Source of the DNA: Deltaproteobacteria bacterium
GTDB taxonomy: Bacteria > Desulfobacterota > GWC2-55-46 > JADFVP01
NCBI GenBank assembly: GCA_029262515.1
Contig: JAJCZH010000002.1
Coordinates: 81,023 to 145,022, forward strand
Reading direction: 5' to 3'
DNA: 64,000 bases
Shown: piece by piece, positions 1 to 64,000 of the stretch
Numbering within the stretch: position 1 is the first letter of the stretch
How the letters are laid out: each line of letters starts with the position of its first letter
The notes under the pieces: model-generated
What the model saw: the letters and a program-made list of their open reading frames with translations, nothing else
The model's database searches: none
What the model was told of the DNA's origin: nothing
Position numbers and translations under genes: made by a program

Positions 1-1
1 G

Positions 2-835
2 ATTTTGGGTGAGAATTATGTGCAGGAGACGCAGGAGAAGGTCAAGAAGCTCAAAAGAAAAGGAATTCAGTGGCATTTTATTGGTCACTTGCAGACAAAT
101 AAGGCCAAGATAGCGGCAGAGCTTTATGATGTTATACATACGGTAGACAGGCATTCGCTTGCCGTTGAGCTCAATAAAAGAGTCCGTAACCTGGATAAAC
201 CTACCTTAGATGTTCTTATTCAAGTAAATATAGCCGGAGAGAAGACAAAATCCGGGGTAGACCCTGAAGGTGCGGTTGAACTTGCGCGCGCGATTTCAAA
301 GCTTGAGTTTCTGCGCCTGCGCGGGCTGATGGCCATTCCTCCGCAGTTCGAAAACCCACAGATGTCTAGGCCGTACTTTATAACCCTTAGAAGGCTTGCC
401 GAACGGATCAATAAGGAGCGTTTGCCGCGTGTGGCTTTAAAGGACCTTTCCATGGGTATGTCTAATGACTTTGAAGTGGCTATAGAGGAGGGCGCAACTA
501 TGGTCAGAGTCGGTACCGCAATCTTCGGTCCCAGAAGCGGCGCTGTTGAAGTTGAAGAGGTACCCAAGAAAGCAACGACAAAAGTAACTGCGGCAAAGAA
601 GGCGGTTTCGGTAAAGAAGGTAGCGAAAAAACCGGTAGTTGCCAAAAAGGCGGCAGTAAAGAAAAAAACCGCCGCACCTGCCAAGAAAGCTGCCAAGAAG
701 GTTACGAAAAAAGTAACTACGGTCAAGAAAGCAAGTACGGCGAAAAAGGTTGCTGCGCCCAAGAAAGTTGCGCCTGCAAAGAAGAGGGCGGTTGCGAAGA
801 AGAACAAAGTATTGGTAAAGAAGAAGTCAAAGTGA
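2..835 (+). CDS. yggS: YggS/PLPBP-family pyridoxal phosphate homeostasis protein with Lys/Ala-rich C-terminal tail; 5' end truncated by window edge
   Basis: GENYVQE, WHFIGHLQTNKAK, LSMGMSNDFEVAIEEGATMVRVGTAIFG motifs; frame is open to the window edge (ILGENYVQE). Confidence 0.93.
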   Translation: MLGENYVQETQEKVKKLKRKGIQWHFIGHLQTNKAKIAAELYDVIHTVDRHSLAVELNKRVRNLDKPTLDVLIQVNIAGEKTKSGVDPEGAVELARAISKLEFLRLRGLMAIPPQFENPQMSRPYFITLRRLAERINKERLPRVALKDLSMGMSNDFEVAIEEGATMVRVGTAIFGPRSGAVEVEEVPKKATTKVTAAKKAVSVKKVAKKPVVAKKAAVKKKTAAPAKKAAKKVTKKVTTVKKASTAKKVAAPKKVAPAKKRAVAKKNKVLVKKKSK

Positions 836-973
836 CCGGCTAAGGGGTAACGGCCAGCCGGCCTGCCGTTCGTAGAAAACAAAGAGTGCGGCGCAGGAAA
901 AAACTGTACCGGACTTTTTCTTTTTTGTGCTCAAGCCTTTGAGTTCATCTGTCGTAAATATAAGGGTACTCTA

Positions 974-1837
974 TTGACATCTATACTGAAGGAAAAGAGA
1001 GTCGGTTTTATAGGCAGTGGAAATCTTGCCGAGGCATTGATAAAGGGTATGTTGGCCTCCGGTACCGTAAGCGCCGCGCGCCTTTTTGCAAGCGACAGGG
1101 TTGCAAAGAGGCTTCTCTATATTGCGGAGAAGTATGAGGTCAGGGTCTTAAATAAAAACTTCGAGCTTGCCAGGCAAGCCGATATAATAATCCTTAGCGT
1201 AAAGCCGGGCGACGTTGAAAACGCGCTTAAAGAGATTGCTCCGGAGTTCGCTCAGGAGCATGGGGCCGGCAGTAGCGATAAGCTGCTTATTTCCACTGCG
1301 GCAGGCGTGACAACCGAGACCATAATAGAGCATCTTAGTGGAGCGGGTCTCGAAAACCATGTTTCCGTTATCAGGGTAATGCCTAATACTCCGGTTATGG
1401 TATCCGAGGGGGCAACGGCTATCGCCCCTGCCCCTGGTGTTCAAAAGCACCATATAGAGGCTGCCTCAGAGCTTTTCGGTTCTGTCGGCTTAACGGTGCT
1501 GCTAGAGGACGAAGGGTTGATGAATACGGTAACCGGACTTAGCGGTTCGGGCCCCGCGTACGTATTTTTAATACTCGAAGCGATGGTCGAGGCGGGGGTT
1601 GAGGGCGGGCTGAGTGAAGAGTGCGCCTCTACTCTCGCTATACAGACCGTGCTTGGCGCTTCAAGGCTTGCACTTGAGAGTGAAAAAGGGTTAAATGAGT
1701 TGAGAGAGATGGTCACATCTCCCGGAGGCACCACAATAGAAGGTTTGAAGAAACTCGAAGAGGCCGATATAGTCGGTACGATAAAGTCCGCTGTGGCTGC
1801 CGCAACAAAAAGGTCTGTAGAACTTTCCGGCAGCTAG
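974..1837 (+). CDS. proC: Pyrroline-5-carboxylate reductase
   Basis: VGFIGSGNLAEALIKG Rossmann motif; RVMPNTPVMVSEGATA; GLSGSGPAYVFLILEAM; TSPGGTTIEGL; TTG start. Confidence 0.96.
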   Translation: MTSILKEKRVGFIGSGNLAEALIKGMLASGTVSAARLFASDRVAKRLLYIAEKYEVRVLNKNFELARQADIIILSVKPGDVENALKEIAPEFAQEHGAGSSDKLLISTAAGVTTETIIEHLSGAGLENHVSVIRVMPNTPVMVSEGATAIAPAPGVQKHHIEAASELFGSVGLTVLLEDEGLMNTVTGLSGSGPAYVFLILEAMVEAGVEGGLSEECASTLAIQTVLGASRLALESEKGLNELREMVTSPGGTTIEGLKKLEEADIVGTIKSAVAAATKRSVELSGS

Positions 1838-1869
1838 TCGGTTTCGGTGTAGTATAAAGAGGAGTCCGG

Positions 1870-2163
1870 ATGTTTGTCTTTGGAAATTTTCTATTTGGCT
1901 TTGCTAAGGTTTTAGGGATAGCACTCCATCTCTATATGTGGCTGATCATAATTCGCGCTTTGCTCTCGTGGGTCAACCCCGACCCATACAACCCTATAGT
2001 CCGTTTTCTCTATCAGGTAACAGAGCCCGTACTGTACAGGGCGCGCAGGATAATACCGGCATTAGGCGGAATAGATATTTCGCCCATAGTCGTAATTCTG
2101 GTGATCATATTTTTGCAGTCCTTTGTCGTTGATACTCTAAAGCAGATTGCGGCAACACTTTAA
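1870..2163 (+). CDS. YggT family membrane protein
   Basis: Small hydrophobic protein with RALLSWVNPDPYNPIVRFLYQVTEPVL..RRIIPALGGIDISPIV; located after yggS-proC. Confidence 0.93.
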   Translation: MFVFGNFLFGFAKVLGIALHLYMWLIIIRALLSWVNPDPYNPIVRFLYQVTEPVLYRARRIIPALGGIDISPIVVILVIIFLQSFVVDTLKQIAATL

Positions 2164-2198
2164 GCCAGTGCGGCAACACAAATAGTTGGAGGAGGCGT

Positions 2199-2699
2199 AT
2201 GAAGATAACCGCTCTTGAGGTTAAGAGTCATTCGTTAAAGAAACGGCTCTTCGGTTACGATGTCAGGGAGGTGGAGACGTTTAAGGAGCTGGTCAGCGAG
2301 AATATCGAAGAGGCGACCAGGGAAATTACCTATTTGATTGAGAAGAAGAGGGAGTTGGAAGAGTCGCTCGCAGTCCACATCGGTAATGAACATACCCTGA
2401 AAGAGGCGATCACCTCAACACAGAAGGTGGCGACCGATATAAAGGGGGGTGCGCGTAAAGAGGCTGAGTTGATAATAGCCGATGCTCAGCTTAAGGCCGA
2501 TGAGATCGTAGCTCGGGCACAGTCGCACGCCACCGGCCTGCAAGAAGAGATACTGAGGCTAAAGGGGCAGCGCATAGAGCTTGAGACCTCAATAAAGGCG
2601 GTGCTCGAGTATCACTCAACCAAGCTCTTGTTCGAAGAGGAAGAGTCTGCCAAGGCGGATGAAGAGTCGGAGAAGCTCAAGTACCTCGTACCTTCTTAA
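2199..2699 (+). CDS. DivIVA domain-containing coiled-coil protein
   Basis: ITALEVKSHSLKKRLFGYDVREVETFKELV resembles the DivIVA N-terminus; coiled coil follows; RBS ggagg. Confidence 0.88.
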   Translation: MKITALEVKSHSLKKRLFGYDVREVETFKELVSENIEEATREITYLIEKKRELEESLAVHIGNEHTLKEAITSTQKVATDIKGGARKEAELIIADAQLKADEIVARAQSHATGLQEEILRLKGQRIELETSIKAVLEYHSTKLLFEEEESAKADEESEKLKYLVPS

Positions 2700-2732
2700 A
2701 GCGAAGCATTTATTCCATTTGAGCCATTACTG

Positions 2733-3092
2733 TTGGGAGCCAAGTCCTTATTTGTGATTCGTGCGCATTCTCAGGAGAAGCCCGGTTTTTGCGAACCAAT
2801 AGGCCCGGAAGAGGGCGCTGGTGTGGTTCTGAGTGTAAGGGTTCAACCTCGCTCATCGAGGAATGAGGTGGTCGGTGAGTATAACGGGGCGATAAAGATC
2901 AAGGTAAAGTCCCCGCCGGTGGAAGGTGCGGCAAACGACGCCCTTATAGCCTATCTCTCTAAACTCCTAAAAAGGCCTAAATCTTCTATAACGATATTCT
3001 CTGGCCACAGGTCTAAAGAGAAGCGGTTGAGAATAGATGGTATAAGCGTGCAAGAGGTTGAGCGGGCGCTGTTTAAGCAGGCGCCGGTCTGA
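2733..3092 (+). CDS. DUF167 / YggU family protein (start uncertain)
   Basis: LSVRVQPRSSRNEVVGEYNGAIKIKVKSPPVEGAANDALIAYLSKLLKRPKSSITIFSGHRSKEKRLRI. Confidence 0.92.
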   Translation: MGAKSLFVIRAHSQEKPGFCEPIGPEEGAGVVLSVRVQPRSSRNEVVGEYNGAIKIKVKSPPVEGAANDALIAYLSKLLKRPKSSITIFSGHRSKEKRLRIDGISVQEVERALFKQAPV

Positions 3093-3109
3093 GAAGGAAA
3101 TTTATAAAT

Positions 3110-3147
3110 AGAAAAGGGCCGAAGCAGTCTGCTTCGGCCCTTTTCTA
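3110..3147. terminator. Bidirectional intrinsic terminator between convergent DUF167 gene and rpoD
   Basis: Perfect hairpin agaaaagggccgaagcag-tctgcttcggcccttttct with T/A tracts. Confidence 0.9.
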
Positions 3148-3201
3148 TTTCATTGCTGCAACTCTCTGCTCTACAACCTAGCCTATTTTGCCGGGGGCTT
3201 A

Positions 3202-4707
3202 TCAGCCGTCGGCAAAGCCCTTGAGGAGCTTGGCTCTTGTAGGGTGGCGCAGACGACGGATCGCCTTGGCCTCTATCTGTCTGACCCGCTCTCTGGTTAC
3301 GCCGAGTACGCGACCGACCTCTTCGAGCGTGTAGTCCTGCCGTTCTCCGATGCCGAAGCGCATTCTTAAAACCTTTTCCTCACGAGGCGTCAGGCTGTCT
3401 AGCACCATAGTTGTCTGGTCTGAGAGATCCTTCTCGACTGCCGCATCCGCCGGAGAGGGGGACTTCTCATCTTCGATAAAGTCACCAAGCGAGGACTCTT
3501 CATCGTCGCCTATCGGGGTCTCAAGGCTCAGCGTCTGTTTCATGAGCCTTAAAATACGCCTGACCTTTGCAATTGGAATGTCCATCCTGCTCGCTATCTC
3601 GTCAGGGTGCGGCTCTCTGCCGAGCTCTTTCAATAGCTGGCGGGAAGTCTGCAGAAGCCTGTTGATAGTCTCTATCATGTGGACCGGTATCCTGATTGTA
3701 CGGCCATGATCCGCTATGGAGCGGGTAATTGCCTGACGGATCCACCATGTTGCGTAGGTAGAGAACTTGTACCCCTTTTTGTAGTCGAACTTGTCGACTG
3801 CCTTCATAAGTCCGATATTGCCTTCCTGTATGAGGTCCGAGAACTTAAGGCCGAGGTTGATATACCGCTTGGCTATGGAGACGACCAGGCGGAGGTTCGC
3901 CTCTATAAGGCGTTGTTTGGCCTCGCGCATATTGTAGTCGTTTACTTTTGCCTCTTTTGCAAGTAACTTGAGGTCGCCCCGCTTCATGTCAAGCGCACTC
4001 ATAACTCTATCTACGCGAAGTTTTGCTCTTTGTGCTTTCTTTGGGCCGCGTTTTTTCTCTTCGCGCTCTAACAGGCGTTCGAGCCGTACCATGCGAGTCA
4101 CGATTCTTCGTATAAGCTTCTGTGAGATATTGGCATCTTTTAACGCGCGGTACGCGCCTTCGGCTTTGCGTCTTTTCAGTTTTTCAAACTGCGTCACTTT
4201 AGAGTTTATATATGCCTCGTCGTAGACACCGGTCTCATCGGCCTCTTCGATCAAGTCTTTGAGTCCGGCCTTATCGGTCTTTATTCTGTCGGTAATGCGC
4301 AGCACCTCGCGCATAGCGAACTGGCTCGACAGGGTAAGTCTTCTCAACTCGGCCCTGCCCTCTTCGATCCTTTTGGCGTATACGACCTCTTCTTCCCTTT
4401 TTAAAAGCGGAACCGCACCCATTTCGCGCATATATATACGCACCGGGTCTTCCACCCTTTCCGTCTCTACAGAGGCCTGTTTGGTAACAGCAACGGTGTT
4501 CGGCTCTGCATTGTCGGCTGAATCTACAACTTCTATATCGAGACCCTTGAGTGTTTCAAGCAGGCCGTCCATCTCTTCAACCGAGAAGCTGCCCTGAGGC
4601 AGCGCATCGTTAATCTCGTCGTATGTGAGAAAGCCCTTCTCTTTACCGTTCTCTATGAGACCGCCAAGGTTTTCCTTGTTTGCGTCTTTGCCATTTTTTT
4701 TGGCCAT
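3202..4707 (-). CDS. rpoD: RNA polymerase primary sigma factor
   Basis: Region 1.1, [71 protein letters not shown]-terminal [30 protein letters not shown]. Confidence 0.98.
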
Positions 4708-5008
4708 TAAGTTCCCCTTTACGCCGATTTTTATTAAAGTAATGTGCTAATGGTTGAAATCATTCTATTATACTATAATTAGGTGGTATTTGTCAAGACC
4801 GGCAGGCTTAATAAGAAAAAAACTTGTAATACTCTTCGGTTACTTATAGAATATAATATTAATTTTGCCTAAGGATTAATTGTTTATTAAAGTTTGCTAA
4901 GAAAAAAGCCAATAATATAAGTCTTAGTCAAGTTTTAATCTTTTTGTAGTAGTATAATACAAAGCGGATCCAGCATATTTTATATATTGAATAGGAGAGA
5001 ATTAAATT

Positions 5009-6052
5009 ATGTCGAATGTTACCCTGAAGAACGATACCTTTTTGAAAGCGTGCAGGCGCGAGGCTACACCCCATACTCCTGTTTGGCTTATGCGTCAGGC
5101 GGGCCGGTATATGAAGGAGTACATGAAGATAAAGGAGAAGCACTCCTTTCTGAAAATGTGCAGAACCCCGGAGCTGGCCTGCGAAGTTACCATGCAGCCG
5201 ATCAATGCCTTCGACCTCGATGCCGCGATCATCTTTGCCGACATACTGTTGCCGCTTAAGGGTATGGGCATAGAGCTTGAGTTTGCCAAGAATATGGGTC
5301 CCGTTATATCGAACCCGGTGAGGACCAACGCTGATATAGACGCGGTCAAAGTTATAGATCCGTATGAAGATGTGCCGTACCTGCTCGATGCGATCAAATT
5401 GACGCTGGCCGAGTTAAACGGCAAGGTGCCGTTGATCGGTTTTTCCGGAGCGCCCTTTACCCTTGCTAGTTATATAATCGAAGGAGGCGGGTCGAAGAAT
5501 TATCTTCACGCCAAAGGGCTTATGTATTCGGATCCCGGCGCATGGCATGCGTTGATGGAGAAGATTACCGAGGTAGTAATCGTCTACCTTAACGCTCAGG
5601 TGGCCTCCGGCGTTCAGTGCCTCCAGCTCTTCGATTCCTGGGCAGGCTGTCTCGGGCCCGATGACTACAAGACCTTTGCCCTGCCGTATACCAAGCGGGT
5701 AATAGAGTCTGTTGACAAGAGCGTGCCTTTCATCAATTTCAGCACCAATACCGGCACCTATCTCGACCTTGTTGTGGAGGCCGGTGGTGACGTAGTAGGG
5801 GTGGACTGGAAACTAAGGCTCGACGAAGCATGGAAGACGATTGGTTACGACAAGGCTATACAGGGTAACCTCGATCCGGTTATCCTCTTCGGTCCGGTCA
5901 GCGAGATAAGAAAACGCGTTAAAGAGATTATCGACAGGGCGGAAGGAAGATCGGGCCATATCTTCAACCTCGGCCACGGTATAATCCTCGGCACGCCTGT
6001 TGATAATGTCAGGGCCACGGTCGATGCCGTGCATGAGTTCAGCAAAGGCTGA
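5009..6052 (+). CDS. hemE: Uroporphyrinogen decarboxylase
   Basis: TPVWLMRQAGRYMKEY; GFSGAPFTLASYIIEGGGSK; FNLGHGIILGTPVDNV. Confidence 0.97.
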   Translation: MSNVTLKNDTFLKACRREATPHTPVWLMRQAGRYMKEYMKIKEKHSFLKMCRTPELACEVTMQPINAFDLDAAIIFADILLPLKGMGIELEFAKNMGPVISNPVRTNADIDAVKVIDPYEDVPYLLDAIKLTLAELNGKVPLIGFSGAPFTLASYIIEGGGSKNYLHAKGLMYSDPGAWHALMEKITEVVIVYLNAQVASGVQCLQLFDSWAGCLGPDDYKTFALPYTKRVIESVDKSVPFINFSTNTGTYLDLVVEAGGDVVGVDWKLRLDEAWKTIGYDKAIQGNLDPVILFGPVSEIRKRVKEIIDRAEGRSGHIFNLGHGIILGTPVDNVRATVDAVHEFSKG

Positions 6053-6157
6053 TTACCTGCGGCAATTGGCGGCGTTTTAATATGGCTGGTGGTGCATTGC
6101 GGGTTGTTTCTGTCCTGCGCATCAAGAGTCCCTTTTATAATTCTGTAAGGAGAGTAA

Positions 6158-7081
6158 ATGGCTGGCAAGAAGCACGGTGTTGTGATTTTGGCATTCGGCG
6201 CCATAGATTCGCTTGAAGATATGGAGCCGTACTTGAATAATATACTCGGCGGCAAACCGTTGCCTCCGGGCCTCGTTGAGCGCACGAAGAAGAAGTACGA
6301 ACTGATCGGCGGTTCACCGCTTCTTAAGATTACCGAGGCACAGGCCGCAGCAGTTGAGAGTACGCTTCGTGAAATGGGCGATGACTCGAAGGTCTACGTC
6401 GGTATGCGTTTCTGGAATCCGTACATCAAGGACATTGTCGCCGAGATGATAGCCGACGGCGTCGAGGTTGCCTCCGTGGTCATCATGTCCCCGTTTAACT
6501 CTCCCGCTGCAACCGGCGGGTATGAAGAGGACTTTCGTGTTGCCATAAAAGAGCTCGGCGGCAACATCAAGACCGATTTTATCAAGAACTGGCATATAAA
6601 CCCGTGGTTCACGGATATAATAGTTCGCAGGCTTAAAGAAAACTTGGACGAGTTCGAGTCGCCTACAAAAGATGCGTTGGTAATTTTTGCCAACCACTCA
6701 TTGCCGCTTGAGGCCCTTGAGGGCGATGTCTATGAGTTCCAGATCGACCAGGCCATTACCGCAATAACCGGTAGGATAGAGATTGATTTCAGAAAAGGTT
6801 ATCAGAGCAAGGGCCGGAGCCTTCTCGGCTGGATAGGCCCGACGGTTGAAGAGGTAATCGATGAGGCCCAAAAACTGGGCAAGAAGTGTGTGGTCGTAGT
6901 GCCGCTCGGTTTTGCCGCAGACCATGTCGAGACTCTTTACGACATAGATATACTCTTTAAAAAGAAGGCCGAAGAGCTCGGTCTCGTTTATAAGCGGACC
7001 GAGTCCCTCAATACCGCGCCACAGTTCATTGAGATGCTCGCGAAAATTTTAAAGATAAACAACGAGCGCCTCGCCTCCTGA
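6158..7081 (+). CDS. hemH: Ferrochelatase
   Basis: VVILAFGAIDSLEDMEPYLNNILGG; ANHSLPLEAL; FAADHVETLYDIDI; between hemE and the PPOX gene. Confidence 0.94.
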   Translation: MAGKKHGVVILAFGAIDSLEDMEPYLNNILGGKPLPPGLVERTKKKYELIGGSPLLKITEAQAAAVESTLREMGDDSKVYVGMRFWNPYIKDIVAEMIADGVEVASVVIMSPFNSPAATGGYEEDFRVAIKELGGNIKTDFIKNWHINPWFTDIIVRRLKENLDEFESPTKDALVIFANHSLPLEALEGDVYEFQIDQAITAITGRIEIDFRKGYQSKGRSLLGWIGPTVEEVIDEAQKLGKKCVVVVPLGFAADHVETLYDIDILFKKKAEELGLVYKRTESLNTAPQFIEMLAKILKINNERLAS

Positions 7082-7217
7082 TCACTCCGCGCGGTAGCGA
7101 ATATTAGGTTCATCAAGCAAACTTGGTTATTCACTCTACTGGTGGATCACCATTGTTCTTTTTTGACTGCCTATCGCAAGGTGCGGGGTTTTGTAATTAA
7201 CGGGAGTTGGAAGACAG

Positions 7218-8693
7218 ATGAAAAGGGTAGTTATTATAGGGGGCGGTATCTCCGGCCTCGCAACGGCCTACAGCCTGAGAGAGCATCAGGAGCTCGCTTC
7301 CGGTAAGGGCGGGCACGGGGGCGAAGATTTTGAGATACTCTTAATCGAGAGCAAGCCGCGTGTCGGCGGCAATATCAGTACAGAGCATGTCGATGGTTTT
7401 ATTTTAGAGGGAGGCCCCGACTGCTTCATCTCTGAAAAGCCGTGGGCGCTGGCGCTTTGTAGAAGAATAGGTCTTACCGATGAACTGCTTGTCACGAATG
7501 ATAAGCTCCGCAAGACCTTCGTCCTCTCAAGAGGCAAGCTGCACGTTCTGCCCGAGGGCGTTATTCTGATGGTTCCCACCAAAATGCTTCCGCTTGCAAC
7601 CAGTACGCTTATTTCTTTTGCCGGTAAGGTCCGTATGGCTATGGAGTACTTCATACCTAAAAGGCGAGCTACCGGTGATGAGACTCTGGGTAGTTTCGTC
7701 AGACGCCGTCTGGGAGCCGAGGCGCTCGATAAGATTGCAGAGCCGCTGGTTGCCGGAATCCATGCAGGAGACCCCGAGACCATGAGCGTAAGAGCAAGCT
7801 TTCCGAAGTTTGTGGAAATGGAGTCCGAGTACGGCAGCCTCATAAAGGGAATGATAAAGCGTATGGCGAGCATGAAGAAGAGCAAGGCTTCGAAAGCCGG
7901 AGGCGCAAAAGGCCCTGGTAAGGTCACGATGTTTATGACGCTTAAAGGCGGCATGTCCACCCTGATAGACAAGATATCGGAGTCCGTTCTGTCAAAGCCG
8001 AATACGCGTATATGGTGCTCTGCCGACGTGACGTCTCTGACCCGTACCGGTGATAAGTACCGTATAGGCGTAAGCGACAACAGCTCTATAGAGGCCGATG
8101 CCGTGGTAATTGCCGCGCCGGCGCATGCAGCGAGCAGGCTTACCTCTGAGATTGATTCCGTACTATCGGAAAAGCTCAAGATGATTCCGTATGTCTCCAC
8201 GGCTACAATTTCCATAGCCTACAGGAAAGAGGATATAGAGCACCCGATGAACGGTTTCGGTTTTGTGGTGCCGCGGAGCGAGAAACGAAAGATAATGGCC
8301 TCTACGTGGTCGAGCATAAAGTTCTCCGGGCGCGCTCCGGACGGTTCGGTTCTGATACGTTGTTTTGTAGGCGGGTCGAAGAATATGGAGCTTGTCGACC
8401 TAAGCGATAAAGAGATGATAGAGCTCGTTCGCTCTGAGTTGGCTGATATAATGGGAATAAGAGCAGAGCCGGTCATAGCGCGAGTTTTCAGGTTTAAAAA
8501 CGCCATGCCCCAGTACACGGTCGGCCATGAGGAGCGTATAGAATGGATAGATGAAAGAGTAACGGGCACACCCGGATTTTACCTTACGGGCAGCGCCTAC
8601 CACGGCATAGGCATTGCCGACAGTATCCGCTACGGCGAGATTACCGCAAAAAAGATCCTGCACCAATTTCAGGGTCAAGAGGCGCATAGCTGA
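7218..8693 (+). CDS. hemG: Protoporphyrinogen oxidase, FAD-dependent (HemG/HemY type)
   Basis: VVIIGGGISGLATAYSL dinucleotide-binding motif; GGNISTEHVDGFILEGGPDCF; C-terminal GFYLTGSAYHGIGIADSI. Confidence 0.94.
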   Translation: MKRVVIIGGGISGLATAYSLREHQELASGKGGHGGEDFEILLIESKPRVGGNISTEHVDGFILEGGPDCFISEKPWALALCRRIGLTDELLVTNDKLRKTFVLSRGKLHVLPEGVILMVPTKMLPLATSTLISFAGKVRMAMEYFIPKRRATGDETLGSFVRRRLGAEALDKIAEPLVAGIHAGDPETMSVRASFPKFVEMESEYGSLIKGMIKRMASMKKSKASKAGGAKGPGKVTMFMTLKGGMSTLIDKISESVLSKPNTRIWCSADVTSLTRTGDKYRIGVSDNSSIEADAVVIAAPAHAASRLTSEIDSVLSEKLKMIPYVSTATISIAYRKEDIEHPMNGFGFVVPRSEKRKIMASTWSSIKFSGRAPDGSVLIRCFVGGSKNMELVDLSDKEMIELVRSELADIMGIRAEPVIARVFRFKNAMPQYTVGHEERIEWIDERVTGTPGFYLTGSAYHGIGIADSIRYGEITAKKILHQFQGQEAHS

Positions 8694-8833
8694 TTCACTC
8701 TCTTGCGCCCTCTCTTTCTAGAACAGACCCCCCCAATACTTATAACCTGCCTAATACCGACGAATGTGGTTGTGAGCTTGGCAGGGCCGTTTTAAAACCG
8801 GTTCGATTCCTGCCCTAAGAAGATCCTTCAAGG

Positions 8834-9997
8834 TTAAAGAGGGATTTCAATACTGTAGATCGGGTAAGCAATCGGTTCTCTGTTCTCATAACCGATTGCC
8901 TTTTTACGTTTTTCATCGAGAAGGTGGTATCGGATGGTAACGTCCAGTTCCTTTGGAGGGTTATTGTCGTGTTTGAATTCAAAGATATACTCTCTCGGCA
9001 AGCCGTACGGAAGGCGTGTGTCTTTTAGGTCGATAATAAAGGGTCTCCACAGTATGTATCTTTTCATCTTATAAGTTTTTTCTTTTATAACCCTGCTCTC
9101 CCTGTCGAGCAGCCTCAACTCCAAGGTAAGGTATCTGTCTGGGGTGCCGGTGGGAAGATAATGGGCGGCACCGGTATTTGTAAGGGTAAAAATAAATTTT
9201 GTCCGGTTCTCGTCTTTTTCAATCTCCTTTCTGTACTTAACCTGCAAAGCGCTCCTTACCATCTCAGAGTGGTGTCCGCCCCTGAAAAGATGTTGTCTTC
9301 CTTTCCGCTCTTTTGTTCCCGTTGCCACCGGTCGCCTGATCTCCGGCATGTGGCAGCCAACGCAATTCGGCTCTTGGGCGCCCTCTTTTATCTCTGCCAC
9401 GGTTCCGCATGGAGGTATCGAGTAAAATGTGTCCCACCTGTTGCCGGAAACTACATGGCACCTCTGGCAGGGTTTCATGCCGGAAGTCATACCGGGGTCA
9501 ACGGTTACGGGGTGAGGAGCGTCGGTCGTTTCATAGGGCCCTACTATTCTACCCTCTTTTACATGGCAGACGGCGCAGGTCACGCCCTCATCCCTGAGGT
9601 CGGCATCGGAGTTCGGATTAGGTCCTAAAATAGGATCGAATTTGCCCCTGTCCTTGAACCCGAGAACAAGCTCTTTCTGCTGGTTCTCCAGCGGGGTATG
9701 GCAGTTCAGGCATATCTGCTTTGAGTCGTCATAAACAAAGTCTATCTGAAAGTACGGGTCTTCCCATGCCATAGCATGCATGCTTCCGGACCATTCTTTG
9801 TATATCTCTACGTGGCACCTGCCACACTCTTTGGCGCTTATAGATCGCAACCCCTGCGGGATCTCGACATGGATCGGCCGTTCGAATTTTTCATCCACAA
9901 CAAATATGTTTATTGGACGAAGAAAACGCCAGGCGAAGAAGGATATTATTAATAACAGGGTGATGGTGAGGGTTTTTTTGGCGCGGGTATTTTTCAT
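8834..9997 (-). CDS. Membrane-anchored pentaheme c-type cytochrome, cytochrome c554-like
   Basis: Five CxxCH (CGRCH, CLNCH, CAVCH, CQRCH, CVGCH); N-terminal TM segment; ECGRCHVEIYKEW. Confidence 0.9.
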   Translation of the reverse strand: MKNTRAKKTLTITLLLIISFFAWRFLRPINIFVVDEKFERPIHVEIPQGLRSISAKECGRCHVEIYKEWSGSMHAMAWEDPYFQIDFVYDDSKQICLNCHTPLENQQKELVLGFKDRGKFDPILGPNPNSDADLRDEGVTCAVCHVKEGRIVGPYETTDAPHPVTVDPGMTSGMKPCQRCHVVSGNRWDTFYSIPPCGTVAEIKEGAQEPNCVGCHMPEIRRPVATGTKERKGRQHLFRGGHHSEMVRSALQVKYRKEIEKDENRTKFIFTLTNTGAAHYLPTGTPDRYLTLELRLLDRESRVIKEKTYKMKRYILWRPFIIDLKDTRLPYGLPREYIFEFKHDNNPPKELDVTIRYHLLDEKRKKAIGYENREPIAYPIYSIEIPL

Positions 9998-10227
9998 TTT
10001 ACACGGGTTTTTGAACTACCTATCTATTTTGATAGCAGAGCCAAGGCCTAACCGGAGCTGTATCTGTTGAGGCTGTATCTGTTGAAAATGGAAATGAAAG
10101 TAAATAATTCAAGTTGTTACTTTTCACCAGCAGCATACACTCTTTTTATACGGTTCACAATCCTGGAGTAGGTGAAGTAAGGGGTAACAATCGAACGAAA
10201 AGGAGCAGCTACGACACCTGTTGTCGC

Positions 10228-11841
10228 TTATGAAAGTGGCATCACCCCCCCATACTGAATGCCGGTCAAGTACGCCATATCTCTTTTAAAGGTTGTCAGG
10301 TTGTCGCCATTAAATTGGTTTAAGTGTGTGTGTCCGCATGCCCGTGCCAATACCTTCATCAGGTCAACCGAGGCGTTAAAGAAGTTGGCGAGCCTCTTAG
10401 CCGATTCTTCAATAACAATTCGTTCTCTCAAACTCTCTTTTTGCGTTGCAATGCCTACGGGACAGTTGTTTGTGTGGCAAGCCCTCATTCCGAGGCAGCC
10501 AATCGCCTGTATGGCCGAGTTGGATAGTGCAATCGCATCGGCTCCGAGAGCCAGCGCCTTGGCAAAGTCCGCCGGCACGCGTAACCCGCCCGTAATAACC
10601 AGAGTTATCTCTTTATCTGTTTTATCTAAATGCTTTCTAGCTCTGGCGAGCGCTGGAATAGTCGGCACAGAGATATTATCTCGAAAGATCAGAGGAGCCG
10701 CTCCTGTGCCGCCACCCCGTCCGTCCAAGATAATATAGTCACACCCTATATCGAGTGCCGCATCTATATCTTTCTCTATATGCTGCGCAGATAACTTATA
10801 CCCGACAGGAATGCCTCCAGTCTCTTCTTTGATCATTGCCGCAAACTCTTTAAAGTATTTAAGGTCATCCCAATCCGGAAATCTTGGCGGAGAGATGGCT
10901 GGCTCGCCCTCGTTGAGCCCGCGCACCTGTGCAATCTTTCCTATTACCTTGCTGCCAGGCAGGTGCCCTCCGGTTCCAGTCTTGGCGCCCTGCCCTCCTT
11001 TAAAATGAAAGGCCTGGCACTTCTTTACCTTATCTAGCGAATAACCGAACCGCGCGGAAGCGAGTTCGTAAAAGTACCGTGAATTTGAAGCCTGTTCTTC
11101 TGGCAGCATACCGCCTTCACCGCTGCATATACCGGTTCCGGCCATCTCGGCGCCCATTGCCAGAGCTGTTTTGGCCTCTTCCGACAGAGCCCCGAAGCTC
11201 ATGTCTGAAACGAGCAAGGGGATCTTGAGTTTCAATGGTTTTTTGGCTTTGGGCCCAATAACGACTTCTGATCCAACCTCAACCATATCGAGTTGTGGCA
11301 GGGTTGCCAATTGTGCTGTCAGGAATTGAATATCGCCCCACTGGGGTAATTGCTGCCGGGGAACACCCATTGCGGATGCCGGGCCATGGTAACCGAATCT
11401 AGAGAGACCGTCTCTGGATAGTTGCTGAATAAATTTGTAGTGCGGCTCTTCCGCGCCGCCATGCAGGTCTGCATAAAGACCCTGATAGGTTTCACGATTA
11501 TACGCCTGGGGATTGTTGGACTCCCAGGCTGCGATCTCATCTTCATCAACCAGAACTTCGTTATCTTCTATCCAGGAATTAAATTTTACCAGCCGTTCTT
11601 TATTATTGTAGGAGCTTATACCTGTTTTTATTTGATAGTCCCACCCATGCACGCCGCAGAAAATATCTTCATCCTTAACGGTTCCGTCCGACATCAGAGC
11701 GCCTCGATGCGCACAACGACCATACAGTACGGAAACGGCATTGTCGTACTTGATAATTACGAGGTCCACGTTGGCAACCAATGCATAAGCAGGTTTTCTA
11801 TCTTCAAGTTCGGAAAAATCTGCAATACTTATTTTATTCAT
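10228..11841 (-). CDS. Rieske [2Fe-2S] domain fused to FMN-binding glutamate synthase-like domain
   Basis: N-terminal CAHRGALMSDG...FCGVHGWDY (CxH..CxxH); GltB-like SDMSFGALSEEAKTALAMGAE, SGEGGM, KGGQGAKTGTGGHLPGSKV, CLGMRACHTNNCPVGIATQ. Confidence 0.92.
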   Translation of the reverse strand: MNKISIADFSELEDRKPAYALVANVDLVIIKYDNAVSVLYGRCAHRGALMSDGTVKDEDIFCGVHGWDYQIKTGISSYNNKERLVKFNSWIEDNEVLVDEDEIAAWESNNPQAYNRETYQGLYADLHGGAEEPHYKFIQQLSRDGLSRFGYHGPASAMGVPRQQLPQWGDIQFLTAQLATLPQLDMVEVGSEVVIGPKAKKPLKLKIPLLVSDMSFGALSEEAKTALAMGAEMAGTGICSGEGGMLPEEQASNSRYFYELASARFGYSLDKVKKCQAFHFKGGQGAKTGTGGHLPGSKVIGKIAQVRGLNEGEPAISPPRFPDWDDLKYFKEFAAMIKEETGGIPVGYKLSAQHIEKDIDAALDIGCDYIILDGRGGGTGAAPLIFRDNISVPTIPALARARKHLDKTDKEITLVITGGLRVPADFAKALALGADAIALSNSAIQAIGCLGMRACHTNNCPVGIATQKESLRERIVIEESAKRLANFFNASVDLMKVLARACGHTHLNQFNGDNLTTFKRDMAYLTGIQYGGVMPLS

Positions 11842-12069
11842 TAAGATCTCCGGTCAGGTTAACAAAATAGATACTAGACTTTTATGGCTATTGTCAAGTT
11901 AGCGTATGCGTTTTAGTCCCGATTGAACGAGTTCGAGACCCTTCTGAGAAGTTACGGGAAGTAGTATTGAAAGTATTGTGGGTTGGCCGCTCTTGGGAAC
12001 AGGGTAGAGCAGGAGGTCTGTTAAGTACTCTGATAACGCGGCGGGACTATCTGTTTTTGGTAGTTATGC

Positions 12070-13521
12070 TTATATGCTATCAGATACGATAATGCGGTTT
12101 CTACCCTCGGCTTTGGCCCGATAGAGCGCCATGTCAGCTGCTGAAGCGAGTGCGTGATGATCTCTCGCCCCTCCCGGAACCGTAGTTGCGACTCCAAGAC
12201 TTATGGTGACGTACTTAGAAATTGTCGATCCGGAATGTTCTATCTCGAGCGACTCTACATTCTGCCTGAGTATTTCACCAAGAGTTGTTGCCGCACCTTT
12301 ATCAGAGCCGGGCAGTATAACCGCAAACTCTTCTCCACCGTAACGCGCAAGCAGGTCGCCGGCCCGAAGCACCGATGTTTTTAGGGCCTGAGCTACATGG
12401 CGAAGGCAGTCGTCTCCGGCTGCGTGCCCATAGGTGTCATTATACGGTTTAAAGTAGTCGATATCTACCATAATGATGGATAGAGGCGTTTTACTACGCT
12501 TCGCGCGATTCCATTCGTTCTTTATGGCCTTCTCATAACTTCTGCGGTTGGCTATGCCGGTTACCTCATCAAGGTGCATCAACTCCCTGAATCTATCTTC
12601 ATTCCTCTTTCGCTCTGTTATGTCCTGAACCGTACCTATTATCTTAAAAGCCTTGCCGGTTTCACTCGAGATCACATTGCCGACCGCGTGTACCACTTTT
12701 TCAGTTCCGTCTTTGCAGCACAGGCGATGTTCGACATCCCAGTTTTCACCACTTTCTACTTCCTTCCGGAATATGGGAATATCTGCTCCCCTGTCTTCGG
12801 GGTGGACAATCTCAACAAGCGACTCAAAGGTCACTTCTTCTCGGTTTATACCGAAAATCCGTAAAAGTTCGTCGGAGGCTATTACCTCATAGGTCTCCGA
12901 GTCGAGCTTCCAGTGACCGAGGTGTGTAATTTCTTGCGCTATGGCAAGATCTCTCTTACTCTCCATAAGCGACCGGTTGGCCTGCATAAGCTCTTCGGTC
13001 CGCTTTTCCACAATCTGCTCGAGCTCATCATACGTCTTCTGAAGTGTCTCTTCCGCTCTTTTACGCCTGGTGATGTCCCGGGCTACGGCAACCATATACC
13101 GGTTATTATGGTTGTGTGTGAACTTAACGCTTATCTCTGCAGGGAAGGTTGAGCCGCCTTTACGCTTGTGAACTCCCTCCAGGACCATACCGTTCGCGTT
13201 ACGTACTGCTTTCGTATGTTTTTTCCACGAAAAATTATCCGGCAGGATAGCTTCAATATCAGTAACTCTCTTTTCCAAAAGCTCATCGCGGTCGTATCCC
13301 AAGTTGCTGCACGCCATGTCATTGACCAGTAGAAACCGGCCGGTCTCAGGGTCAATAAGAAACATTGCGTCATTTGTGTATTCAATTAAATCGATGAATG
13401 GCGCTAAATCCAGATCCGGGAGACAGGGCTCTGCCTTTGCCTTCTTCAACCGGGAAACCTTATCGCGGAGCTCTGCGAGTTCACCTATGTGTTCATTTTT
13501 TGTCTTGCTCTCATCGTTCAT
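12070..13521 (-). CDS. PAS-PAS-GGDEF diguanylate cyclase
   Basis: Two PAS/PAC regions (FLLVNDMACSNLGYDRDELL; DITRRKRAEE; VQDITERKRNED) and RYGGEEFAVILPGSD. Confidence 0.94.
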   Translation of the reverse strand: MNDESKTKNEHIGELAELRDKVSRLKKAKAEPCLPDLDLAPFIDLIEYTNDAMFLIDPETGRFLLVNDMACSNLGYDRDELLEKRVTDIEAILPDNFSWKKHTKAVRNANGMVLEGVHKRKGGSTFPAEISVKFTHNHNNRYMVAVARDITRRKRAEETLQKTYDELEQIVEKRTEELMQANRSLMESKRDLAIAQEITHLGHWKLDSETYEVIASDELLRIFGINREEVTFESLVEIVHPEDRGADIPIFRKEVESGENWDVEHRLCCKDGTEKVVHAVGNVISSETGKAFKIIGTVQDITERKRNEDRFRELMHLDEVTGIANRRSYEKAIKNEWNRAKRSKTPLSIIMVDIDYFKPYNDTYGHAAGDDCLRHVAQALKTSVLRAGDLLARYGGEEFAVILPGSDKGAATTLGEILRQNVESLEIEHSGSTISKYVTISLGVATTVPGGARDHHALASAADMALYRAKAEGRNRIIVSDSI

Positions 13522-13755
13522 TTTATGACCGCATTAAGAACTATTATACAGAAGTAGGTGTTTGGTAGATATTTATTAACTTAAGCTATTATGAATTACC
13601 AATTCTAACAAGAAATATTGAAATGTCAAGGTTGCTTTGCCCTTCTATTTAAAGAATCACTTTTATATATAAGACCCATGAAGTAACACTTGAAAGAGTA
13701 TGGCACTTAAAAGTCCCGTATCCTTGCTCAACTACTAAGCCCTGTTTGAGTGCAC

Positions 13756-13809
13756 AGGAAAAAAAAGGGGAATAGCCTGTGATATTCCCTTTTTGACAAA
13801 TCGTGCCGA
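13756..13809 (-). repeat. Second copy of tRNA-Leu 3' end plus terminator hairpin (degenerate)
   Basis: aaaaaaaggggaatagcctgtgatattccctttttgacaaatcgtgccga closely matches 13911-13963. Confidence 0.8.
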
Positions 13810-13910
13810 CTCGCTACGGCCCCGGCTCTTGTCGCTTCCGCTTACGCCCGTGTGGACTTTTCTTCGCTATATGCTCAGCGTTCTATGAGCGTTCTATTCC
13901 ATAAACAAAA

Positions 13911-13951
13911 CAGGTAAAAAAAGGGAATAGCATAAGCTATTCCCTTTTGAC
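13911..13951 (-). terminator. Intrinsic terminator downstream of tRNA-Leu
   Basis: aaagggaatagc-ataa-gctattccctttt hairpin; U-tract on minus strand. Confidence 0.85.
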
Positions 13952-13954
13952 AAA

Positions 13955-14039
13955 TGGTGCCGAAGGGGGGATTCGAACCCCCACGAGTCTCCCCACCACC
14001 CCCTCAAGATGGCGTGTCTACCAGTTCCACCACTTCGGC
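13955..14039 (-). tRNA. tRNA-Leu (anticodon GAG), CCA encoded
   Basis: Reverse complement GCCGAAGTGGTGGAACTGGTAGACACGCCATCTTGAGGGGGTGGTGGGGAGACTCGTGGGGGTTCGAATCCCCCCTTCGGCACCA; anticodon loop TTGAGGG; long variable arm. Confidence 0.96.
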
Positions 14040-14112
14040 ATATTCAACTGTTGTATGCTTGCTGCCGAGTGAACCAGGCAGGTCTTTAGCTTCTTCTTTC
14101 TAATAGCTAATC

Positions 14113-14505
14113 TTACTTCTGTCCACCAGTTTTATCCGCTTCTTTGGCCTCTACTGGTGCGGCGGCCTCTTCGCTCTTCATGCTGTCTGCGGCAGGCTCT
14201 GCCTTTGGCTCTTCAATAGGAGCGGGCGCCGGCGTGCTTACGGCAGGCGTTTCCGACATAATAGAGGACGTACCCGCCTTCTTTGAAAGTATGGTCAGGT
14301 AGATAGAGGTAACCATAAAGATAATTGCGCAGATTGCGGTTATCTTGGTCAGCAGGGATGTTGGCCCGGAACTGCCAAAGAGTGCCTGGGAGCCCCCGCC
14401 ACCGAAGGTGGAGCCGATTGCCGCGCCCTTGCCGGTCTGTAAAAGTACCATGGCGATAATAAGGAAGCAGACCAGTATGTGTAGTATTACGATTGCTGTA
14501 GCCAT
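14113..14505 (-). CDS. secG: Preprotein translocase subunit SecG
   Basis: ILVCFLIIAMVLLQTGKGAAIGSTFGGGGSQALFGSSGPTSLLTKIT. Confidence 0.96.
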   Translation of the reverse strand: MATAIVILHILVCFLIIAMVLLQTGKGAAIGSTFGGGGSQALFGSSGPTSLLTKITAICAIIFMVTSIYLTILSKKAGTSSIMSETPAVSTPAPAPIEEPKAEPAADSMKSEEAAAPVEAKEADKTGGQK

Positions 14506-14675
14506 ACTCTGTTCAACTCGAAGTTCATTGTTTTTGTGTTTGCGGGTTCAGTTTCTATCGAACCCGCTGAATGTGGTGCGTCAGAATTAAATATTTTACT
14601 TAATTGGATGAGAAATGCAAGGAAAAAGAGTAGCAGGTTCTATATTTTTGGCAGGAAGGAGTTGTGTACCTGTTT

Positions 14676-15434
14676 TTAGACCGATTCAAACTGGACAATT
14701 CTGGCAAAGTCTTCGGCATTAAGGCTCGCCCCGCCTACCAGCGCACCGTCAATATTGGGTTGAGCCATAAGGCTGTCTATGTTGTCAGGTTTTACGCTTC
14801 CTCCGTAAATTATACGGATCTTTTTTGCCGCAGCAGTATCATAATCTTCATAGAGCAACTCTCTAATAGAGTTATGTACCTCTTCGGCAGTCTCCGGCGT
14901 GGCGCTTTTTCCCGTACCGATAGCCCAGATCGGCTCATAGGCGATGGTAAGCTCTTTTAGCGACCCTGTTTTGAGTCCTGCCAGCGCCCTCATTATCTGC
15001 CCTTTTACCTTGCCGAGCGTGCTGTTCGACTCTTTCTCTTCGAGTGTTTCACCAACACAGATAATCGGTTTAAGCCCTGCCTTTAAAGCCGCATGCGCTT
15101 TTTTGTTTACCCTGTCGTCCGTATCGCCAAAGAGTGCGCGCCTCTCCGAATGGCCGATTATGACGTAACTGCACCCGATTGCCCGGAGCATTTCTGCAGA
15201 GATCTCCCCGGTATATGCGCCGTTCTCTTTCCAGAAGACATTCTGTCCGGCAAGCTGTATGCTGCTGCCCGCTATTAGCTGGTTCAGGTGGTGTATAGAG
15301 GTAGAGGGCGGAGCGATCACGACGTCTACGCTGTCTATAGATTTTATAAGCTCGCGTAACTTTATTACGAGGCTAGCACCCTCGTGAATTGTGGTGTTCA
15401 TCTTCCAGTTGCCGGCTATAAGGGGTTTTTGCAT
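14676..15434 (-). CDS. tpiA: Triosephosphate isomerase
   Basis: AGNWKMN; YVIIGHSERR; AYEPIWAIGTGKSATPE; IIYGGSVKPDN; GGASL. Confidence 0.97.
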   Translation of the reverse strand: MQKPLIAGNWKMNTTIHEGASLVIKLRELIKSIDSVDVVIAPPSTSIHHLNQLIAGSSIQLAGQNVFWKENGAYTGEISAEMLRAIGCSYVIIGHSERRALFGDTDDRVNKKAHAALKAGLKPIICVGETLEEKESNSTLGKVKGQIMRALAGLKTGSLKELTIAYEPIWAIGTGKSATPETAEEVHNSIRELLYEDYDTAAAKKIRIIYGGSVKPDNIDSLMAQPNIDGALVGGASLNAEDFARIVQFESV

Positions 15435-15547
15435 GCTTGTCTCCTTGGGAGGAAGTAAACGTTTGTGGTCGGCTTTTGCTGCGGTCTGTTTTTGGCGCCG
15501 GTTCCGGCCAGCTTCATACTAAAGAAGGCATTATTAGTATATACCTT

Positions 15548-16756
15548 TTATACCGACTCTTGATGCTTGTTCTGCCTGAGTGCGGCAATGCCTGGCAGAT
15601 CGTTATTCTCCAATATCTCCAGAAATGCGCCTCCTCCTGTTGATATGTAGCTCATCTTGGCAAATTCGCTCGCGCGGTGCACGGCTACGTCGGTATCTCC
15701 TCCGCCGATTATGGTCAGGGCGTAAGAGTTGGCTACGCTCGATACTAGAGCGAACGTACCGCGGCTGAAGGCGTCGATTTCAAAGACCCCCATGGGGCCG
15801 TTCCATATTATCGTCTTGGCGTTTGCAATGGCCTCGGTAAAGAGTGTGACCGTTGCGGGGCCTATGTCGAGGGCCATCCAGTCCTTCGGAATCTCCTGGG
15901 AAGTGACTACCTTTGTCTCTGCCTCTGCGCTAAACTTGTCGGCAACTACGAAATCGACCGGCATGTAGAGCTTTATGCCTTTTTCCTTTGCAATCTGTAT
16001 TACCTCGCGCGCGGCCTCGAGGGCTGAATCCTCGGCAAAAGACTTCCCGATCTCTTCGCCCATTGCCTTGAAGAAGGTCATTGCCATACCGCCACCGATT
16101 ATGAGCTTGTCTACCCTGTCGCAGAGGCTGGAGAGAACACCCACCTTGTCAGAGACCTTCTTGCCCCCGATTATGGCCACAAAAGGCCTCACCGGCTTAT
16201 CCATAGCCATAGTGAAGTACGAAAGCTCTTTTTTCATAAGGAGTCCCGCACCGAACTCGTCGACATACTGCGTGACGGCAACATTAGACGCGTGCGCCCT
16301 GTGGGCGGTTGCAAAGGCGTCATTTATGTAGACATCTGCCAAAGAGGCGAGCTTTCGACCGAATTCCGGGTCGTTCTTTCTCTCTTCGGCATGGAACCGA
16401 AGGTTTTCTAGCAATACAACCGTTCCGGGCTTCATTTCTTTAACTATCCGCTCGGTCTCCTTTCCAACGCAGTCGGGGGCGAGCTGGACCTCTTTTTCAA
16501 GAAGCCTGCCGAGTCGTTTTGCCACTGGAGCAAGGCTCATAGCAGGCACGTGAGTTCCTTTGGGGCGGCCTAGGTGGGAGATCAGGATTACCCGCGCATT
16601 CTCATCAAGGGCGTAGTTGATCGTCGGCAGAACGCTCCTAATGCGTGTATCGTCGGTTATCTGGTTACGTTCGTCGAGCGGTACATTGAAGTCCACCCTG
16701 ATAAGGACACTCTTGTTGCTGATATCGATTTCATCGATGTACCTTATGCCTTCCAC
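15548..16756 (-). CDS. pgk: Phosphoglycerate kinase (probable GTG start at 16756; longer ORF extends to 16873)
   Basis: SVLIRVDFNVPLDE; LISHLGRPKG; IIWNGPMGVFE; IIGGGDTDVAV; STGGGAFLE. Confidence 0.96.
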   Translation of the reverse strand: MEGIRYIDEIDISNKSVLIRVDFNVPLDERNQITDDTRIRSVLPTINYALDENARVILISHLGRPKGTHVPAMSLAPVAKRLGRLLEKEVQLAPDCVGKETERIVKEMKPGTVVLLENLRFHAEERKNDPEFGRKLASLADVYINDAFATAHRAHASNVAVTQYVDEFGAGLLMKKELSYFTMAMDKPVRPFVAIIGGKKVSDKVGVLSSLCDRVDKLIIGGGMAMTFFKAMGEEIGKSFAEDSALEAAREVIQIAKEKGIKLYMPVDFVVADKFSAEAETKVVTSQEIPKDWMALDIGPATVTLFTEAIANAKTIIWNGPMGVFEIDAFSRGTFALVSSVANSYALTIIGGGDTDVAVHRASEFAKMSYISTGGGAFLEILENNDLPGIAALRQNKHQESV

Positions 16757-16912
16757 TCTTACTACCTCGTTATTCTTCGTACGATTATTGAGCCGTTTAT
16801 CGAGATGACGTAGCCGGATATACCCACTCTCGAAAGAATCGTAATACATATAAGAGCCATGGAAAAACCGCACAGCGCAAGTACTGTTGGGCCCGGCAAG
16901 AAGCCCTCTGCT

Positions 16913-18019
<1,107 letters not shown>

Positions 18020-18072
18020 CTACTGTTTTTCCGGCACTTTATATCGATTTGTTCATAAAAAAAGGCAGATTT

Positions 18073-18462
18073 TCAAGTCTTTATATTGTAATTTAAAACC
18101 AGTTCATCTCCGGGCACCCCTCTAATACCCCAGTTAGCCATCGAAGTTTCGAAAATAATTATTTCGATATCTTTCGTCTTAATGCCTGCATTTTCTTCGG
18201 TTTTCGCATATATTAACTTGATCAGTTTTTTCTTTGTTTCCGGCGAACGGCCTTCGAATATGGAAAGTTCGATTATTATATACTGCTCGCTTCTGTCTTG
18301 AGGGTAGAGGAAGTCCTCGGGGTCGAGCATAATATAGCGATGAAATCTCTTGTCGCGAGGCAGGCCGAAAGCCTCTATCAGTGAATCGTGAATAGCCGTT
18401 GACAGGGTTTCACGTTTTGCTAAGAGCGTGCTTCTCAGTCCGTATACTTTTACTTGCGCCAT
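18073..18462 (-). CDS. Tautomerase family protein
   Basis: AQVKVYGLRSTLLAKRETLSTAIHDSLIEAFGLPRDKRFHRYIMLDPEDF; ETSMANWGIRGVPGDEL. Confidence 0.85.
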   Translation of the reverse strand: MAQVKVYGLRSTLLAKRETLSTAIHDSLIEAFGLPRDKRFHRYIMLDPEDFLYPQDRSEQYIIIELSIFEGRSPETKKKLIKLIYAKTEENAGIKTKDIEIIIFETSMANWGIRGVPGDELVLNYNIKT

Positions 18463-18572
18463 TTTCGTCTTTAAATATACCCGAAGGTCAAAACTTAAGC
18501 CGACGCCTTCGGCATATACCCGTGCGAGCCGTTTCTTCGTCTCCAGCTTTATAGTCCTGGTAAAGGGGCCGG

Positions 18573-19283
18573 TCAGTATCCATAGAGTTTGAACTGTTCC
18601 TTTATCCGAGCTACCGGCATCTGCCCAGGTGCGCTGCTTCTGGTTATAGATCCGTAGGTGGTAAGAGAGCCGAGCATAGGGAAGAAGATCCTTGAGCAGG
18701 CTCCGTACTTGCCCATTGCGACTATAATCAGATCCTTGTTCTCCAGCAGTAGCCTTGTAAGTACCTTAAGGTCTTTGGGCTCTGTAGCCATTGTTGCAAT
18801 TTTTATAATGTCCGCGCCTTTGGAGCGGGCGCTTGTTATTATTTTATTCAGTTTAGCATGCGCAGGTGTTTTGATGAAGTTGTGGTACGATACGATTATC
18901 TGAGAACCGGTTTCTCGTGCTGTTTTGATTACAGAGTCGAGTATGGTACGAGAGCTGAGTTCTATATCGATTATATCGGAAAAAGGGGTGAGTAGAGTGA
19001 ATAGTTCAGCCCGCTCACTCTCTGAAAAGTTATTTTCACCACCCTCTTTTTGGCTTCTGACAGTAAGAATAATAGGTCGGTTTTTTAGTGCCTTATAACC
19101 CCTAAGCCTGCGTGCCGCTCCTACTACGTCCTCTTTACTTACTTCCTTGAAGGTATCAGCCCTGAATTCAAAGCCGTTTGCGCCTGCCGATACTGCGCTT
19201 CGTACTGCTCTGCTGTCCACCGAGCCCATGATTACGGCCGAAATATGGGAGGTTGGGCCGGCTTGTAGGCGAGGCTTTTTCAT
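18573..19283 (-). CDS. aroD: Type I 3-dehydroquinate dehydratase
   Basis: GFEFRADTF; PIILTVRSQKEGG; IIVSYHNFIKTP; ADIIKIATMATEPKD. Confidence 0.9.
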   Translation of the reverse strand: MKKPRLQAGPTSHISAVIMGSVDSRAVRSAVSAGANGFEFRADTFKEVSKEDVVGAARRLRGYKALKNRPIILTVRSQKEGGENNFSESERAELFTLLTPFSDIIDIELSSRTILDSVIKTARETGSQIIVSYHNFIKTPAHAKLNKIITSARSKGADIIKIATMATEPKDLKVLTRLLLENKDLIIVAMGKYGACSRIFFPMLGSLTTYGSITRSSAPGQMPVARIKEQFKLYGY

Positions 19284-19859
19284 TCTGTAGGTGCTCGAAG
19301 CGAGTTTTGGGCCATACCGGGTTTGATAAAGTACGGACCGTATGGTAAAAAAAGTGGATTCAAGTATTGATTTTATATTATTTTTATACCTTTATGAATA
19401 CTCAATTCACCCGGAAAAGTCAAGCATAAAGACCTCGGTCTAATGTACGTTTTCTTTATTTGACTTGTTTGGGTGCCTTGCGCCCTGGCAGGTGATAACC
19501 CAAGTATATATTTAAGTTTTGGCGCTTGGAGTCCGATATTGATATATAGGGCAAAAAAGAGTAGCAATAAAAAAAATTAATCTAACTTTTAGCCGTTTTT
19601 TAATCTTTTTTTAGGATAATGCTTGCTAAGTAAAACTGTGAAGCGTTAACTGGTTATAAACCTCAGTAGTTATCGGTCTTCTTGCTTTTTTATTTGGTAG
19701 ATTTGTGTTATACTGTAACTAGTGTAACAGGTGAGGATTGCCAGTTACATAATGTCGAGAAGGTCTGGAATTTTTTGATCGGCCTTAATTGGCTTTTTAG
19801 TTAATAGAATAGAATCAATCTGACTGGTATTGTTTTGTAGTCTGTAAAAGGATGGAAGT

Positions 19860-22800
19860 ATGGGAGTATCGAGTTTAATAATAGCGGTCTTTATCGCTGC
19901 TTCGCTGGGCCTTTCGTGGATCTCCGGCGATAAGGAGCAGGAGCGCCTTAATGATAGAGTTGCACAAAGGGGCGTTGAGACTAAAGATGTGGAAAGAGAA
20001 CTCGGTAACAAGAACAGGCAGTTTACGAGGCAGAACAAAGAACTTGCAAAGATTAAGATGAAGTTGAAGCAGGAGCTTAGAGCCAAGAAGAAGGTAGAGA
20101 GAAAACTCGCTTATGAAAAGCGGCAGAGGAGAATGGCCAAGGAACAGCAGGGGAATGTTGTTGCCGGGGAGAAGGTAGAAAATAAAAATAAAGAGAATGA
20201 AGCTATAGATAGGAAAAAGTCGAAGAGCGTCTCGTCCAATGTAGCCAAGGTTGATCGCGAGAAGATAAGAGCCGAGATAGAGGGCAAAGTTAAGCAGGAG
20301 ATTTCGGAGCTCGAAGCCAAGCTTAAGGCTGTTGAGGAGAGCAGCAAGCGGCTAGAGGTCGAAATGCAGCTGAGGGTTGAGGAAGAGGCGCGCAAGAGGG
20401 CTGAGGAGGCCTGGACTCAGGCTGAGCTCGCAAGGGTAAGGGCTGAGGAGGCGGCGACCGAGTCGCAGAAGCTCAAGGCCCGGCTCGACAAGGTGATGAA
20501 AGCGAAGCAAGCCCTGGATATTGCGCTAAGCGAGCAGGAAGATGCGCTTATCCGTGCTGAAGAGAGGCTTGAGAAGGAAAGAATGGAGCGTGAAAAGCTC
20601 GAAGAGAAGCTCAATGACGCCTCTAAGGCCTTCGATACATCAAAGGCTCAGGGTGCCGAAGCTATAGAGGGAGCTTCTACGGCGCTCAAGGCCGCTGAAG
20701 AGGCGACCAGTGTCGCTCAGACACCTGAAGTGGTTGCTAGAATGGCGCAAAAAATTGCTAGGCTCGACACTGCACGCGCTGAAGCGCAAAAGGAGTTGAG
20801 TGCCAAGTCTCAAGAGATTTCCTTATTAAAATCTAGAATCAGCGAGATCGAAGCGGAAAAGGAGATTATTTCCGGCGAAGCTTTTGATAGCGCAAACAGG
20901 TTGGTAGCATTAAAGCAGCAGCTTGAAGAGACCAGACTCACGGAGAGCGAACTTCGCGATACTCTCGGAGAGCAGAAAGCAACGCACAAAGCAGAGCTTG
21001 AGACTGCCTTTTTGGAAAAGGAGCAGAGTTTAAAGGCTGTTCATGACGCAGCCATGATTGAGCTTGAGGAAAAGCTCAATACTGCTAGCCTGAGACTGAG
21101 TGAAAATGTTGAGAAGGTTCCCGCGTTAATGGCAGAGCTTGAGAGTGCCGGTGTTAAAGAGGCAGAGTTACTCTTAGCTATAGAGAAGCAGAAGGGCGAA
21201 TACGCAGCTGAAAAGAACAGGGCTCTTGGTGAGCAGAAGTTGGAGCTGCAAAAAAGTTATGAGTCCGTTAGCGCCGAGCTTGAGGCCCGGTTGGCCGAGG
21301 TGAGCGCGGAGAAAGAGAAGAACGCTCTGGCGGCAAGCGCGTTGCAGGCCGAAGTCGAAAGCGCGACTCTAAAGGAAGTGGAACTGAGCGCGGCGTTAGA
21401 AGAGCAGAAGACCGTACATGCCATTGAGCTAGAGAGAGCCCTTGCCGAACAGCAGATGTCATTAAAGCAGAGTTTTAATGTACGTATTGTCGAGTTGGAG
21501 AGCAAGTTTGCAGATGCGAGCATTGCGAAGGTTGTGGCGGGCGAAGCGGTTGATGAGGAGACCGCACGTTTAAGAGAGAGGGCTACTGAGCTTGAGATCC
21601 AAAACAGGGAGCTTAACGCCATGCTTCGCGAAAGCAAGATCAGGTTGGCCGAAGCGGATATAGAGCGTGATACCGTAAAAGAACTTATAGCCAAGAATGC
21701 GGCTCTTGAGGCCAAACTTAAAGAGGCAGGCCTTGCAAACTTGCAGGGCAAGGCCGCGGATTTTGTTGCACAAAAGTTGATAGAGCGAAATGCGGATCTT
21801 GAGGCAAAGTTGCAGGAAGCGCGTCTTGGGCTCGCAAAGAGCGAAGCGGCAAGAGAGCGTGCCGAAGAGTTGACCGAGCAGAATAACGCACTTGTTTCTA
21901 AATTGAAAAACGCAGAGGTCTCTCTTGCTGCTGTTAAGGGTTCGTCAGAGGTAGTGGCGCAGATAACGAGTAGAAATGCCGAGCTCGAGGAAAAAATCGT
22001 TGAGGCCGAAGCGGCTATTGCCCAGGCCGATGCAGCTCGCTTTATGGTTGAGGAGTTAAATAGAGAAAACCTCGAACTGAGTGAGATGCTCGAAAGGGAG
22101 AGGGCGGCCGGATCCGACGGCAGTGAGTTGGAAGTGAAACTGAGAAACGTAAACGATGCTATCGAGTTGAAGTTAAAAGAGGAGCGCGGAGTTAGAACAA
22201 ACCTCGAGTCGAAACTCGTTGAAGCTATGGAAGCCAAGTCTGCGGGAGAGACAGCCATAAGTGATCTTGTCAAACTTCAAAGCAGTACGGAGCAGGCTTT
22301 ACAGCGTGAGCTTGAGGAAAAAAAGATACTCGAAGAGAGTCTGGCTCAGACTGAGTTGAAACTTAGCCTGAGTGAAGAGTCTGCACGAGAGGCTGTTAAA
22401 GCAATGAGTGAAGCCGAAGCGCTTCTGTTAAATGTACGCAAAGAGCAGCAAGGTGACAGCGCGAGCATTGTCGAACGTGGCGCTGCAATCAGCACCGATG
22501 TGCTAAGCGCCCTGGATGCTGCTAATCAGGCTCGTGTCGATTTGGAGACGCAGCTTGGTACTCAGATGGAGGCCGGTCGTATTGTAGAGGCCAAACTGAG
22601 GGAGTTCGAGCAGACTGTGGGCCAGCAGAACATTACTATAAAGTCGTTAGAACAGGCAGTAATAGATGCAGAGTCGCGGCTTGAGAGCAAGGTAAGTGCC
22701 AAGGATGAAATCAAGGCGGATATAAGGAGTGTAGGAGCGAAGGCCCGTACTATGGGGGCCGAAGGCGGCTCAGATGTAACGTTATTTGCCTTACAATCCG

Positions 22801-23177
22801 AGTTCACTCAACTGAAGGGCAAGATCACGCGGAAGCTCAAGAGCGGAGAGATAGAGGCCTCGGACCTGCTGGAGATGATGACGGTCGATGGTGTTCTAAA
22901 TGTCTATGTCGTGAATAAAGGCGACACGCTCTGGAGGATTGCGTCGAATAAAGACCACTACGCTAACCCGTTCATGTGGCCTCTTATATATAGGTACAAT
23001 GTTACTAAGCTCAGGAGCCCGGACCGTCTAGAACCCGGACAGGTGCTTATTATCTTCAAAGAGGTTTCGGAAACCGAGGCAGTTGATGCGGTTAAGAAAG
23101 CAAAGAACCGTGGAAACTGGAGAAAATGGAGCTCTGAACAGAAGAAGGACTGGGTAAAAGAGTGGTCACTGCACTAG
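19860..23177 (+). CDS. Very long coiled-coil protein: N-terminal membrane segment, central coiled coil, C-terminal LysM-like domain
   Basis: Hydrophobic N-terminus; about 950 residues of E/K/A/L heptad-like sequence; C-terminal YVVNKGDTLWRIASNKDHYANPFMWPLIYRYN...LEPGQVLII. Confidence 0.88.
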   Translation: MGVSSLIIAVFIAASLGLSWISGDKEQERLNDRVAQRGVETKDVERELGNKNRQFTRQNKELAKIKMKLKQELRAKKKVERKLAYEKRQRRMAKEQQGNVVAGEKVENKNKENEAIDRKKSKSVSSNVAKVDREKIRAEIEGKVKQEISELEAKLKAVEESSKRLEVEMQLRVEEEARKRAEEAWTQAELARVRAEEAATESQKLKARLDKVMKAKQALDIALSEQEDALIRAEERLEKERMEREKLEEKLNDASKAFDTSKAQGAEAIEGASTALKAAEEATSVAQTPEVVARMAQKIARLDTARAEAQKELSAKSQEISLLKSRISEIEAEKEIISGEAFDSANRLVALKQQLEETRLTESELRDTLGEQKATHKAELETAFLEKEQSLKAVHDAAMIELEEKLNTASLRLSENVEKVPALMAELESAGVKEAELLLAIEKQKGEYAAEKNRALGEQKLELQKSYESVSAELEARLAEVSAEKEKNALAASALQAEVESATLKEVELSAALEEQKTVHAIELERALAEQQMSLKQSFNVRIVELESKFADASIAKVVAGEAVDEETARLRERATELEIQNRELNAMLRESKIRLAEADIERDTVKELIAKNAALEAKLKEAGLANLQGKAADFVAQKLIERNADLEAKLQEARLGLAKSEAARERAEELTEQNNALVSKLKNAEVSLAAVKGSSEVVAQITSRNAELEEKIVEAEAAIAQADAARFMVEELNRENLELSEMLERERAAGSDGSELEVKLRNVNDAIELKLKEERGVRTNLESKLVEAMEAKSAGETAISDLVKLQSSTEQALQRELEEKKILEESLAQTELKLSLSEESAREAVKAMSEAEALLLNVRKEQQGDSASIVERGAAISTDVLSALDAANQARVDLETQLGTQMEAGRIVEAKLREFEQTVGQQNITIKSLEQAVIDAESRLESKVSAKDEIKADIRSVGAKARTMGAEGGSDVTLFALQSEFTQLKGKITRKLKSGEIEASDLLEMMTVDGVLNVYVVNKGDTLWRIASNKDHYANPFMWPLIYRYNVTKLRSPDRLEPGQVLIIFKEVSETEAVDAVKKAKNRGNWRKWSSEQKKDWVKEWSLH

Positions 23178-23247
23178 AGGCGGTTTACTCTTTTGTGGAG
23201 CAGTAAAGATGTTTTTTATTTAGAGCATATTTTATCACCTGTTTTAT

Positions 23248-23290
23248 AGAAGGCGCGGTACCTTTTTAAGGTTCCGCGCCTTCTCTTTTT
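23248..23290 (+). terminator. Intrinsic terminator
   Basis: agaaggcgcgg...ccgcgccttct hairpin followed by ctttttta. Confidence 0.88.
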
Positions 23291-23336
23291 TATTGTTTGA
23301 AAGAGTGGCGGCCAATGTCGGTTAATGACGCCGAGA

Positions 23337-24581
23337 TTAATCGATTAGCTGAAAGGCTTTTCTGTAAAGCAGGTATTCGGAGGTGAGAGTCGCCCTGTAG
23401 GCCTCCTTATACATCTTAACGCTGGAGGACTGCTCTTCCGGTCTACCCTTTTCCATTCCATTCAATATCGATGCGAAGAAACGGTTATAGAACTCGTCCG
23501 GTTTTACTACAACCTCGAAGACCAGTTCCGCGGCTCGAAGCGCAGGTGGTGGCGAGTAGGCAAACTCGAATTTTTCATCCGGCGCTATCCTAGTGTCGAA
23601 GAGCTCTTCCGAGAGGTCCAGCGCAATTCTCCGGCCTATAGTTACAGTAGACCGGCTCGCTTCTATTATATTCCCCTTTTGATCCAGTAAAAACCCGGTG
23701 ACAGTAACGCTCGGCGTGACATAGGTCGGAAACATGTGGCCGACCCCGGTATTGGTTATCGTGAGAAGAGCTTCTACTCTCTTATTCTTGCTTTTGTTGT
23801 TGTAGTTAGCTTTTATATCGAGACCGGAGAGGACCATTTCTGGGTAGTGTATACCTTGCCACAGGTGGCGCCTGCTCGGCATGTGGCACATCTGGCAGGT
23901 TACGCCGCTATCGGCATAACGGCTCTCTTTCCATTCGTTATACGTATTGGTTAGAACGCGCCCGTTAAGTTCGTAACCGGCGTCGAGCTGGTGGCAGGCG
24001 GCACAGAACTCGGCGCTTGAGAAGAAACTCTTCTGTTCTGTATGGTGCCCGGCCTCTGTTGTCTCAATAGCTGAAGGGCCTTCCGGGCCGTAGACAACGG
24101 ATTCTCTCAGGTGGCACGCTGCGCAGCTTATGCCCGTTGTCTGAAGTTTTTTGTCAAAGGCCGGGTTTATGCCGTACCCGTCCTCCTCTTTTACTGCTTC
24201 ACTCTGTTCAAGCAGCGGTGCGTGACATCTGTAGCAGGAGGTAGCAAAGCCCGGAGACTCGATAGGTGAGAGCTGGGCGAGAAGGCCCGGCCCGACACTT
24301 CTGCTGTGTAGAGATGTAGACCACTCTTTGTACTTTGTGCTGTGGCAGGTACCGCACTCTTTCGGATAAGGCGCCGGGTTTATCTTAACAGTATCCGAAG
24401 GTTTATTTTGCCCGTTATTTACAGCGCGCGCCGGGCGAGTCCAGTGGTATTGTAGCGCCTTAACCTCACCCGCGCCGTTGCCCTCGGCAAGGGCAACGGG
24501 CGGAGCAAGAGAGAGCAGAAGAAGGGAGAGGGTCATTGTTATTGAAAATAGAAGGTTCAAGGGCAGTTTTACCTTCCGCAT
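23337..24581 (-). CDS. Secreted pentaheme c-type cytochrome, c554-like
   Basis: Five CxxCH (CGTCH, CYRCH, CAACH, CAACH, CQMCH); signal peptide MRKVKLPLNLLFSITMTLSLLLLSLAPPVALA; start set at internal ATG 24581 (ORF extends to 24617). Confidence 0.88.
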   Translation of the reverse strand: MRKVKLPLNLLFSITMTLSLLLLSLAPPVALAEGNGAGEVKALQYHWTRPARAVNNGQNKPSDTVKINPAPYPKECGTCHSTKYKEWSTSLHSRSVGPGLLAQLSPIESPGFATSCYRCHAPLLEQSEAVKEEDGYGINPAFDKKLQTTGISCAACHLRESVVYGPEGPSAIETTEAGHHTEQKSFFSSAEFCAACHQLDAGYELNGRVLTNTYNEWKESRYADSGVTCQMCHMPSRRHLWQGIHYPEMVLSGLDIKANYNNKSKNKRVEALLTITNTGVGHMFPTYVTPSVTVTGFLLDQKGNIIEASRSTVTIGRRIALDLSEELFDTRIAPDEKFEFAYSPPPALRAAELVFEVVVKPDEFYNRFFASILNGMEKGRPEEQSSSVKMYKEAYRATLTSEYLLYRKAFQLID

Positions 24582-25270
24582 GGGTTCTTGAAACTGCACG
24601 GGTTTTTCATTGAGCAAGGGTTAGATGCCCCGCAAGGATTAACGGAACAGGGGTTTGCCGAGCAGGGGTTGACAGCACACGGGTTCTTCATGCTGCACGG
24701 ATTGGCATGACCTGAGTGGTTTGCGACATAGGCTGCAAGTCCCGTCATCTTCTGCGAGTTCCATTTGAGAGGCCTGCCGGCCATTGGGTTTATCATGCAG
24801 AAGTTTATCATCTGATCGAGGGTCAGTATGTCGTTAGCCATCTTTATGTACTTGGGATACGGTTTTGCATTGAGCAGCGCTCCGCCCGGATGGCAGGTTG
24901 AGCACGATGAGCCGCTTTTGCCAAGCGTAGAGTCAACCCAGAGCCTCTCACCTCTGTCGAGAACGCTTTCGTAGTCGGTTAAACGCCACTTTCTGATGGG
25001 GCTGTTGCCGGACGAGTCCTTCATACTGCAAGGATTCTTAACGGCGCAAGGGTTCGCACATGGGTTCTGCGTTGCACACGGGTTTGAACAAGGGTTCGCA
25101 CATGGGTTCTTCATTGCGCATGGGTTTGAACAAGGGTTCTTAAAACTGCATGGATTATTTGTCTGTTCGGCTTGGGCAACTGAAACAATGGAAGTGCTGA
25201 AAATGAAGGCTGCTACTACTAAAACGGTAACCATCAGCGCTATGGGCGCTATTTTCCCAATACTTCGCAT
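24569..25270 (-). CDS. Monoheme c-type cytochrome flanked by Cys-rich NPC repeats
   Basis: Signal peptide; 9 NPC motifs, one CSTCH heme site with LTDYESVLDRGERLW...GGALLN..MTGLAAYVANHS core, then 8 NPC motifs. Confidence 0.9.
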   Translation of the reverse strand: MRSIGKIAPIALMVTVLVVAAFIFSTSIVSVAQAEQTNNPCSFKNPCSNPCAMKNPCANPCSNPCATQNPCANPCAVKNPCSMKDSSGNSPIRKWRLTDYESVLDRGERLWVDSTLGKSGSSCSTCHPGGALLNAKPYPKYIKMANDILTLDQMINFCMINPMAGRPLKWNSQKMTGLAAYVANHSGHANPCSMKNPCAVNPCSANPCSVNPCGASNPCSMKNPCSFKNPCGR

Positions 25271-25735
25271 ACTAACCTCCTTTTTGTTAAAGTTAGCCTG
25301 GGCAAGGGTGCTAAACAGATCTGTTCAACAGAGCATGCTCTTTAGTGTGCCCCGCCCATTACTATTGTCTCTTTTGTATGCATCATGGCTGATAGAATGT
25401 AGTTAAAATTGTATCAGAAAAAAAAGGGCATGTTTGAAAAAGATGGAAAGAATCTTTTGTTATGGCCAACATGTTGATTTGCCAAAGTTTTTAACGTTAT
25501 GAGGCGCAAATAATTATTTTTTAAAAAAATGCATTTTTTCCTAAAGTTTATTTTAAGCTTGCCGATATAATAAATAGACAGAGACAATGGGAGTTAATTC
25601 GTGACCGCTAACACGAATTGCTCCTTTTTTTTGCCTGCATACAGGATAAATCGGATCAATGTGGTATGATATAAGTGTGGTCTGTTCTTCTTTTTTTATA
25701 TATCAATGAATTTATATAACAGAGGAGGTGAGGTC

Positions 25736-25864
25736 ATGTACTGGACAAATGAGTTTAACTGGCAGGATTCGGAAATCAGGCACATGTTGGTTGAGTACTT
25801 CATAGCCACCGGTCTCTTTTCGATCATTGTCCTGGTAGCCTTTTTTGTGGGTGTGGTACTGTAG
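25736..25864 (+). CDS. Small (42 aa) single-TM protein, unknown function
   Basis: MYWTNEFNWQDSEIRHMLVEYFIATGLFSIIVLVAFFVGVVL; strong RBS agaggaggtgaggtc; below ORF-track length cutoff. Confidence 0.7.
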   Translation: MYWTNEFNWQDSEIRHMLVEYFIATGLFSIIVLVAFFVGVVL

Positions 25865-25903
25865 CCACAAAGTACGCCAGAAAATAGAATAGAGACCAAA
25901 ATT

Positions 25904-25938
25904 ATACCCTAAAAGGAGATTCATGCTTTTTAGGGTAT
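25904..25938. terminator. Hairpin between convergent small ORF and TPR gene
   Basis: ataccctaaaa...ttttagggtat inverted repeat. Confidence 0.75.
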
Positions 25939-25946
25939 CGGGTAAT

Positions 25947-26594
25947 CTATTTGGAGAGCAGCATGGCTTTGATCGCCCGGGTCATGGTTCCTAAACCGGG
26001 CGAGAGCCTGAAAGCATTCAAACGAGCATTCCTGAGTATCTTTCCGGTGCTTCTAGCCGCTATTCCTTCGTAGAGCCATAGGGCTTCTTTTACTCTCTTC
26101 TCTTTTGCTTCAAAGCGTGCAAGGCACATTGTCAGTTCAGGATGCCACGGCACAACCATATAGACCTTTCTTAAAAGCACCGTTGCTCTCTTCCTGTTAA
26201 TGCGGTCATGGAGGTGAGAGCCAGCCTCTATCGCAGTATGTACCGCGTCTGCTTTGAGACCGCGCTCTATCTGGTGCTTTACCCTCTCTTCCCAGGCCTC
26301 GGCTACCTGCGGAAGCGTACGGCAGGCGAGCGTATAGATACTTTGGGCCTTATCGATAAAACCCCTCGCGCTATGCCCGTCGGCTGCGGTCTTAAAGCTG
26401 TTCCAGGCCTCTTCTTTTCTATTACATTTAGCCAGAAGAGGGGCCAGGCGCGCATGAATATCGAAGTCCCCGGGATCAACATTCAGTAGCTTGATATACT
26501 CCCCGATAGCCTTTTTTACCTTACCGCTCGACTGCGCTTTTGCCGCCAAATCGAGAATCTCTCTCCTGCTTCTCTGTTTTTTCTGTGTGATCAT
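25947..26594 (-). CDS. Tetratricopeptide-repeat-like protein
   Basis: Helical repeats: AQSSGKVKKAIGEYIKLLNVDPGDFDIHARLAPLLAKCNRKEEAWNSFKTAAD. Confidence 0.7.
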   Translation of the reverse strand: MITQKKQRSRREILDLAAKAQSSGKVKKAIGEYIKLLNVDPGDFDIHARLAPLLAKCNRKEEAWNSFKTAADGHSARGFIDKAQSIYTLACRTLPQVAEAWEERVKHQIERGLKADAVHTAIEAGSHLHDRINRKRATVLLRKVYMVVPWHPELTMCLARFEAKEKRVKEALWLYEGIAARSTGKILRNARLNAFRLSPGLGTMTRAIKAMLLSK

Positions 26595-26880
26595 AAGCCG
26601 ACATCTCCTCTATGCACACATTCTACTCTTTTTAGAGTTTTTCTCTGTAACTCAGCACACGCACGCAGGAAAAATGGGTAAGAATAGGCAAAAAAACTCT
26701 TTACCCTAATGTTATCGCAACTCCAGGTTTTAGTGGTTGTAGCAATAATCACATCAATTACCGCCTATGGGGTGTAAAAATATTGCATTGGCAGAGCCTC
26801 TGTACGCTATATGGCAATGTCGTAGGTTGGAGTCTGGTGACTCTTTTTCTGTTCTGGTTTTTATTAAGGAGTAATGGACA

Positions 26881-28308
26881 ATGTCTATTAAAGAGTTATT
26901 GACGATATGGACGGACTCTCCGGCGCTTTCTATGCTGATATGGGTTTTGCTCACGGTAGCGATACTCTATCTCGCACGTACTCCCGCACATCAGGCGATC
27001 ACAAGCTCTTCGAGGGTCGTAAGCCGTGCACTCCGTTTGGCCGCTCGTGCTGTACTAATAGCTGCCGGCAGGCTTGAGAGGCGAAATCGTGATGTTTTAC
27101 TCGCTTTCGGGCTCAACGCGGCAGAAGAGTCCGTAAACCGGGAGATTCAAAGAATGGACGCTACCATACGGCGCGACCTGAGCAGCTACCCGTCCATGAA
27201 CAGGAAGGTGATGGAGCTGGTTGCCAAGATAGACAATGAATATAACTGCGGCTCGGAAGTGCCTCCTGAGCCGGCTAGCTGGATAAATGCTGTCTCTTCG
27301 GTTGCGAAGATTCGTGCGACCGGAGATACACAGGTTGCGAAGATGCTCTCTGATATAAAAGTGAATATAGATAGCGAGCACAGAAACGCCATAGAAGAGT
27401 ACAGAAAGTCGAACAGCGCGCGACATGAGATACTTACGAAGATGGCCCCGAACTGGAGAGAGGCGGCTCAGATACTGAGCACTGTGGGCAAATCAATAAA
27501 AGGACTCAATGAGCGGACCGAGCTGATAGACAAGAAGGTAGATGAGTTTGAAATTATCCGGAACGGGAGTGACAAGGCCGCAAGAACGCTTGCCTCCTCT
27601 TCGATGACTCAGTTCGTGGTCTCATCTCTAGTGCTCTTAATAGCGCTGGGCGGGGCCGCTATAAACTTCAACCTCATATCTCTGCCGATGTCCGAGATGG
27701 TTGGAGGCGGAAGTTTCATAGGGCCGTACAAGACCTCCGATATAGCCGCTATGGTGATAATAATGGTAGAGGCGGCAATGGGTCTTTACCTGATGGAGGC
27801 GCTTCGCATTACGAGGCTCTTCCCGGTAATCGGAACAATGAATGACAAAACACGCTTCAGGATGATACTGATTACCTTCTCCATACTCTTTATTCTCGCC
27901 TCCGTCGAGGCATCGCTGGCCTACATGCGCGACCAGATTGCCGCTGACATGCAGGCGCTCAGGCAGTCACTTGCTGCGGTCGATGCAGCAGTGCCAACGG
28001 GCTCCTGGATACCGACGGCCGGGCAGATGGTAATGGGTTTCATACTTCCTTTTGCGCTGACCTTTGTCGCTATACCGCTCGAAAGCTTTATACACTCTTC
28101 GCGAACCGTTATCGGTATTGTTGCGCTCGGATCCCTGCGGATTGTTGCCTTCATGCTGAGGCTTATGAGTTCAATAGCGCGTAATACAAGCAGGCTGCTC
28201 GTAAGCGTCTACGACCTGGTTATCTTTCCTGCGCTCTTTTTCGATCGTATGGTGAGGACACGTCTGCTCCACGCACCTCTCGACTCAACAAAAGGGAGGG
28301 TTTCATGA
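26881..28308 (+). CDS. Multi-pass membrane protein of unknown function
   Basis: 475 aa; N-terminal TM, soluble helical segment, at least 4 further hydrophobic segments; no recognised family. Confidence 0.8.
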   Translation: MSIKELLTIWTDSPALSMLIWVLLTVAILYLARTPAHQAITSSSRVVSRALRLAARAVLIAAGRLERRNRDVLLAFGLNAAEESVNREIQRMDATIRRDLSSYPSMNRKVMELVAKIDNEYNCGSEVPPEPASWINAVSSVAKIRATGDTQVAKMLSDIKVNIDSEHRNAIEEYRKSNSARHEILTKMAPNWREAAQILSTVGKSIKGLNERTELIDKKVDEFEIIRNGSDKAARTLASSSMTQFVVSSLVLLIALGGAAINFNLISLPMSEMVGGGSFIGPYKTSDIAAMVIIMVEAAMGLYLMEALRITRLFPVIGTMNDKTRFRMILITFSILFILASVEASLAYMRDQIAADMQALRQSLAAVDAAVPTGSWIPTAGQMVMGFILPFALTFVAIPLESFIHSSRTVIGIVALGSLRIVAFMLRLMSSIARNTSRLLVSVYDLVIFPALFFDRMVRTRLLHAPLDSTKGRVS

Positions 28309-28973
28309 AGAAGATCGTGAAGGTAAAAAAGAACTTTATTATACTGCTCTTCGGGCTGCTGTTTTTCTCGTACGGCTGCGCGGACAGCACCACAAGGGCA
28401 ACGGGAGTCTATATGCTGATGGATACGTCCGGCACCTACGCCAAGGAGCTGACCAAGGCGCACTCTATAATCAACTATCTGCTCGGTACGCTCCAGCCCG
28501 GAGACTCCTTAGCAGTAGCGCGCATAGATTCGGGTTCATTCAGCGAGAAAGACATAATCGGCAAGGCTACGTTCAATACGCGCCCATCGGTTGCCAATAA
28601 CCAGAAGAGGCTCTTTGAAAAGACTGTCGCCAAATTCATAAAGGGCGCAAAGGGCTCCAGGCATACCGACATTACGGGCGGCATGCTTCAGGCGGTTGAG
28701 TACCTGCAGGAGACGGGAGCCGGTAACAGGCATATCTTTATCTTCTCAGACCTTGAAGAGGATCTGAAGAAAGGGCATGTAAGGGACTTTCCGATCCGTT
28801 TTGACGGGGTCAGTGTCGTTGCGCTAAACGTTACAAAGCTAAGAAGCGATAATGTAGATCCGCGCGAGTACTTGACCCGGCTAGAGTCGTGGCAGAAGAG
28901 GGTTGAAGAGGGCGGTGGAAAATGGAAGGTAATTAACGACCTCGAACGGCTCGAAAATATCCTGGCCGAATAA
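28305..28973 (+). CDS. Putative VWA-like lipoprotein, translationally coupled to the upstream membrane protein
   Basis: Signal sequence LLFFSYGC; VYMLMDTSGTYAKEL (MIDAS-like), SRHTDITGGMLQAVEYL, HIFIFSDLEED; ATGA overlap at 28305-28308. Confidence 0.75.
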   Translation: MKKIVKVKKNFIILLFGLLFFSYGCADSTTRATGVYMLMDTSGTYAKELTKAHSIINYLLGTLQPGDSLAVARIDSGSFSEKDIIGKATFNTRPSVANNQKRLFEKTVAKFIKGAKGSRHTDITGGMLQAVEYLQETGAGNRHIFIFSDLEEDLKKGHVRDFPIRFDGVSVVALNVTKLRSDNVDPREYLTRLESWQKRVEEGGGKWKVINDLERLENILAE

Positions 28974-29000
28974 GTTTACGAACTTCACAAGAACACCTTA

Positions 29001-29038
29001 TAACACCTCCTTGGGACTACTGCTCGAGGGGGTGTTTC
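29001..29038 (+). terminator. Intrinsic terminator after VWA-like gene
   Basis: aacacctcc...gagggggtgttt hairpin and T-rich tail. Confidence 0.7.
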
Positions 29039-29188
29039 TGTTTGTCTCGAACAACCAAAATAGAGTGGATAAATATTAAAGTATGTATGGGCAGTAATTC
29101 AAATTATTTTATTAATATTAGTAAAAACTAACGGCAAATGAATTGCAGAGGTTTTTTTATAGCGATTCAATGGTTAATTTTTCAAATA

Positions 29189-29207
29189 GTGTAAACTTTA
29201 TTTACAC
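29189..29207. promoter_or_regulatory. Palindromic candidate regulator site (GTGTAAA-CTTTA-TTTACAC)
   Basis: Perfect 7-bp inverted repeat about 195 bp upstream of the sigma54-like promoter. Confidence 0.5.
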
Positions 29208-29383
29208 ACCCCTAAAAACAGTATAACTATCTATAATTGAAAGCTATTATATATAAAGATAGCTTGTTTGGCACCAAGCGCGTCAGTTTATTTTACATAG
29301 TTCGCGTTTTTGTGCCGGCAAATGCTTTTTACATAACCGAATAAGATTAGATAAACCAGGCAGTTCTACTCATCATGCTGCAA

Positions 29384-29400
29384 TGGTACAAAAATTGCAT
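29384..29400 (+). promoter_or_regulatory. Sigma54-type -24/-12 promoter
   Basis: TGGTACAAAAATTGCAT: GG and GC separated by exactly 10 nt; about 80 nt upstream of the PEP-CTERM gene start. Confidence 0.7.
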
Positions 29401-29480
29401 TTAATATCGATCATTAAAATATAATTTTATACAATTCTAATAAAAAATCGATACTTCATAATTTAATAAGGAGATGTAGC

Positions 29481-30128
29481 GTGGTCATGAATAACAAGAG
29501 GCTTTCACGAACCTGTAAAGCCTTACTCTTCGTATGTTCGTTAACACTGCTCTTGTTCGTAGCCCAAAACGCCAATGCCACCAGCATTTTAGAGATTGAG
29601 CCAAATAACTCTTTAGCCGGGGCGCAGAATATCGATGCGGACTTCTCAACCGGAGCTAACGCCGATATCATAAATTCCGTCACTAACCCGTGGGTATCGA
29701 TAAGCGGTACCGGAGACGGCACATTCGATTACTACTCTTTTACCGTGGCCAATGCCGGTGATACCGGTATCTTCGATATCGACTACGGGATTAGTTCCAT
29801 CGGTTCTATGGATACTGTAATAGAGTTGTATTCAATTAGCGGTGGCGCCCCTATCGCTTGGAACGACGATGCCTCTACCTCAGATGGAGCAGGCGGCAGT
29901 ACTTCCTTTCTCGATTCTTATCTATCACATACATTTGCATCGGCAGGCACATATGTAATAAGTGTTTTAGAATTTCCCAATGTCGCCCCAAGTGCTGAAA
30001 AAGCCTATACGTTGCAGGTTTCTATTGAGAACCATGCCACTTCAGCGGTTCCGGAGCCTTCTATGCTGCTTCTGCTCGGAAGCGGACTTGTAGGCCTCGG
30101 GTATGTGAGGAGAAGATTCAAGAAGTAA
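29481..30128 (+). CDS. PEP-CTERM sorting-domain exported protein with DVUA0089/PPC-like domain
   Basis: Signal peptide; EIEPNNSLAGAQNID; FDYYSFTV..DTVIELYS; C-terminal VPEPSMLLLLGSGLVGLGYVRRRFKK; RBS aaggag. Confidence 0.93.
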   Translation: MVMNNKRLSRTCKALLFVCSLTLLLFVAQNANATSILEIEPNNSLAGAQNIDADFSTGANADIINSVTNPWVSISGTGDGTFDYYSFTVANAGDTGIFDIDYGISSIGSMDTVIELYSISGGAPIAWNDDASTSDGAGGSTSFLDSYLSHTFASAGTYVISVLEFPNVAPSAEKAYTLQVSIENHATSAVPEPSMLLLLGSGLVGLGYVRRRFKK

Positions 30129-30148
30129 TACTTGCTAATAGTAACTTT

Positions 30149-30186
30149 AAAAACCCATCGGTCTAAATGGCCGGTGGGTTTTGTTT
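30149..30186 (+). terminator. Intrinsic terminator after PEP-CTERM gene
   Basis: aaaacccatcgg...ccggtgggttttgttt. Confidence 0.82.
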
Positions 30187-30365
30187 ATTTCTGGTGGAAT
30201 CGCAACGAGCATAAGCCTGCATGCAAAGTACGACCCTTATAAAACATTCTTTGAGCATTGGTGCCCTATTCGCAGAAAAGGCGTACAGGTTTTGTGCTTT
30301 CTTGACACCAAAGTTTCATAGGTGTATCTTCTTACTTGTCTGTTCAGGTTTATTTTTGAAGTATT

Positions 30366-31274
30366 GTGTTAGAGGAGGTTCTCTTTTTGAAATTACTGTC
30401 GTGCGGTTTTAAGCTTTTTTTTCTTCTTGTACTGCTTTTATTGATCGAAGCTTGCGCCACGGTACCGTATACCGAACGGAGTCAGTTTATAATGGTCTCC
30501 GAGGGCGAAGAGGTAGCCCTCGGAACGCGCGCCTTTGAGGACGTGAAGAAAGAATCGAGCCTTTCTACTGATCCGGCGCTGAATGCCATGATAAAGCGGG
30601 TGGGTAAAAGGATAGCGACCGCTTCTGGTATTGAGGGTTACGAGTGGGAGTTTATCATAATAGAGGACGAGCAGGTAAACGCCTTTGCGCTGCCCGGGGG
30701 CAAGGTCGCCTTTTATACCGGCATTCTGCCGCTATGCGAGGATGAGGCCGGAATGGCCGTGGTTATGGGCCATGAAGTGGCCCATGTGATTGCACGTCAC
30801 GGAGCCGAGAGGGTCTCTCAGGGGCGCGCGCTAGCTATCGGGCAGGCGATACTCTCGGTGGCGCTTTCGTCCTCCTCGCCCGTAACCCAAGAAGTGGTAG
30901 GAAATGCTTACGGTATAGGGGCCAAGGTCGGGGTTGTACTGCCCTTTAGCCGTTCACATGAGTCTGAGGCGGACGAAATAGGTCTGACGATAATGGCGCG
31001 TGCCGGTTACGATCCAGCAACCGCCGTTGAGTTCTGGAAGAGGATGGCAAAGAACTCCGAGGGAAAGAGTAACATGCCGGAACTGCTCTCAACGCATCCG
31101 GGGGATAAGGATAGAATAGAGAAGCTCAACGCCTTAAGGGCCGAAGCTGACGTTGAGTATGACAAGGCCCTTGCCGAGCATCCGGAGTATAGAAGAGCGC
31201 CCGAAAGAATCGTTATGCCGCCGAAGAAGCCGGTAAAGAACGGGACTGGAAAGCAGAAAATAACCGAGCCGTGA
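30366..31274 (+). CDS. M48 family metallopeptidase, probable lipoprotein
   Basis: VMGHEVAHVIARHGAERVSQ (HExxH), SHESEADEIGLTIMARAGYDPATAVEFWKRM, LLSTHPGDKDRIEKL; LLIEAC lipobox. Confidence 0.93.
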   Translation: MLEEVLFLKLLSCGFKLFFLLVLLLLIEACATVPYTERSQFIMVSEGEEVALGTRAFEDVKKESSLSTDPALNAMIKRVGKRIATASGIEGYEWEFIIIEDEQVNAFALPGGKVAFYTGILPLCEDEAGMAVVMGHEVAHVIARHGAERVSQGRALAIGQAILSVALSSSSPVTQEVVGNAYGIGAKVGVVLPFSRSHESEADEIGLTIMARAGYDPATAVEFWKRMAKNSEGKSNMPELLSTHPGDKDRIEKLNALRAEADVEYDKALAEHPEYRRAPERIVMPPKKPVKNGTGKQKITEP

Positions 31275-31341
31275 GTCTATGGTACTTTCATGTATTTTAG
31301 AGGGGCCGTGTAGAGATGCATTCATTTTGTACTAATTACTA

Positions 31342-32613
31342 ATGGTAACTTTTTATATGCGTAATATCTTTGATCAATATTCGCAGCCTGAAAACCGCCT
31401 AACACATGCTCTTGTGTGTGCATTGGGTGAAGACAATAAATTACTTCGTTATTTTATTCGTTGGGTAACGGGAAAGGCAGGGCCAAAAGGTACTCATATT
31501 GTTGAACAGAGGTTGCCCGGCGACCCAGAGCTTAGTGAGGATGAATCTGAAAGGCGAGGCTTACCTGATGCGTGGATATACGATGATAATAGTTGGTCGC
31601 TTCTTGTTGAGAGTAAGGTGTCGGCAGTTTTAAAAAATGAGCAATTATGTCGCCATTATAACACTGCGTTGCGCCGTGGGTTTGATGATATTACCCTCCT
31701 TGCCATAGATGTTATTCTACCAAAACAAAAGCTACCAGAATACGTAATTTTCAGAAAATGGTCAGAAGTATACACTTGCTTATGTAAACAATCTCAGTAT
31801 TCAGATTGGGCATTAAAGACTGCCCGTTATATGGAAGTTGTTGAATCGAAGTGGTCTGTTGATGGTTATTTAAAGGAGGGGGCTTTGACAGTATTTTCCG
31901 GGATTCCATTCTCTAATGACAATCCTTACAACTATTCAGAGGCTAAAAGGCTTATTAAGTTAGTCATGGGTGAGCTTCGAGTCAGAAAAGACCTTAAAAC
32001 GCAATTGGGCATGAACCCGCATGGCATAGGGCGTGGTGCAATTACAGGAAAAGATGGTGCTGGTGTATGGGATTTTCTGCGCCTTAAAACATCCAATAAT
32101 AAGGAAGCATTTACTAAATATCCTCATTTAACACTGGCATTGGAAAGAGATAGAATTCTTACAATCATTACAGTACCACACGGAATCAAGACAGCTTTTA
32201 GAAGAAATGTTGTTGATTTGGGATTTGAAGGGTTTAGCGAGTTGATGGCTGATGTTAATAATAATCTTTACAAGGTCTTGATTAAAACCGAGGGTGCGGC
32301 CCCGTGGGTTATTGTGGTTCAACGGCGTTATCCAACTCAACGATCTGCTGCCATTATGGATGCTCGTATTGAGTATGATCTTAGAACGGCATTTCCTACT
32401 AAAGGAAAGCAAACTGTAAAAGTACAGCAAGAGTGGCTTAAGGCCACTTATGAGGCGTTGTCCAGAAAGCGTTCTAATCTACAGGTTGCTGTTGGTGCAA
32501 TTTTCCCATATCGTACCTGCAAGATGACAAGTAACAAAAATATAATCGATTCTATTGCCAGCACCTGGATTGCATGCAAACCACTAGTAGATACCTTGCT
32601 AAAAAAGAGGTAG
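31342..32613 (+). CDS. Putative PD-(D/E)XK nuclease-like protein
   Basis: RLTHALVCALGE...GLPDAWIYDDNSWSLLVESKVSAVLKNEQLCRHY: PD-x10-ExK motif; visibly more AT-rich than neighbours. Confidence 0.65.
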   Translation: MVTFYMRNIFDQYSQPENRLTHALVCALGEDNKLLRYFIRWVTGKAGPKGTHIVEQRLPGDPELSEDESERRGLPDAWIYDDNSWSLLVESKVSAVLKNEQLCRHYNTALRRGFDDITLLAIDVILPKQKLPEYVIFRKWSEVYTCLCKQSQYSDWALKTARYMEVVESKWSVDGYLKEGALTVFSGIPFSNDNPYNYSEAKRLIKLVMGELRVRKDLKTQLGMNPHGIGRGAITGKDGAGVWDFLRLKTSNNKEAFTKYPHLTLALERDRILTIITVPHGIKTAFRRNVVDLGFEGFSELMADVNNNLYKVLIKTEGAAPWVIVVQRRYPTQRSAAIMDARIEYDLRTAFPTKGKQTVKVQQEWLKATYEALSRKRSNLQVAVGAIFPYRTCKMTSNKNIIDSIASTWIACKPLVDTLLKKR

Positions 32614-32707
32614 TACCGTAGCTGGGTGGAATGGAGTGAGTTAAGCCCGCACAAATGCTCTGCAAGAGCAAAAGCTGAAAATGTTTTTTGTTGACTAGCT
32701 CCAACCT

Positions 32708-33004
32708 CTAACCCATATGGACGGCAAAAGCGGTTAACTGCTCTGTAGCCCTTATTCCTCTCGTTTCGCCCTTTTTAACGAAGATCATGCTGCCGGCTTT
32801 AATTTCCTGTTCCTCTTCACCTACGGTCATAACCCCTGTGCCGCTTATTATATAGAATACCCCGGTGCCGCTCGGATGCGGCGGTATCTTCTGGCCAGCA
32901 TTTAGGCAGATGAGTGGTACTTTATACTCCGCTCCCGCACGCAGTATCTTCGGTGCAAACTCGTCTGAAAAACCGACCCTGTCGTTGACGTCTATTAGTT
33001 CCAT
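32708..33004 (-). CDS. Small cupin domain protein
   Basis: KIPPHPSGTGVFYIISGTGVMTVGEEEQEIKAGSMIFVKKGETRGIRA. Confidence 0.88.
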   Translation of the reverse strand: MELIDVNDRVGFSDEFAPKILRAGAEYKVPLICLNAGQKIPPHPSGTGVFYIISGTGVMTVGEEEQEIKAGSMIFVKKGETRGIRATEQLTAFAVHMG

Positions 33005-33129
33005 ACTTAATTTCTCCGTTCTGGTTTAATCATAATATTCTTTTTGCCATTACAGAAGAGTACAACTACCCGCTCTTTTGGGCAACAGAAAAAGAGCTGT
33101 CAGAAAAAGGGCGGGGTGCCTTTCGGCAC

Positions 33130-34821
33130 TTACTCTTTGCGTTGCAGAAATAGCATAGTAAGGTCGTCGTCCTTGGCAGGTTTACCGAACCTGCCAAGCT
33201 CATTTAAGAATGCTTGAGCCAGCCTTCTGCTGCCACTGTTGCGATTTATAGCGACCCATTCCTTAACCCGTTTTATACCGAACATATTTATATTATCCTT
33301 TTTCGAGCGGAGTTCTGTTACGCCGTCTGTAAAGACAGCGAGCAGATCACCTTCTGATAAAACTTGCTCTCTGGTAGGCATGGAGAGTTCCGGAAATATT
33401 CCAAGCGGGGTGCCCATAGATTCAAGAAGTATGGTCTGTTTGTGAGAAGCGAGCACCGGTGGTGTATGTCCTGCATTGAACCAGTGTACGACGTTTGAAT
33501 CAGGAACCAGTTCAGCCATGAAGACGGTTACGAAGCGGCCTCGTGTTAGAATGTTGCTCATTGCGCTATTGGTAATATTCGGGACCTGGTCGAAAGGCTG
33601 TCCCGAACTCGCTAGCGCATGTATAATGGCATGCAGGTTCGCTACGGTAAGCGCAGCAGAGTAACCCTTGCCCGCAACATCGGCTACAACAAACCAAAGG
33701 CGCCCGTCATCGAGTTCTAGAATATCATAATAATCTCCACCGACGTCATAGCAGCTCTGCTGGTAGGTTTCGAGAGCAAACCTCTTGGGTATGGGCGGGT
33801 TGCTCGGCAAGAGGCCGCTCTGAATCTCTGCGGCGATGCTTAGTGCGTCCTTTAAGTCGTCCCGTTCTTGCAGTCCTTCAAGGGCCGTGTTTAGGCTGCG
33901 GGCCATGTTTCCTGTTTCGTCATCGAGCAGCACGGGCACGCGCTTGCTGTACTGCCCCTCCTTTATGGACTCCATGCCGCACTCAAGTTCATCTATAACC
34001 AGTTTCATGGTTCTGCGCATCATATAAACGAGATAAGATCCGCAGATTAGAACGCCGAGAAACATCTGGAAAATCGACGTATACGCGGCACGCCTGTGAT
34101 GAGGCTCGTCCATATCGCGGGCAATCATGAAAAGAATGGCCATCAACATCAAAGGAAGCACGCTTGTTATAATAAAGAGCTGCCAGGGCCGTTTCGTTAC
34201 GCTGATCATGGAAGATGTGTGAGGGGCGGTCTGGAGGTTGCCGGTAAAGATATTCTGTTGGCTGAGAGACTTGCGAAGACGTGTTGTAAAGTTGAGTGTC
34301 CTTGATACGCCGAGCACGGTGGTCACCAATCCGAAGGCGAAGTAATGGGTTAATGCAGTACCGAAAATAAGCCCTGCCGGTGGTCTGCCTGCCGGGTACG
34401 CAGAGGGTACGGCGAGCAGTACAACATCTATGGAGGCAAAGAGCAGACCGGCGAGAAGGAAGGCCTTGCCGATTCTGTAAGGTAGCGCATAAATAGCCGT
34501 TTCAATAAGTGGCGGGTCGGTTGGTAACGAGTTATTGATAAGAAGTGCGAGCGGACGGTAAGCCCATAACCCGGCCACTACGAAAACGGTGATGGTGATC
34601 AGAAGAGAAATGGTCACCATTACCGGGTATATAGGTTCGGTAACCACCCCCCTGCCCATTATGGTGTCGCCGATAGGGCCGACGGCATATACGAGCAGTA
34701 CAGGCCAGAAGCCTGTAATGAATCCGAGTCGTGTCGTCTCTACCTGCGAAAAAGAATCGGATGCTTTTTTAAAAATCATTGCCGAGGTAACCTTACTGGT
34801 GGCACGCTGGATTGCGGGCAA
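33130..34821 (-). CDS. Membrane HAMP-like / PP2C-type SpoIIE serine phosphatase
   Basis: AAEIQSGLLPSNPPIPKRFALETYQQSCYDVGGDYYDI..VVADVAGKGYSAAL..FTDGVTELRS; N-terminal TM segments. Confidence 0.9.
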   Translation of the reverse strand: MPAIQRATSKVTSAMIFKKASDSFSQVETTRLGFITGFWPVLLVYAVGPIGDTIMGRGVVTEPIYPVMVTISLLITITVFVVAGLWAYRPLALLINNSLPTDPPLIETAIYALPYRIGKAFLLAGLLFASIDVVLLAVPSAYPAGRPPAGLIFGTALTHYFAFGLVTTVLGVSRTLNFTTRLRKSLSQQNIFTGNLQTAPHTSSMISVTKRPWQLFIITSVLPLMLMAILFMIARDMDEPHHRRAAYTSIFQMFLGVLICGSYLVYMMRRTMKLVIDELECGMESIKEGQYSKRVPVLLDDETGNMARSLNTALEGLQERDDLKDALSIAAEIQSGLLPSNPPIPKRFALETYQQSCYDVGGDYYDILELDDGRLWFVVADVAGKGYSAALTVANLHAIIHALASSGQPFDQVPNITNSAMSNILTRGRFVTVFMAELVPDSNVVHWFNAGHTPPVLASHKQTILLESMGTPLGIFPELSMPTREQVLSEGDLLAVFTDGVTELRSKKDNINMFGIKRVKEWVAINRNSGSRRLAQAFLNELGRFGKPAKDDDLTMLFLQRKE

Positions 34822-35189
34822 TAAAAAAGAAGCTTAATGTTTTTAGCCTGTCACGGGCAGGGAGTAGCAGGTACGGTTTGTATGCTGTTAGAAATAGTAT
34901 AGCACCGTTGATGTTGGAAATCTTTGCTGTCGGTAGTGTGCTCTATTCGGGTCAGAATATATCCACCTGTTTTTGTCTATTGCCTGAAGAGATATCGATT
35001 GTTTTTAGTTACTATTGGCTGAAGAGTGGAAGGGTGCAGGGCTGCTTTCTTATTATATTATAGGGATTGTCCCGCCTATAAGAGGTCTCGGATACTGAAC
35101 CGGCACTAGAACTCGCGTAAGCACAGGAGCAGGTATTAAAAGTGGTTATCGACTCCTGGACTTATCCAGTTTCTGGTTTTTACTTGATC

Positions 35190-35522
35190 TTACTTGGAGG
35201 CAAGTGCTTTGAGATGTGTTATTATTGCGCTTACTTCTGCATCGGTCAGCTTCTGTGCCGGCATGCCCATTGCGAATTGGGAGAATTTTTTATCGGCGCC
35301 GTTGCGACCCTTCAGTATTACTGCTGTTATTGCTTCATCGGTACCGGAGCTTATAAACCGGTTACCCGTAAAAGCATTACCCATAATACTGCCCTGACCG
35401 TCTGCTCCGTGGCACATTGCGCATCTAGACTTATAAAGATCCGCGCCGTCCGCAGCCAAAGCGGTACCTACAAAGAGCATGGAGGTTGCAACCAGCATTA
35501 GACTCACAAAGACTCTTTTCAT
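35190..35522 (-). CDS. Class I c-type cytochrome, monoheme
   Basis: Signal peptide; GADLYKSRCAMCHGADGQGS..MGMPAQKLTDAEVSAIITHLKAL. Confidence 0.93.
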   Translation of the reverse strand: MKRVFVSLMLVATSMLFVGTALAADGADLYKSRCAMCHGADGQGSIMGNAFTGNRFISSGTDEAITAVILKGRNGADKKFSQFAMGMPAQKLTDAEVSAIITHLKALASK

Positions 35523-35650
35523 AGGTCGTTCCTTTCTTTAAAAGCTCTTGTTCTATTATAATTGCTTTATACTATTCTACTCCTTCTGGCGGTTTATAGT
35601 CAACCTTGTAAGAGAAGAATCTATTGTCATTAATAGAGCCGGCGACCATT

Positions 35651-37366
35651 TCAGCGCCCCCTTGCTCTCTCGGAGTATTCGGCGGCTCGCTTGCTGTCAC
35701 CCATGAGCGCATAAGCCTTTGAGATGTTCTGGTAGGCCTCGGTGGCGTTCGGCTCAAGCGAGATGACGCGCTTGAAGTCGGTTATGGCCTCAGGGTATTT
35801 TCCAAGGTTTGCGTATGCCGCGCCCCGGTTAAAGTATGCGCCCGCGTATGACGAGTTGAGCCGTATGGCAATGGTCAGATCTGTTACGGCGTCATTGTAG
35901 CGCCTCTGCATGCTGTAAGCCTTTGCCCGGTTATAGTAAGCAAGTACATGGTTTGGCATAATCTCTATTGCGCGTGAGAAGTCGGCTGTTGCATCATCTA
36001 TTTTACCCAACCCTCCAAGCGCGATTCCCCTGTTGGTATAGGCGATCGGCACGTTATCAGGGTAGAGCGCTATCTCGTGGCTCCACAACGTAATAGAGTT
36101 TTGCCAGACGGAAATCTGTTTTATGGTAAGGGGTGCAAATATAACCGAGATGACGACAAGCGCCGTAATTCCCGCTGGCAGAACTCTTCCTTTAAAGAGT
36201 CTCTTCAGCACGATACCCGCGACTATGCCAACAAGAAGAAAGGGCGCTATGGAAGGAAGGTATGTGTAACGGTCTGCGGCCGACTGGGCTCCGATCTGCA
36301 CTATGCCAGATACCGGAAACAGCATTATAAAGTATGCGGCCCATGCTGCTGCAACCATACGGTACTTCTTATAGAGGAGGAAAGAGAGAACGGTAATAAC
36401 GATGCAGAGCGTGAGGGATGCGAGAAACGGCGCACCGGCAAGCGAGACAGTGGCCTGGTGCGGGTAGTATGGCGCAAGCCCCGTGGGCAGAACCATCTTT
36501 ACCAGGTAAAAGATATAGGCCCTGGCGGCAATCAGTATTCGGGTGAGTATGGAGTAGTTCTCTAAAGAGCCGATTGCACCGCCTGCGCTCTGTGTGCTTA
36601 TGGCGATTATAGACGAGAGGGCGCTTAAGAGCACAAATGGGAGTTTTTCAACAAGAACGACTGAGCGAATACCCTGCCACCGTCTCAGCGGGTATATATC
36701 TGCTATTATCAGAAGCACCGGAAGCGTTACAGCCATCGGTTTGCTCAAAAGCGCGGCGATAAAGGCTAAGAGCGAGAGGGCATAAAAGAGCCACCCTCGG
36801 CCTCCTCTCGTGTACCGTAAGTAGCTCAGTAACGAGAGTAGAAAAAAGAGGGCGCAGAGCAGGTCTTTACGCTCGGCGGCCCATGCAACGGATTCAACAT
36901 GGAGCGGATGGATTCCGAACAGAAGGCCTGTCGTAAGGGCTGCGACAATGATGCTGCTCTTTTGCCCGTTTTCGCACCACGGTTTTTCACTGCCCTCTAC
37001 GCGCAAAAGCGAAAGGGTCATGAGTTTCCATGAGAGGATAAAGACGAGGCTACTGTTTATCGAGTGGATAAGGATGGAAGTAAGGTGGTGCCCCGCAGGG
37101 TTTACACCGAAGAGTTTATAATCAACGGCGTGCGATATCATGGTTATCGGGTGCCAGTTGCCAGATACAATCGAAGTGAAGGCCCACTTTATAAATTGAC
37201 CGTCGATCGATCTGATCATCCGGTTTTTATATATGTAGGCGGCATCGTCCCAGTTGACAAAGTCGTTATAGAGTGTCGGAGAAAAGACCGCGAAGGTCAC
37301 GACAGCAACGACAATCGAAAAGAGCCAGACCTTTCTGCCCATATGACAAATATCGTTATCCGGCAC
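35651..37366 (-). CDS. Multi-pass membrane protein with C-terminal TPRs (TMTC/O-mannosyltransferase-like)
   Basis: NDFVNWDDAAYIYKN..HPITMISHAVDYKLFGVNPAGHHLTSILIHSIN..FGIHPLHVESVAWAAERKDLL; four C-terminal TPR units. Confidence 0.88.
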   Translation of the reverse strand: MPDNDICHMGRKVWLFSIVVAVVTFAVFSPTLYNDFVNWDDAAYIYKNRMIRSIDGQFIKWAFTSIVSGNWHPITMISHAVDYKLFGVNPAGHHLTSILIHSINSSLVFILSWKLMTLSLLRVEGSEKPWCENGQKSSIIVAALTTGLLFGIHPLHVESVAWAAERKDLLCALFFLLSLLSYLRYTRGGRGWLFYALSLLAFIAALLSKPMAVTLPVLLIIADIYPLRRWQGIRSVVLVEKLPFVLLSALSSIIAISTQSAGGAIGSLENYSILTRILIAARAYIFYLVKMVLPTGLAPYYPHQATVSLAGAPFLASLTLCIVITVLSFLLYKKYRMVAAAWAAYFIMLFPVSGIVQIGAQSAADRYTYLPSIAPFLLVGIVAGIVLKRLFKGRVLPAGITALVVISVIFAPLTIKQISVWQNSITLWSHEIALYPDNVPIAYTNRGIALGGLGKIDDATADFSRAIEIMPNHVLAYYNRAKAYSMQRRYNDAVTDLTIAIRLNSSYAGAYFNRGAAYANLGKYPEAITDFKRVISLEPNATEAYQNISKAYALMGDSKRAAEYSERARGR

Positions 37367-37618
37367 CTGTAATCTCCATTCCCCGCCACTCTCTTCAGGC
37401 TCTCTGTTTAGGGCTTGGATGCCCGGTGGTTACTCTCTCTTTTCGGCTAAAGGACGCTGATCTTTTAACTTAAATTTACCCGCCGGGTCAAGCCCTGAGT
37501 GGAAGGTGCCGTCACGCCACCGCCAACTAGAGAGCCTCAAGTAGATAGACTGGGTATGGTAACTAAACGGTGGGCGGGGTGACTTGATGAGCTGTGCAGC
37601 CTGTTGAAGCAGGAATAA

Positions 37619-38130
37619 TTAAGGTGAACGCAGGCTGACAATAAACCTTCTGCCCGGTTTTTCTACGTACTTCCATACAATAGTAGACTCTGTGACCAGG
37701 ATTGCCCAGAACGCTATAAAGTGAAGTGGCTCAGGTATGATGGCAATAAATCCCTTACCACTTCCATACATAGTCAAGATGAAAAAGTGAAGCAAGTACA
37801 TCGAATAGCTGATTTCTCCTAAAAAAACCAGACTCTTGGAAGATAAGATACGAGATACCAGACCTGATTCTGAAGCGATAACAAAGATCAGAATGGCAAA
37901 AGGTATGCTTGAGCTAGTATGGACTAAATAGGTGTTTCCCGCAAACCACATTGGGATTTTGTAGACATAAACAGATAGAAGTAGCGACATACCGACAATA
38001 GAGACCACTATTACCTCAAGCAATGTGTTAGACCGAAACAGTGTCCCGTATCGTCTCCATGCCAAAGCCGTGCACATTCCAAGGACAAATTCAAAGAGAC
38101 GGGCAAGCGGGTTATAGATATAACACCGCT
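37619..38130 (-). pseudogene. C-terminal fragment of acyltransferase-3 family membrane protein
   Basis: Reading extends 5' as RCYIYNPLARLFEFVLGMCTALAWRR before an in-frame stop; FLGEISYSMYLLHFF; catalytic N-terminal half absent. Confidence 0.75.
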
Positions 38131-38160
38131 AACGCTTTTTCAAATCAATAGATATTAAGA

Positions 38161-38313
38161 TTAGTGTGAATGACCGTGACTATTACGCATGTCTTGGGTA
38201 GTAGCATCCTCACCTCCCACTAGCATACCTGCCACTACAAACAATGTAGCCACCAGTATCAATATAGGTATGATTATTGATAGGTTTAATGGTTTTTTCT
38301 TATTATCGCTCAT
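38161..38313 (-). CDS. Small (50 aa) single-TM protein with C-terminal HGHSH
   Basis: MSDNKKKPLNLSIIIPILILVATLFVVAGMLVGGEDATTQDMRNSHGHSH; RBS gagagga; below ORF-track cutoff. Confidence 0.7.
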   Translation of the reverse strand: MSDNKKKPLNLSIIIPILILVATLFVVAGMLVGGEDATTQDMRNSHGHSH

Positions 38314-38340
38314 AAGTTATATTTCCTCTCTTCTCTAAGT

Positions 38341-38958
38341 TTATTTAAAGTGTTTAATGTCTGTGTAGTCACCATTTACTATAAGTGTGATGATCATAGT
38401 TTTCGGTGTCCGGTTTCTCCAGAACCATCCATGAGAACCATCAAAGGCAGCCACGAGAGTACCTTCGCTCTTTTGTTTAGAGCCTTTGTTGTAGCTATGA
38501 TAGTTGATTTTCAATTTTTTTGAATCCGCATGTGTGTCAAAGTTAGCTTTGCCTCCATCTGTCCACCATGTGTATTGCACTTTACTTTCTTTACTCATAG
38601 CAACTTTGATTTCTGTCCCTTCATCTGGAGCTAGTGTTACTTTCATCTCGTGATTTAAAGTGCCTGCAGCAGGTTGAGCGTCTACCTTAGAAGCTTGAGC
38701 ACTCTCTTCTTTTGCCACTGCTTTTGCTTGCTTCTGAGCAGTTTCGTTCGCAAGTTCCTGCGCAAGTGATACTTTGATCTCGCCCATTTTTTTCAGACCA
38801 ACGGTCTTGCCGATACCTGTGGGGTCAATACCGTATTCTGCAGGAAGCACAACAGCTATTAGAAGTATGCCTGCTGCAACCGCTGCTATAATGGTTGACT
38901 TTATAAGCCTCCCTGTAGAAGGAAGTTCTTGTTGTGATGGAATGTTAGAGTTGTACAT
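38341..38958 (-). CDS. Single-TM 'transmembrane anchor' type protein
   Basis: N-terminal TM; C-terminal VQYTWWTDGGKANFDTHADSKKLKINYHSYNKGSKQKSEGTLVAAFDGSHGWFWRNR; adjacent to HupE. Confidence 0.7.
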   Translation of the reverse strand: MYNSNIPSQQELPSTGRLIKSTIIAAVAAGILLIAVVLPAEYGIDPTGIGKTVGLKKMGEIKVSLAQELANETAQKQAKAVAKEESAQASKVDAQPAAGTLNHEMKVTLAPDEGTEIKVAMSKESKVQYTWWTDGGKANFDTHADSKKLKINYHSYNKGSKQKSEGTLVAAFDGSHGWFWRNRTPKTMIITLIVNGDYTDIKHFK

Positions 38959-38991
38959 GTAGTATCTCCTATATTTACCAAGTTGATTTGT

Positions 38992-39732
38992 TTATGAAGT
39001 GAAAAAGCCTGTCAGCTGGTACCCTATCAGAAGAAAGCCCAACATCATCAATACGGTGTTGGCTGAATAAGCGCGATGCATAAAGTTCCCAAAACGTCGC
39101 CAGTAGGTTATCAAAATTAATATAGCCGCAAGAGCCAAAACCTGCCCTACTTCAACACCTATATTAAAGAAGATAAGATTATACAAAAGCCCGTCAGCTG
39201 AAAGCTCATAGTCGAGTATCTTGGTGGCAAGGCCTAGACCGTGGAAAAGTCCAAAGATGAGAGTAGCTATCTTTGTGTTAGGCTGGAAATTAAACCAGCG
39301 TTGGTATGCGCCCATGTTATCAAGTGCCTTGTAGACAATTGAAAAACCAATAATAGCGTCAATGATATAAGCATTGATGCTTATATCCATCAAGACACCG
39401 GAGAGTAATGTAACCACATGACCTACTGCGAAAAGGGTCACATAGATACCTACATCTTTTAAGTGGTATAAGAAAAATATAACTCCGAACAGGAACAGTA
39501 AATGATCATATCCGGTCATCATATGCTTTGCACCAAGGTACATAAACGGTATAGGCAGCACACCGACGATTTCCTGAATATAACCTTTATCTCCGGCTGT
39601 AACGCCGTGAGCTAAAGCATCAGGTATCACTCCAAAGACGATAGCTGTAACTGTTGATAGCCCTAATAGCACAAACAAACTTTTCTTGTTTGTGCACAGT
39701 TGAACAAGTTTAGTCATTGACAGACGCTCCAT
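38992..39732 (-). CDS. HupE/UreJ family membrane protein
   Basis: YLGAKHMMTGYDHLLFLFGVIFFL..FAVGHVVTLLSGVL..FGLFHGLGLATKI. Confidence 0.87.
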   Translation of the reverse strand: MERLSMTKLVQLCTNKKSLFVLLGLSTVTAIVFGVIPDALAHGVTAGDKGYIQEIVGVLPIPFMYLGAKHMMTGYDHLLFLFGVIFFLYHLKDVGIYVTLFAVGHVVTLLSGVLMDISINAYIIDAIIGFSIVYKALDNMGAYQRWFNFQPNTKIATLIFGLFHGLGLATKILDYELSADGLLYNLIFFNIGVEVGQVLALAAILILITYWRRFGNFMHRAYSANTVLMMLGFLLIGYQLTGFFTS

Positions 39733-39833
39733 TTGAAGGGTTGTTGTAAATACAAATATTCAAATAAGGAGGCTATATGTGATTTACATAGGCCAACTAT
39801 ATGCTGAGTGCAGATATAAAGTCCGTTGGACTC

Positions 39834-40283
39834 TTAAATCAGCAAACGCTTAGTTGTTAAATAGAGGGGGGTAGAACGTGAAGAACTTCGGTGATGGTCA
39901 GGCTGAACTAGATCTTTTATGAATATTCGATCGAAATCATAGTCAATAAGAACGTTAGACAAGTGAGTAGTGTCTATATCTTGACTGCTATGCCTTGGGG
40001 AAGAAAGTACTGTCTGAACTGGGTTTTGTAAGTCTATATGCAGAAAATTAGTGAAATGATTGAAAAAGTCAAAATTAGTTATGTGATGAGAACTGGATTG
40101 ATCTTGTGTGTTATGAGAGGTGCCTGCATGACGATGACTGTGTGTTATTTCAACTTGGGAAGTTTTTTGATGACTAGCTTCTTGATTGTCATGCATTTCA
40201 TGCAAAACATCATGCGGCATCAGCTGAGCAAATGCCGGCATGGCTAAAAATACAATCAAAAAGATCAAGAATAATTTTCTCAT
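39834..40283 (-). CDS. Exported His-rich protein, unknown function
   Basis: Signal peptide MRKLFLIFLIVFLAMPAFA; 16 His in 149 aa incl. HSHRHAGTSH, SSHH, DHH. Confidence 0.7.
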   Translation of the reverse strand: MRKLFLIFLIVFLAMPAFAQLMPHDVLHEMHDNQEASHQKTSQVEITHSHRHAGTSHNTQDQSSSHHITNFDFFNHFTNFLHIDLQNPVQTVLSSPRHSSQDIDTTHLSNVLIDYDFDRIFIKDLVQPDHHRSSSRSTPLYLTTKRLLI

Positions 40284-40722
40284 AGTTACTAATTATACCA
40301 GAACTAAAAAAAATGCAAGATATATAACTTCTACTTTATTGCGTTACTAACTGTAAACACTTTTTCGACTACCGCATCTAAGACCACTAAGATGCCCAAT
40401 TGGAACCAAGAAGATAGAGCATGATTTTAGCATAATATCTTGAAGCAGCAGAACTTTACTGTAGCAGCTTTCTTTTAAGTGACTATAGCTTTATAATTCT
40501 CTGATGTTGAATCAAGCTGTGAATTGAAGACCTTCGTGGGTGGAATCTGATATAATCCTGAACCAGCCTGACTTGATCTTAATAAATTGGTCCGACACTA
40601 TGTTCTAAGTACTAAAAGAAATCGATAATTCTGAGCCTTCCTTAGAGTTGAAGACTTGTAGGTATATTACGTACTAGAAAGAACAGTTTGAAATATGTGC
40701 TTGGGGACGGTTTGGGGACGCA

Positions 40723-40757
40723 AATAAGGGGCTACCTAAAAAGGTAACCCCTTATTT
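40723..40757 (-). terminator. Intrinsic terminator of ssrA
   Basis: aataaggggctacc-taaaaa-ggtaaccccttatt hairpin adjacent to tmRNA 3' end. Confidence 0.8.
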
Positions 40758-40771
40758 TTATTAAGAAAATT

Positions 40772-41122
40772 TGGTGGAGGCGGTGGGAATCGAACCCACG
40801 TCCGGAAACGCCTACATTCAGGCATCTACATACTTAGTCTATGGAAATTTCTCACCCTCTTGCATCCCACAGACAAACTACAAGAGCGCCAGTCCGGTTA
40901 GATTTCGCCATTAGGGTACTTCGGACAGAGCCCCTTAGGCTATCCTGCTAGTAGTCGTCCCGTAAAACCCGCAGGAGAAGCCCCACAGGACGCTAGCCGT
41001 GATTAAGCGGCTAGTGCGTAGTTATAGTCGTCTGCGACTATGTGTTTCTACCTGGTTAACGAGTAGTAGGCCTCGGTATGCTTCCTGAGTTTCGGTCCGT
41101 CCCGTCGAAGCCGGTCGCCCCC
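40772..41122 (-). ncRNA. ssrA: Transfer-messenger RNA (tmRNA); encoded tag ADDYNYALAA
   Basis: 5' GGGGGCGACCGGCTTCGACGGGACGG; 3' tRNA-like end with GGTTCGATTCCCACCGCCTCCACCA; tag ORF at 41003-41035 GCAGACGACTATAACTACGCACTAGCCGCTTAA. Confidence 0.97.
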
Positions 41123-41234
41123 AAACTTTTTCTATATTTGATTGTCAAAGAGTTACTGCGTATATATATATTAACATATAAATGTTTTATCCACAATGGT
41201 GGATAAAGCAGACCTATGTTTCCTTTTGATCCAA

Positions 41235-41696
41235 TCAGTCTTTATTACGTTCTCTTACGGCGCGTGCCATATCGCGGTCGAGGTCTTTTTTCTTGAGCGT
41301 TTCCCTCTTGTCATAGAGCTTTTTACCTTTTGCGAGGCCAATTTCCACCTTGGCGCGCCCGTTCTTGAAGTACATCTTGGTAGCTACAAGGGTAATACCC
41401 TTTTCGCGTATTTTTCCGGTTAACCGCAGGATCTCTTTTTTATGGAGAAGCAGTTTACGCGTACGCCGCGGTTCTGCTTCTTTGAAGCTGTCGGCCTTTG
41501 TGTACGGGCTTATGTGTGCGTTGACGAGAAAGGCCTCTTCGCCTTTTATCCTGCCGTATGCGTCTCTCAGGTTGGCCTTGCCATCTCTTAGAGATTTTAC
41601 CTCATTGCCTTCGAGCACAATTCCTGCCTCTATAGTCTCAACGATGTGGTAGTCGTGAAAGGCTTTTTTATTCTGACAGATTATCTTGATACCCAA
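41235..41696 (-). CDS. smpB: SsrA-binding protein SmpB
   Basis: NKKAFHDYHIVETIEAGIVLEGNEVKSLRDGKANLRDAYGRI; next to ssrA. Confidence 0.97.
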   Translation of the reverse strand: MGIKIICQNKKAFHDYHIVETIEAGIVLEGNEVKSLRDGKANLRDAYGRIKGEEAFLVNAHISPYTKADSFKEAEPRRTRKLLLHKKEILRLTGKIREKGITLVATKMYFKNGRAKVEIGLAKGKKLYDKRETLKKKDLDRDMARAVRERNKD

Positions 41697-41697
41697 G

Positions 41698-42126
41698 TTA
41701 CACCACCCTGAGAACTTGGGGTTTGTGTGTAGCGTTTTTTTCCGTTATACGGGAGTAGAGCTTAAGGGCTGTAAAGGCGAGTGCAAGAAAGAGCACACCG
41801 AAAACTCCGGTGATGAGATCGGGGTTTGTGGCGGGCCAGAAGTGCGGCGCTGCATATGTGCCTATAACAACTCCGGCGATAAAAGCGAGTATCGGCATTA
41901 GGTAGAGCATCACTCCTGCCTTTATAATAGAACCCGCGCCTACGGAGTAGAGCACATGGTCGCCGATTTTTGCTCCTATGCTGTTGTTAGCCTCTACCAG
42001 CATTTCGGTTTCCGAGATGCTGGCGCAACTACTCTTTGCGGAGCACGAATCGCATGATCCGGACCTGCTCGCTTTGATTATAGCCGTGAAGCCAGATATT
42101 TCAACTATTACGCCTTCTTCTTCCAT
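41698..42126 (-). CDS. SoxR-reducing system RseC family protein
   Basis: EGVIVEISGFTAIIKASRSGSCDSCSAKSSC..GAKIGDHVLYSV; two TM helices. Confidence 0.88.
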   Translation of the reverse strand: MEEEGVIVEISGFTAIIKASRSGSCDSCSAKSSCASISETEMLVEANNSIGAKIGDHVLYSVGAGSIIKAGVMLYLMPILAFIAGVVIGTYAAPHFWPATNPDLITGVFGVLFLALAFTALKLYSRITEKNATHKPQVLRVV

Positions 42127-42204
42127 ATATTAATCGTAGCAGAGATGCTCCCTTTATTCAAGTCGAGGTCGTCTGCGTACTGCTGCATATGGGCCTTAAA
42201 GATA

Positions 42205-42233
42205 TGAGACCGTTGCCAGTGACAACGGTCTCA
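42205..42233. terminator. Strong hairpin, possible terminator
   Basis: tgagaccgttg-ccagtga-caacggtctca 11-bp perfect stem. Confidence 0.6.
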
Positions 42234-42272
42234 GGTGGTGGGATATGTGTGTGGGGTAGTACTTGATAAGCT

Positions 42273-44050
42273 TTATACGGCCCTAAGGTGAGAGCGTTCA
42301 GCCTCCAGGGCCTCTTTGTTGCTCTTATTTCGATTCAGAGATGTCGATTCGGTCTTGAATTTTCTCATCCTGCTCGAAACGGTAAATATTTCAATCTTCT
42401 CTTTGAGCCCGGCAGCAAGTTCCGCAATCTCGTTGCTTGCGCCTGCAACCTGCTGCGCACTCTCTGAGGTCTGTGATACGATGGACGACACGCTCTCGAT
42501 ATCGCTGCTGATCTGTTCAGTGGAAGCCGACTGCTCTTCTGCCGCGGTCGAGACCTGATGGATCATATTCTTTACAATATCTACCTTTTCCAGGGTGACA
42601 TTTAGAGATTCACCGGCTTCGGATGCGAGTTGTACGCCGCTATCTACCGCTTCGACCTCGTTTTTCGTGGAAGTGATAGCCTTGTCGATCTCTGCCTGCA
42701 TGCCCTTGATCATGCCTCCGATCTCTTTTGTGGCCGACATGGTCTTTTCCGCCAGTTTCCTCACTTCATCTGCTACGACCGCGAAACCGCGTCCCTGCTC
42801 ACCTGCTCGTGCCGCGTCGATTGCGGCGTAAGTGCCAGCATGTTGGTCTGGTCCGCTATGTCGTCGATGACGTTTATGATGTTGCCGATCTCCTGGGACT
42901 TACCTCCGAGCGTGGAGATTATATCGTTCGATTCTTTAGCGGTCTCCTAGATACCGTTCATGCTGTTTATGGTCTGGTCTACGGTGCTGCCTCCTGTGGT
43001 GGCTACATCGTTTGCAGAGCTGGCGGCATCAGCAGCGTTAACTATTTTTGAAAAATCTCAACTATAGTTGCCGTCACCTCTTGCGACGCGGTTGATACCA
43101 GCTGGGCTCTTGAGCTCAGTTCCTTGCTGCCGCTTGCTATTTGCACGGCAGATGCGCTGAGCTCCTCAGAGGCGCTAGCCAGGTGCTCACCGGAGGCATG
43201 AATCTCTCCAATGATGTCATGGAACTTGACGATCATGTTGTTGAAAGTTCTACTCATTTGGCCGGTTTCATCTTCAGAGGTGACTTTGACCTGGAGTGTG
43301 TAAGGTTGCCTGTTTGCTCGATCTCAACCATGATGTTCTTCAGGGCTGCAATCGGTTTGGAGATCATTCGGGATACCGTGTAGCCGACAAGACACACCAT
43401 TACGGTGATTATGATGAAGAGCACGGCAGTAACTTTTTTTTAACGTCGTTAAGGCGGCGAAGGCCTCTGTTTCGTTTATCTCGTCCAGTATTCCCCAGTT
43501 AAGTCCGAGTATGTCGAGAAGGGCATAGGCGCTAAGCACCGGCACATCCATGTAGCCTTTTACGATCGCGGAGCCGCTCTGACCCTTGAGGGAGTTGTTG
43601 GCGCTTACGGAGTTGATTTTATGGGTGCCGACCGAGGAGTGATGCTTCTTGATATTATTTATGACCTCTTCAGTTGTACCTGACTTTTTTAGGGCCGTCA
43701 TGTATCCGGCTTTATCTTCTATAAAGAAGCGGGAGTTGTTCACCAGCTTATGTTCGGAGTTTATTATGTAGGTCTCGCCGGATACGCCCAGGCCCACGTA
43801 GGCCCACTGCTCATTCGAGGTCATGACCGTATCAATTTTACCGATAGGCATTTCAAAGATAAGAACACCTAATGGTATTGAAGTAACTGATCATTTCTGA
43901 CTTCTTACCCTCTCTTATAGAGATCAGTTCATTGAAGGCCGCGTGTTCCAATGCCTTGCTCGAACTGTTGTATGCGACATATAGGGTTATGGACATAGGT
44001 ATAAGGCCGACTATCAGGAACAGCGTAACAAGTTTTGCGCTAATCTTCAT
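42273..44050 (-). pseudogene. Methyl-accepting chemotaxis protein, degenerate
   Basis: MCP pieces in different frames: signal anchor (43853-44050), partial sensor (43324-43851), MCP linker (43042-43257), signalling domain (to 42273), with an internal TAG at about 42947. Confidence 0.88.
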
Positions 44051-44540
44051 GTTTCTAAATAACGTTATTCACCTGTCCGCAAATATTAAATAGCTCTGAA
44101 AGCCTGTTGTATTAGGTCTGTATGTTGACGAAAAGGTCCTGCTTTTTACGCTATCTTCAACCTGTCTGGTTACTTGATGATATGCCGTAGGCCGCCTGAT
44201 CTCTTATAAGCGGCGGTAACGTAACGCAACAGACACTTTTTCCGAAATTTGCGCTTTTCTTTTCCGTCTATGGCTTATTTATCGGATACTTGAAATAATT
44301 GCTGAACAGGTATGAATGTGGATTTCATACAAAACAAAAGACTACGCAATGTCCACCAATCGTGATCCACGAGAAGATACTTTTGCTGACCGTTTTTTAT
44401 GATATTACTGTTACAAAGGTACAGGGTAGCCTGTTTTGTAACGTTATCCGGTTCTATATGTGATAGGTTGTCAGTTGTTCAGCGTTGTTTGCAGGCAACG
44501 TTATTACAACTGTTACCATTGAATATCAAGAGGTTATGGC

Positions 44541-45905
44541 ATGGCAGAAGCTTCAAGGGTATCCGCATCAAGGGTTCTTGGCAGGGTGTACGCCGGAGGA
44601 TATGCGGATATACTGTTAGAGGGAGAGCTTTCAGGGCTTTCACCTCAGTTGCGCCCGTTTACGACCGAACTGGTTTACGGCGTTTTGAGATGGCAGGAAC
44701 GGATAGACTATGTTATTCGCTCTTTTGCATCGGTCAAACCCGAAAAGATGGAGCACAGGGTATTGAATGCCCTGAGGCTCGGCGTCTACCAGTTACTATT
44801 TCTTTCAGGGGTGCCGTCTCATGCGGCTATTAATGAGAGTGTGGAGCTTGTTCGCTCTCTGGGGCGTAAAAAGGCCGGTTTTGTAAACGGAGTGCTCAGA
44901 AAGGTAGGTATTGAGGGGTCATCCGTCCGGTTTCCTGATATAGAGGCTACACCGGTTCGACATATAGCCACTTTCTATTCACACCCCGAGTGGATTGTGC
45001 GCCGATGGGTTGAAATGTTCGGGGTAGAACCTACGATAGAGTTATGCAAGGACAACCTCGTTCCACCTCCGAAGTGCCTGAGGGTAAACAGCATAAAAGT
45101 ACCGGATGCCGAGGGCCGGTTATTACTGATAGAGGAGCTGAGTGCAGTTGGTTTTACTGTTACCCCGGATTCTTACAGCCCGGATGCTCTGGTTCTTGCC
45201 GGGCGCGGAAGGTTGATGAAAGCCGATAGCAATGGTCTGCCCGACGCGCGGTACTACTTTCAGGATTCGGCTTCGCAGCTCGTCTCCATTCTTCTCGACC
45301 CGACTCCCGGTTCCGACGTGCTGGACGCCTGTGCCGCTCCGGGCGGAAAGAGCTCCCATATAGCAGCGCTTATGGGAAATAGCGGCAGGCTTTTTGCCTT
45401 GGAGCGTAACAGTGCACGGACCGGGATTCTTGAGGGTACGCTTTTAAGGCTCGGAGTTACTATTGCCGTTACCGTCTGCGCCGATTCCGAGCTTCCTTTG
45501 AAACTTCCGCCCGATGCGCCACACGAGTTCGATTCTGTACTTTGTGATGCGCCCTGTTCCGGTCTCGGGGTGCTCGGAAGGGCTCCGGATATTAAGCTCA
45601 GAAGAGTGGAGGCCGATCTCGGCGACCTGGCGTTGAGACAGAAGAGGTTGATAGAGAACCTGAGCGGTTATGTGGCTCCCGGTGGTACGCTGGTCTACTC
45701 GGTCTGCAGTAATGAACCAGAAGAGAGTACAGAAATCATCGATGCTTTTTTAGCAACGCATCCGGGATTCATCATCGAAAACGGAGCCGCACACCTGTCG
45801 GCCTCTTGTGCTCCGTTGGTAGATGAAAGAGGTTTTTTGAGAACCTATCCCCATAAGGCCAGGATGGACGGTTTTTTTGCAGCAAGGCTCAAAAGGGTTG
45901 AGTAG
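44541..45905 (+). CDS. rsmB: 16S rRNA (cytosine(967)-C(5))-methyltransferase
   Basis: NusB-like N-terminus; YYFQDSASQLVSILLDPTPGSDVLDACAAPGGKSSHIAALM; CDAPCSGLGVLGRAPDIK; YSVCSNEPEE. Confidence 0.95.
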   Translation: MAEASRVSASRVLGRVYAGGYADILLEGELSGLSPQLRPFTTELVYGVLRWQERIDYVIRSFASVKPEKMEHRVLNALRLGVYQLLFLSGVPSHAAINESVELVRSLGRKKAGFVNGVLRKVGIEGSSVRFPDIEATPVRHIATFYSHPEWIVRRWVEMFGVEPTIELCKDNLVPPPKCLRVNSIKVPDAEGRLLLIEELSAVGFTVTPDSYSPDALVLAGRGRLMKADSNGLPDARYYFQDSASQLVSILLDPTPGSDVLDACAAPGGKSSHIAALMGNSGRLFALERNSARTGILEGTLLRLGVTIAVTVCADSELPLKLPPDAPHEFDSVLCDAPCSGLGVLGRAPDIKLRRVEADLGDLALRQKRLIENLSGYVAPGGTLVYSVCSNEPEESTEIIDAFLATHPGFIIENGAAHLSASCAPLVDERGFLRTYPHKARMDGFFAARLKRVE

Positions 45906-45971
45906 GAAAAAGTTCAGCCCATATGAGATCTGTCGGGCACGAACAGGCGGGTCGTACGGTTATTTGTTCTG

Positions 45972-46625
45972 TTATGGAAGCCAGTCGAAGTATGTTTTTC
46001 TCTGTTTGGAGGCATTGCCTGTCGGCAGTGTTGAGAAGACGTCGTTGATAAAGCGTTGTACCCTCGGTTCGTATACCTTGATTATCGCAAGCTCCATAGA
46101 TGCCTTGTCCAACTTTATATCCGAGTCGGTAGTGTCGTACTCTGCGCTCCAGAGTTTTGTGCCGTTCCTTGAGTGGAGCGTAAAGCGCGCTTTGACCTTG
46201 AGGTAGGCGTAGGTTACCAGGGTATTGCTCTCCCAGTCGATGATCTTTATAGAGAGTACGGCGTCCGTGCCGAGTTCGTCAGCAATCACTGCATAGCTTT
46301 TTGCGCCGAGAGTTTTGCTGCCGAGCTGCAGGTATCTGTTGTCTATTTTGTTAAGCTCCGGGGAGCGGTAATCTAATGTTTGAAGTTTTTTGCGCGTCAT
46401 GGATCTAAAGATATAAGATACGTCGGCCTGCTTCTCTATCCCGTCGCCCCACTCTATTGGCAGCACTGCTACCGTATGGGGGCTTAGGTTTGCAAAGCGT
46501 TCATTGATATTGAAATTGACCGCGTGTGAGCAGCCGGTTGCTAAAAGGCACAGTATAGCCGTAAAGAGCAGTCCGACATACAGTTTGCCCAGTTTATGTT
46601 TTCCGGTCTGTTGATTAATTTGCAT
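45972..46625 (-). CDS. DUF799/GNA1162-like lipoprotein
   Basis: Lipobox LLATGC; TVAVLPIEWGDGIEKQADVSYIFRSMTRKKL; IADELGTDAVLSIKI. Confidence 0.7.
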   Translation of the reverse strand: MQINQQTGKHKLGKLYVGLLFTAILCLLATGCSHAVNFNINERFANLSPHTVAVLPIEWGDGIEKQADVSYIFRSMTRKKLQTLDYRSPELNKIDNRYLQLGSKTLGAKSYAVIADELGTDAVLSIKIIDWESNTLVTYAYLKVKARFTLHSRNGTKLWSAEYDTTDSDIKLDKASMELAIIKVYEPRVQRFINDVFSTLPTGNASKQRKTYFDWLP

Positions 46626-47490
46626 CGGTGCTTTCCAGGAACTCTTTGAAAGAGATGGCGGCAGGTGCTGCCTTGACTATAATAGTTCCGTTCTTGGTGC
46701 CGGTTACGACGTAGTCGCTGCCGACCTCTTCGGCAACTCGTCTCATCAGTTCGCCGATACTTCCAGTAGGGTCGAGTGTAAAGGCGTACCTGTTGGCGGT
46801 AAAGGAGGAGTAGTTGATTTTTCGTATCATCGTGATGCGTTCAAGAGAGGTCATAAGCGAACGGTACGCTGCATAGTTTGGCAGATCGAGCACCACCAGG
46901 GAGATAGTCTCGTACTCATTGTCGGTAAAGACTATTTTTCCAAGGGCCTTTCTCAGGCTTGTGGTATCTATGGCGGCCTCTATCCATATGTGGTACGTCA
47001 CCACCTCTACCGGCATTACTACATTTCCTTCCGGCGTATCGTTTTCCACTATACCCGTTTCATTTATACCAGCCTCATCGGTCGCTGTATCTGCCAATGG
47101 GGCCTCAATCGTTTCGATGGTCTGTTCCTCGGAGAGTACTTTGAAGTTTTTTATAAAATCTACTGCATTAGAGTAGATTTCGGTCTCGACGCTGGTGGGG
47201 TCCACATCGACCCTCTCACGCTCTATGACGCTTTCGAGTACATCGGCAACGGCATTTTTGAGCGCCTGCTGCGTGGCGGCCTTTTTTATGTTCAGGGTTT
47301 CGTCGCTCAACTGCGCAGCGCCTGAAGCGGTAACTATTATTATATTCTCGGCCCCTGCCTGTTTGGCTACGGTAAACAGAAGGGCGCATAGCAGAGCAGC
47401 GGCAATACAGGTAAAAACAGCACTACCAGTTTTGCTCTTGAGGCAGGGTGTAACCCAAAAGGCCGTAAGGCGGTAAAATGTATTTAGCAC
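46615..47490 (-). CDS. Exported protein of unknown function, overlaps downstream lipoprotein gene
   Basis: IIIVTASGAAQLSDETLNIKKAATQQALKNAVADVLESVIE; hydrophobic N-terminal region. Confidence 0.65.
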   Translation of the reverse strand: MLNTFYRLTAFWVTPCLKSKTGSAVFTCIAAALLCALLFTVAKQAGAENIIIVTASGAAQLSDETLNIKKAATQQALKNAVADVLESVIERERVDVDPTSVETEIYSNAVDFIKNFKVLSEEQTIETIEAPLADTATDEAGINETGIVENDTPEGNVVMPVEVVTYHIWIEAAIDTTSLRKALGKIVFTDNEYETISLVVLDLPNYAAYRSLMTSLERITMIRKINYSSFTANRYAFTLDPTGSIGELMRRVAEEVGSDYVVTGTKNGTIIVKAAPAAISFKEFLESTDAN

Positions 47491-48395
47491 AGATGTTCCT
47501 CTATCTTTTTCATTATGCCGCTACGGTTCTCGGGTGAGAACCATTCTATATCAATTTCTTTCTTGAACCAGGTTAGCTGCTTCTTTGCATAGCGGCGGGT
47601 ATTTCTTTTTAACAGCCTTACAGCCTCTTCTTTTGGGTACTCTCCGTTAATGTACCCGATTATCTCTTTATAACCCAATGCGCCCATTGGCTTCAAGTCC
47701 TGAGAGTAGCCGTCTTTAAGAAGACCATCTACTTCGGCTATCAGTCCAGCCTCGACCATCGAGTCAACGCGTTCTTCTATGGCGCGGTACAGAGATTCAC
47801 GTTCTATATCGAGCCCGATCTTTAGAGCCTCATACCGTCTCTCTTTAAAGGCGTGCTCCGAATGAAAGTCCGAAATCGGGCGTTTTGTCAGAGCCTCTAC
47901 CTCGAGGGCGCGAATTAAACGTCTCTGGTTATTCGGATGGATACCCGAGGCTGCTTTGGGGTCTACCTCTTTGAGTCTGTCATGGAGGTAACTTGGGCCG
48001 TTTAGCTTCGCTTTGTCGAGCAGCTCCTCTCTCAAGGCCCAGTCTGCCTCCGGTCCGGCAAAGATACCTTCAGTCAGTGCTCGTATATATAAACCGGTAC
48101 CTCCTGCTACAATGGCCTGTTTACCGCGTGAAGAGATATCTGCAATTGCAGCGTCGGCGTCTTGTGCAAAGCGGGCCGCTGTGTACTCCTCAGCAGGATC
48201 AATAATATCGATCAGGTGGTGTCTTACCCTCTTCTGTTCCTCGACCTCAGGTTTTGCCGTGCCAATGTCCAAGTACCGGTAAACCTGTAGTGAGTCGGCG
48301 TTGACTATTTCCGCATTGAAGGCCAGAGCCGCTTCAAGAGCTAAAGAGCTTTTCCCCGATGCCGTGGCTCCTACGATTACAACAATTTTTTTCAT
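47484..48395 (-). CDS. miaA: tRNA dimethylallyltransferase
   Basis: VVIVGATASGKSSLALEAAL; NADSLQVYRYLDIGTAKP; GGTGLYIRALTEG; RRYAKKQLTWFKKE. Confidence 0.97.
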   Translation of the reverse strand: MKKIVVIVGATASGKSSLALEAALAFNAEIVNADSLQVYRYLDIGTAKPEVEEQKRVRHHLIDIIDPAEEYTAARFAQDADAAIADISSRGKQAIVAGGTGLYIRALTEGIFAGPEADWALREELLDKAKLNGPSYLHDRLKEVDPKAASGIHPNNQRRLIRALEVEALTKRPISDFHSEHAFKERRYEALKIGLDIERESLYRAIEERVDSMVEAGLIAEVDGLLKDGYSQDLKPMGALGYKEIIGYINGEYPKEEAVRLLKRNTRRYAKKQLTWFKKEIDIEWFSPENRSGIMKKIEEHLC

Positions 48396-48636
48396 TCGCC
48401 TTACATAATAGCAAGTAGTAAGAAGAGTTAACGTAAGTTTATAAGTACGATAAAAATCTCTGTTCGGTTGGGTAGTATATCATCAGTCGGGTCTATTTAA
48501 AAGGGGCCTAATAGTATTAGGCCTGCTTAAAAGGACGGCTCTATTTAAGAGGTGCGACCGTTTGCCACTCTACCGGTTTTGATATTAAGATGTTTATTTC
48601 CGGCGGGCGGTAAAATCGTTACCCGCAATCGCGAAC

Positions 48637-50490
48637 CTACCTCTTGAAGACATGTTCTATATCCGATCGCGGATACCGTTTTATTACGGGTCTGCCGTGG
48701 GGGCAGTGTCCCGCAAAATCGATAGTAGCCAATCTTTTAATAAGTGCTAAAGATTCTTCATTTGTAAGGCGTTGCGCCCCGCGGATTACGCTGTGGCAGG
48801 AAATACGCATCAAGACCTCTTCGATTTTTTTCTCAAGAAGCGAGCTGCCTCTTAGAGCTCCCAGCTCTTCCGCTATATCACTTATAAGCGGCGCTGAGCG
48901 TTTGGTGCTCAAGATGGTCGGTACCGCCTTGATTAAAAATGTATCGCCTCCGAGCCGGGCAGAAGGGCCGAACTCTATTACCTCGAAGCCGAAACCGTCC
49001 AGGTACTCGAGCGAGGCTATAAGGGCATCGCGCTCTTCAGGCGTGGTCTCTACCTTTTCAGGTATCAGCAGCAACTGGCGGGCTATACCGGTATCTTTTC
49101 CGTACTCCTTTTTTAGTTGCTCAAACGCGTACCGCTCGGCGGCCCCGTGTTGGTCAATTATATAGAAGCCTGGCGCCATGTTATCGCTGCCAGGGCTCTC
49201 TGCCACGATAAACTCTCCCCAGAGCTGCCCGACCGGGCGCAGCAGCAGAAGTTCCGGGCTCTTTATAGTATCCTTTATCTCTGAAACATCTTCGTGTTTC
49301 CGGGTCTCACCTGTATCGTTCCCAGGTGTTGTTTCGTAAAAATCGAAGCTCTGGATTCTGTTCGCCATTTTTTGATTGTTGGCCTGATTACCCTCGGGGG
49401 CAGATATGTAATCGTCTGGACCCTCCATTGCAACGGGTGCCGTCTCCTTCTTTTGTGAGTGGGCGACAGGTGAGGAGTGCGTAAAAGAGGTGCCTATGCC
49501 CCCAGAAGGTAGTCTGTTTGTGGCGAGCGCCTCTTTGATAGAGACGCGAATGAGGTCGTATACCGATCTCGGGTTCTGGAACCGAACCTCGCTCTTTGCC
49601 GGGTGGATATTTACGTCAACGTCTCCGTACGGTATCTTTATGTTGAGAAGAACGAACGGAAAGCGGGGTCTGTCTATTATGGTTCCGTATGCGCTTGTGA
49701 TTGCGTGGGTGAGGCTTCGGTCGTTTATCGGGCGGCCATTGACGTAAAGGTAGATAGACTTTGATGTAGGGTAGTTCAGTTCGTGGCTGCCTGCAAAACC
49801 TGTGAGATAGGCATTGGAGATTTCAATCAGTTTAGGTTCTATATCCGTGCCGAAGAGAGCGCCGAGACGCGCCCGCCCGCTGGTGTGACCAGTCTCGATA
49901 ACCTTTTTCGAGCCGTGCGTTAGCGTAAAGCGTATATTCGAGTGGATCAGGGCCGCGCGCTTTACTACGTCTTGAACGCGTCCGAACTCGCTTCCGGTAG
50001 AGCGCAGAAACTTAAGACGCGCCGGGGTATTGAAGAAGAGGTCCCTGACCTCTACGGACGTGCCTTCCGTGCAGCCGACAGGCGAGAGTCTCGGCGCTGT
50101 CGGCCCTTCTATATCTACAGAGGTGCCGGTTATAGCTCCGTGCTCTTTGGTCTTGAGCCTCATGCGCGAGACCGTGCTGATGCTTGCCAGCGCCTCTCCT
50201 CTGAAGCCGAGTGTTTTGATAGCGCCGAGGTCTTCTTCTGTCAGCACCTTCGACGTTGAGTGGCGTAAGAAGGCAATCTCGGCATCTTCGGCGTTCATTC
50301 CGTCTCCGTCGTCATCAACGCGAATCAGTCGGCTGCCACCCTCAACAAGCGTCACCTCTATGTTGGATGCATTGGCATCTATAGAGTTTTCGATTAACTC
50401 TTTTACGACCGATGCCGGCCGTTCGACAACTTCGCCTGCTGCGATCTTGCTTGCAAGTTCGGCGTCGAGTATCTCTATACGTTTGCTCAT
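48637..50490 (-). CDS. mutL: DNA mismatch repair protein MutL
   Basis: IAAGEVVERPASVVKELIENSIDA; DDDGDGMNAEDAEIAFLRHSTSK; GFRGEALASISTVSRM; C-terminal ACHSVIRGAQ-like and HCPHGRPV. Confidence 0.97.
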   Translation of the reverse strand: MSKRIEILDAELASKIAAGEVVERPASVVKELIENSIDANASNIEVTLVEGGSRLIRVDDDGDGMNAEDAEIAFLRHSTSKVLTEEDLGAIKTLGFRGEALASISTVSRMRLKTKEHGAITGTSVDIEGPTAPRLSPVGCTEGTSVEVRDLFFNTPARLKFLRSTGSEFGRVQDVVKRAALIHSNIRFTLTHGSKKVIETGHTSGRARLGALFGTDIEPKLIEISNAYLTGFAGSHELNYPTSKSIYLYVNGRPINDRSLTHAITSAYGTIIDRPRFPFVLLNIKIPYGDVDVNIHPAKSEVRFQNPRSVYDLIRVSIKEALATNRLPSGGIGTSFTHSSPVAHSQKKETAPVAMEGPDDYISAPEGNQANNQKMANRIQSFDFYETTPGNDTGETRKHEDVSEIKDTIKSPELLLLRPVGQLWGEFIVAESPGSDNMAPGFYIIDQHGAAERYAFEQLKKEYGKDTGIARQLLLIPEKVETTPEERDALIASLEYLDGFGFEVIEFGPSARLGGDTFLIKAVPTILSTKRSAPLISDIAEELGALRGSSLLEKKIEEVLMRISCHSVIRGAQRLTNEESLALIKRLATIDFAGHCPHGRPVIKRYPRSDIEHVFKR

Positions 50491-51194
50491 CTGCTACTAC
50501 CTCTGTCTCGGAGAGTATCCGTTTGGGTACTCTCCAGAAAAAGATTCAGCGGGCACTCGTTACATATCGGTTTGCGTGGTCTGCAGTACTCTTTGCCAGT
50601 CATAACGATAAGGGCGTGGTACTCGTTAAAGAGCGCTGCGTTCTGCTCCAGGGTATCGGTAAAGAGTTCTTTGACTTCGTCGTATGTGGCCCCTTCATCA
50701 ATAATTCCGTGGCGTGATAGAACTCTTTTGGTGTATGCATCTACTACGAATTCGGCTCTACCTCCGGCATAAAGCAATATCGAGTCGGCGGTCTCGGGCC
50801 CGATGCCGTTTATAGATAGGAGTTCTCTTCGTAACTCAGTAGTCTCTTTTGTATTGAAGAGACTGCGCAAACTGCCGTTGTGTACGGTGTACAGGTATTG
50901 CAAAAAAATTTTGAGCCGTCTCGCTTTGATATTGAAGTAACCCGAAGGACGGATCAGTTCCGCGAGCTCTTCGGTACCTAGCGTGTACATCTGTTCAGGT
51001 ATCAGCGCTCTTCGTTTTTTTAATGCTGCAATCGCGCGTTCTACGTTACCCCAATTGGTGTTCTGCGTTAGAATAGCGCCAACTATAACCTCAAATCGGG
51101 TTCTGCCAGGCCACCATTTCTGTGGGCCGAACCTCTTATAGAGGGCGTCGTAGTACTCCATCAACTCTGTGCGCCTGAGGCCTGTGTCGTCCAT
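50487..51194 (-). CDS. Endonuclease III-like HhH-GPD DNA glycosylase
   Basis: GAILTQNTNWGNVERAI; LLSINGIGPETADSILLYAGGRAEFVVDAYTKRVLSRHG; 4-bp overlap with mutL. Confidence 0.9.
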   Translation of the reverse strand: MDDTGLRRTELMEYYDALYKRFGPQKWWPGRTRFEVIVGAILTQNTNWGNVERAIAALKKRRALIPEQMYTLGTEELAELIRPSGYFNIKARRLKIFLQYLYTVHNGSLRSLFNTKETTELRRELLSINGIGPETADSILLYAGGRAEFVVDAYTKRVLSRHGIIDEGATYDEVKELFTDTLEQNAALFNEYHALIVMTGKEYCRPRKPICNECPLNLFLESTQTDTLRDRGSSR

Positions 51195-51228
51195 GTATCA
51201 CTCTTGAGACCGGTTCCAGGCCGGCTGC

Positions 51229-52347
51229 TTACGTAGATTTTATCCCGACCCCTTTTCTCTTTTTACTATTATCCAATGGGGGCATGGCCAGCTCCTGGAG
51301 CCGGTCGATCTCCCTTTCGGTCAGAAAACGGAACTCGCCGGATTTCAGCCGTGTAAGTTTTATTCCGGCAAATACAGTTCTCTTCAATTTGCTTACCGGG
51401 TGGCCGACGCTTGCACACATTCTCTTGATCAGCCGGTTTCTGCCCTCGCTTACCGTAATCTCTATCCAGGCGTTCTCTTTTGTCTCTTTTACGAAACGGA
51501 CTTTAGACGGCCTTGTTCTTCCGTCTTCGAGGTAGACTCCACGTCTCAGTTTTTTAAGAACAGCTTCGCTCGGAATATTTCTGACCTTTACGAGATAGGT
51601 CTTGTCAACTTCGTGCTTAGGGTGCGTTAGCCTGTACGAGAGATCTCCGTCATCGGTTAACAGGAGCACGCCTTCGGCATCGAAGTCGAGGCGTCCTACC
51701 GGGTAGACGCGCCTCTTGAACTTCTTCTTGATCAGATCTGTTACGACCGGTCTGCGTTGCGGGTCTGTAAGTGCGCTTATATAACCTTTCGGTTTGTAAA
51801 GAAGTATGTAGGTCGGGTCGGGTTTGCTCGAAGAGATTTTTTTACGGTCTACTTCGAGGCGCTCGGTCCTTACGTCGATCTTCGTGCCGAGCTTGGTGAC
51901 GACCTTATCGTCGATGCGTACCCGTCCTTCGGTTATCATCTCTTCGGCTTTACGCCTAGAAGTGATACCCAGGCGCGCCATCGCTTTCTGGAGCCGTTCG
52001 GGCCCGAGGGATGCGGAATTCTCAGGCTGGCTCTTCTTCTTTAGACTCTGCGTCTTCGGGCTCTGTTTCGTCGAGTTCACCTTCTGAGCCGCCGTCTTCC
52101 GGGTCGTGCTTCGCGTTGACGTCTTGGGTGTACTCTTCGCTTCGCTCTTCTTCTTTACCGGTGTCGCACTCTTTGGCGCCGCGCTCTTCTTCTGACTCTC
52201 CGATGTCCGCGTCCGTGTAGAGCTTCGCGTCGGCGCCGTCGAGCTCTTCGCCCGTCTCTTTGCCGGCTGAGCCGATTTCGCCGCCTTCGTAACCGGCGCT
52301 TTCTGCGTGCTCTTCGAACTCTTCACGCTCCTCTTCTTCTGTGTCAT
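51229..52347 (-). CDS. Pseudouridine synthase (RluB/RsuA type) with long basic N-terminal extension
   Basis: RLQKAMARLGITSRRKAEEMITEGRVRID (S4) and YPVGRLDFDAEGVLLLTDDGDLSYRLTHPKHEVDKTY; ATG at 52347 preceded by agaggaggagt; GTG 52080 is an alternative start. Confidence 0.88.
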   Translation of the reverse strand: MTQKKRSVKSSKSTQKAPVTKAAKSAQPAKRRAKSSTAPTRSSTRTRTSESQKKSAAPKSATPVKKKSEAKSTPKTSTRSTTRKTAAQKVNSTKQSPKTQSLKKKSQPENSASLGPERLQKAMARLGITSRRKAEEMITEGRVRIDDKVVTKLGTKIDVRTERLEVDRKKISSSKPDPTYILLYKPKGYISALTDPQRRPVVTDLIKKKFKRRVYPVGRLDFDAEGVLLLTDDGDLSYRLTHPKHEVDKTYLVKVRNIPSEAVLKKLRRGVYLEDGRTRPSKVRFVKETKENAWIEITVSEGRNRLIKRMCASVGHPVSKLKRTVFAGIKLTRLKSGEFRFLTEREIDRLQELAMPPLDNSKKRKGVGIKST

Positions 52348-52876
52348 ACTCCTCCTCTAACGACTTAAATTCCTTGAGTGACGGCAGGCAGGAGAGGCTC
52401 TTTAAGTCGAAAGTCTCCAGAAACTCCTTTGTTGTTCCGTAGACAACGGGCCTGCCCGGGGTCTCTTGTCTACCGGTGATCTTGATCAGTCTTTTGTCGA
52501 GTAATTTTGCCAGCACCCCTCCGGCATCGACTCCGCGTATCGCTTCAAGCTCGGAACGCGTAATCGGCTGGCGGTAGGCAATGATAGACAGAGACTCCAT
52601 GGCCGCTTTGCTTATTCGCGGCGGGCCTATCTTGAATAACCGTTTGAGCCACGCGGCGTGTTCGCTCTGTGTACGGAAGCGGTATCCCCCTGCGACCTCT
52701 TCGAGGAAAAAACCGCCGTTGCGCTCAGCGTACTCTGTGCTCAGAACCTCTATCGCCTCTCGGACCTCTTTTCTATCTACTCCTTCAAGTATACCGCAGA
52801 TACTGTTTATGGTGATAGCCGACTCGGAAGCGAAGATCAGGGCTTCTATCACGCTCTTTAAGTTCTCCATGTCCAT
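52022..52876 (-). CDS. scpB: Segregation and condensation protein B with acidic C-terminal tail
   Basis: LKSVIEALIFASESAITINSICGILEG; AAMESLSIIAYRQPITRSELEAIRGVDAGGVLAKLLDKRLIKITGRQETPGRPVVYGTTKEFLETF. Confidence 0.94.
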   Translation of the reverse strand: MDMENLKSVIEALIFASESAITINSICGILEGVDRKEVREAIEVLSTEYAERNGGFFLEEVAGGYRFRTQSEHAAWLKRLFKIGPPRISKAAMESLSIIAYRQPITRSELEAIRGVDAGGVLAKLLDKRLIKITGRQETPGRPVVYGTTKEFLETFDLKSLSCLPSLKEFKSLEEEYDTEEEEREEFEEHAESAGYEGGEIGSAGKETGEELDGADAKLYTDADIGESEEERGAKECDTGKEEERSEEYTQDVNAKHDPEDGGSEGELDETEPEDAESKEEEPA

Positions 52877-52931
52877 CTAGACTCACCTCCGGCAAAAAAC
52901 GGTGTTAAGGCAGTTTGGCCTTTTACGGGCT

Positions 52932-53693
52932 CTACTCTTGTAAATTGTCGATAAGTTCCTGCTTCTCATGCGTCTTGGTGACCGGGCCCGTATAGACCCG
53001 TATGACCTTGTCATCGGTCTGGTGGAGCTTAATCAGAAGCATCTTTGCCAGTTCAAGTACGGCCAGAAAAGTTACTATCACCTCGCCTCTCGACGCGCTG
53101 GTCTCAAAGAGCGAAGTGAAGGTCACGGAGTGATGCATGCCTAATGTATCGAGAATATGGTTTATCTTGTCCGCTACTTTGAAGCGCTCGGCGGTGAGTT
53201 CCAGAACGGTCTCCGAGTTCGATCTTGCCAGCACGCCTCTTAGTGCGTCCATTAGGTCGAAGACCGTTACGTTAATGAGCCCGGTCTCCTCGATTCCTTC
53301 GAGCTCTATCTCCTGTCCTCTCACGAAAAGATCTCTGCCGAGCCGATCTCTCTCGCCGAGCTCTTCGGCTGCCTCTTTGTACATCTTGTATTCGAGCAGC
53401 CTCCTTATAAGCTCTTCTCTCGGGTCCGGCCCCTCCTCTTCGTCCTCTTCGACAGAGTCAATAGGCAGCAGCATTTTGCTCTTTATGTGGGTAAGCGTGG
53501 CCGCCATTACGAGAAAGTCCCCGGCGCGGTCGAGGTTCATTTCTTTTAGCATCTCGATATATTCGAGATACTGCTCGGTAATTGTCGCGATAGGGATATC
53601 GTAGATATCGACCTCGCTCTTCTTTATGAGGTGAAGAAGAAGATCGAGCGGCCCTTCGAAGAATTCGAGTTTAATATTGTAGTCCACAGGCAT
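52932..53693 (-). CDS. scpA: Segregation and condensation protein A
   Basis: EFFEGPLDLLLHLIKKSEVDIYDIPIATITEQYLEYI; FLVMAATLTHIKSKMLLP. Confidence 0.96.
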   Translation of the reverse strand: MPVDYNIKLEFFEGPLDLLLHLIKKSEVDIYDIPIATITEQYLEYIEMLKEMNLDRAGDFLVMAATLTHIKSKMLLPIDSVEEDEEEGPDPREELIRRLLEYKMYKEAAEELGERDRLGRDLFVRGQEIELEGIEETGLINVTVFDLMDALRGVLARSNSETVLELTAERFKVADKINHILDTLGMHHSVTFTSLFETSASRGEVIVTFLAVLELAKMLLIKLHQTDDKVIRVYTGPVTKTHEKQELIDNLQE

Positions 53694-53748
53694 CTCAAGT
53701 CCGGATACGACATTAGCCGGCCTCCGGGCCTTTCTTAATTATAAAAGT

Positions 53749-54744
53749 CTAAAAGAAGTTTAGTCCCATAGCGCTTCTGACCTCTACCATAGTTGCCTTA
53801 GCCACGGTGCGCGCTCTTGATGTGCCCTCTTTAAGGGTACTCTCTACGATACCGGGCGTCGCTTCAAGCTCAGCCCTCTTTTGCTGAATCGGAACGAGTT
53901 CTTCCAGGACCTTCGGTATCACCCTCATTTTGCAATCTATGCAGCCGAATGCAGCGGTGGTGCAGCCTTCTCTTATTTCGGCTTTTGTCTCTTCGTCGGC
54001 GTAGAGGGTATGGAAGGTCTCGTAAAAAGGGCATATGTCGGGGTTGCCAGGATCGGTCTTGCGTTGCCTTGCCGTGTCCGTTACCATTGTCTTGAGTTTC
54101 TTTTCGACCGTGGCAGGCGGGTCTGTAAGGTAGACGGAGTTACCGTAACTTTTGCTCATCTTGCGCCCGTCGGTGCCGAGCACCTTCGGCGTTGGCGCCA
54201 GCAGAGTCTGCGGTTCGGGAAAGAGATTGCCGTAAAAGTTGTTGAAGCGTCGCGTAATTTCACGCGAGAGCTCGACATGCGGGGCCTGATCTATGCCGAC
54301 CGGCACACAGTTCGCCTTATAGATAATAATGTCTGCGGTCTGGAGCACCGGGTAGCCCAAAAAGCCGTAGGTGTGGATGTCTCTATCTTTAAGCTCCTCT
54401 TGCTGTTCCTTGTAGGTTGGGTTACGTTCCAGCCACGGTACGGGAGTAATCATAGAGAGGAGTACCTGCAACTCAGCATGTTCCGGAACCGCGGACTGGA
54501 GAAATATATCCGATTTGGCCGGGTCTATGCCTACGGAGAGCCAGTCGAGCACCATCTCTTTAATATTCCCTTTTATGCCGGACGGGTCTGTGTAATCGGT
54601 CGTCAGGGCGTGCCAGTCGGCAACGAAGAAGAAGCAGTCGTACTCTTGTTGCAGTTTAAGCCAGTTTGCCAGCACCCCTTTGAAGTGCCCGAAATGGAGC
54701 CTGCCGGTCGGCCTCATACCGCTTAAAACCCTCTTTTTCGCCAT
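53749..54744 (-). CDS. trpS: Tryptophanyl-tRNA synthetase
   Basis: SGMRPTGRLHFGHFKGVLANW; VPVGIDQAPHVELSREI; DGRKMSKSYGN. Confidence 0.97.
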   Translation of the reverse strand: MAKKRVLSGMRPTGRLHFGHFKGVLANWLKLQQEYDCFFFVADWHALTTDYTDPSGIKGNIKEMVLDWLSVGIDPAKSDIFLQSAVPEHAELQVLLSMITPVPWLERNPTYKEQQEELKDRDIHTYGFLGYPVLQTADIIIYKANCVPVGIDQAPHVELSREITRRFNNFYGNLFPEPQTLLAPTPKVLGTDGRKMSKSYGNSVYLTDPPATVEKKLKTMVTDTARQRKTDPGNPDICPFYETFHTLYADEETKAEIREGCTTAAFGCIDCKMRVIPKVLEELVPIQQKRAELEATPGIVESTLKEGTSRARTVAKATMVEVRSAMGLNFF

Positions 54745-55385
54745 CAGAAACTTCCTCCGATAAGTATTTCAGCGGTGCGAAAGACGACAGGAGAGATAAC
54801 CCTTTGCGTTACGCCGGACATAATAAGCAGTATAAGTATGGCAAAGCCGTACGGTTCTATCTTGGAGAAGGCAAAGGCCTTGTCCGCAGGCAATAGGTGG
54901 CTCAATACCTTGGAACCGTCAAGCGGAGGAACCGGAATCATATTGAAGACCGCTAGAGATATATTTATCAGTATGCTGTACTCTATCATTATATATAGCG
55001 GTTTGTAGACTGACGGCATGCCTGCGAGCAGAGAGGGAGCAAGCAGAAGAAAAGCTTTATGGAAAATCGCAAAGATAATGGCGAGTGCGATGTTGGAGAG
55101 CGGCCCGGCAAGGGCAACCCACATCATTCCTTTGGAAATATTTCTGAAGTAACGGGGGTTTACCGGTACGGGTCGCGCCCACCCGAACATGCCAGAGAGA
55201 AATAGCGCAAGCGTGCCAATAGGGTCGAGGTGTTTTAACGGGTTTAGCGTTATTCGCCCCAACATCTTCGCAGTCGGGTCTCCCATCCGGAAAGCTACAT
55301 AGGCGTGAGCGCACTCGTGTACGGTCAGCGCCAGAAGTATCGGCGGTGCGATAAGAATCATTCTCTGTAAGTACTCTTCAAACAT
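54744..55385 (-). CDS. Site-2 protease (M50) family metalloprotease
   Basis: LLALTVHECAHAYVAFRMGDPTAKMLGRITLNPLKHLDPIGT; NMIPVPPLDGSKVL. Confidence 0.95.
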   Translation of the reverse strand: MFEEYLQRMILIAPPILLALTVHECAHAYVAFRMGDPTAKMLGRITLNPLKHLDPIGTLALFLSGMFGWARPVPVNPRYFRNISKGMMWVALAGPLSNIALAIIFAIFHKAFLLLAPSLLAGMPSVYKPLYIMIEYSILINISLAVFNMIPVPPLDGSKVLSHLLPADKAFAFSKIEPYGFAILILLIMSGVTQRVISPVVFRTAEILIGGSF

Positions 55386-55655
55386 AAAAATCCTTTTATT
55401 GAACGGTATTAATTAATCATTCTAACAGATGGCCTGTTAAAACGTCAATGTTAATAGTGGCTCTGAAAGCAGGCTTATGGTGCGCTCATGCTCTGTTGGG
55501 GCGGGTTTACGAAAGGTTTGACTTTGCTAAGGCACAAAAAAGATTGAAATAAATGTATATTCTGATAAATTATGGCACAATATGACCGATCTATGTCGAA
55601 TAGATTGTTACTGTCTTTAAAATACCTTTATTAATAGAGAATGGAAGATACTTAT

Positions 55656-57824
55656 ATGACGAAAGACCTGCTCTTTGAGATAGGCTGCGAGGAGATACCG
55701 GCCGGTTTTGTGCCAAAAGCCCTTGATAAACTTGAAAAATTTATTAATAAGAGGCTCGCCTCAGCCCGCTTGGGTTTTGTTTCGATAAAGGTTTTCGGTA
55801 CTCCACGCCGGTTAGCGGTAGTAGTCGAGGGCCTCGAAGCTAAACAGGAGGATGCCGAGACCGAGGTGCGCGGACCGAAAAAAGAGGCGGCTTATGGTCC
55901 CGATGGCGCTCCGACACGAGCGCTTGAGGGATTTGCGCGGGGCCAGGGTGTTAGTCTTGATTCGGTAAGGCTGGTAGATACCGGCAAAGGCGAGCAGGTA
56001 TACATAACAAAAAAGATAAAAGGCGCTAATACAGAGGATATTCTGCCCGAACTGCTCTTTGACGCGCTAGGCTCCGACCTTTTTGGCAAGACGATGCGCT
56101 GGGGCAGGCATGAAGTCAGCTTCGCCCGTCCTGTTCACTGGCTTCTGGCTCTGTATGGTGAAAAACAGATCGATGTCGAGTTTGGCCATATCAGAAGCGG
56201 TAACAAGACTTTTGGCCACCGTTTTCATGCTAAAAAGAGCGAAGGTTTTGAGGTAGATTCGATAGAGTCGTACTTTAAAGTATTAAAAGAGGCTTATGTG
56301 GTTGTAGAGCCCGAAGAACGCAAGTCTATAATAAGAGAGGGGCTTAAAAGATGCGCCGACGAGGTCGGCGGCATACTGCTCCCGGACGATGCGCTCGTAG
56401 AAGAGGTGACCTACCTTGTAGAGTACCCGATAGTGGTACGCGGCTGTTTTGAGGAAGAGTTTTTGAAACTTCCTTCCGACATAATCATAAATGCGGGCAG
56501 GGAGCACCAGAGGTACTTCTCTATAGTGGACTCTGAAGGCCGTCTCTTGCCGTACTTTCTTACCGTTGCCAATACGGAAGCTAAGGAGATGGGGGTGGTC
56601 GTCAAGGGCAACGAAAGAGTCCTCAGGGCGCGCCTCAATGACGCAAAGTTCTACTTCGACTCAGACATCGATGTTCCTTTTGTCGAACATGCCGAGGCCC
56701 TCAAAGGGGTAGTCTTTCAGAAGAAGCTCGGCACTTCGTATGAAAAGGCCGAACGTTTCACTCGTCTTGCACTCTTTATAGGGGCAGAGGCACGAATTTC
56801 CGCTGTAGCCGAAGAGTCTGAGTCGCCTGCAACTTACCTTTTAGATGAGGGTAACCCTGCGACCTATACGGGCCCGGACCCGTTTCAATCGATGAGGCTT
56901 ATAATAGGTCGCGCAGCGATGCTCTCAAAGGCCGACCTGACTACCGGCGTTGTCGGAGAGTTTCCGAAACTGCAGGGTGTAATGGGCGGGGTCTATGCGG
57001 CTCGCAGCGAAGAGACCCTCGATGTGTCGCGCGCCATTGTTGAGCACTACCTGCCTATTGCTTCGGGCGGGGTTTTGCCCGAGTCACTGCCAGGCGCCAT
57101 AGTATCTATTGCCGATAAGCTCGATACCATTGTCGGCTGTTTTGCCGTCGGCCTTATTCCCACGGGCACGCAGGACCCTTATGCGCTCAGAAGGCAGGCC
57201 CTAGGCATAATAGCGATACTTTCAAGGGCTGAAATAGACGTGCCGCTCGACTCTATGGTTGCTCATGCCGCGTTGCTGCTTTCGGACAAGATGGAAGGGA
57301 CGCAAGAAGAGGTGGTAGCCAAAGTGCTCGACTTCTTTAAAGAGCGTCTTCGTAACCAGCTTTTGAGCGAGGAGCTGCCTTTCGACTCGATAGATTCTGT
57401 GCTCAGCGCGCCGTGGTACGGTATATCGGACGCCACGCAGAGGATTCGGGCAATCGAGAAGTTCAAGGCGCACCCGGCCTGTAATGATCTTGTTATTGCC
57501 TTTAAGCGCGTATCGAATATACTGAAGAAAACAGAGCCCAAAGCCGGTGAACCGAACCCGACCCTCTTTGTTGAAGACGAAGAGCGCGCTCTTTACGAAA
57601 TCAGCCTGGAAGTCGCTCCGGTAGTTGCTGAGCACTCGTTGGCCGGAGACTATTCTGCCCTGCTAGAGAGTCTCGCTTCGATCAAGGAGAGAATAGACGC
57701 CTTCTTCGATACCGTAATGGTTATGGCAGAAGATGAGTCGGTGAAGGCAAACCGCCTGGCGCTGCTGCAGCAGGTACGTAACCTGTACTCAAAAATTGCT
57801 GATCTTTCTAAATTGACTGCGTAA
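55656..57824 (+). CDS. glyS: Glycyl-tRNA synthetase beta subunit
   Basis: DLLFEIGCEEIPAGFVPKAL; FGTPRRLAVVVEGL; MRWGRHEVSFARPVHWLLALYG; start at second Met of the ORF. Confidence 0.96.
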   Translation: MTKDLLFEIGCEEIPAGFVPKALDKLEKFINKRLASARLGFVSIKVFGTPRRLAVVVEGLEAKQEDAETEVRGPKKEAAYGPDGAPTRALEGFARGQGVSLDSVRLVDTGKGEQVYITKKIKGANTEDILPELLFDALGSDLFGKTMRWGRHEVSFARPVHWLLALYGEKQIDVEFGHIRSGNKTFGHRFHAKKSEGFEVDSIESYFKVLKEAYVVVEPEERKSIIREGLKRCADEVGGILLPDDALVEEVTYLVEYPIVVRGCFEEEFLKLPSDIIINAGREHQRYFSIVDSEGRLLPYFLTVANTEAKEMGVVVKGNERVLRARLNDAKFYFDSDIDVPFVEHAEALKGVVFQKKLGTSYEKAERFTRLALFIGAEARISAVAEESESPATYLLDEGNPATYTGPDPFQSMRLIIGRAAMLSKADLTTGVVGEFPKLQGVMGGVYAARSEETLDVSRAIVEHYLPIASGGVLPESLPGAIVSIADKLDTIVGCFAVGLIPTGTQDPYALRRQALGIIAILSRAEIDVPLDSMVAHAALLLSDKMEGTQEEVVAKVLDFFKERLRNQLLSEELPFDSIDSVLSAPWYGISDATQRIRAIEKFKAHPACNDLVIAFKRVSNILKKTEPKAGEPNPTLFVEDEERALYEISLEVAPVVAEHSLAGDYSALLESLASIKERIDAFFDTVMVMAEDESVKANRLALLQQVRNLYSKIADLSKLTA

Positions 57825-57926
57825 GTTGATTAAACTCCGCAACGTCTCTTAGGTTTTGCTATTCTGCGCCTGCCTCACCCGGAGTGCTTACACCCTTTTT
57901 TTAGACCGTTTGGAGGTGTTATCTAT

Positions 57927-58535
57927 ATGGGTCACAAAGTTCCGATACTTACGGCTTCTGTTCTTGCTCTCTTAATTACTTCTTCCCTTGTTCTCACTTC
58001 CGGAGTTCTCACTTCCGGAGTTGGCGCTGCCGGAGTTGGCGCTGCCGGAGACTCTTTTAAAGATAAAGCTGCGGCAATAACCGCCGAGATAACAGGAATG
58101 CGAAGTGTTAGGGCCTCAAAGCTTCACCCCGCAAGTAACGTGGTGAGCAGTATCACGGTCGAGAGCTTTAAACAGACCTGCGGGCCGGTCGCCAAAAGGG
58201 TTATGGAGATTTCCAAAGAGCAGTCCGTTAAGATACGGCACGCTGCTTTAAAGTACAGAAACCCGAAGAACGCGGCAACGCCTGAAGAGGCGGCAATGAT
58301 GGAGATGTTCGATTTTGACCGGTCCGTTACCGGCAAACTCGACCGTATCGAGTTGGAAGGTACTGTCTACAGACGGTACAGCGCGCCGATATTTGTGGAG
58401 CCCGCATGCCTAAAGTGTCATGGAGACAAGGACGCGCGGCCCGGTTTTGTGCTGAAGAAGTATCCGTTAGATCGTGCGTGGGGTTTTGGCGTCGGGGATA
58501 TCAGGGGTATTATCTCTGTGCTTTCCCCGCTTTAA
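57927..58535 (+). CDS. Exported DUF3365/Tll0287-like c-type heme protein
   Basis: Signal peptide; ALKYRNPKNAATPEEAAMMEMF; RRYSAPIFVEPACLKCHGDKDARPGFVLKKYPLDRAWGFGVGDIRGIISV. Confidence 0.88.
   Translation: MGHKVPILTASVLALLITSSLVLTSGVLTSGVGAAGVGAAGDSFKDKAAAITAEITGMRSVRASKLHPASNVVSSITVESFKQTCGPVAKRVMEISKEQSVKIRHAALKYRNPKNAATPEEAAMMEMFDFDRSVTGKLDRIELEGTVYRRYSAPIFVEPACLKCHGDKDARPGFVLKKYPLDRAWGFGVGDIRGIISVLSPL
57991..58050 (+). repeat. Two adjacent 2x15-bp perfect tandem repeats inside the DUF3365-like gene
   Basis: ttctcacttccggag x2 then ttggcgctgccggag x2. Confidence 0.95.
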
Positions 58536-58711
58536 GAGGGTTTGCCTTACGAGTGATTTTCTATGCTTTGTTTGTTTAATGGAAGTAAGGTGTGCGTAGA
58601 GAGGCGGCTGTGCGGGTTTCAGAGGTGAAGTGAAATAATTCCAGAAAAGTAATCGAAGAGCCGGCCCCGACGGGCTCGACACTATTAAGCGATGTTAAGG
58701 GAGGTATCTCT

Positions 58712-60133
58712 GTGACAACAAAATTACGCGGACTCGATTTTCGTAAAAGTGTCGATCATATGGTCGATAAGGCGATCCGGATCATAGGGCTCGATGCAGG
58801 AATAGCCAAGGCGATTAAGTCCTGCAACAATGTTCTTACGGTTCGGTTCCCTGTTGAAATAAAGGGCAAGGTAGAGGTCTTTACCGGCTGGAGAGCGGTC
58901 CACTCAGCCCACCGCCTGCCTTCAAAGGGTGGTATTCGTTTCTCTATCCACTCCGATCAGAACGAGGTCGAGGCCCTTGCGGCTCTTATGAGTTATAAGT
59001 GCGCTATCGTCGATGTGCCGTACGGCGGCTCCAAGGGCGCGCTCAAGATCGATCCGCGTAAATACGACCGCGATGAGATGCGGCGCATAACCCGCCGTTT
59101 TGCCAGGGAGCTTGCCACAAAGGGTTTTTTGAGTCCTGCGGTCAACGTACCTGCCCCTGACATGGGTACCGGTCAGAGGGAGATGGCGTGGATAGCCGAT
59201 ACCTATAAACATCTCTATCCCGAAGATATAAACTATCTCGCCTGCGTTACCGGTAAACCGGTCCATTCCGGAGGCGTACGGGGCCGTGTTGAAGCGACGG
59301 GCCGCGGCGTTCAGTACGCGCTTCGCGAGTTCTTCCGCCACCCCGATTGCGTAAAGGAAGCTGGCATGGAGGGTAGTCTCGAAGGCAAACGAGTGGTGGT
59401 TCAGGGTTTTGGTAATGTCGGTTATAATGCGGCGCATCTTCTGCATAGTCAGGACGGTGTGAAGATAACGGCTGTTATCGAGTATAACGGCGCTCTTTCG
59501 TGTGAGAGCGGTATAGACCCTGTCAAGCTTTACGCCTATATTCAGGAGACGGGCGGGGTTACCGGTTACCCGGATGCCGAGTTCCACAAAGATGCCCATA
59601 AGCTGCTCGAACTCGATTGTGATATACTTATTCCGGCTGCCATAGAGTCGGTTGTTACCGAAGAGAATGCGCCGAATATTAAGGCGAAGCTTATAGCCGA
59701 GGCCGCCAACGGCCCGGTTACCTTTGAAGCCGACAGGGTACTGCATGAGCGCGGTATCGTGATTCTGCCCGATGCTTACATGAATGCCGGCGGTGTTGCG
59801 GTCAGTTACTTCGAGTGGGTCCGCAACCTCAGTCATATGCGTTTCGGACGCATGGAGCGGAGGCACGACGAGGTGCGGGGGCACTGTATAGTAAAGGCGA
59901 TGGAGGAGATAACCGGCAAGTCCGCTCCCGACTGGGTGCTTACCGAGATAGCAAAGGGGCCGGACGAACTCGACCTCGTAAACTCCGGGCTCGATGATAC
60001 GATGCGGTCGTCCTTTCAGCAGATACGTGCGGTTAAGGATGAAGTGGACGCTGTTGATGACTACAGGACGGCGGCGTACTATATTGCTATAGAGAAGATA
60101 GCCAAGTCGTATCTCGATATAGGAATTTACTAA
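58712..60133 (+). CDS. gdhA: Glu/Leu/Phe/Val dehydrogenase (glutamate dehydrogenase)
   Basis: GWRAVHSAHRLPSKGGIRFS; YKCAIVDVPYGGSKGALKIDPR; VNVPAPDMGTGQREMAWIADTY; VVVQGFGNVGYNAA. Confidence 0.95.
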   Translation: MTTKLRGLDFRKSVDHMVDKAIRIIGLDAGIAKAIKSCNNVLTVRFPVEIKGKVEVFTGWRAVHSAHRLPSKGGIRFSIHSDQNEVEALAALMSYKCAIVDVPYGGSKGALKIDPRKYDRDEMRRITRRFARELATKGFLSPAVNVPAPDMGTGQREMAWIADTYKHLYPEDINYLACVTGKPVHSGGVRGRVEATGRGVQYALREFFRHPDCVKEAGMEGSLEGKRVVVQGFGNVGYNAAHLLHSQDGVKITAVIEYNGALSCESGIDPVKLYAYIQETGGVTGYPDAEFHKDAHKLLELDCDILIPAAIESVVTEENAPNIKAKLIAEAANGPVTFEADRVLHERGIVILPDAYMNAGGVAVSYFEWVRNLSHMRFGRMERRHDEVRGHCIVKAMEEITGKSAPDWVLTEIAKGPDELDLVNSGLDDTMRSSFQQIRAVKDEVDAVDDYRTAAYYIAIEKIAKSYLDIGIY

Positions 60134-60171
60134 CCGGAAGAGCCGGGCAAACCTGGTATTGTGGTGGTAGA

Positions 60172-60966
60172 GTGATTGATAGCCTTGGTAGCGCCTCACC
60201 TCTTTACCTCGGTTTTATAGCGAGCTTGGCGGCAGGCGCGGCCACCGGGTTGGGCGCGTTGCCTGTTATCTTTATACGTAATATTTCCGGTAGGCTGCAG
60301 GGCGGGCTACTCGGCTTCGGCGCTGGAGTTATGCTTGCGGCCACCTCTTTCTCTCTTATTGTTCCGGCTGTAGACGCGGCCTATACTACATACGGCAGCA
60401 AGTCAGGCGCCGCTTTTATAGTAGGCGCAGGTATGTTTATAGGCGCTATGTTTCTCTGGCTAAGTGACAAGTACTCTCCGCACGAGCACTTTATATCCGG
60501 TCCTGAAGGAGCTAATCCGAAGAACCTTAAGCGAGTCTGGCTCTTTATAATAGCCATTACGTTGCATAATTTCCCGGAAGGCCTGGCAGTTGGAGTAGGT
60601 TTCGGCAGTGGCGATATTTCAAATGGTATCGCCCTTGCTACCGGTGTAGGTCTGCAGAACCTGCCAGAAGGGCTTGTGGTGGCAGTGGCGCTCTTAGGTG
60701 AAGGGTACTCGGTAGGCCGTTCTCTTCTTATTGCGCTTTTAACGGGGCTGGTGGAGCCGGTTGGCGGGCTTATAGGCGCAGGAGTTGTTAGCCTTGCGGC
60801 GCCGTTACTGCCGTGGGGGCTCGGTTTTGCGGCCGGAGCTATGCTTTTTGTTATAAGTGATGAAATTATACCGGAGTCGCACCGCAAGGGTATTGAGAAA
60901 GAGGCCACCGTAGGGGTAATGGTCGGTTTTGTGATTATGATGTTCCTCGACGTTACTCTCGGATAG
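60172..60966 (+). CDS. ZIP family metal transporter
   Basis: TLHNFPEGLAVGVGFGSGDISNGIALATGVGLQNLPEGLVVAVAL. Confidence 0.94.
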   Translation: MIDSLGSASPLYLGFIASLAAGAATGLGALPVIFIRNISGRLQGGLLGFGAGVMLAATSFSLIVPAVDAAYTTYGSKSGAAFIVGAGMFIGAMFLWLSDKYSPHEHFISGPEGANPKNLKRVWLFIIAITLHNFPEGLAVGVGFGSGDISNGIALATGVGLQNLPEGLVVAVALLGEGYSVGRSLLIALLTGLVEPVGGLIGAGVVSLAAPLLPWGLGFAAGAMLFVISDEIIPESHRKGIEKEATVGVMVGFVIMMFLDVTLG

Positions 60967-60990
60967 CGCAAAGAGAATAGCGAAGCAAGT

Positions 60991-62661
60991 TTGGAGGCTC
61001 AGGAGGTTTCGTTGGATAGAGTTGAGATAGTATATGTAATAGGGCATAAGAACCCGGATACCGATTCATGTGTCTCTGCCGTGGCGCTTGCTCAATTGAG
61101 AAGCGCAGAAGGCATGGAGAACGTTGAGGCGGCGCGAGCCGGAGACCTCAATCCGCAGACCGCTTTTATCTTCGACTACTTCAAGGTAGATCCTCCGAAG
61201 TATATAAGTGACGTCTATCCGCGTGCACGAGATATCATGAACACAGGAGTGGTTCATGTCTCAGGCGATACACCGCTACAGAAGGTAATGGAGCTTATGC
61301 GCGAAGAGGGCGTGCGTTCCATTCCAGTGCTCGATTCCGATTCCTGTCCTATAGGGGTACTTACGATAATGGACCTTGCCAACAGGTATATTGGTGGCAT
61401 GGAGACCGGTGGCTCGCGTGAGGTTACTACAACCATGGATAATATGGTGACTACGCTCGGAGCCGAGGTGGTTCACGATTTTCTCGGTAAAGGGGTTGTT
61501 ACGCTCGGAGTATATGTCGGGGCGATGCGTAGGGACTCATTCGTTGAGATAATAGGTTTTCATGATCCTGTCGAGTGTATAGTAGTGGTCGGTGACAGGG
61601 AAGGGATACAGAGGTCGGCTGTAGAGATGGGCGTATCGCTTTTGGTCGTCTCCGGCGGTTTCAAGCCCTCGGAGACCGTAATCGAACTTGCGCGCGAACG
61701 TGGCGTAAGCGTAGTCGTCTCTCCACATGATACAGCAACCACAGCGCTTCTCTTGCGCTTTTCGACCCCGGCTTCTGCCCTGTGTAGCGGCAAAGTTGAT
61801 TCAGTACCGCCAGATACCCTTGTTGAAGACCTGCGCTACAGGCTTGGCTCTATGAGCGGTCTTGCTGTATTAGACTCAGATGGTGCGATGGAGGGTTTTA
61901 TAACAAAGTCGTGCCTTCTAAAGAGACCGAGGACAGGGCTCATACTCGTGGACCATAACGAACTCTCACAGGCGGTCGATGGTGCGGAGATGGTGGAAAT
62001 AATGGGGGTGGTCGATCACCACAGGATTGGAAACTTTCAGACAACCCACGCAATACCTTTTATATGCGAACCCGTGGGTTCGACCTCTTGCCTTGTTGCG
62101 GAGCTTTATCGTGCCAGTGGCCTTGAAATCGGTAAAGTGACTGCCGGGTTACTCCTGGGCGGCGTGCTCTCCGATACGATTATGCTCAAGTCCCCGACGA
62201 CTACCCGGAGAGATGTTGAGATTATCAAATGGCTCGAGGGTGAGTCCGGACTCGAACACGTTGCGTTCGGTACAGAGATCTTCTCTGCAACTTCATCTAT
62301 ACGCAAACGCGGCCACGCTGTTGTGGTAAACGCCGACCATAAGGTTTTTGAGGCCGGTACGGAGAGTTTCGGTATAGGCCAGGTAGAGGTTATTGGTTTT
62401 GATGAGTTTTATTCCGAGAAGGAGGAACTCCATAAGGAGCTCGAAAAGGTAGGCGAGACAAAAGGGCTTGTCCTGTCGACGCTTCTTGTTACCGATATAG
62501 TCTGTGGAACGTCACTTCTTCTGGCTACGGGGAAGAAAGAGGTAATATACAACCTCGGTTACCCCAAGGTAGAAGAGCACATGTATGAACTCAAAGGCGT
62601 CATCTCTCGTAAAAAGCAGGTTGTACCTCATCTCCTGAGTGTCTTTAACGAGTCTAATTAA
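60991..62661 (+). CDS. Manganese-dependent inorganic diphosphatase with CBS/DRTGG regulatory insert
   Basis: VIGHKNPDTDSCVSAVALAQL; CBS GVRSIPVLDSDSCPIGVLTIMDLANRY; LVDHNELSQAVDGAEMVEIMGVVDHHRIG; SRKKQVVPHLLSVF. Confidence 0.95.
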   Translation: MEAQEVSLDRVEIVYVIGHKNPDTDSCVSAVALAQLRSAEGMENVEAARAGDLNPQTAFIFDYFKVDPPKYISDVYPRARDIMNTGVVHVSGDTPLQKVMELMREEGVRSIPVLDSDSCPIGVLTIMDLANRYIGGMETGGSREVTTTMDNMVTTLGAEVVHDFLGKGVVTLGVYVGAMRRDSFVEIIGFHDPVECIVVVGDREGIQRSAVEMGVSLLVVSGGFKPSETVIELARERGVSVVVSPHDTATTALLLRFSTPASALCSGKVDSVPPDTLVEDLRYRLGSMSGLAVLDSDGAMEGFITKSCLLKRPRTGLILVDHNELSQAVDGAEMVEIMGVVDHHRIGNFQTTHAIPFICEPVGSTSCLVAELYRASGLEIGKVTAGLLLGGVLSDTIMLKSPTTTRRDVEIIKWLEGESGLEHVAFGTEIFSATSSIRKRGHAVVVNADHKVFEAGTESFGIGQVEVIGFDEFYSEKEELHKELEKVGETKGLVLSTLLVTDIVCGTSLLLATGKKEVIYNLGYPKVEEHMYELKGVISRKKQVVPHLLSVFNESN

Positions 62662-62847
62662 TCCCCCCACCCCTTATCCCGTAAAGCAGGCCTTTAGGCA
62701 GAGCCTTAATATATGTCTTTATACGGCGGCCAAAAGGCGGAGCCCTTTTTTTGTGCTATAGTAAAAGTAGCAGTCGGTAGAGACCGTTTTACTGTCACCG
62801 GCCTGAAAAAAAGATGGAAGCCTAAATATAGAGATGGAGTAGAGAGA

Positions 62848-63246
62848 GTGACCCTAAAGAAGACAAAGACGGATGCGGAGTGGAAAGAGTTGCTCAGTGA
62901 AGAGCAATATTATGTAATGCGAAAAAAAGGTACCGAGCGGCCCTTCTCCGGCAAGTATAATTATAACAAGGCGACCGGTGAATATCTCTGTGCCGGTTGT
63001 TCGTCCCCGCTCTTCTCTTCTGGCGATAAGTTCGACTCCGGCACCGGCTGGCCCAGTTTTACATCTCCGCACTCGGAGGCTTCCGTCTCCACCGAAGGGG
63101 ATGAGAGCCTCTTAATGGAGCGCACCGAGGTACTCTGTAGTGAGTGTAACGCTCACCTCGGACACGTCTTTAGTGACGGCCCCGCTCCTACTGGACTGAG
63201 GTACTGCATAAACTCGGCTTCGCTTAAGTTTGTTGAGAACGAGTAA
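62848..63246 (+). CDS. msrB: Peptide-methionine (R)-S-oxide reductase (probable GTG start; ORF extends to 62713)
   Basis: [84 protein letters not shown]. Confidence 0.95.
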
Positions 63247-63340
63247 CCCGCTACCGTTTGGTTTAAGTAATATATACGCCCGATACCTTGCCAGCATACT
63301 TTCTAGACCTATCCATGTTAGTCATGTAGCCACTTTCCGC

Positions 63341-63367
63341 AGCAGGCCTTGCCAGGCCTGCTTTTTA
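63341..63367 (+). terminator. Intrinsic terminator after msrB
   Basis: agcaggcct-tgcc-aggcctgcttttta. Confidence 0.88.
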
Positions 63368-63564
63368 TTAAAATATTTCGTGATATGAGTACCGCCACGG
63401 CTCTTTTTTTTAATATAAAGAGCTGAAGAGAGGTTATTTTTATTTATGATAGGTGTGGATTTTACTAGCAAATCAATTACTTATCGAAAAACAAGAAGAA
63501 TGTTGATATTCCTCCTTCCGATTAATCTAATTTTAATATACACACATGTATACTGTTAACCATA

Positions 63565-63681
63565 GAGCACGACCTCCGAGTCTCACGACGGGTCACAGAG
63601 GTTTTCAGGCGATGAGTGCCGCAGTACTACCGACGCAGGTACGGGTAGTATAGCAGGCATTTTTTTTTAAAAAAAATGCCA
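63565..63681 (+). promoter_or_regulatory. Candidate structured 5' leader upstream of the terminal cytochrome gene
   Basis: GACCTC...GAGGTT pairing, tactacc...ggtagta 7-bp stem, and 12-bp-arm palindrome ggcatttttttt-t-aaaaaaaatgcc within about 55 nt of the ATG. Confidence 0.4.
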
Positions 63682-63734
63682 AGATAAAGATGCAACACAT
63701 AACTTTTTTACTTACTCTCGAAAGGAGTACACAC

Positions 63735-64000
63735 ATGAAAAGATTTTTAGCCATCGCTCTCGCAGCTTCCCTCGGACTCGTAATGGCCGGTTCAGCTTCT
63801 GCAGGTACCTATCAGAAGGCCCCTAATGCATACGCAGTAGGCGACGCCGCAAACGGTATCGGTACTTCGAGGCATAACCTTGGTGGATTCGGTGAGCACG
63901 TTGTAACCCCGGACACTACCGAGATCTGTATCTTCTGTCACACGCCTCACCACACCAATACCTCCATGGCTCCGATATGGAACAGGAACATCGTTTCCAC
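63735..64000 (+). CDS. Exported c-type cytochrome, truncated at window end
   Basis: ATG with aaaggag RBS; MKRFLAIALAASLGLVMAGSASAGTYQK...VTPDTTEICIFCHTPHHTNTSMAPIWNRNIVS; CxxCH present; open to window end. Confidence 0.85.
   Translation, partial: MKRFLAIALAASLGLVMAGSASAGTYQKAPNAYAVGDAANGIGTSRHNLGGFGEHVVTPDTTEICIFCHTPHHTNTSMAPIWNRNIVS

Follow-up and report, generated by a model that had tools for sequence, protein, structure and literature searches.

Asn-Pro-Cys arrays on a SoxA/TsdA-fold cytochrome and their association with a pentahaem cytochrome gene

In TsdA, the intermediate of the reaction is carried by Cys123, a ligand of the haem, and thiosulfate is bound by Arg109 and Arg119; the target of SoxAX is a Cys within a peptide co-substrate (PMC4423706). 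Among multihaem cytochromes, the ExtKL/PHC group has been discussed for Geobacter and cable bacteria (PMC11976967). The two overlapping genes described here, located in a window of 64,000 nucleotides (the whole stretch of DNA that was analysed), resemble these two systems in their folded parts, and the first of them adds arrays of Asn-Pro-Cys (NPC) units for which no model was found in Pfam or NCBIfam as searched. In the literature searched, the pairing of an NPC array with a pentahaem cytochrome is undescribed, and CdeC is the sole relevant published NPC repeat.

An NPC-array cytochrome and its pentahaem neighbour

The preliminary description had read the first gene as a one-haem (CSTCH) core bracketed by 17 NPC motifs, and this count is exact for the 233-aa ORF (9+8 = 17; Table 1), with NPC units starting at residues 39, 45, 49, 55, 59, 63, 69, 73 and 79 (n=9) on the N-terminal side and at residues 190, 196, 201, 206, 211, 217, 223 and 229 (n=8) on the C-terminal side. 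The 17 units are encoded by 11 different 9-mers, in which AAC and AAT are mixed and all four CCN codons as well as TGC and TGT are used. The pattern NPC-x(1-4)-NPC gave 24 matches in the 2.5 Mb genome, all confined to three exported ORFs, compared with 0 matches in a reversed control of the same genome, and thus occurs beyond chance. On C5 the same genome encodes a paralogous cytochrome with 12 NPC, and on C7 an NPC protein rich in His and Met. The haem-regulatory Cys-Pro motif is not applicable as an identity of the repeat because the order read in NPC is Pro-Cys.

Table 1. Features of the two-gene locus (positions in the window)
Feature	Position	Strand	Basis or remark
Pentahaem cytochrome, ExtKL/PHC-like, five CxxCH and C-terminal beta domain	23337..24581	-	overlaps NPC gene by 13 nt
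NPC-array monohaem cytochrome, 233 aa	24569..25270	-	ORF
Signal-peptide-like N-terminus, residues 1-34	25169..25270	-	sequence reading; helix 8-28 in AlphaFold model
N-terminal array, 9 NPC units, residues 39-81	25028..25156	-	motif count; unstructured in model, pLDDT ~40
SoxA/TsdA-fold cytochrome c core, residues 91-187	24710..25000	-	PF21342, SoxA 1h31 match, model
Haem c motif CSTCH, residues 123-127	24890..24904	-	Cys, Cys and His invariant in 42 sequences
Met144, invariant, at TsdA Arg109 position	24839..24841	-	alignment, 42 sequences
Met154, invariant, at TsdA/SoxA Arg119 position	24809..24811	-	alignment, 42 sequences
Cys158, aligns with TsdA haem-ligand Cys123	24797..24799	-	profile alignment
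C-terminal array, 8 NPC units, residues 190-231	24578..24703	-	motif count; unstructured in model

The AlphaFold model of the full-length protein is poor (pLDDT 51), with both arrays unstructured, and the core modelled by itself reaches a pLDDT of 93. PF21342 (SoxA/TsdA cytochrome c) matches residues 106-186 (9.6e-15, 54.8 bits against a cut-off of 27). Searched against the PDB, a 26-row profile of the core found SoxA of R. sulfidophilum (1h31, 8e-13), aligned to its first haem domain, and TsdA (0.003); in a Foldseek search with the core model the best 13 PDB matches were all TsdA or SoxA (1h31_A with TMq 0.74 and rmsd 2.1). Cys158 is kept in at least 90% of 42 aligned rows (it is Tyr in L026), and the core haem is probably ligated by His and Cys. 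Met occupies both the Arg109 and the Arg119 position of TsdA in 42 of 42 members. The core thus belongs to the SoxA/TsdA family by its fold, but catalytic features of the thiosulfate enzymes are missing from it. The protein has a single CxxCH, with neither a second haem domain nor a SoxX partner, and the gene coupled to it encodes a pentahaem cytochrome.

That an exported monohaem cytochrome stands beside a pentahaem cytochrome, as had been proposed, is borne out by the signal-peptide-like N-terminus, the one CxxCH and the 13-nt overlap with the partner gene, whose likely ATG (24581) falls within the 3' end of the NPC ORF. The closest solved relatives of the partner are MccSep and T. tepidum c552; against the ExtKL equivalog (NCBIfam NF040886) it scores 58.2 bits, below the cut-off of 250. 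The Sec325 position of MccSep is not conserved, and in that segment the pentahaem proteins carry a conserved GH-x-FPTY-x-TP. Non-haem Cys are absent from 15 of 18 pentahaem sequences, so that a covalent disulfide link between the NPC arms and the pentahaem protein is unlikely. Elsewhere in the window, a second five-CxxCH cytochrome (8834-9997, minus strand) shows weaker matches to the same multihaem families and has no adjoining NPC gene, and an exported protein with a PEP-CTERM-like C-terminal tail is encoded at 29481-30128 (plus strand).

Distribution, linkage and constraint of the arrays

NPC arrays and the pentahaem gene occur together as a conserved and closely coupled module. Among 59 relatives the core was found in 27, the pentahaem gene in 27 and both in 25. 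Strict arrays are present in 24 of the 59, every one of which (24/24) has core and pentahaem gene, and in none of the 32 relatives that lack the core (Fisher 1.4e-13 for the co-occurrence across the 59 genomes, a value that ignores phylogeny). Core genes without tails are confined to G016 and G035, both of one genus, and these two are also the sole genomes that have the core but no pentahaem gene. The pentahaem gene without core was seen in G055 and, at a contig edge, in G025. Within 394 genomes of the phylum, G249 is the sole genome outside the class with true arrays and it, too, has the pentahaem gene; pattern matches in G262, G353, G449 and G450 (outside the class) and in G011:C43 yielded no resembling NPC-array protein. 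At L095 (G011:C43:2617-2777) there is a tandem DNA repeat of about 17 nt reading AACCCATGC, which we rejected as an NPC protein array because it does not stay in one frame.

Where a locus extends far enough, the pentahaem gene mostly lies downstream of the NPC cytochrome gene on the same strand, and 24 of 25 measured pairs overlap or are at most 68 nt apart (262 nt in the remaining one). Distance matrices for the NPC cytochromes and for the pentahaem proteins, compared at 26 loci, are correlated (r=0.88, 0 of 2000 permutations). Pentahaem genes are not adjacent in the Tectomicrobia loci and at the paralogue in the own genome.

As the preliminary description had envisaged, NPC tails are not limited to the cytochrome, but are also borne by other exported proteins encoded beside multihaem cytochromes. 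In G249 arrays flank a beta-type domain without Pfam match, encoded divergently adjacent to the pentahaem gene, and in G057 NPC flanks surround an SMBP-like metal-binding domain (PF16785, 6.4e-7) whose gene overlaps the pentahaem gene. In addition, several loci encode core-less NPC proteins with Lys-rich linkers immediately upstream of the NPC cytochrome, and the NPC member at L093 ends in a membrane-anchor-like tail. Since it is found on beta-domain, SMBP-like, core-less and paralogous proteins, the NPC array behaves as a module; its presence on non-haem cores and core-less proteins also suggests that what the pentahaem cytochrome essentially pairs with is the array rather than the monohaem. 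Another core-less NPC protein (L181, G249:C31) lies near genes that by eye encode thioredoxin-like and glutaredoxin-like proteins and an apparent YeeE-type transporter.

The homologue set comprises the relatives and 36 named genome loci, all metagenome-assembled, with records labelled Deltaproteobacteria, Nitrospirae, Nitrospinota, Tectomicrobia and Mariprofundaceae/Zetaproteobacteria. Nearly all homologues bear arrays, mostly of 2 to 35 units, and the number of NPC-type Cys ranges from 0 to 35. The arrays, for which a lineage-specific expansion had been considered, are not such an expansion, as they are found on homologous cytochromes in several phyla. The repeat can be written as Asn-Pro-Cys-small-small/Met-Lys, with HPC or QPC variants of the unit in L015 and L027, and the distance from Cys to Cys is irregular (3, 5, 6, 7 or 8, mostly 6, 5 or 3). 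Spacers consist of 30% Ala, 25% Lys and 12% Met (background 2.3%), with about 1% acidic residues. In 473 in-array NPC units, 666 codons depart synonymously from AAC-CCG-TGC compared with 19 degenerate units, a count that misses decayed end units as the array blocks are bounded by NPC itself. This indicates that the amino acids Asn, Pro and Cys, to judge from their codons, are selected under strong constraint. Conservation of the Cys across orthologues therefore has two sides: the N-P-C unit is kept under heavy synonymous drift, whereas number and position of the units are not fixed.

Neighbouring genes vary more widely. Crp/Fnr regulators are encoded at 10 loci, and DsbD/CcdA, thioredoxin-like or rhodanese genes near some loci of several phyla; thiol-redox neighbours are mildly enriched (11/180 vs 3/197, p=0.03), with query genes that were chosen from near matches. 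The MtrB/PioB porin of Mtr-type outer-membrane conduits was found in 4 of 19 genomes and is absent from G000. The NPC paralogue at L164 (G000:C5:78500-88500) is accompanied by a Crp/Fnr regulator, a 193-aa ORF, a PiT-type transporter and an ArsM-like methyltransferase, a gene set that recurs near the module at L065. The ArsM-like/PiT neighbourhood is repeated in few genomes only, for which reason a link to arsenic was given little weight. At two loci an exported rhodanese gene directly follows the pentahaem gene (L139:2829-3215 and L147:2709-3080, both plus strand); it has an in-frame TGA after YCT/YCS, its nearest NCBIfam model (below cut-off) is a rhodanese-related (seleno)protein, and it likely encodes a selenoprotein. 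Upstream of the NPC gene, L075 and L067 show a respiratory-type run with a bd-oxidase-like protein, c-type cytochromes and an ethylbenzene-dehydrogenase-domain cytochrome.

Possible roles of the Cys/Met-rich arms

The explanation that we favour, albeit tentatively, is a two-gene module for extracytoplasmic electron transfer in which the Cys/Met arms serve the pentahaem cytochrome by thiol or thioether chemistry. The first gene would provide a one-haem cytochrome of SoxA/TsdA fold that extends two flexible, cationic, Cys/Met-rich arms, and the second an ExtKL-like pentahaem cytochrome, for which the arms would act as a multivalent thiol/thioether partner. Soft metal(loid) ions, sulfur species or thiol reducing equivalents might be held by the arms near the haems, where this cargo would be reduced or oxidised, and the monohaem core would relay electrons instead of oxidising thiosulfate. 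Fold, gene coupling, co-occurrence and constraint are shown by the data; the redox state of the arms, what they bind and which way electrons would flow are inferred. With somewhat less assurance, we consider it possible that the NPC array is a thiol arm of modular kind that is joined to exported cores unrelated to one another. Such arms would serve a widespread pentahaem family as a dedicated partner for soft-metal or sulfur binding or for thiol redox, and would represent a new thiol-haem class in several phyla.

The chief rival, which we regard as unlikely, is a disulfide-linked scaffold, in which NPC arms would cross-link with one another and with core-less NPC proteins and so keep the cytochromes together in a layer at the surface or in the periplasm. 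The thiols of an exported array might just as well be locked in disulfides, the variable spacing and number of units fit a cross-linker, and both the core-less proteins encoded directly upstream in several loci and the membrane-anchor-like tail of L093 are in line with such a layer. Moreover, CdeC, the one published NPC repeat found, self-assembles in a partly disulfide-dependent manner (PMC7677010). However, pure cross-linking predicts neither the enrichment of Lys and Met nor the association with an SMBP-like domain, some arrays are very short (2-4 units), and the pentahaem partner offers no free Cys for linking in 15 of 18 sequences.

A Sox/Tsd-like sulfur chemistry, by which a SoxA-type haem would load sulfane sulfur or thiosulfate onto the NPC Cys so that the arms function as SoxY-like carriers in cis, appears distinctly improbable. 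The fold and the ligand Cys are those of the SoxA/TsdA family, SoxAX acts on the Cys of a peptide co-substrate (PMC4423706), and rhodanese and DsbD-type genes occur near some loci. Nevertheless, Met replaces the thiosulfate-binding Arg109 and Arg119 of TsdA in every member, within SoxA it is the first haem domain, not the catalytic domain, that the core matches best, and arrays exist without a SoxA/TsdA core. In addition, SoxY was undetected in 19 of 19 genomes, in a search that lacked a positive control, as no control genome gave a match either.

The preliminary description had also suggested that regularly spaced Cys might form a scaffold for Fe-S clusters or an additional thioether-bound cofactor. 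The CxxC spacing created by NPCNPC in many members from Nitrospirae, Tectomicrobia and Zetaproteobacteria would suit such a defined site, but a precise scaffold agrees poorly with the irregular spacing, with Cys numbers from 0 to 35 that include Cys-poor members, and with arrays for which AlphaFold predicts no fold, and we consider it very doubtful. A neutral, functionless low-complexity expansion, which would account for recent local duplications (42-nt copies, 90% identical) and for the long stretch of identical NPCAA units in L080/L025, can practically be discounted, since NPC is kept under synonymous drift (666 codons vs 19 degenerate units), spans several phyla with a strong purifying pattern and co-occurs tightly with the partner gene.

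With the two-gene electron-transfer module as the favoured explanation, the NPC array provides a definable marker, and the two genes a conserved pair, for a proposed electron-transfer system of uncultured bacteria from groundwater and the deep sea. They raise the question why thiol arrays so consistently accompany a pentahaem cytochrome. Arms that bind metal(loid)s or transport thiol electrons would tie thiol chemistry to multihaem electron transfer, a connection for which no description was found in the papers or family libraries consulted.

Comparison with known systems

The partner resembles the ExtKL/MccSep/PHC family in its five CxxCH and C-terminal beta domain, and differs in that it scores below the ExtKL cut-off, does not keep the Sec of MccSep and lacks non-haem Cys in 15 of 18 sequences. 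The likeness to SmbP (PF16785) is confined to one NPC-flanked protein beside a pentahaem gene, which has an SmbP domain. To our knowledge, classical SmbP is without NPC arrays.

The exosporium protein CdeC of C. difficile shares the NPC repeats (6), the richness in Cys and a redox-dependent self-assembly (PMC7677010). In contrast to the NPC cytochromes, it is a Gram-positive spore-coat protein with no haem or multihaem partner as described, and the likeness noted here is one of repeat motif.

Fold, CxxCH and the Cys aligned with the haem-ligand Cys connect the NPC cytochrome with SoxA and TsdA (PF21342; PDB 1h31, 4wq7), from which it is set apart by one haem, Met in place of the active-site Arg, long NPC arms and a different operon; against the NCBIfam SoxA model it scores 49 bits, compared with a cut-off of 110. 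Core and partner are therefore of known fold, and what is new to the families and papers searched is the NPC array and its pairing with a pentahaem cytochrome.
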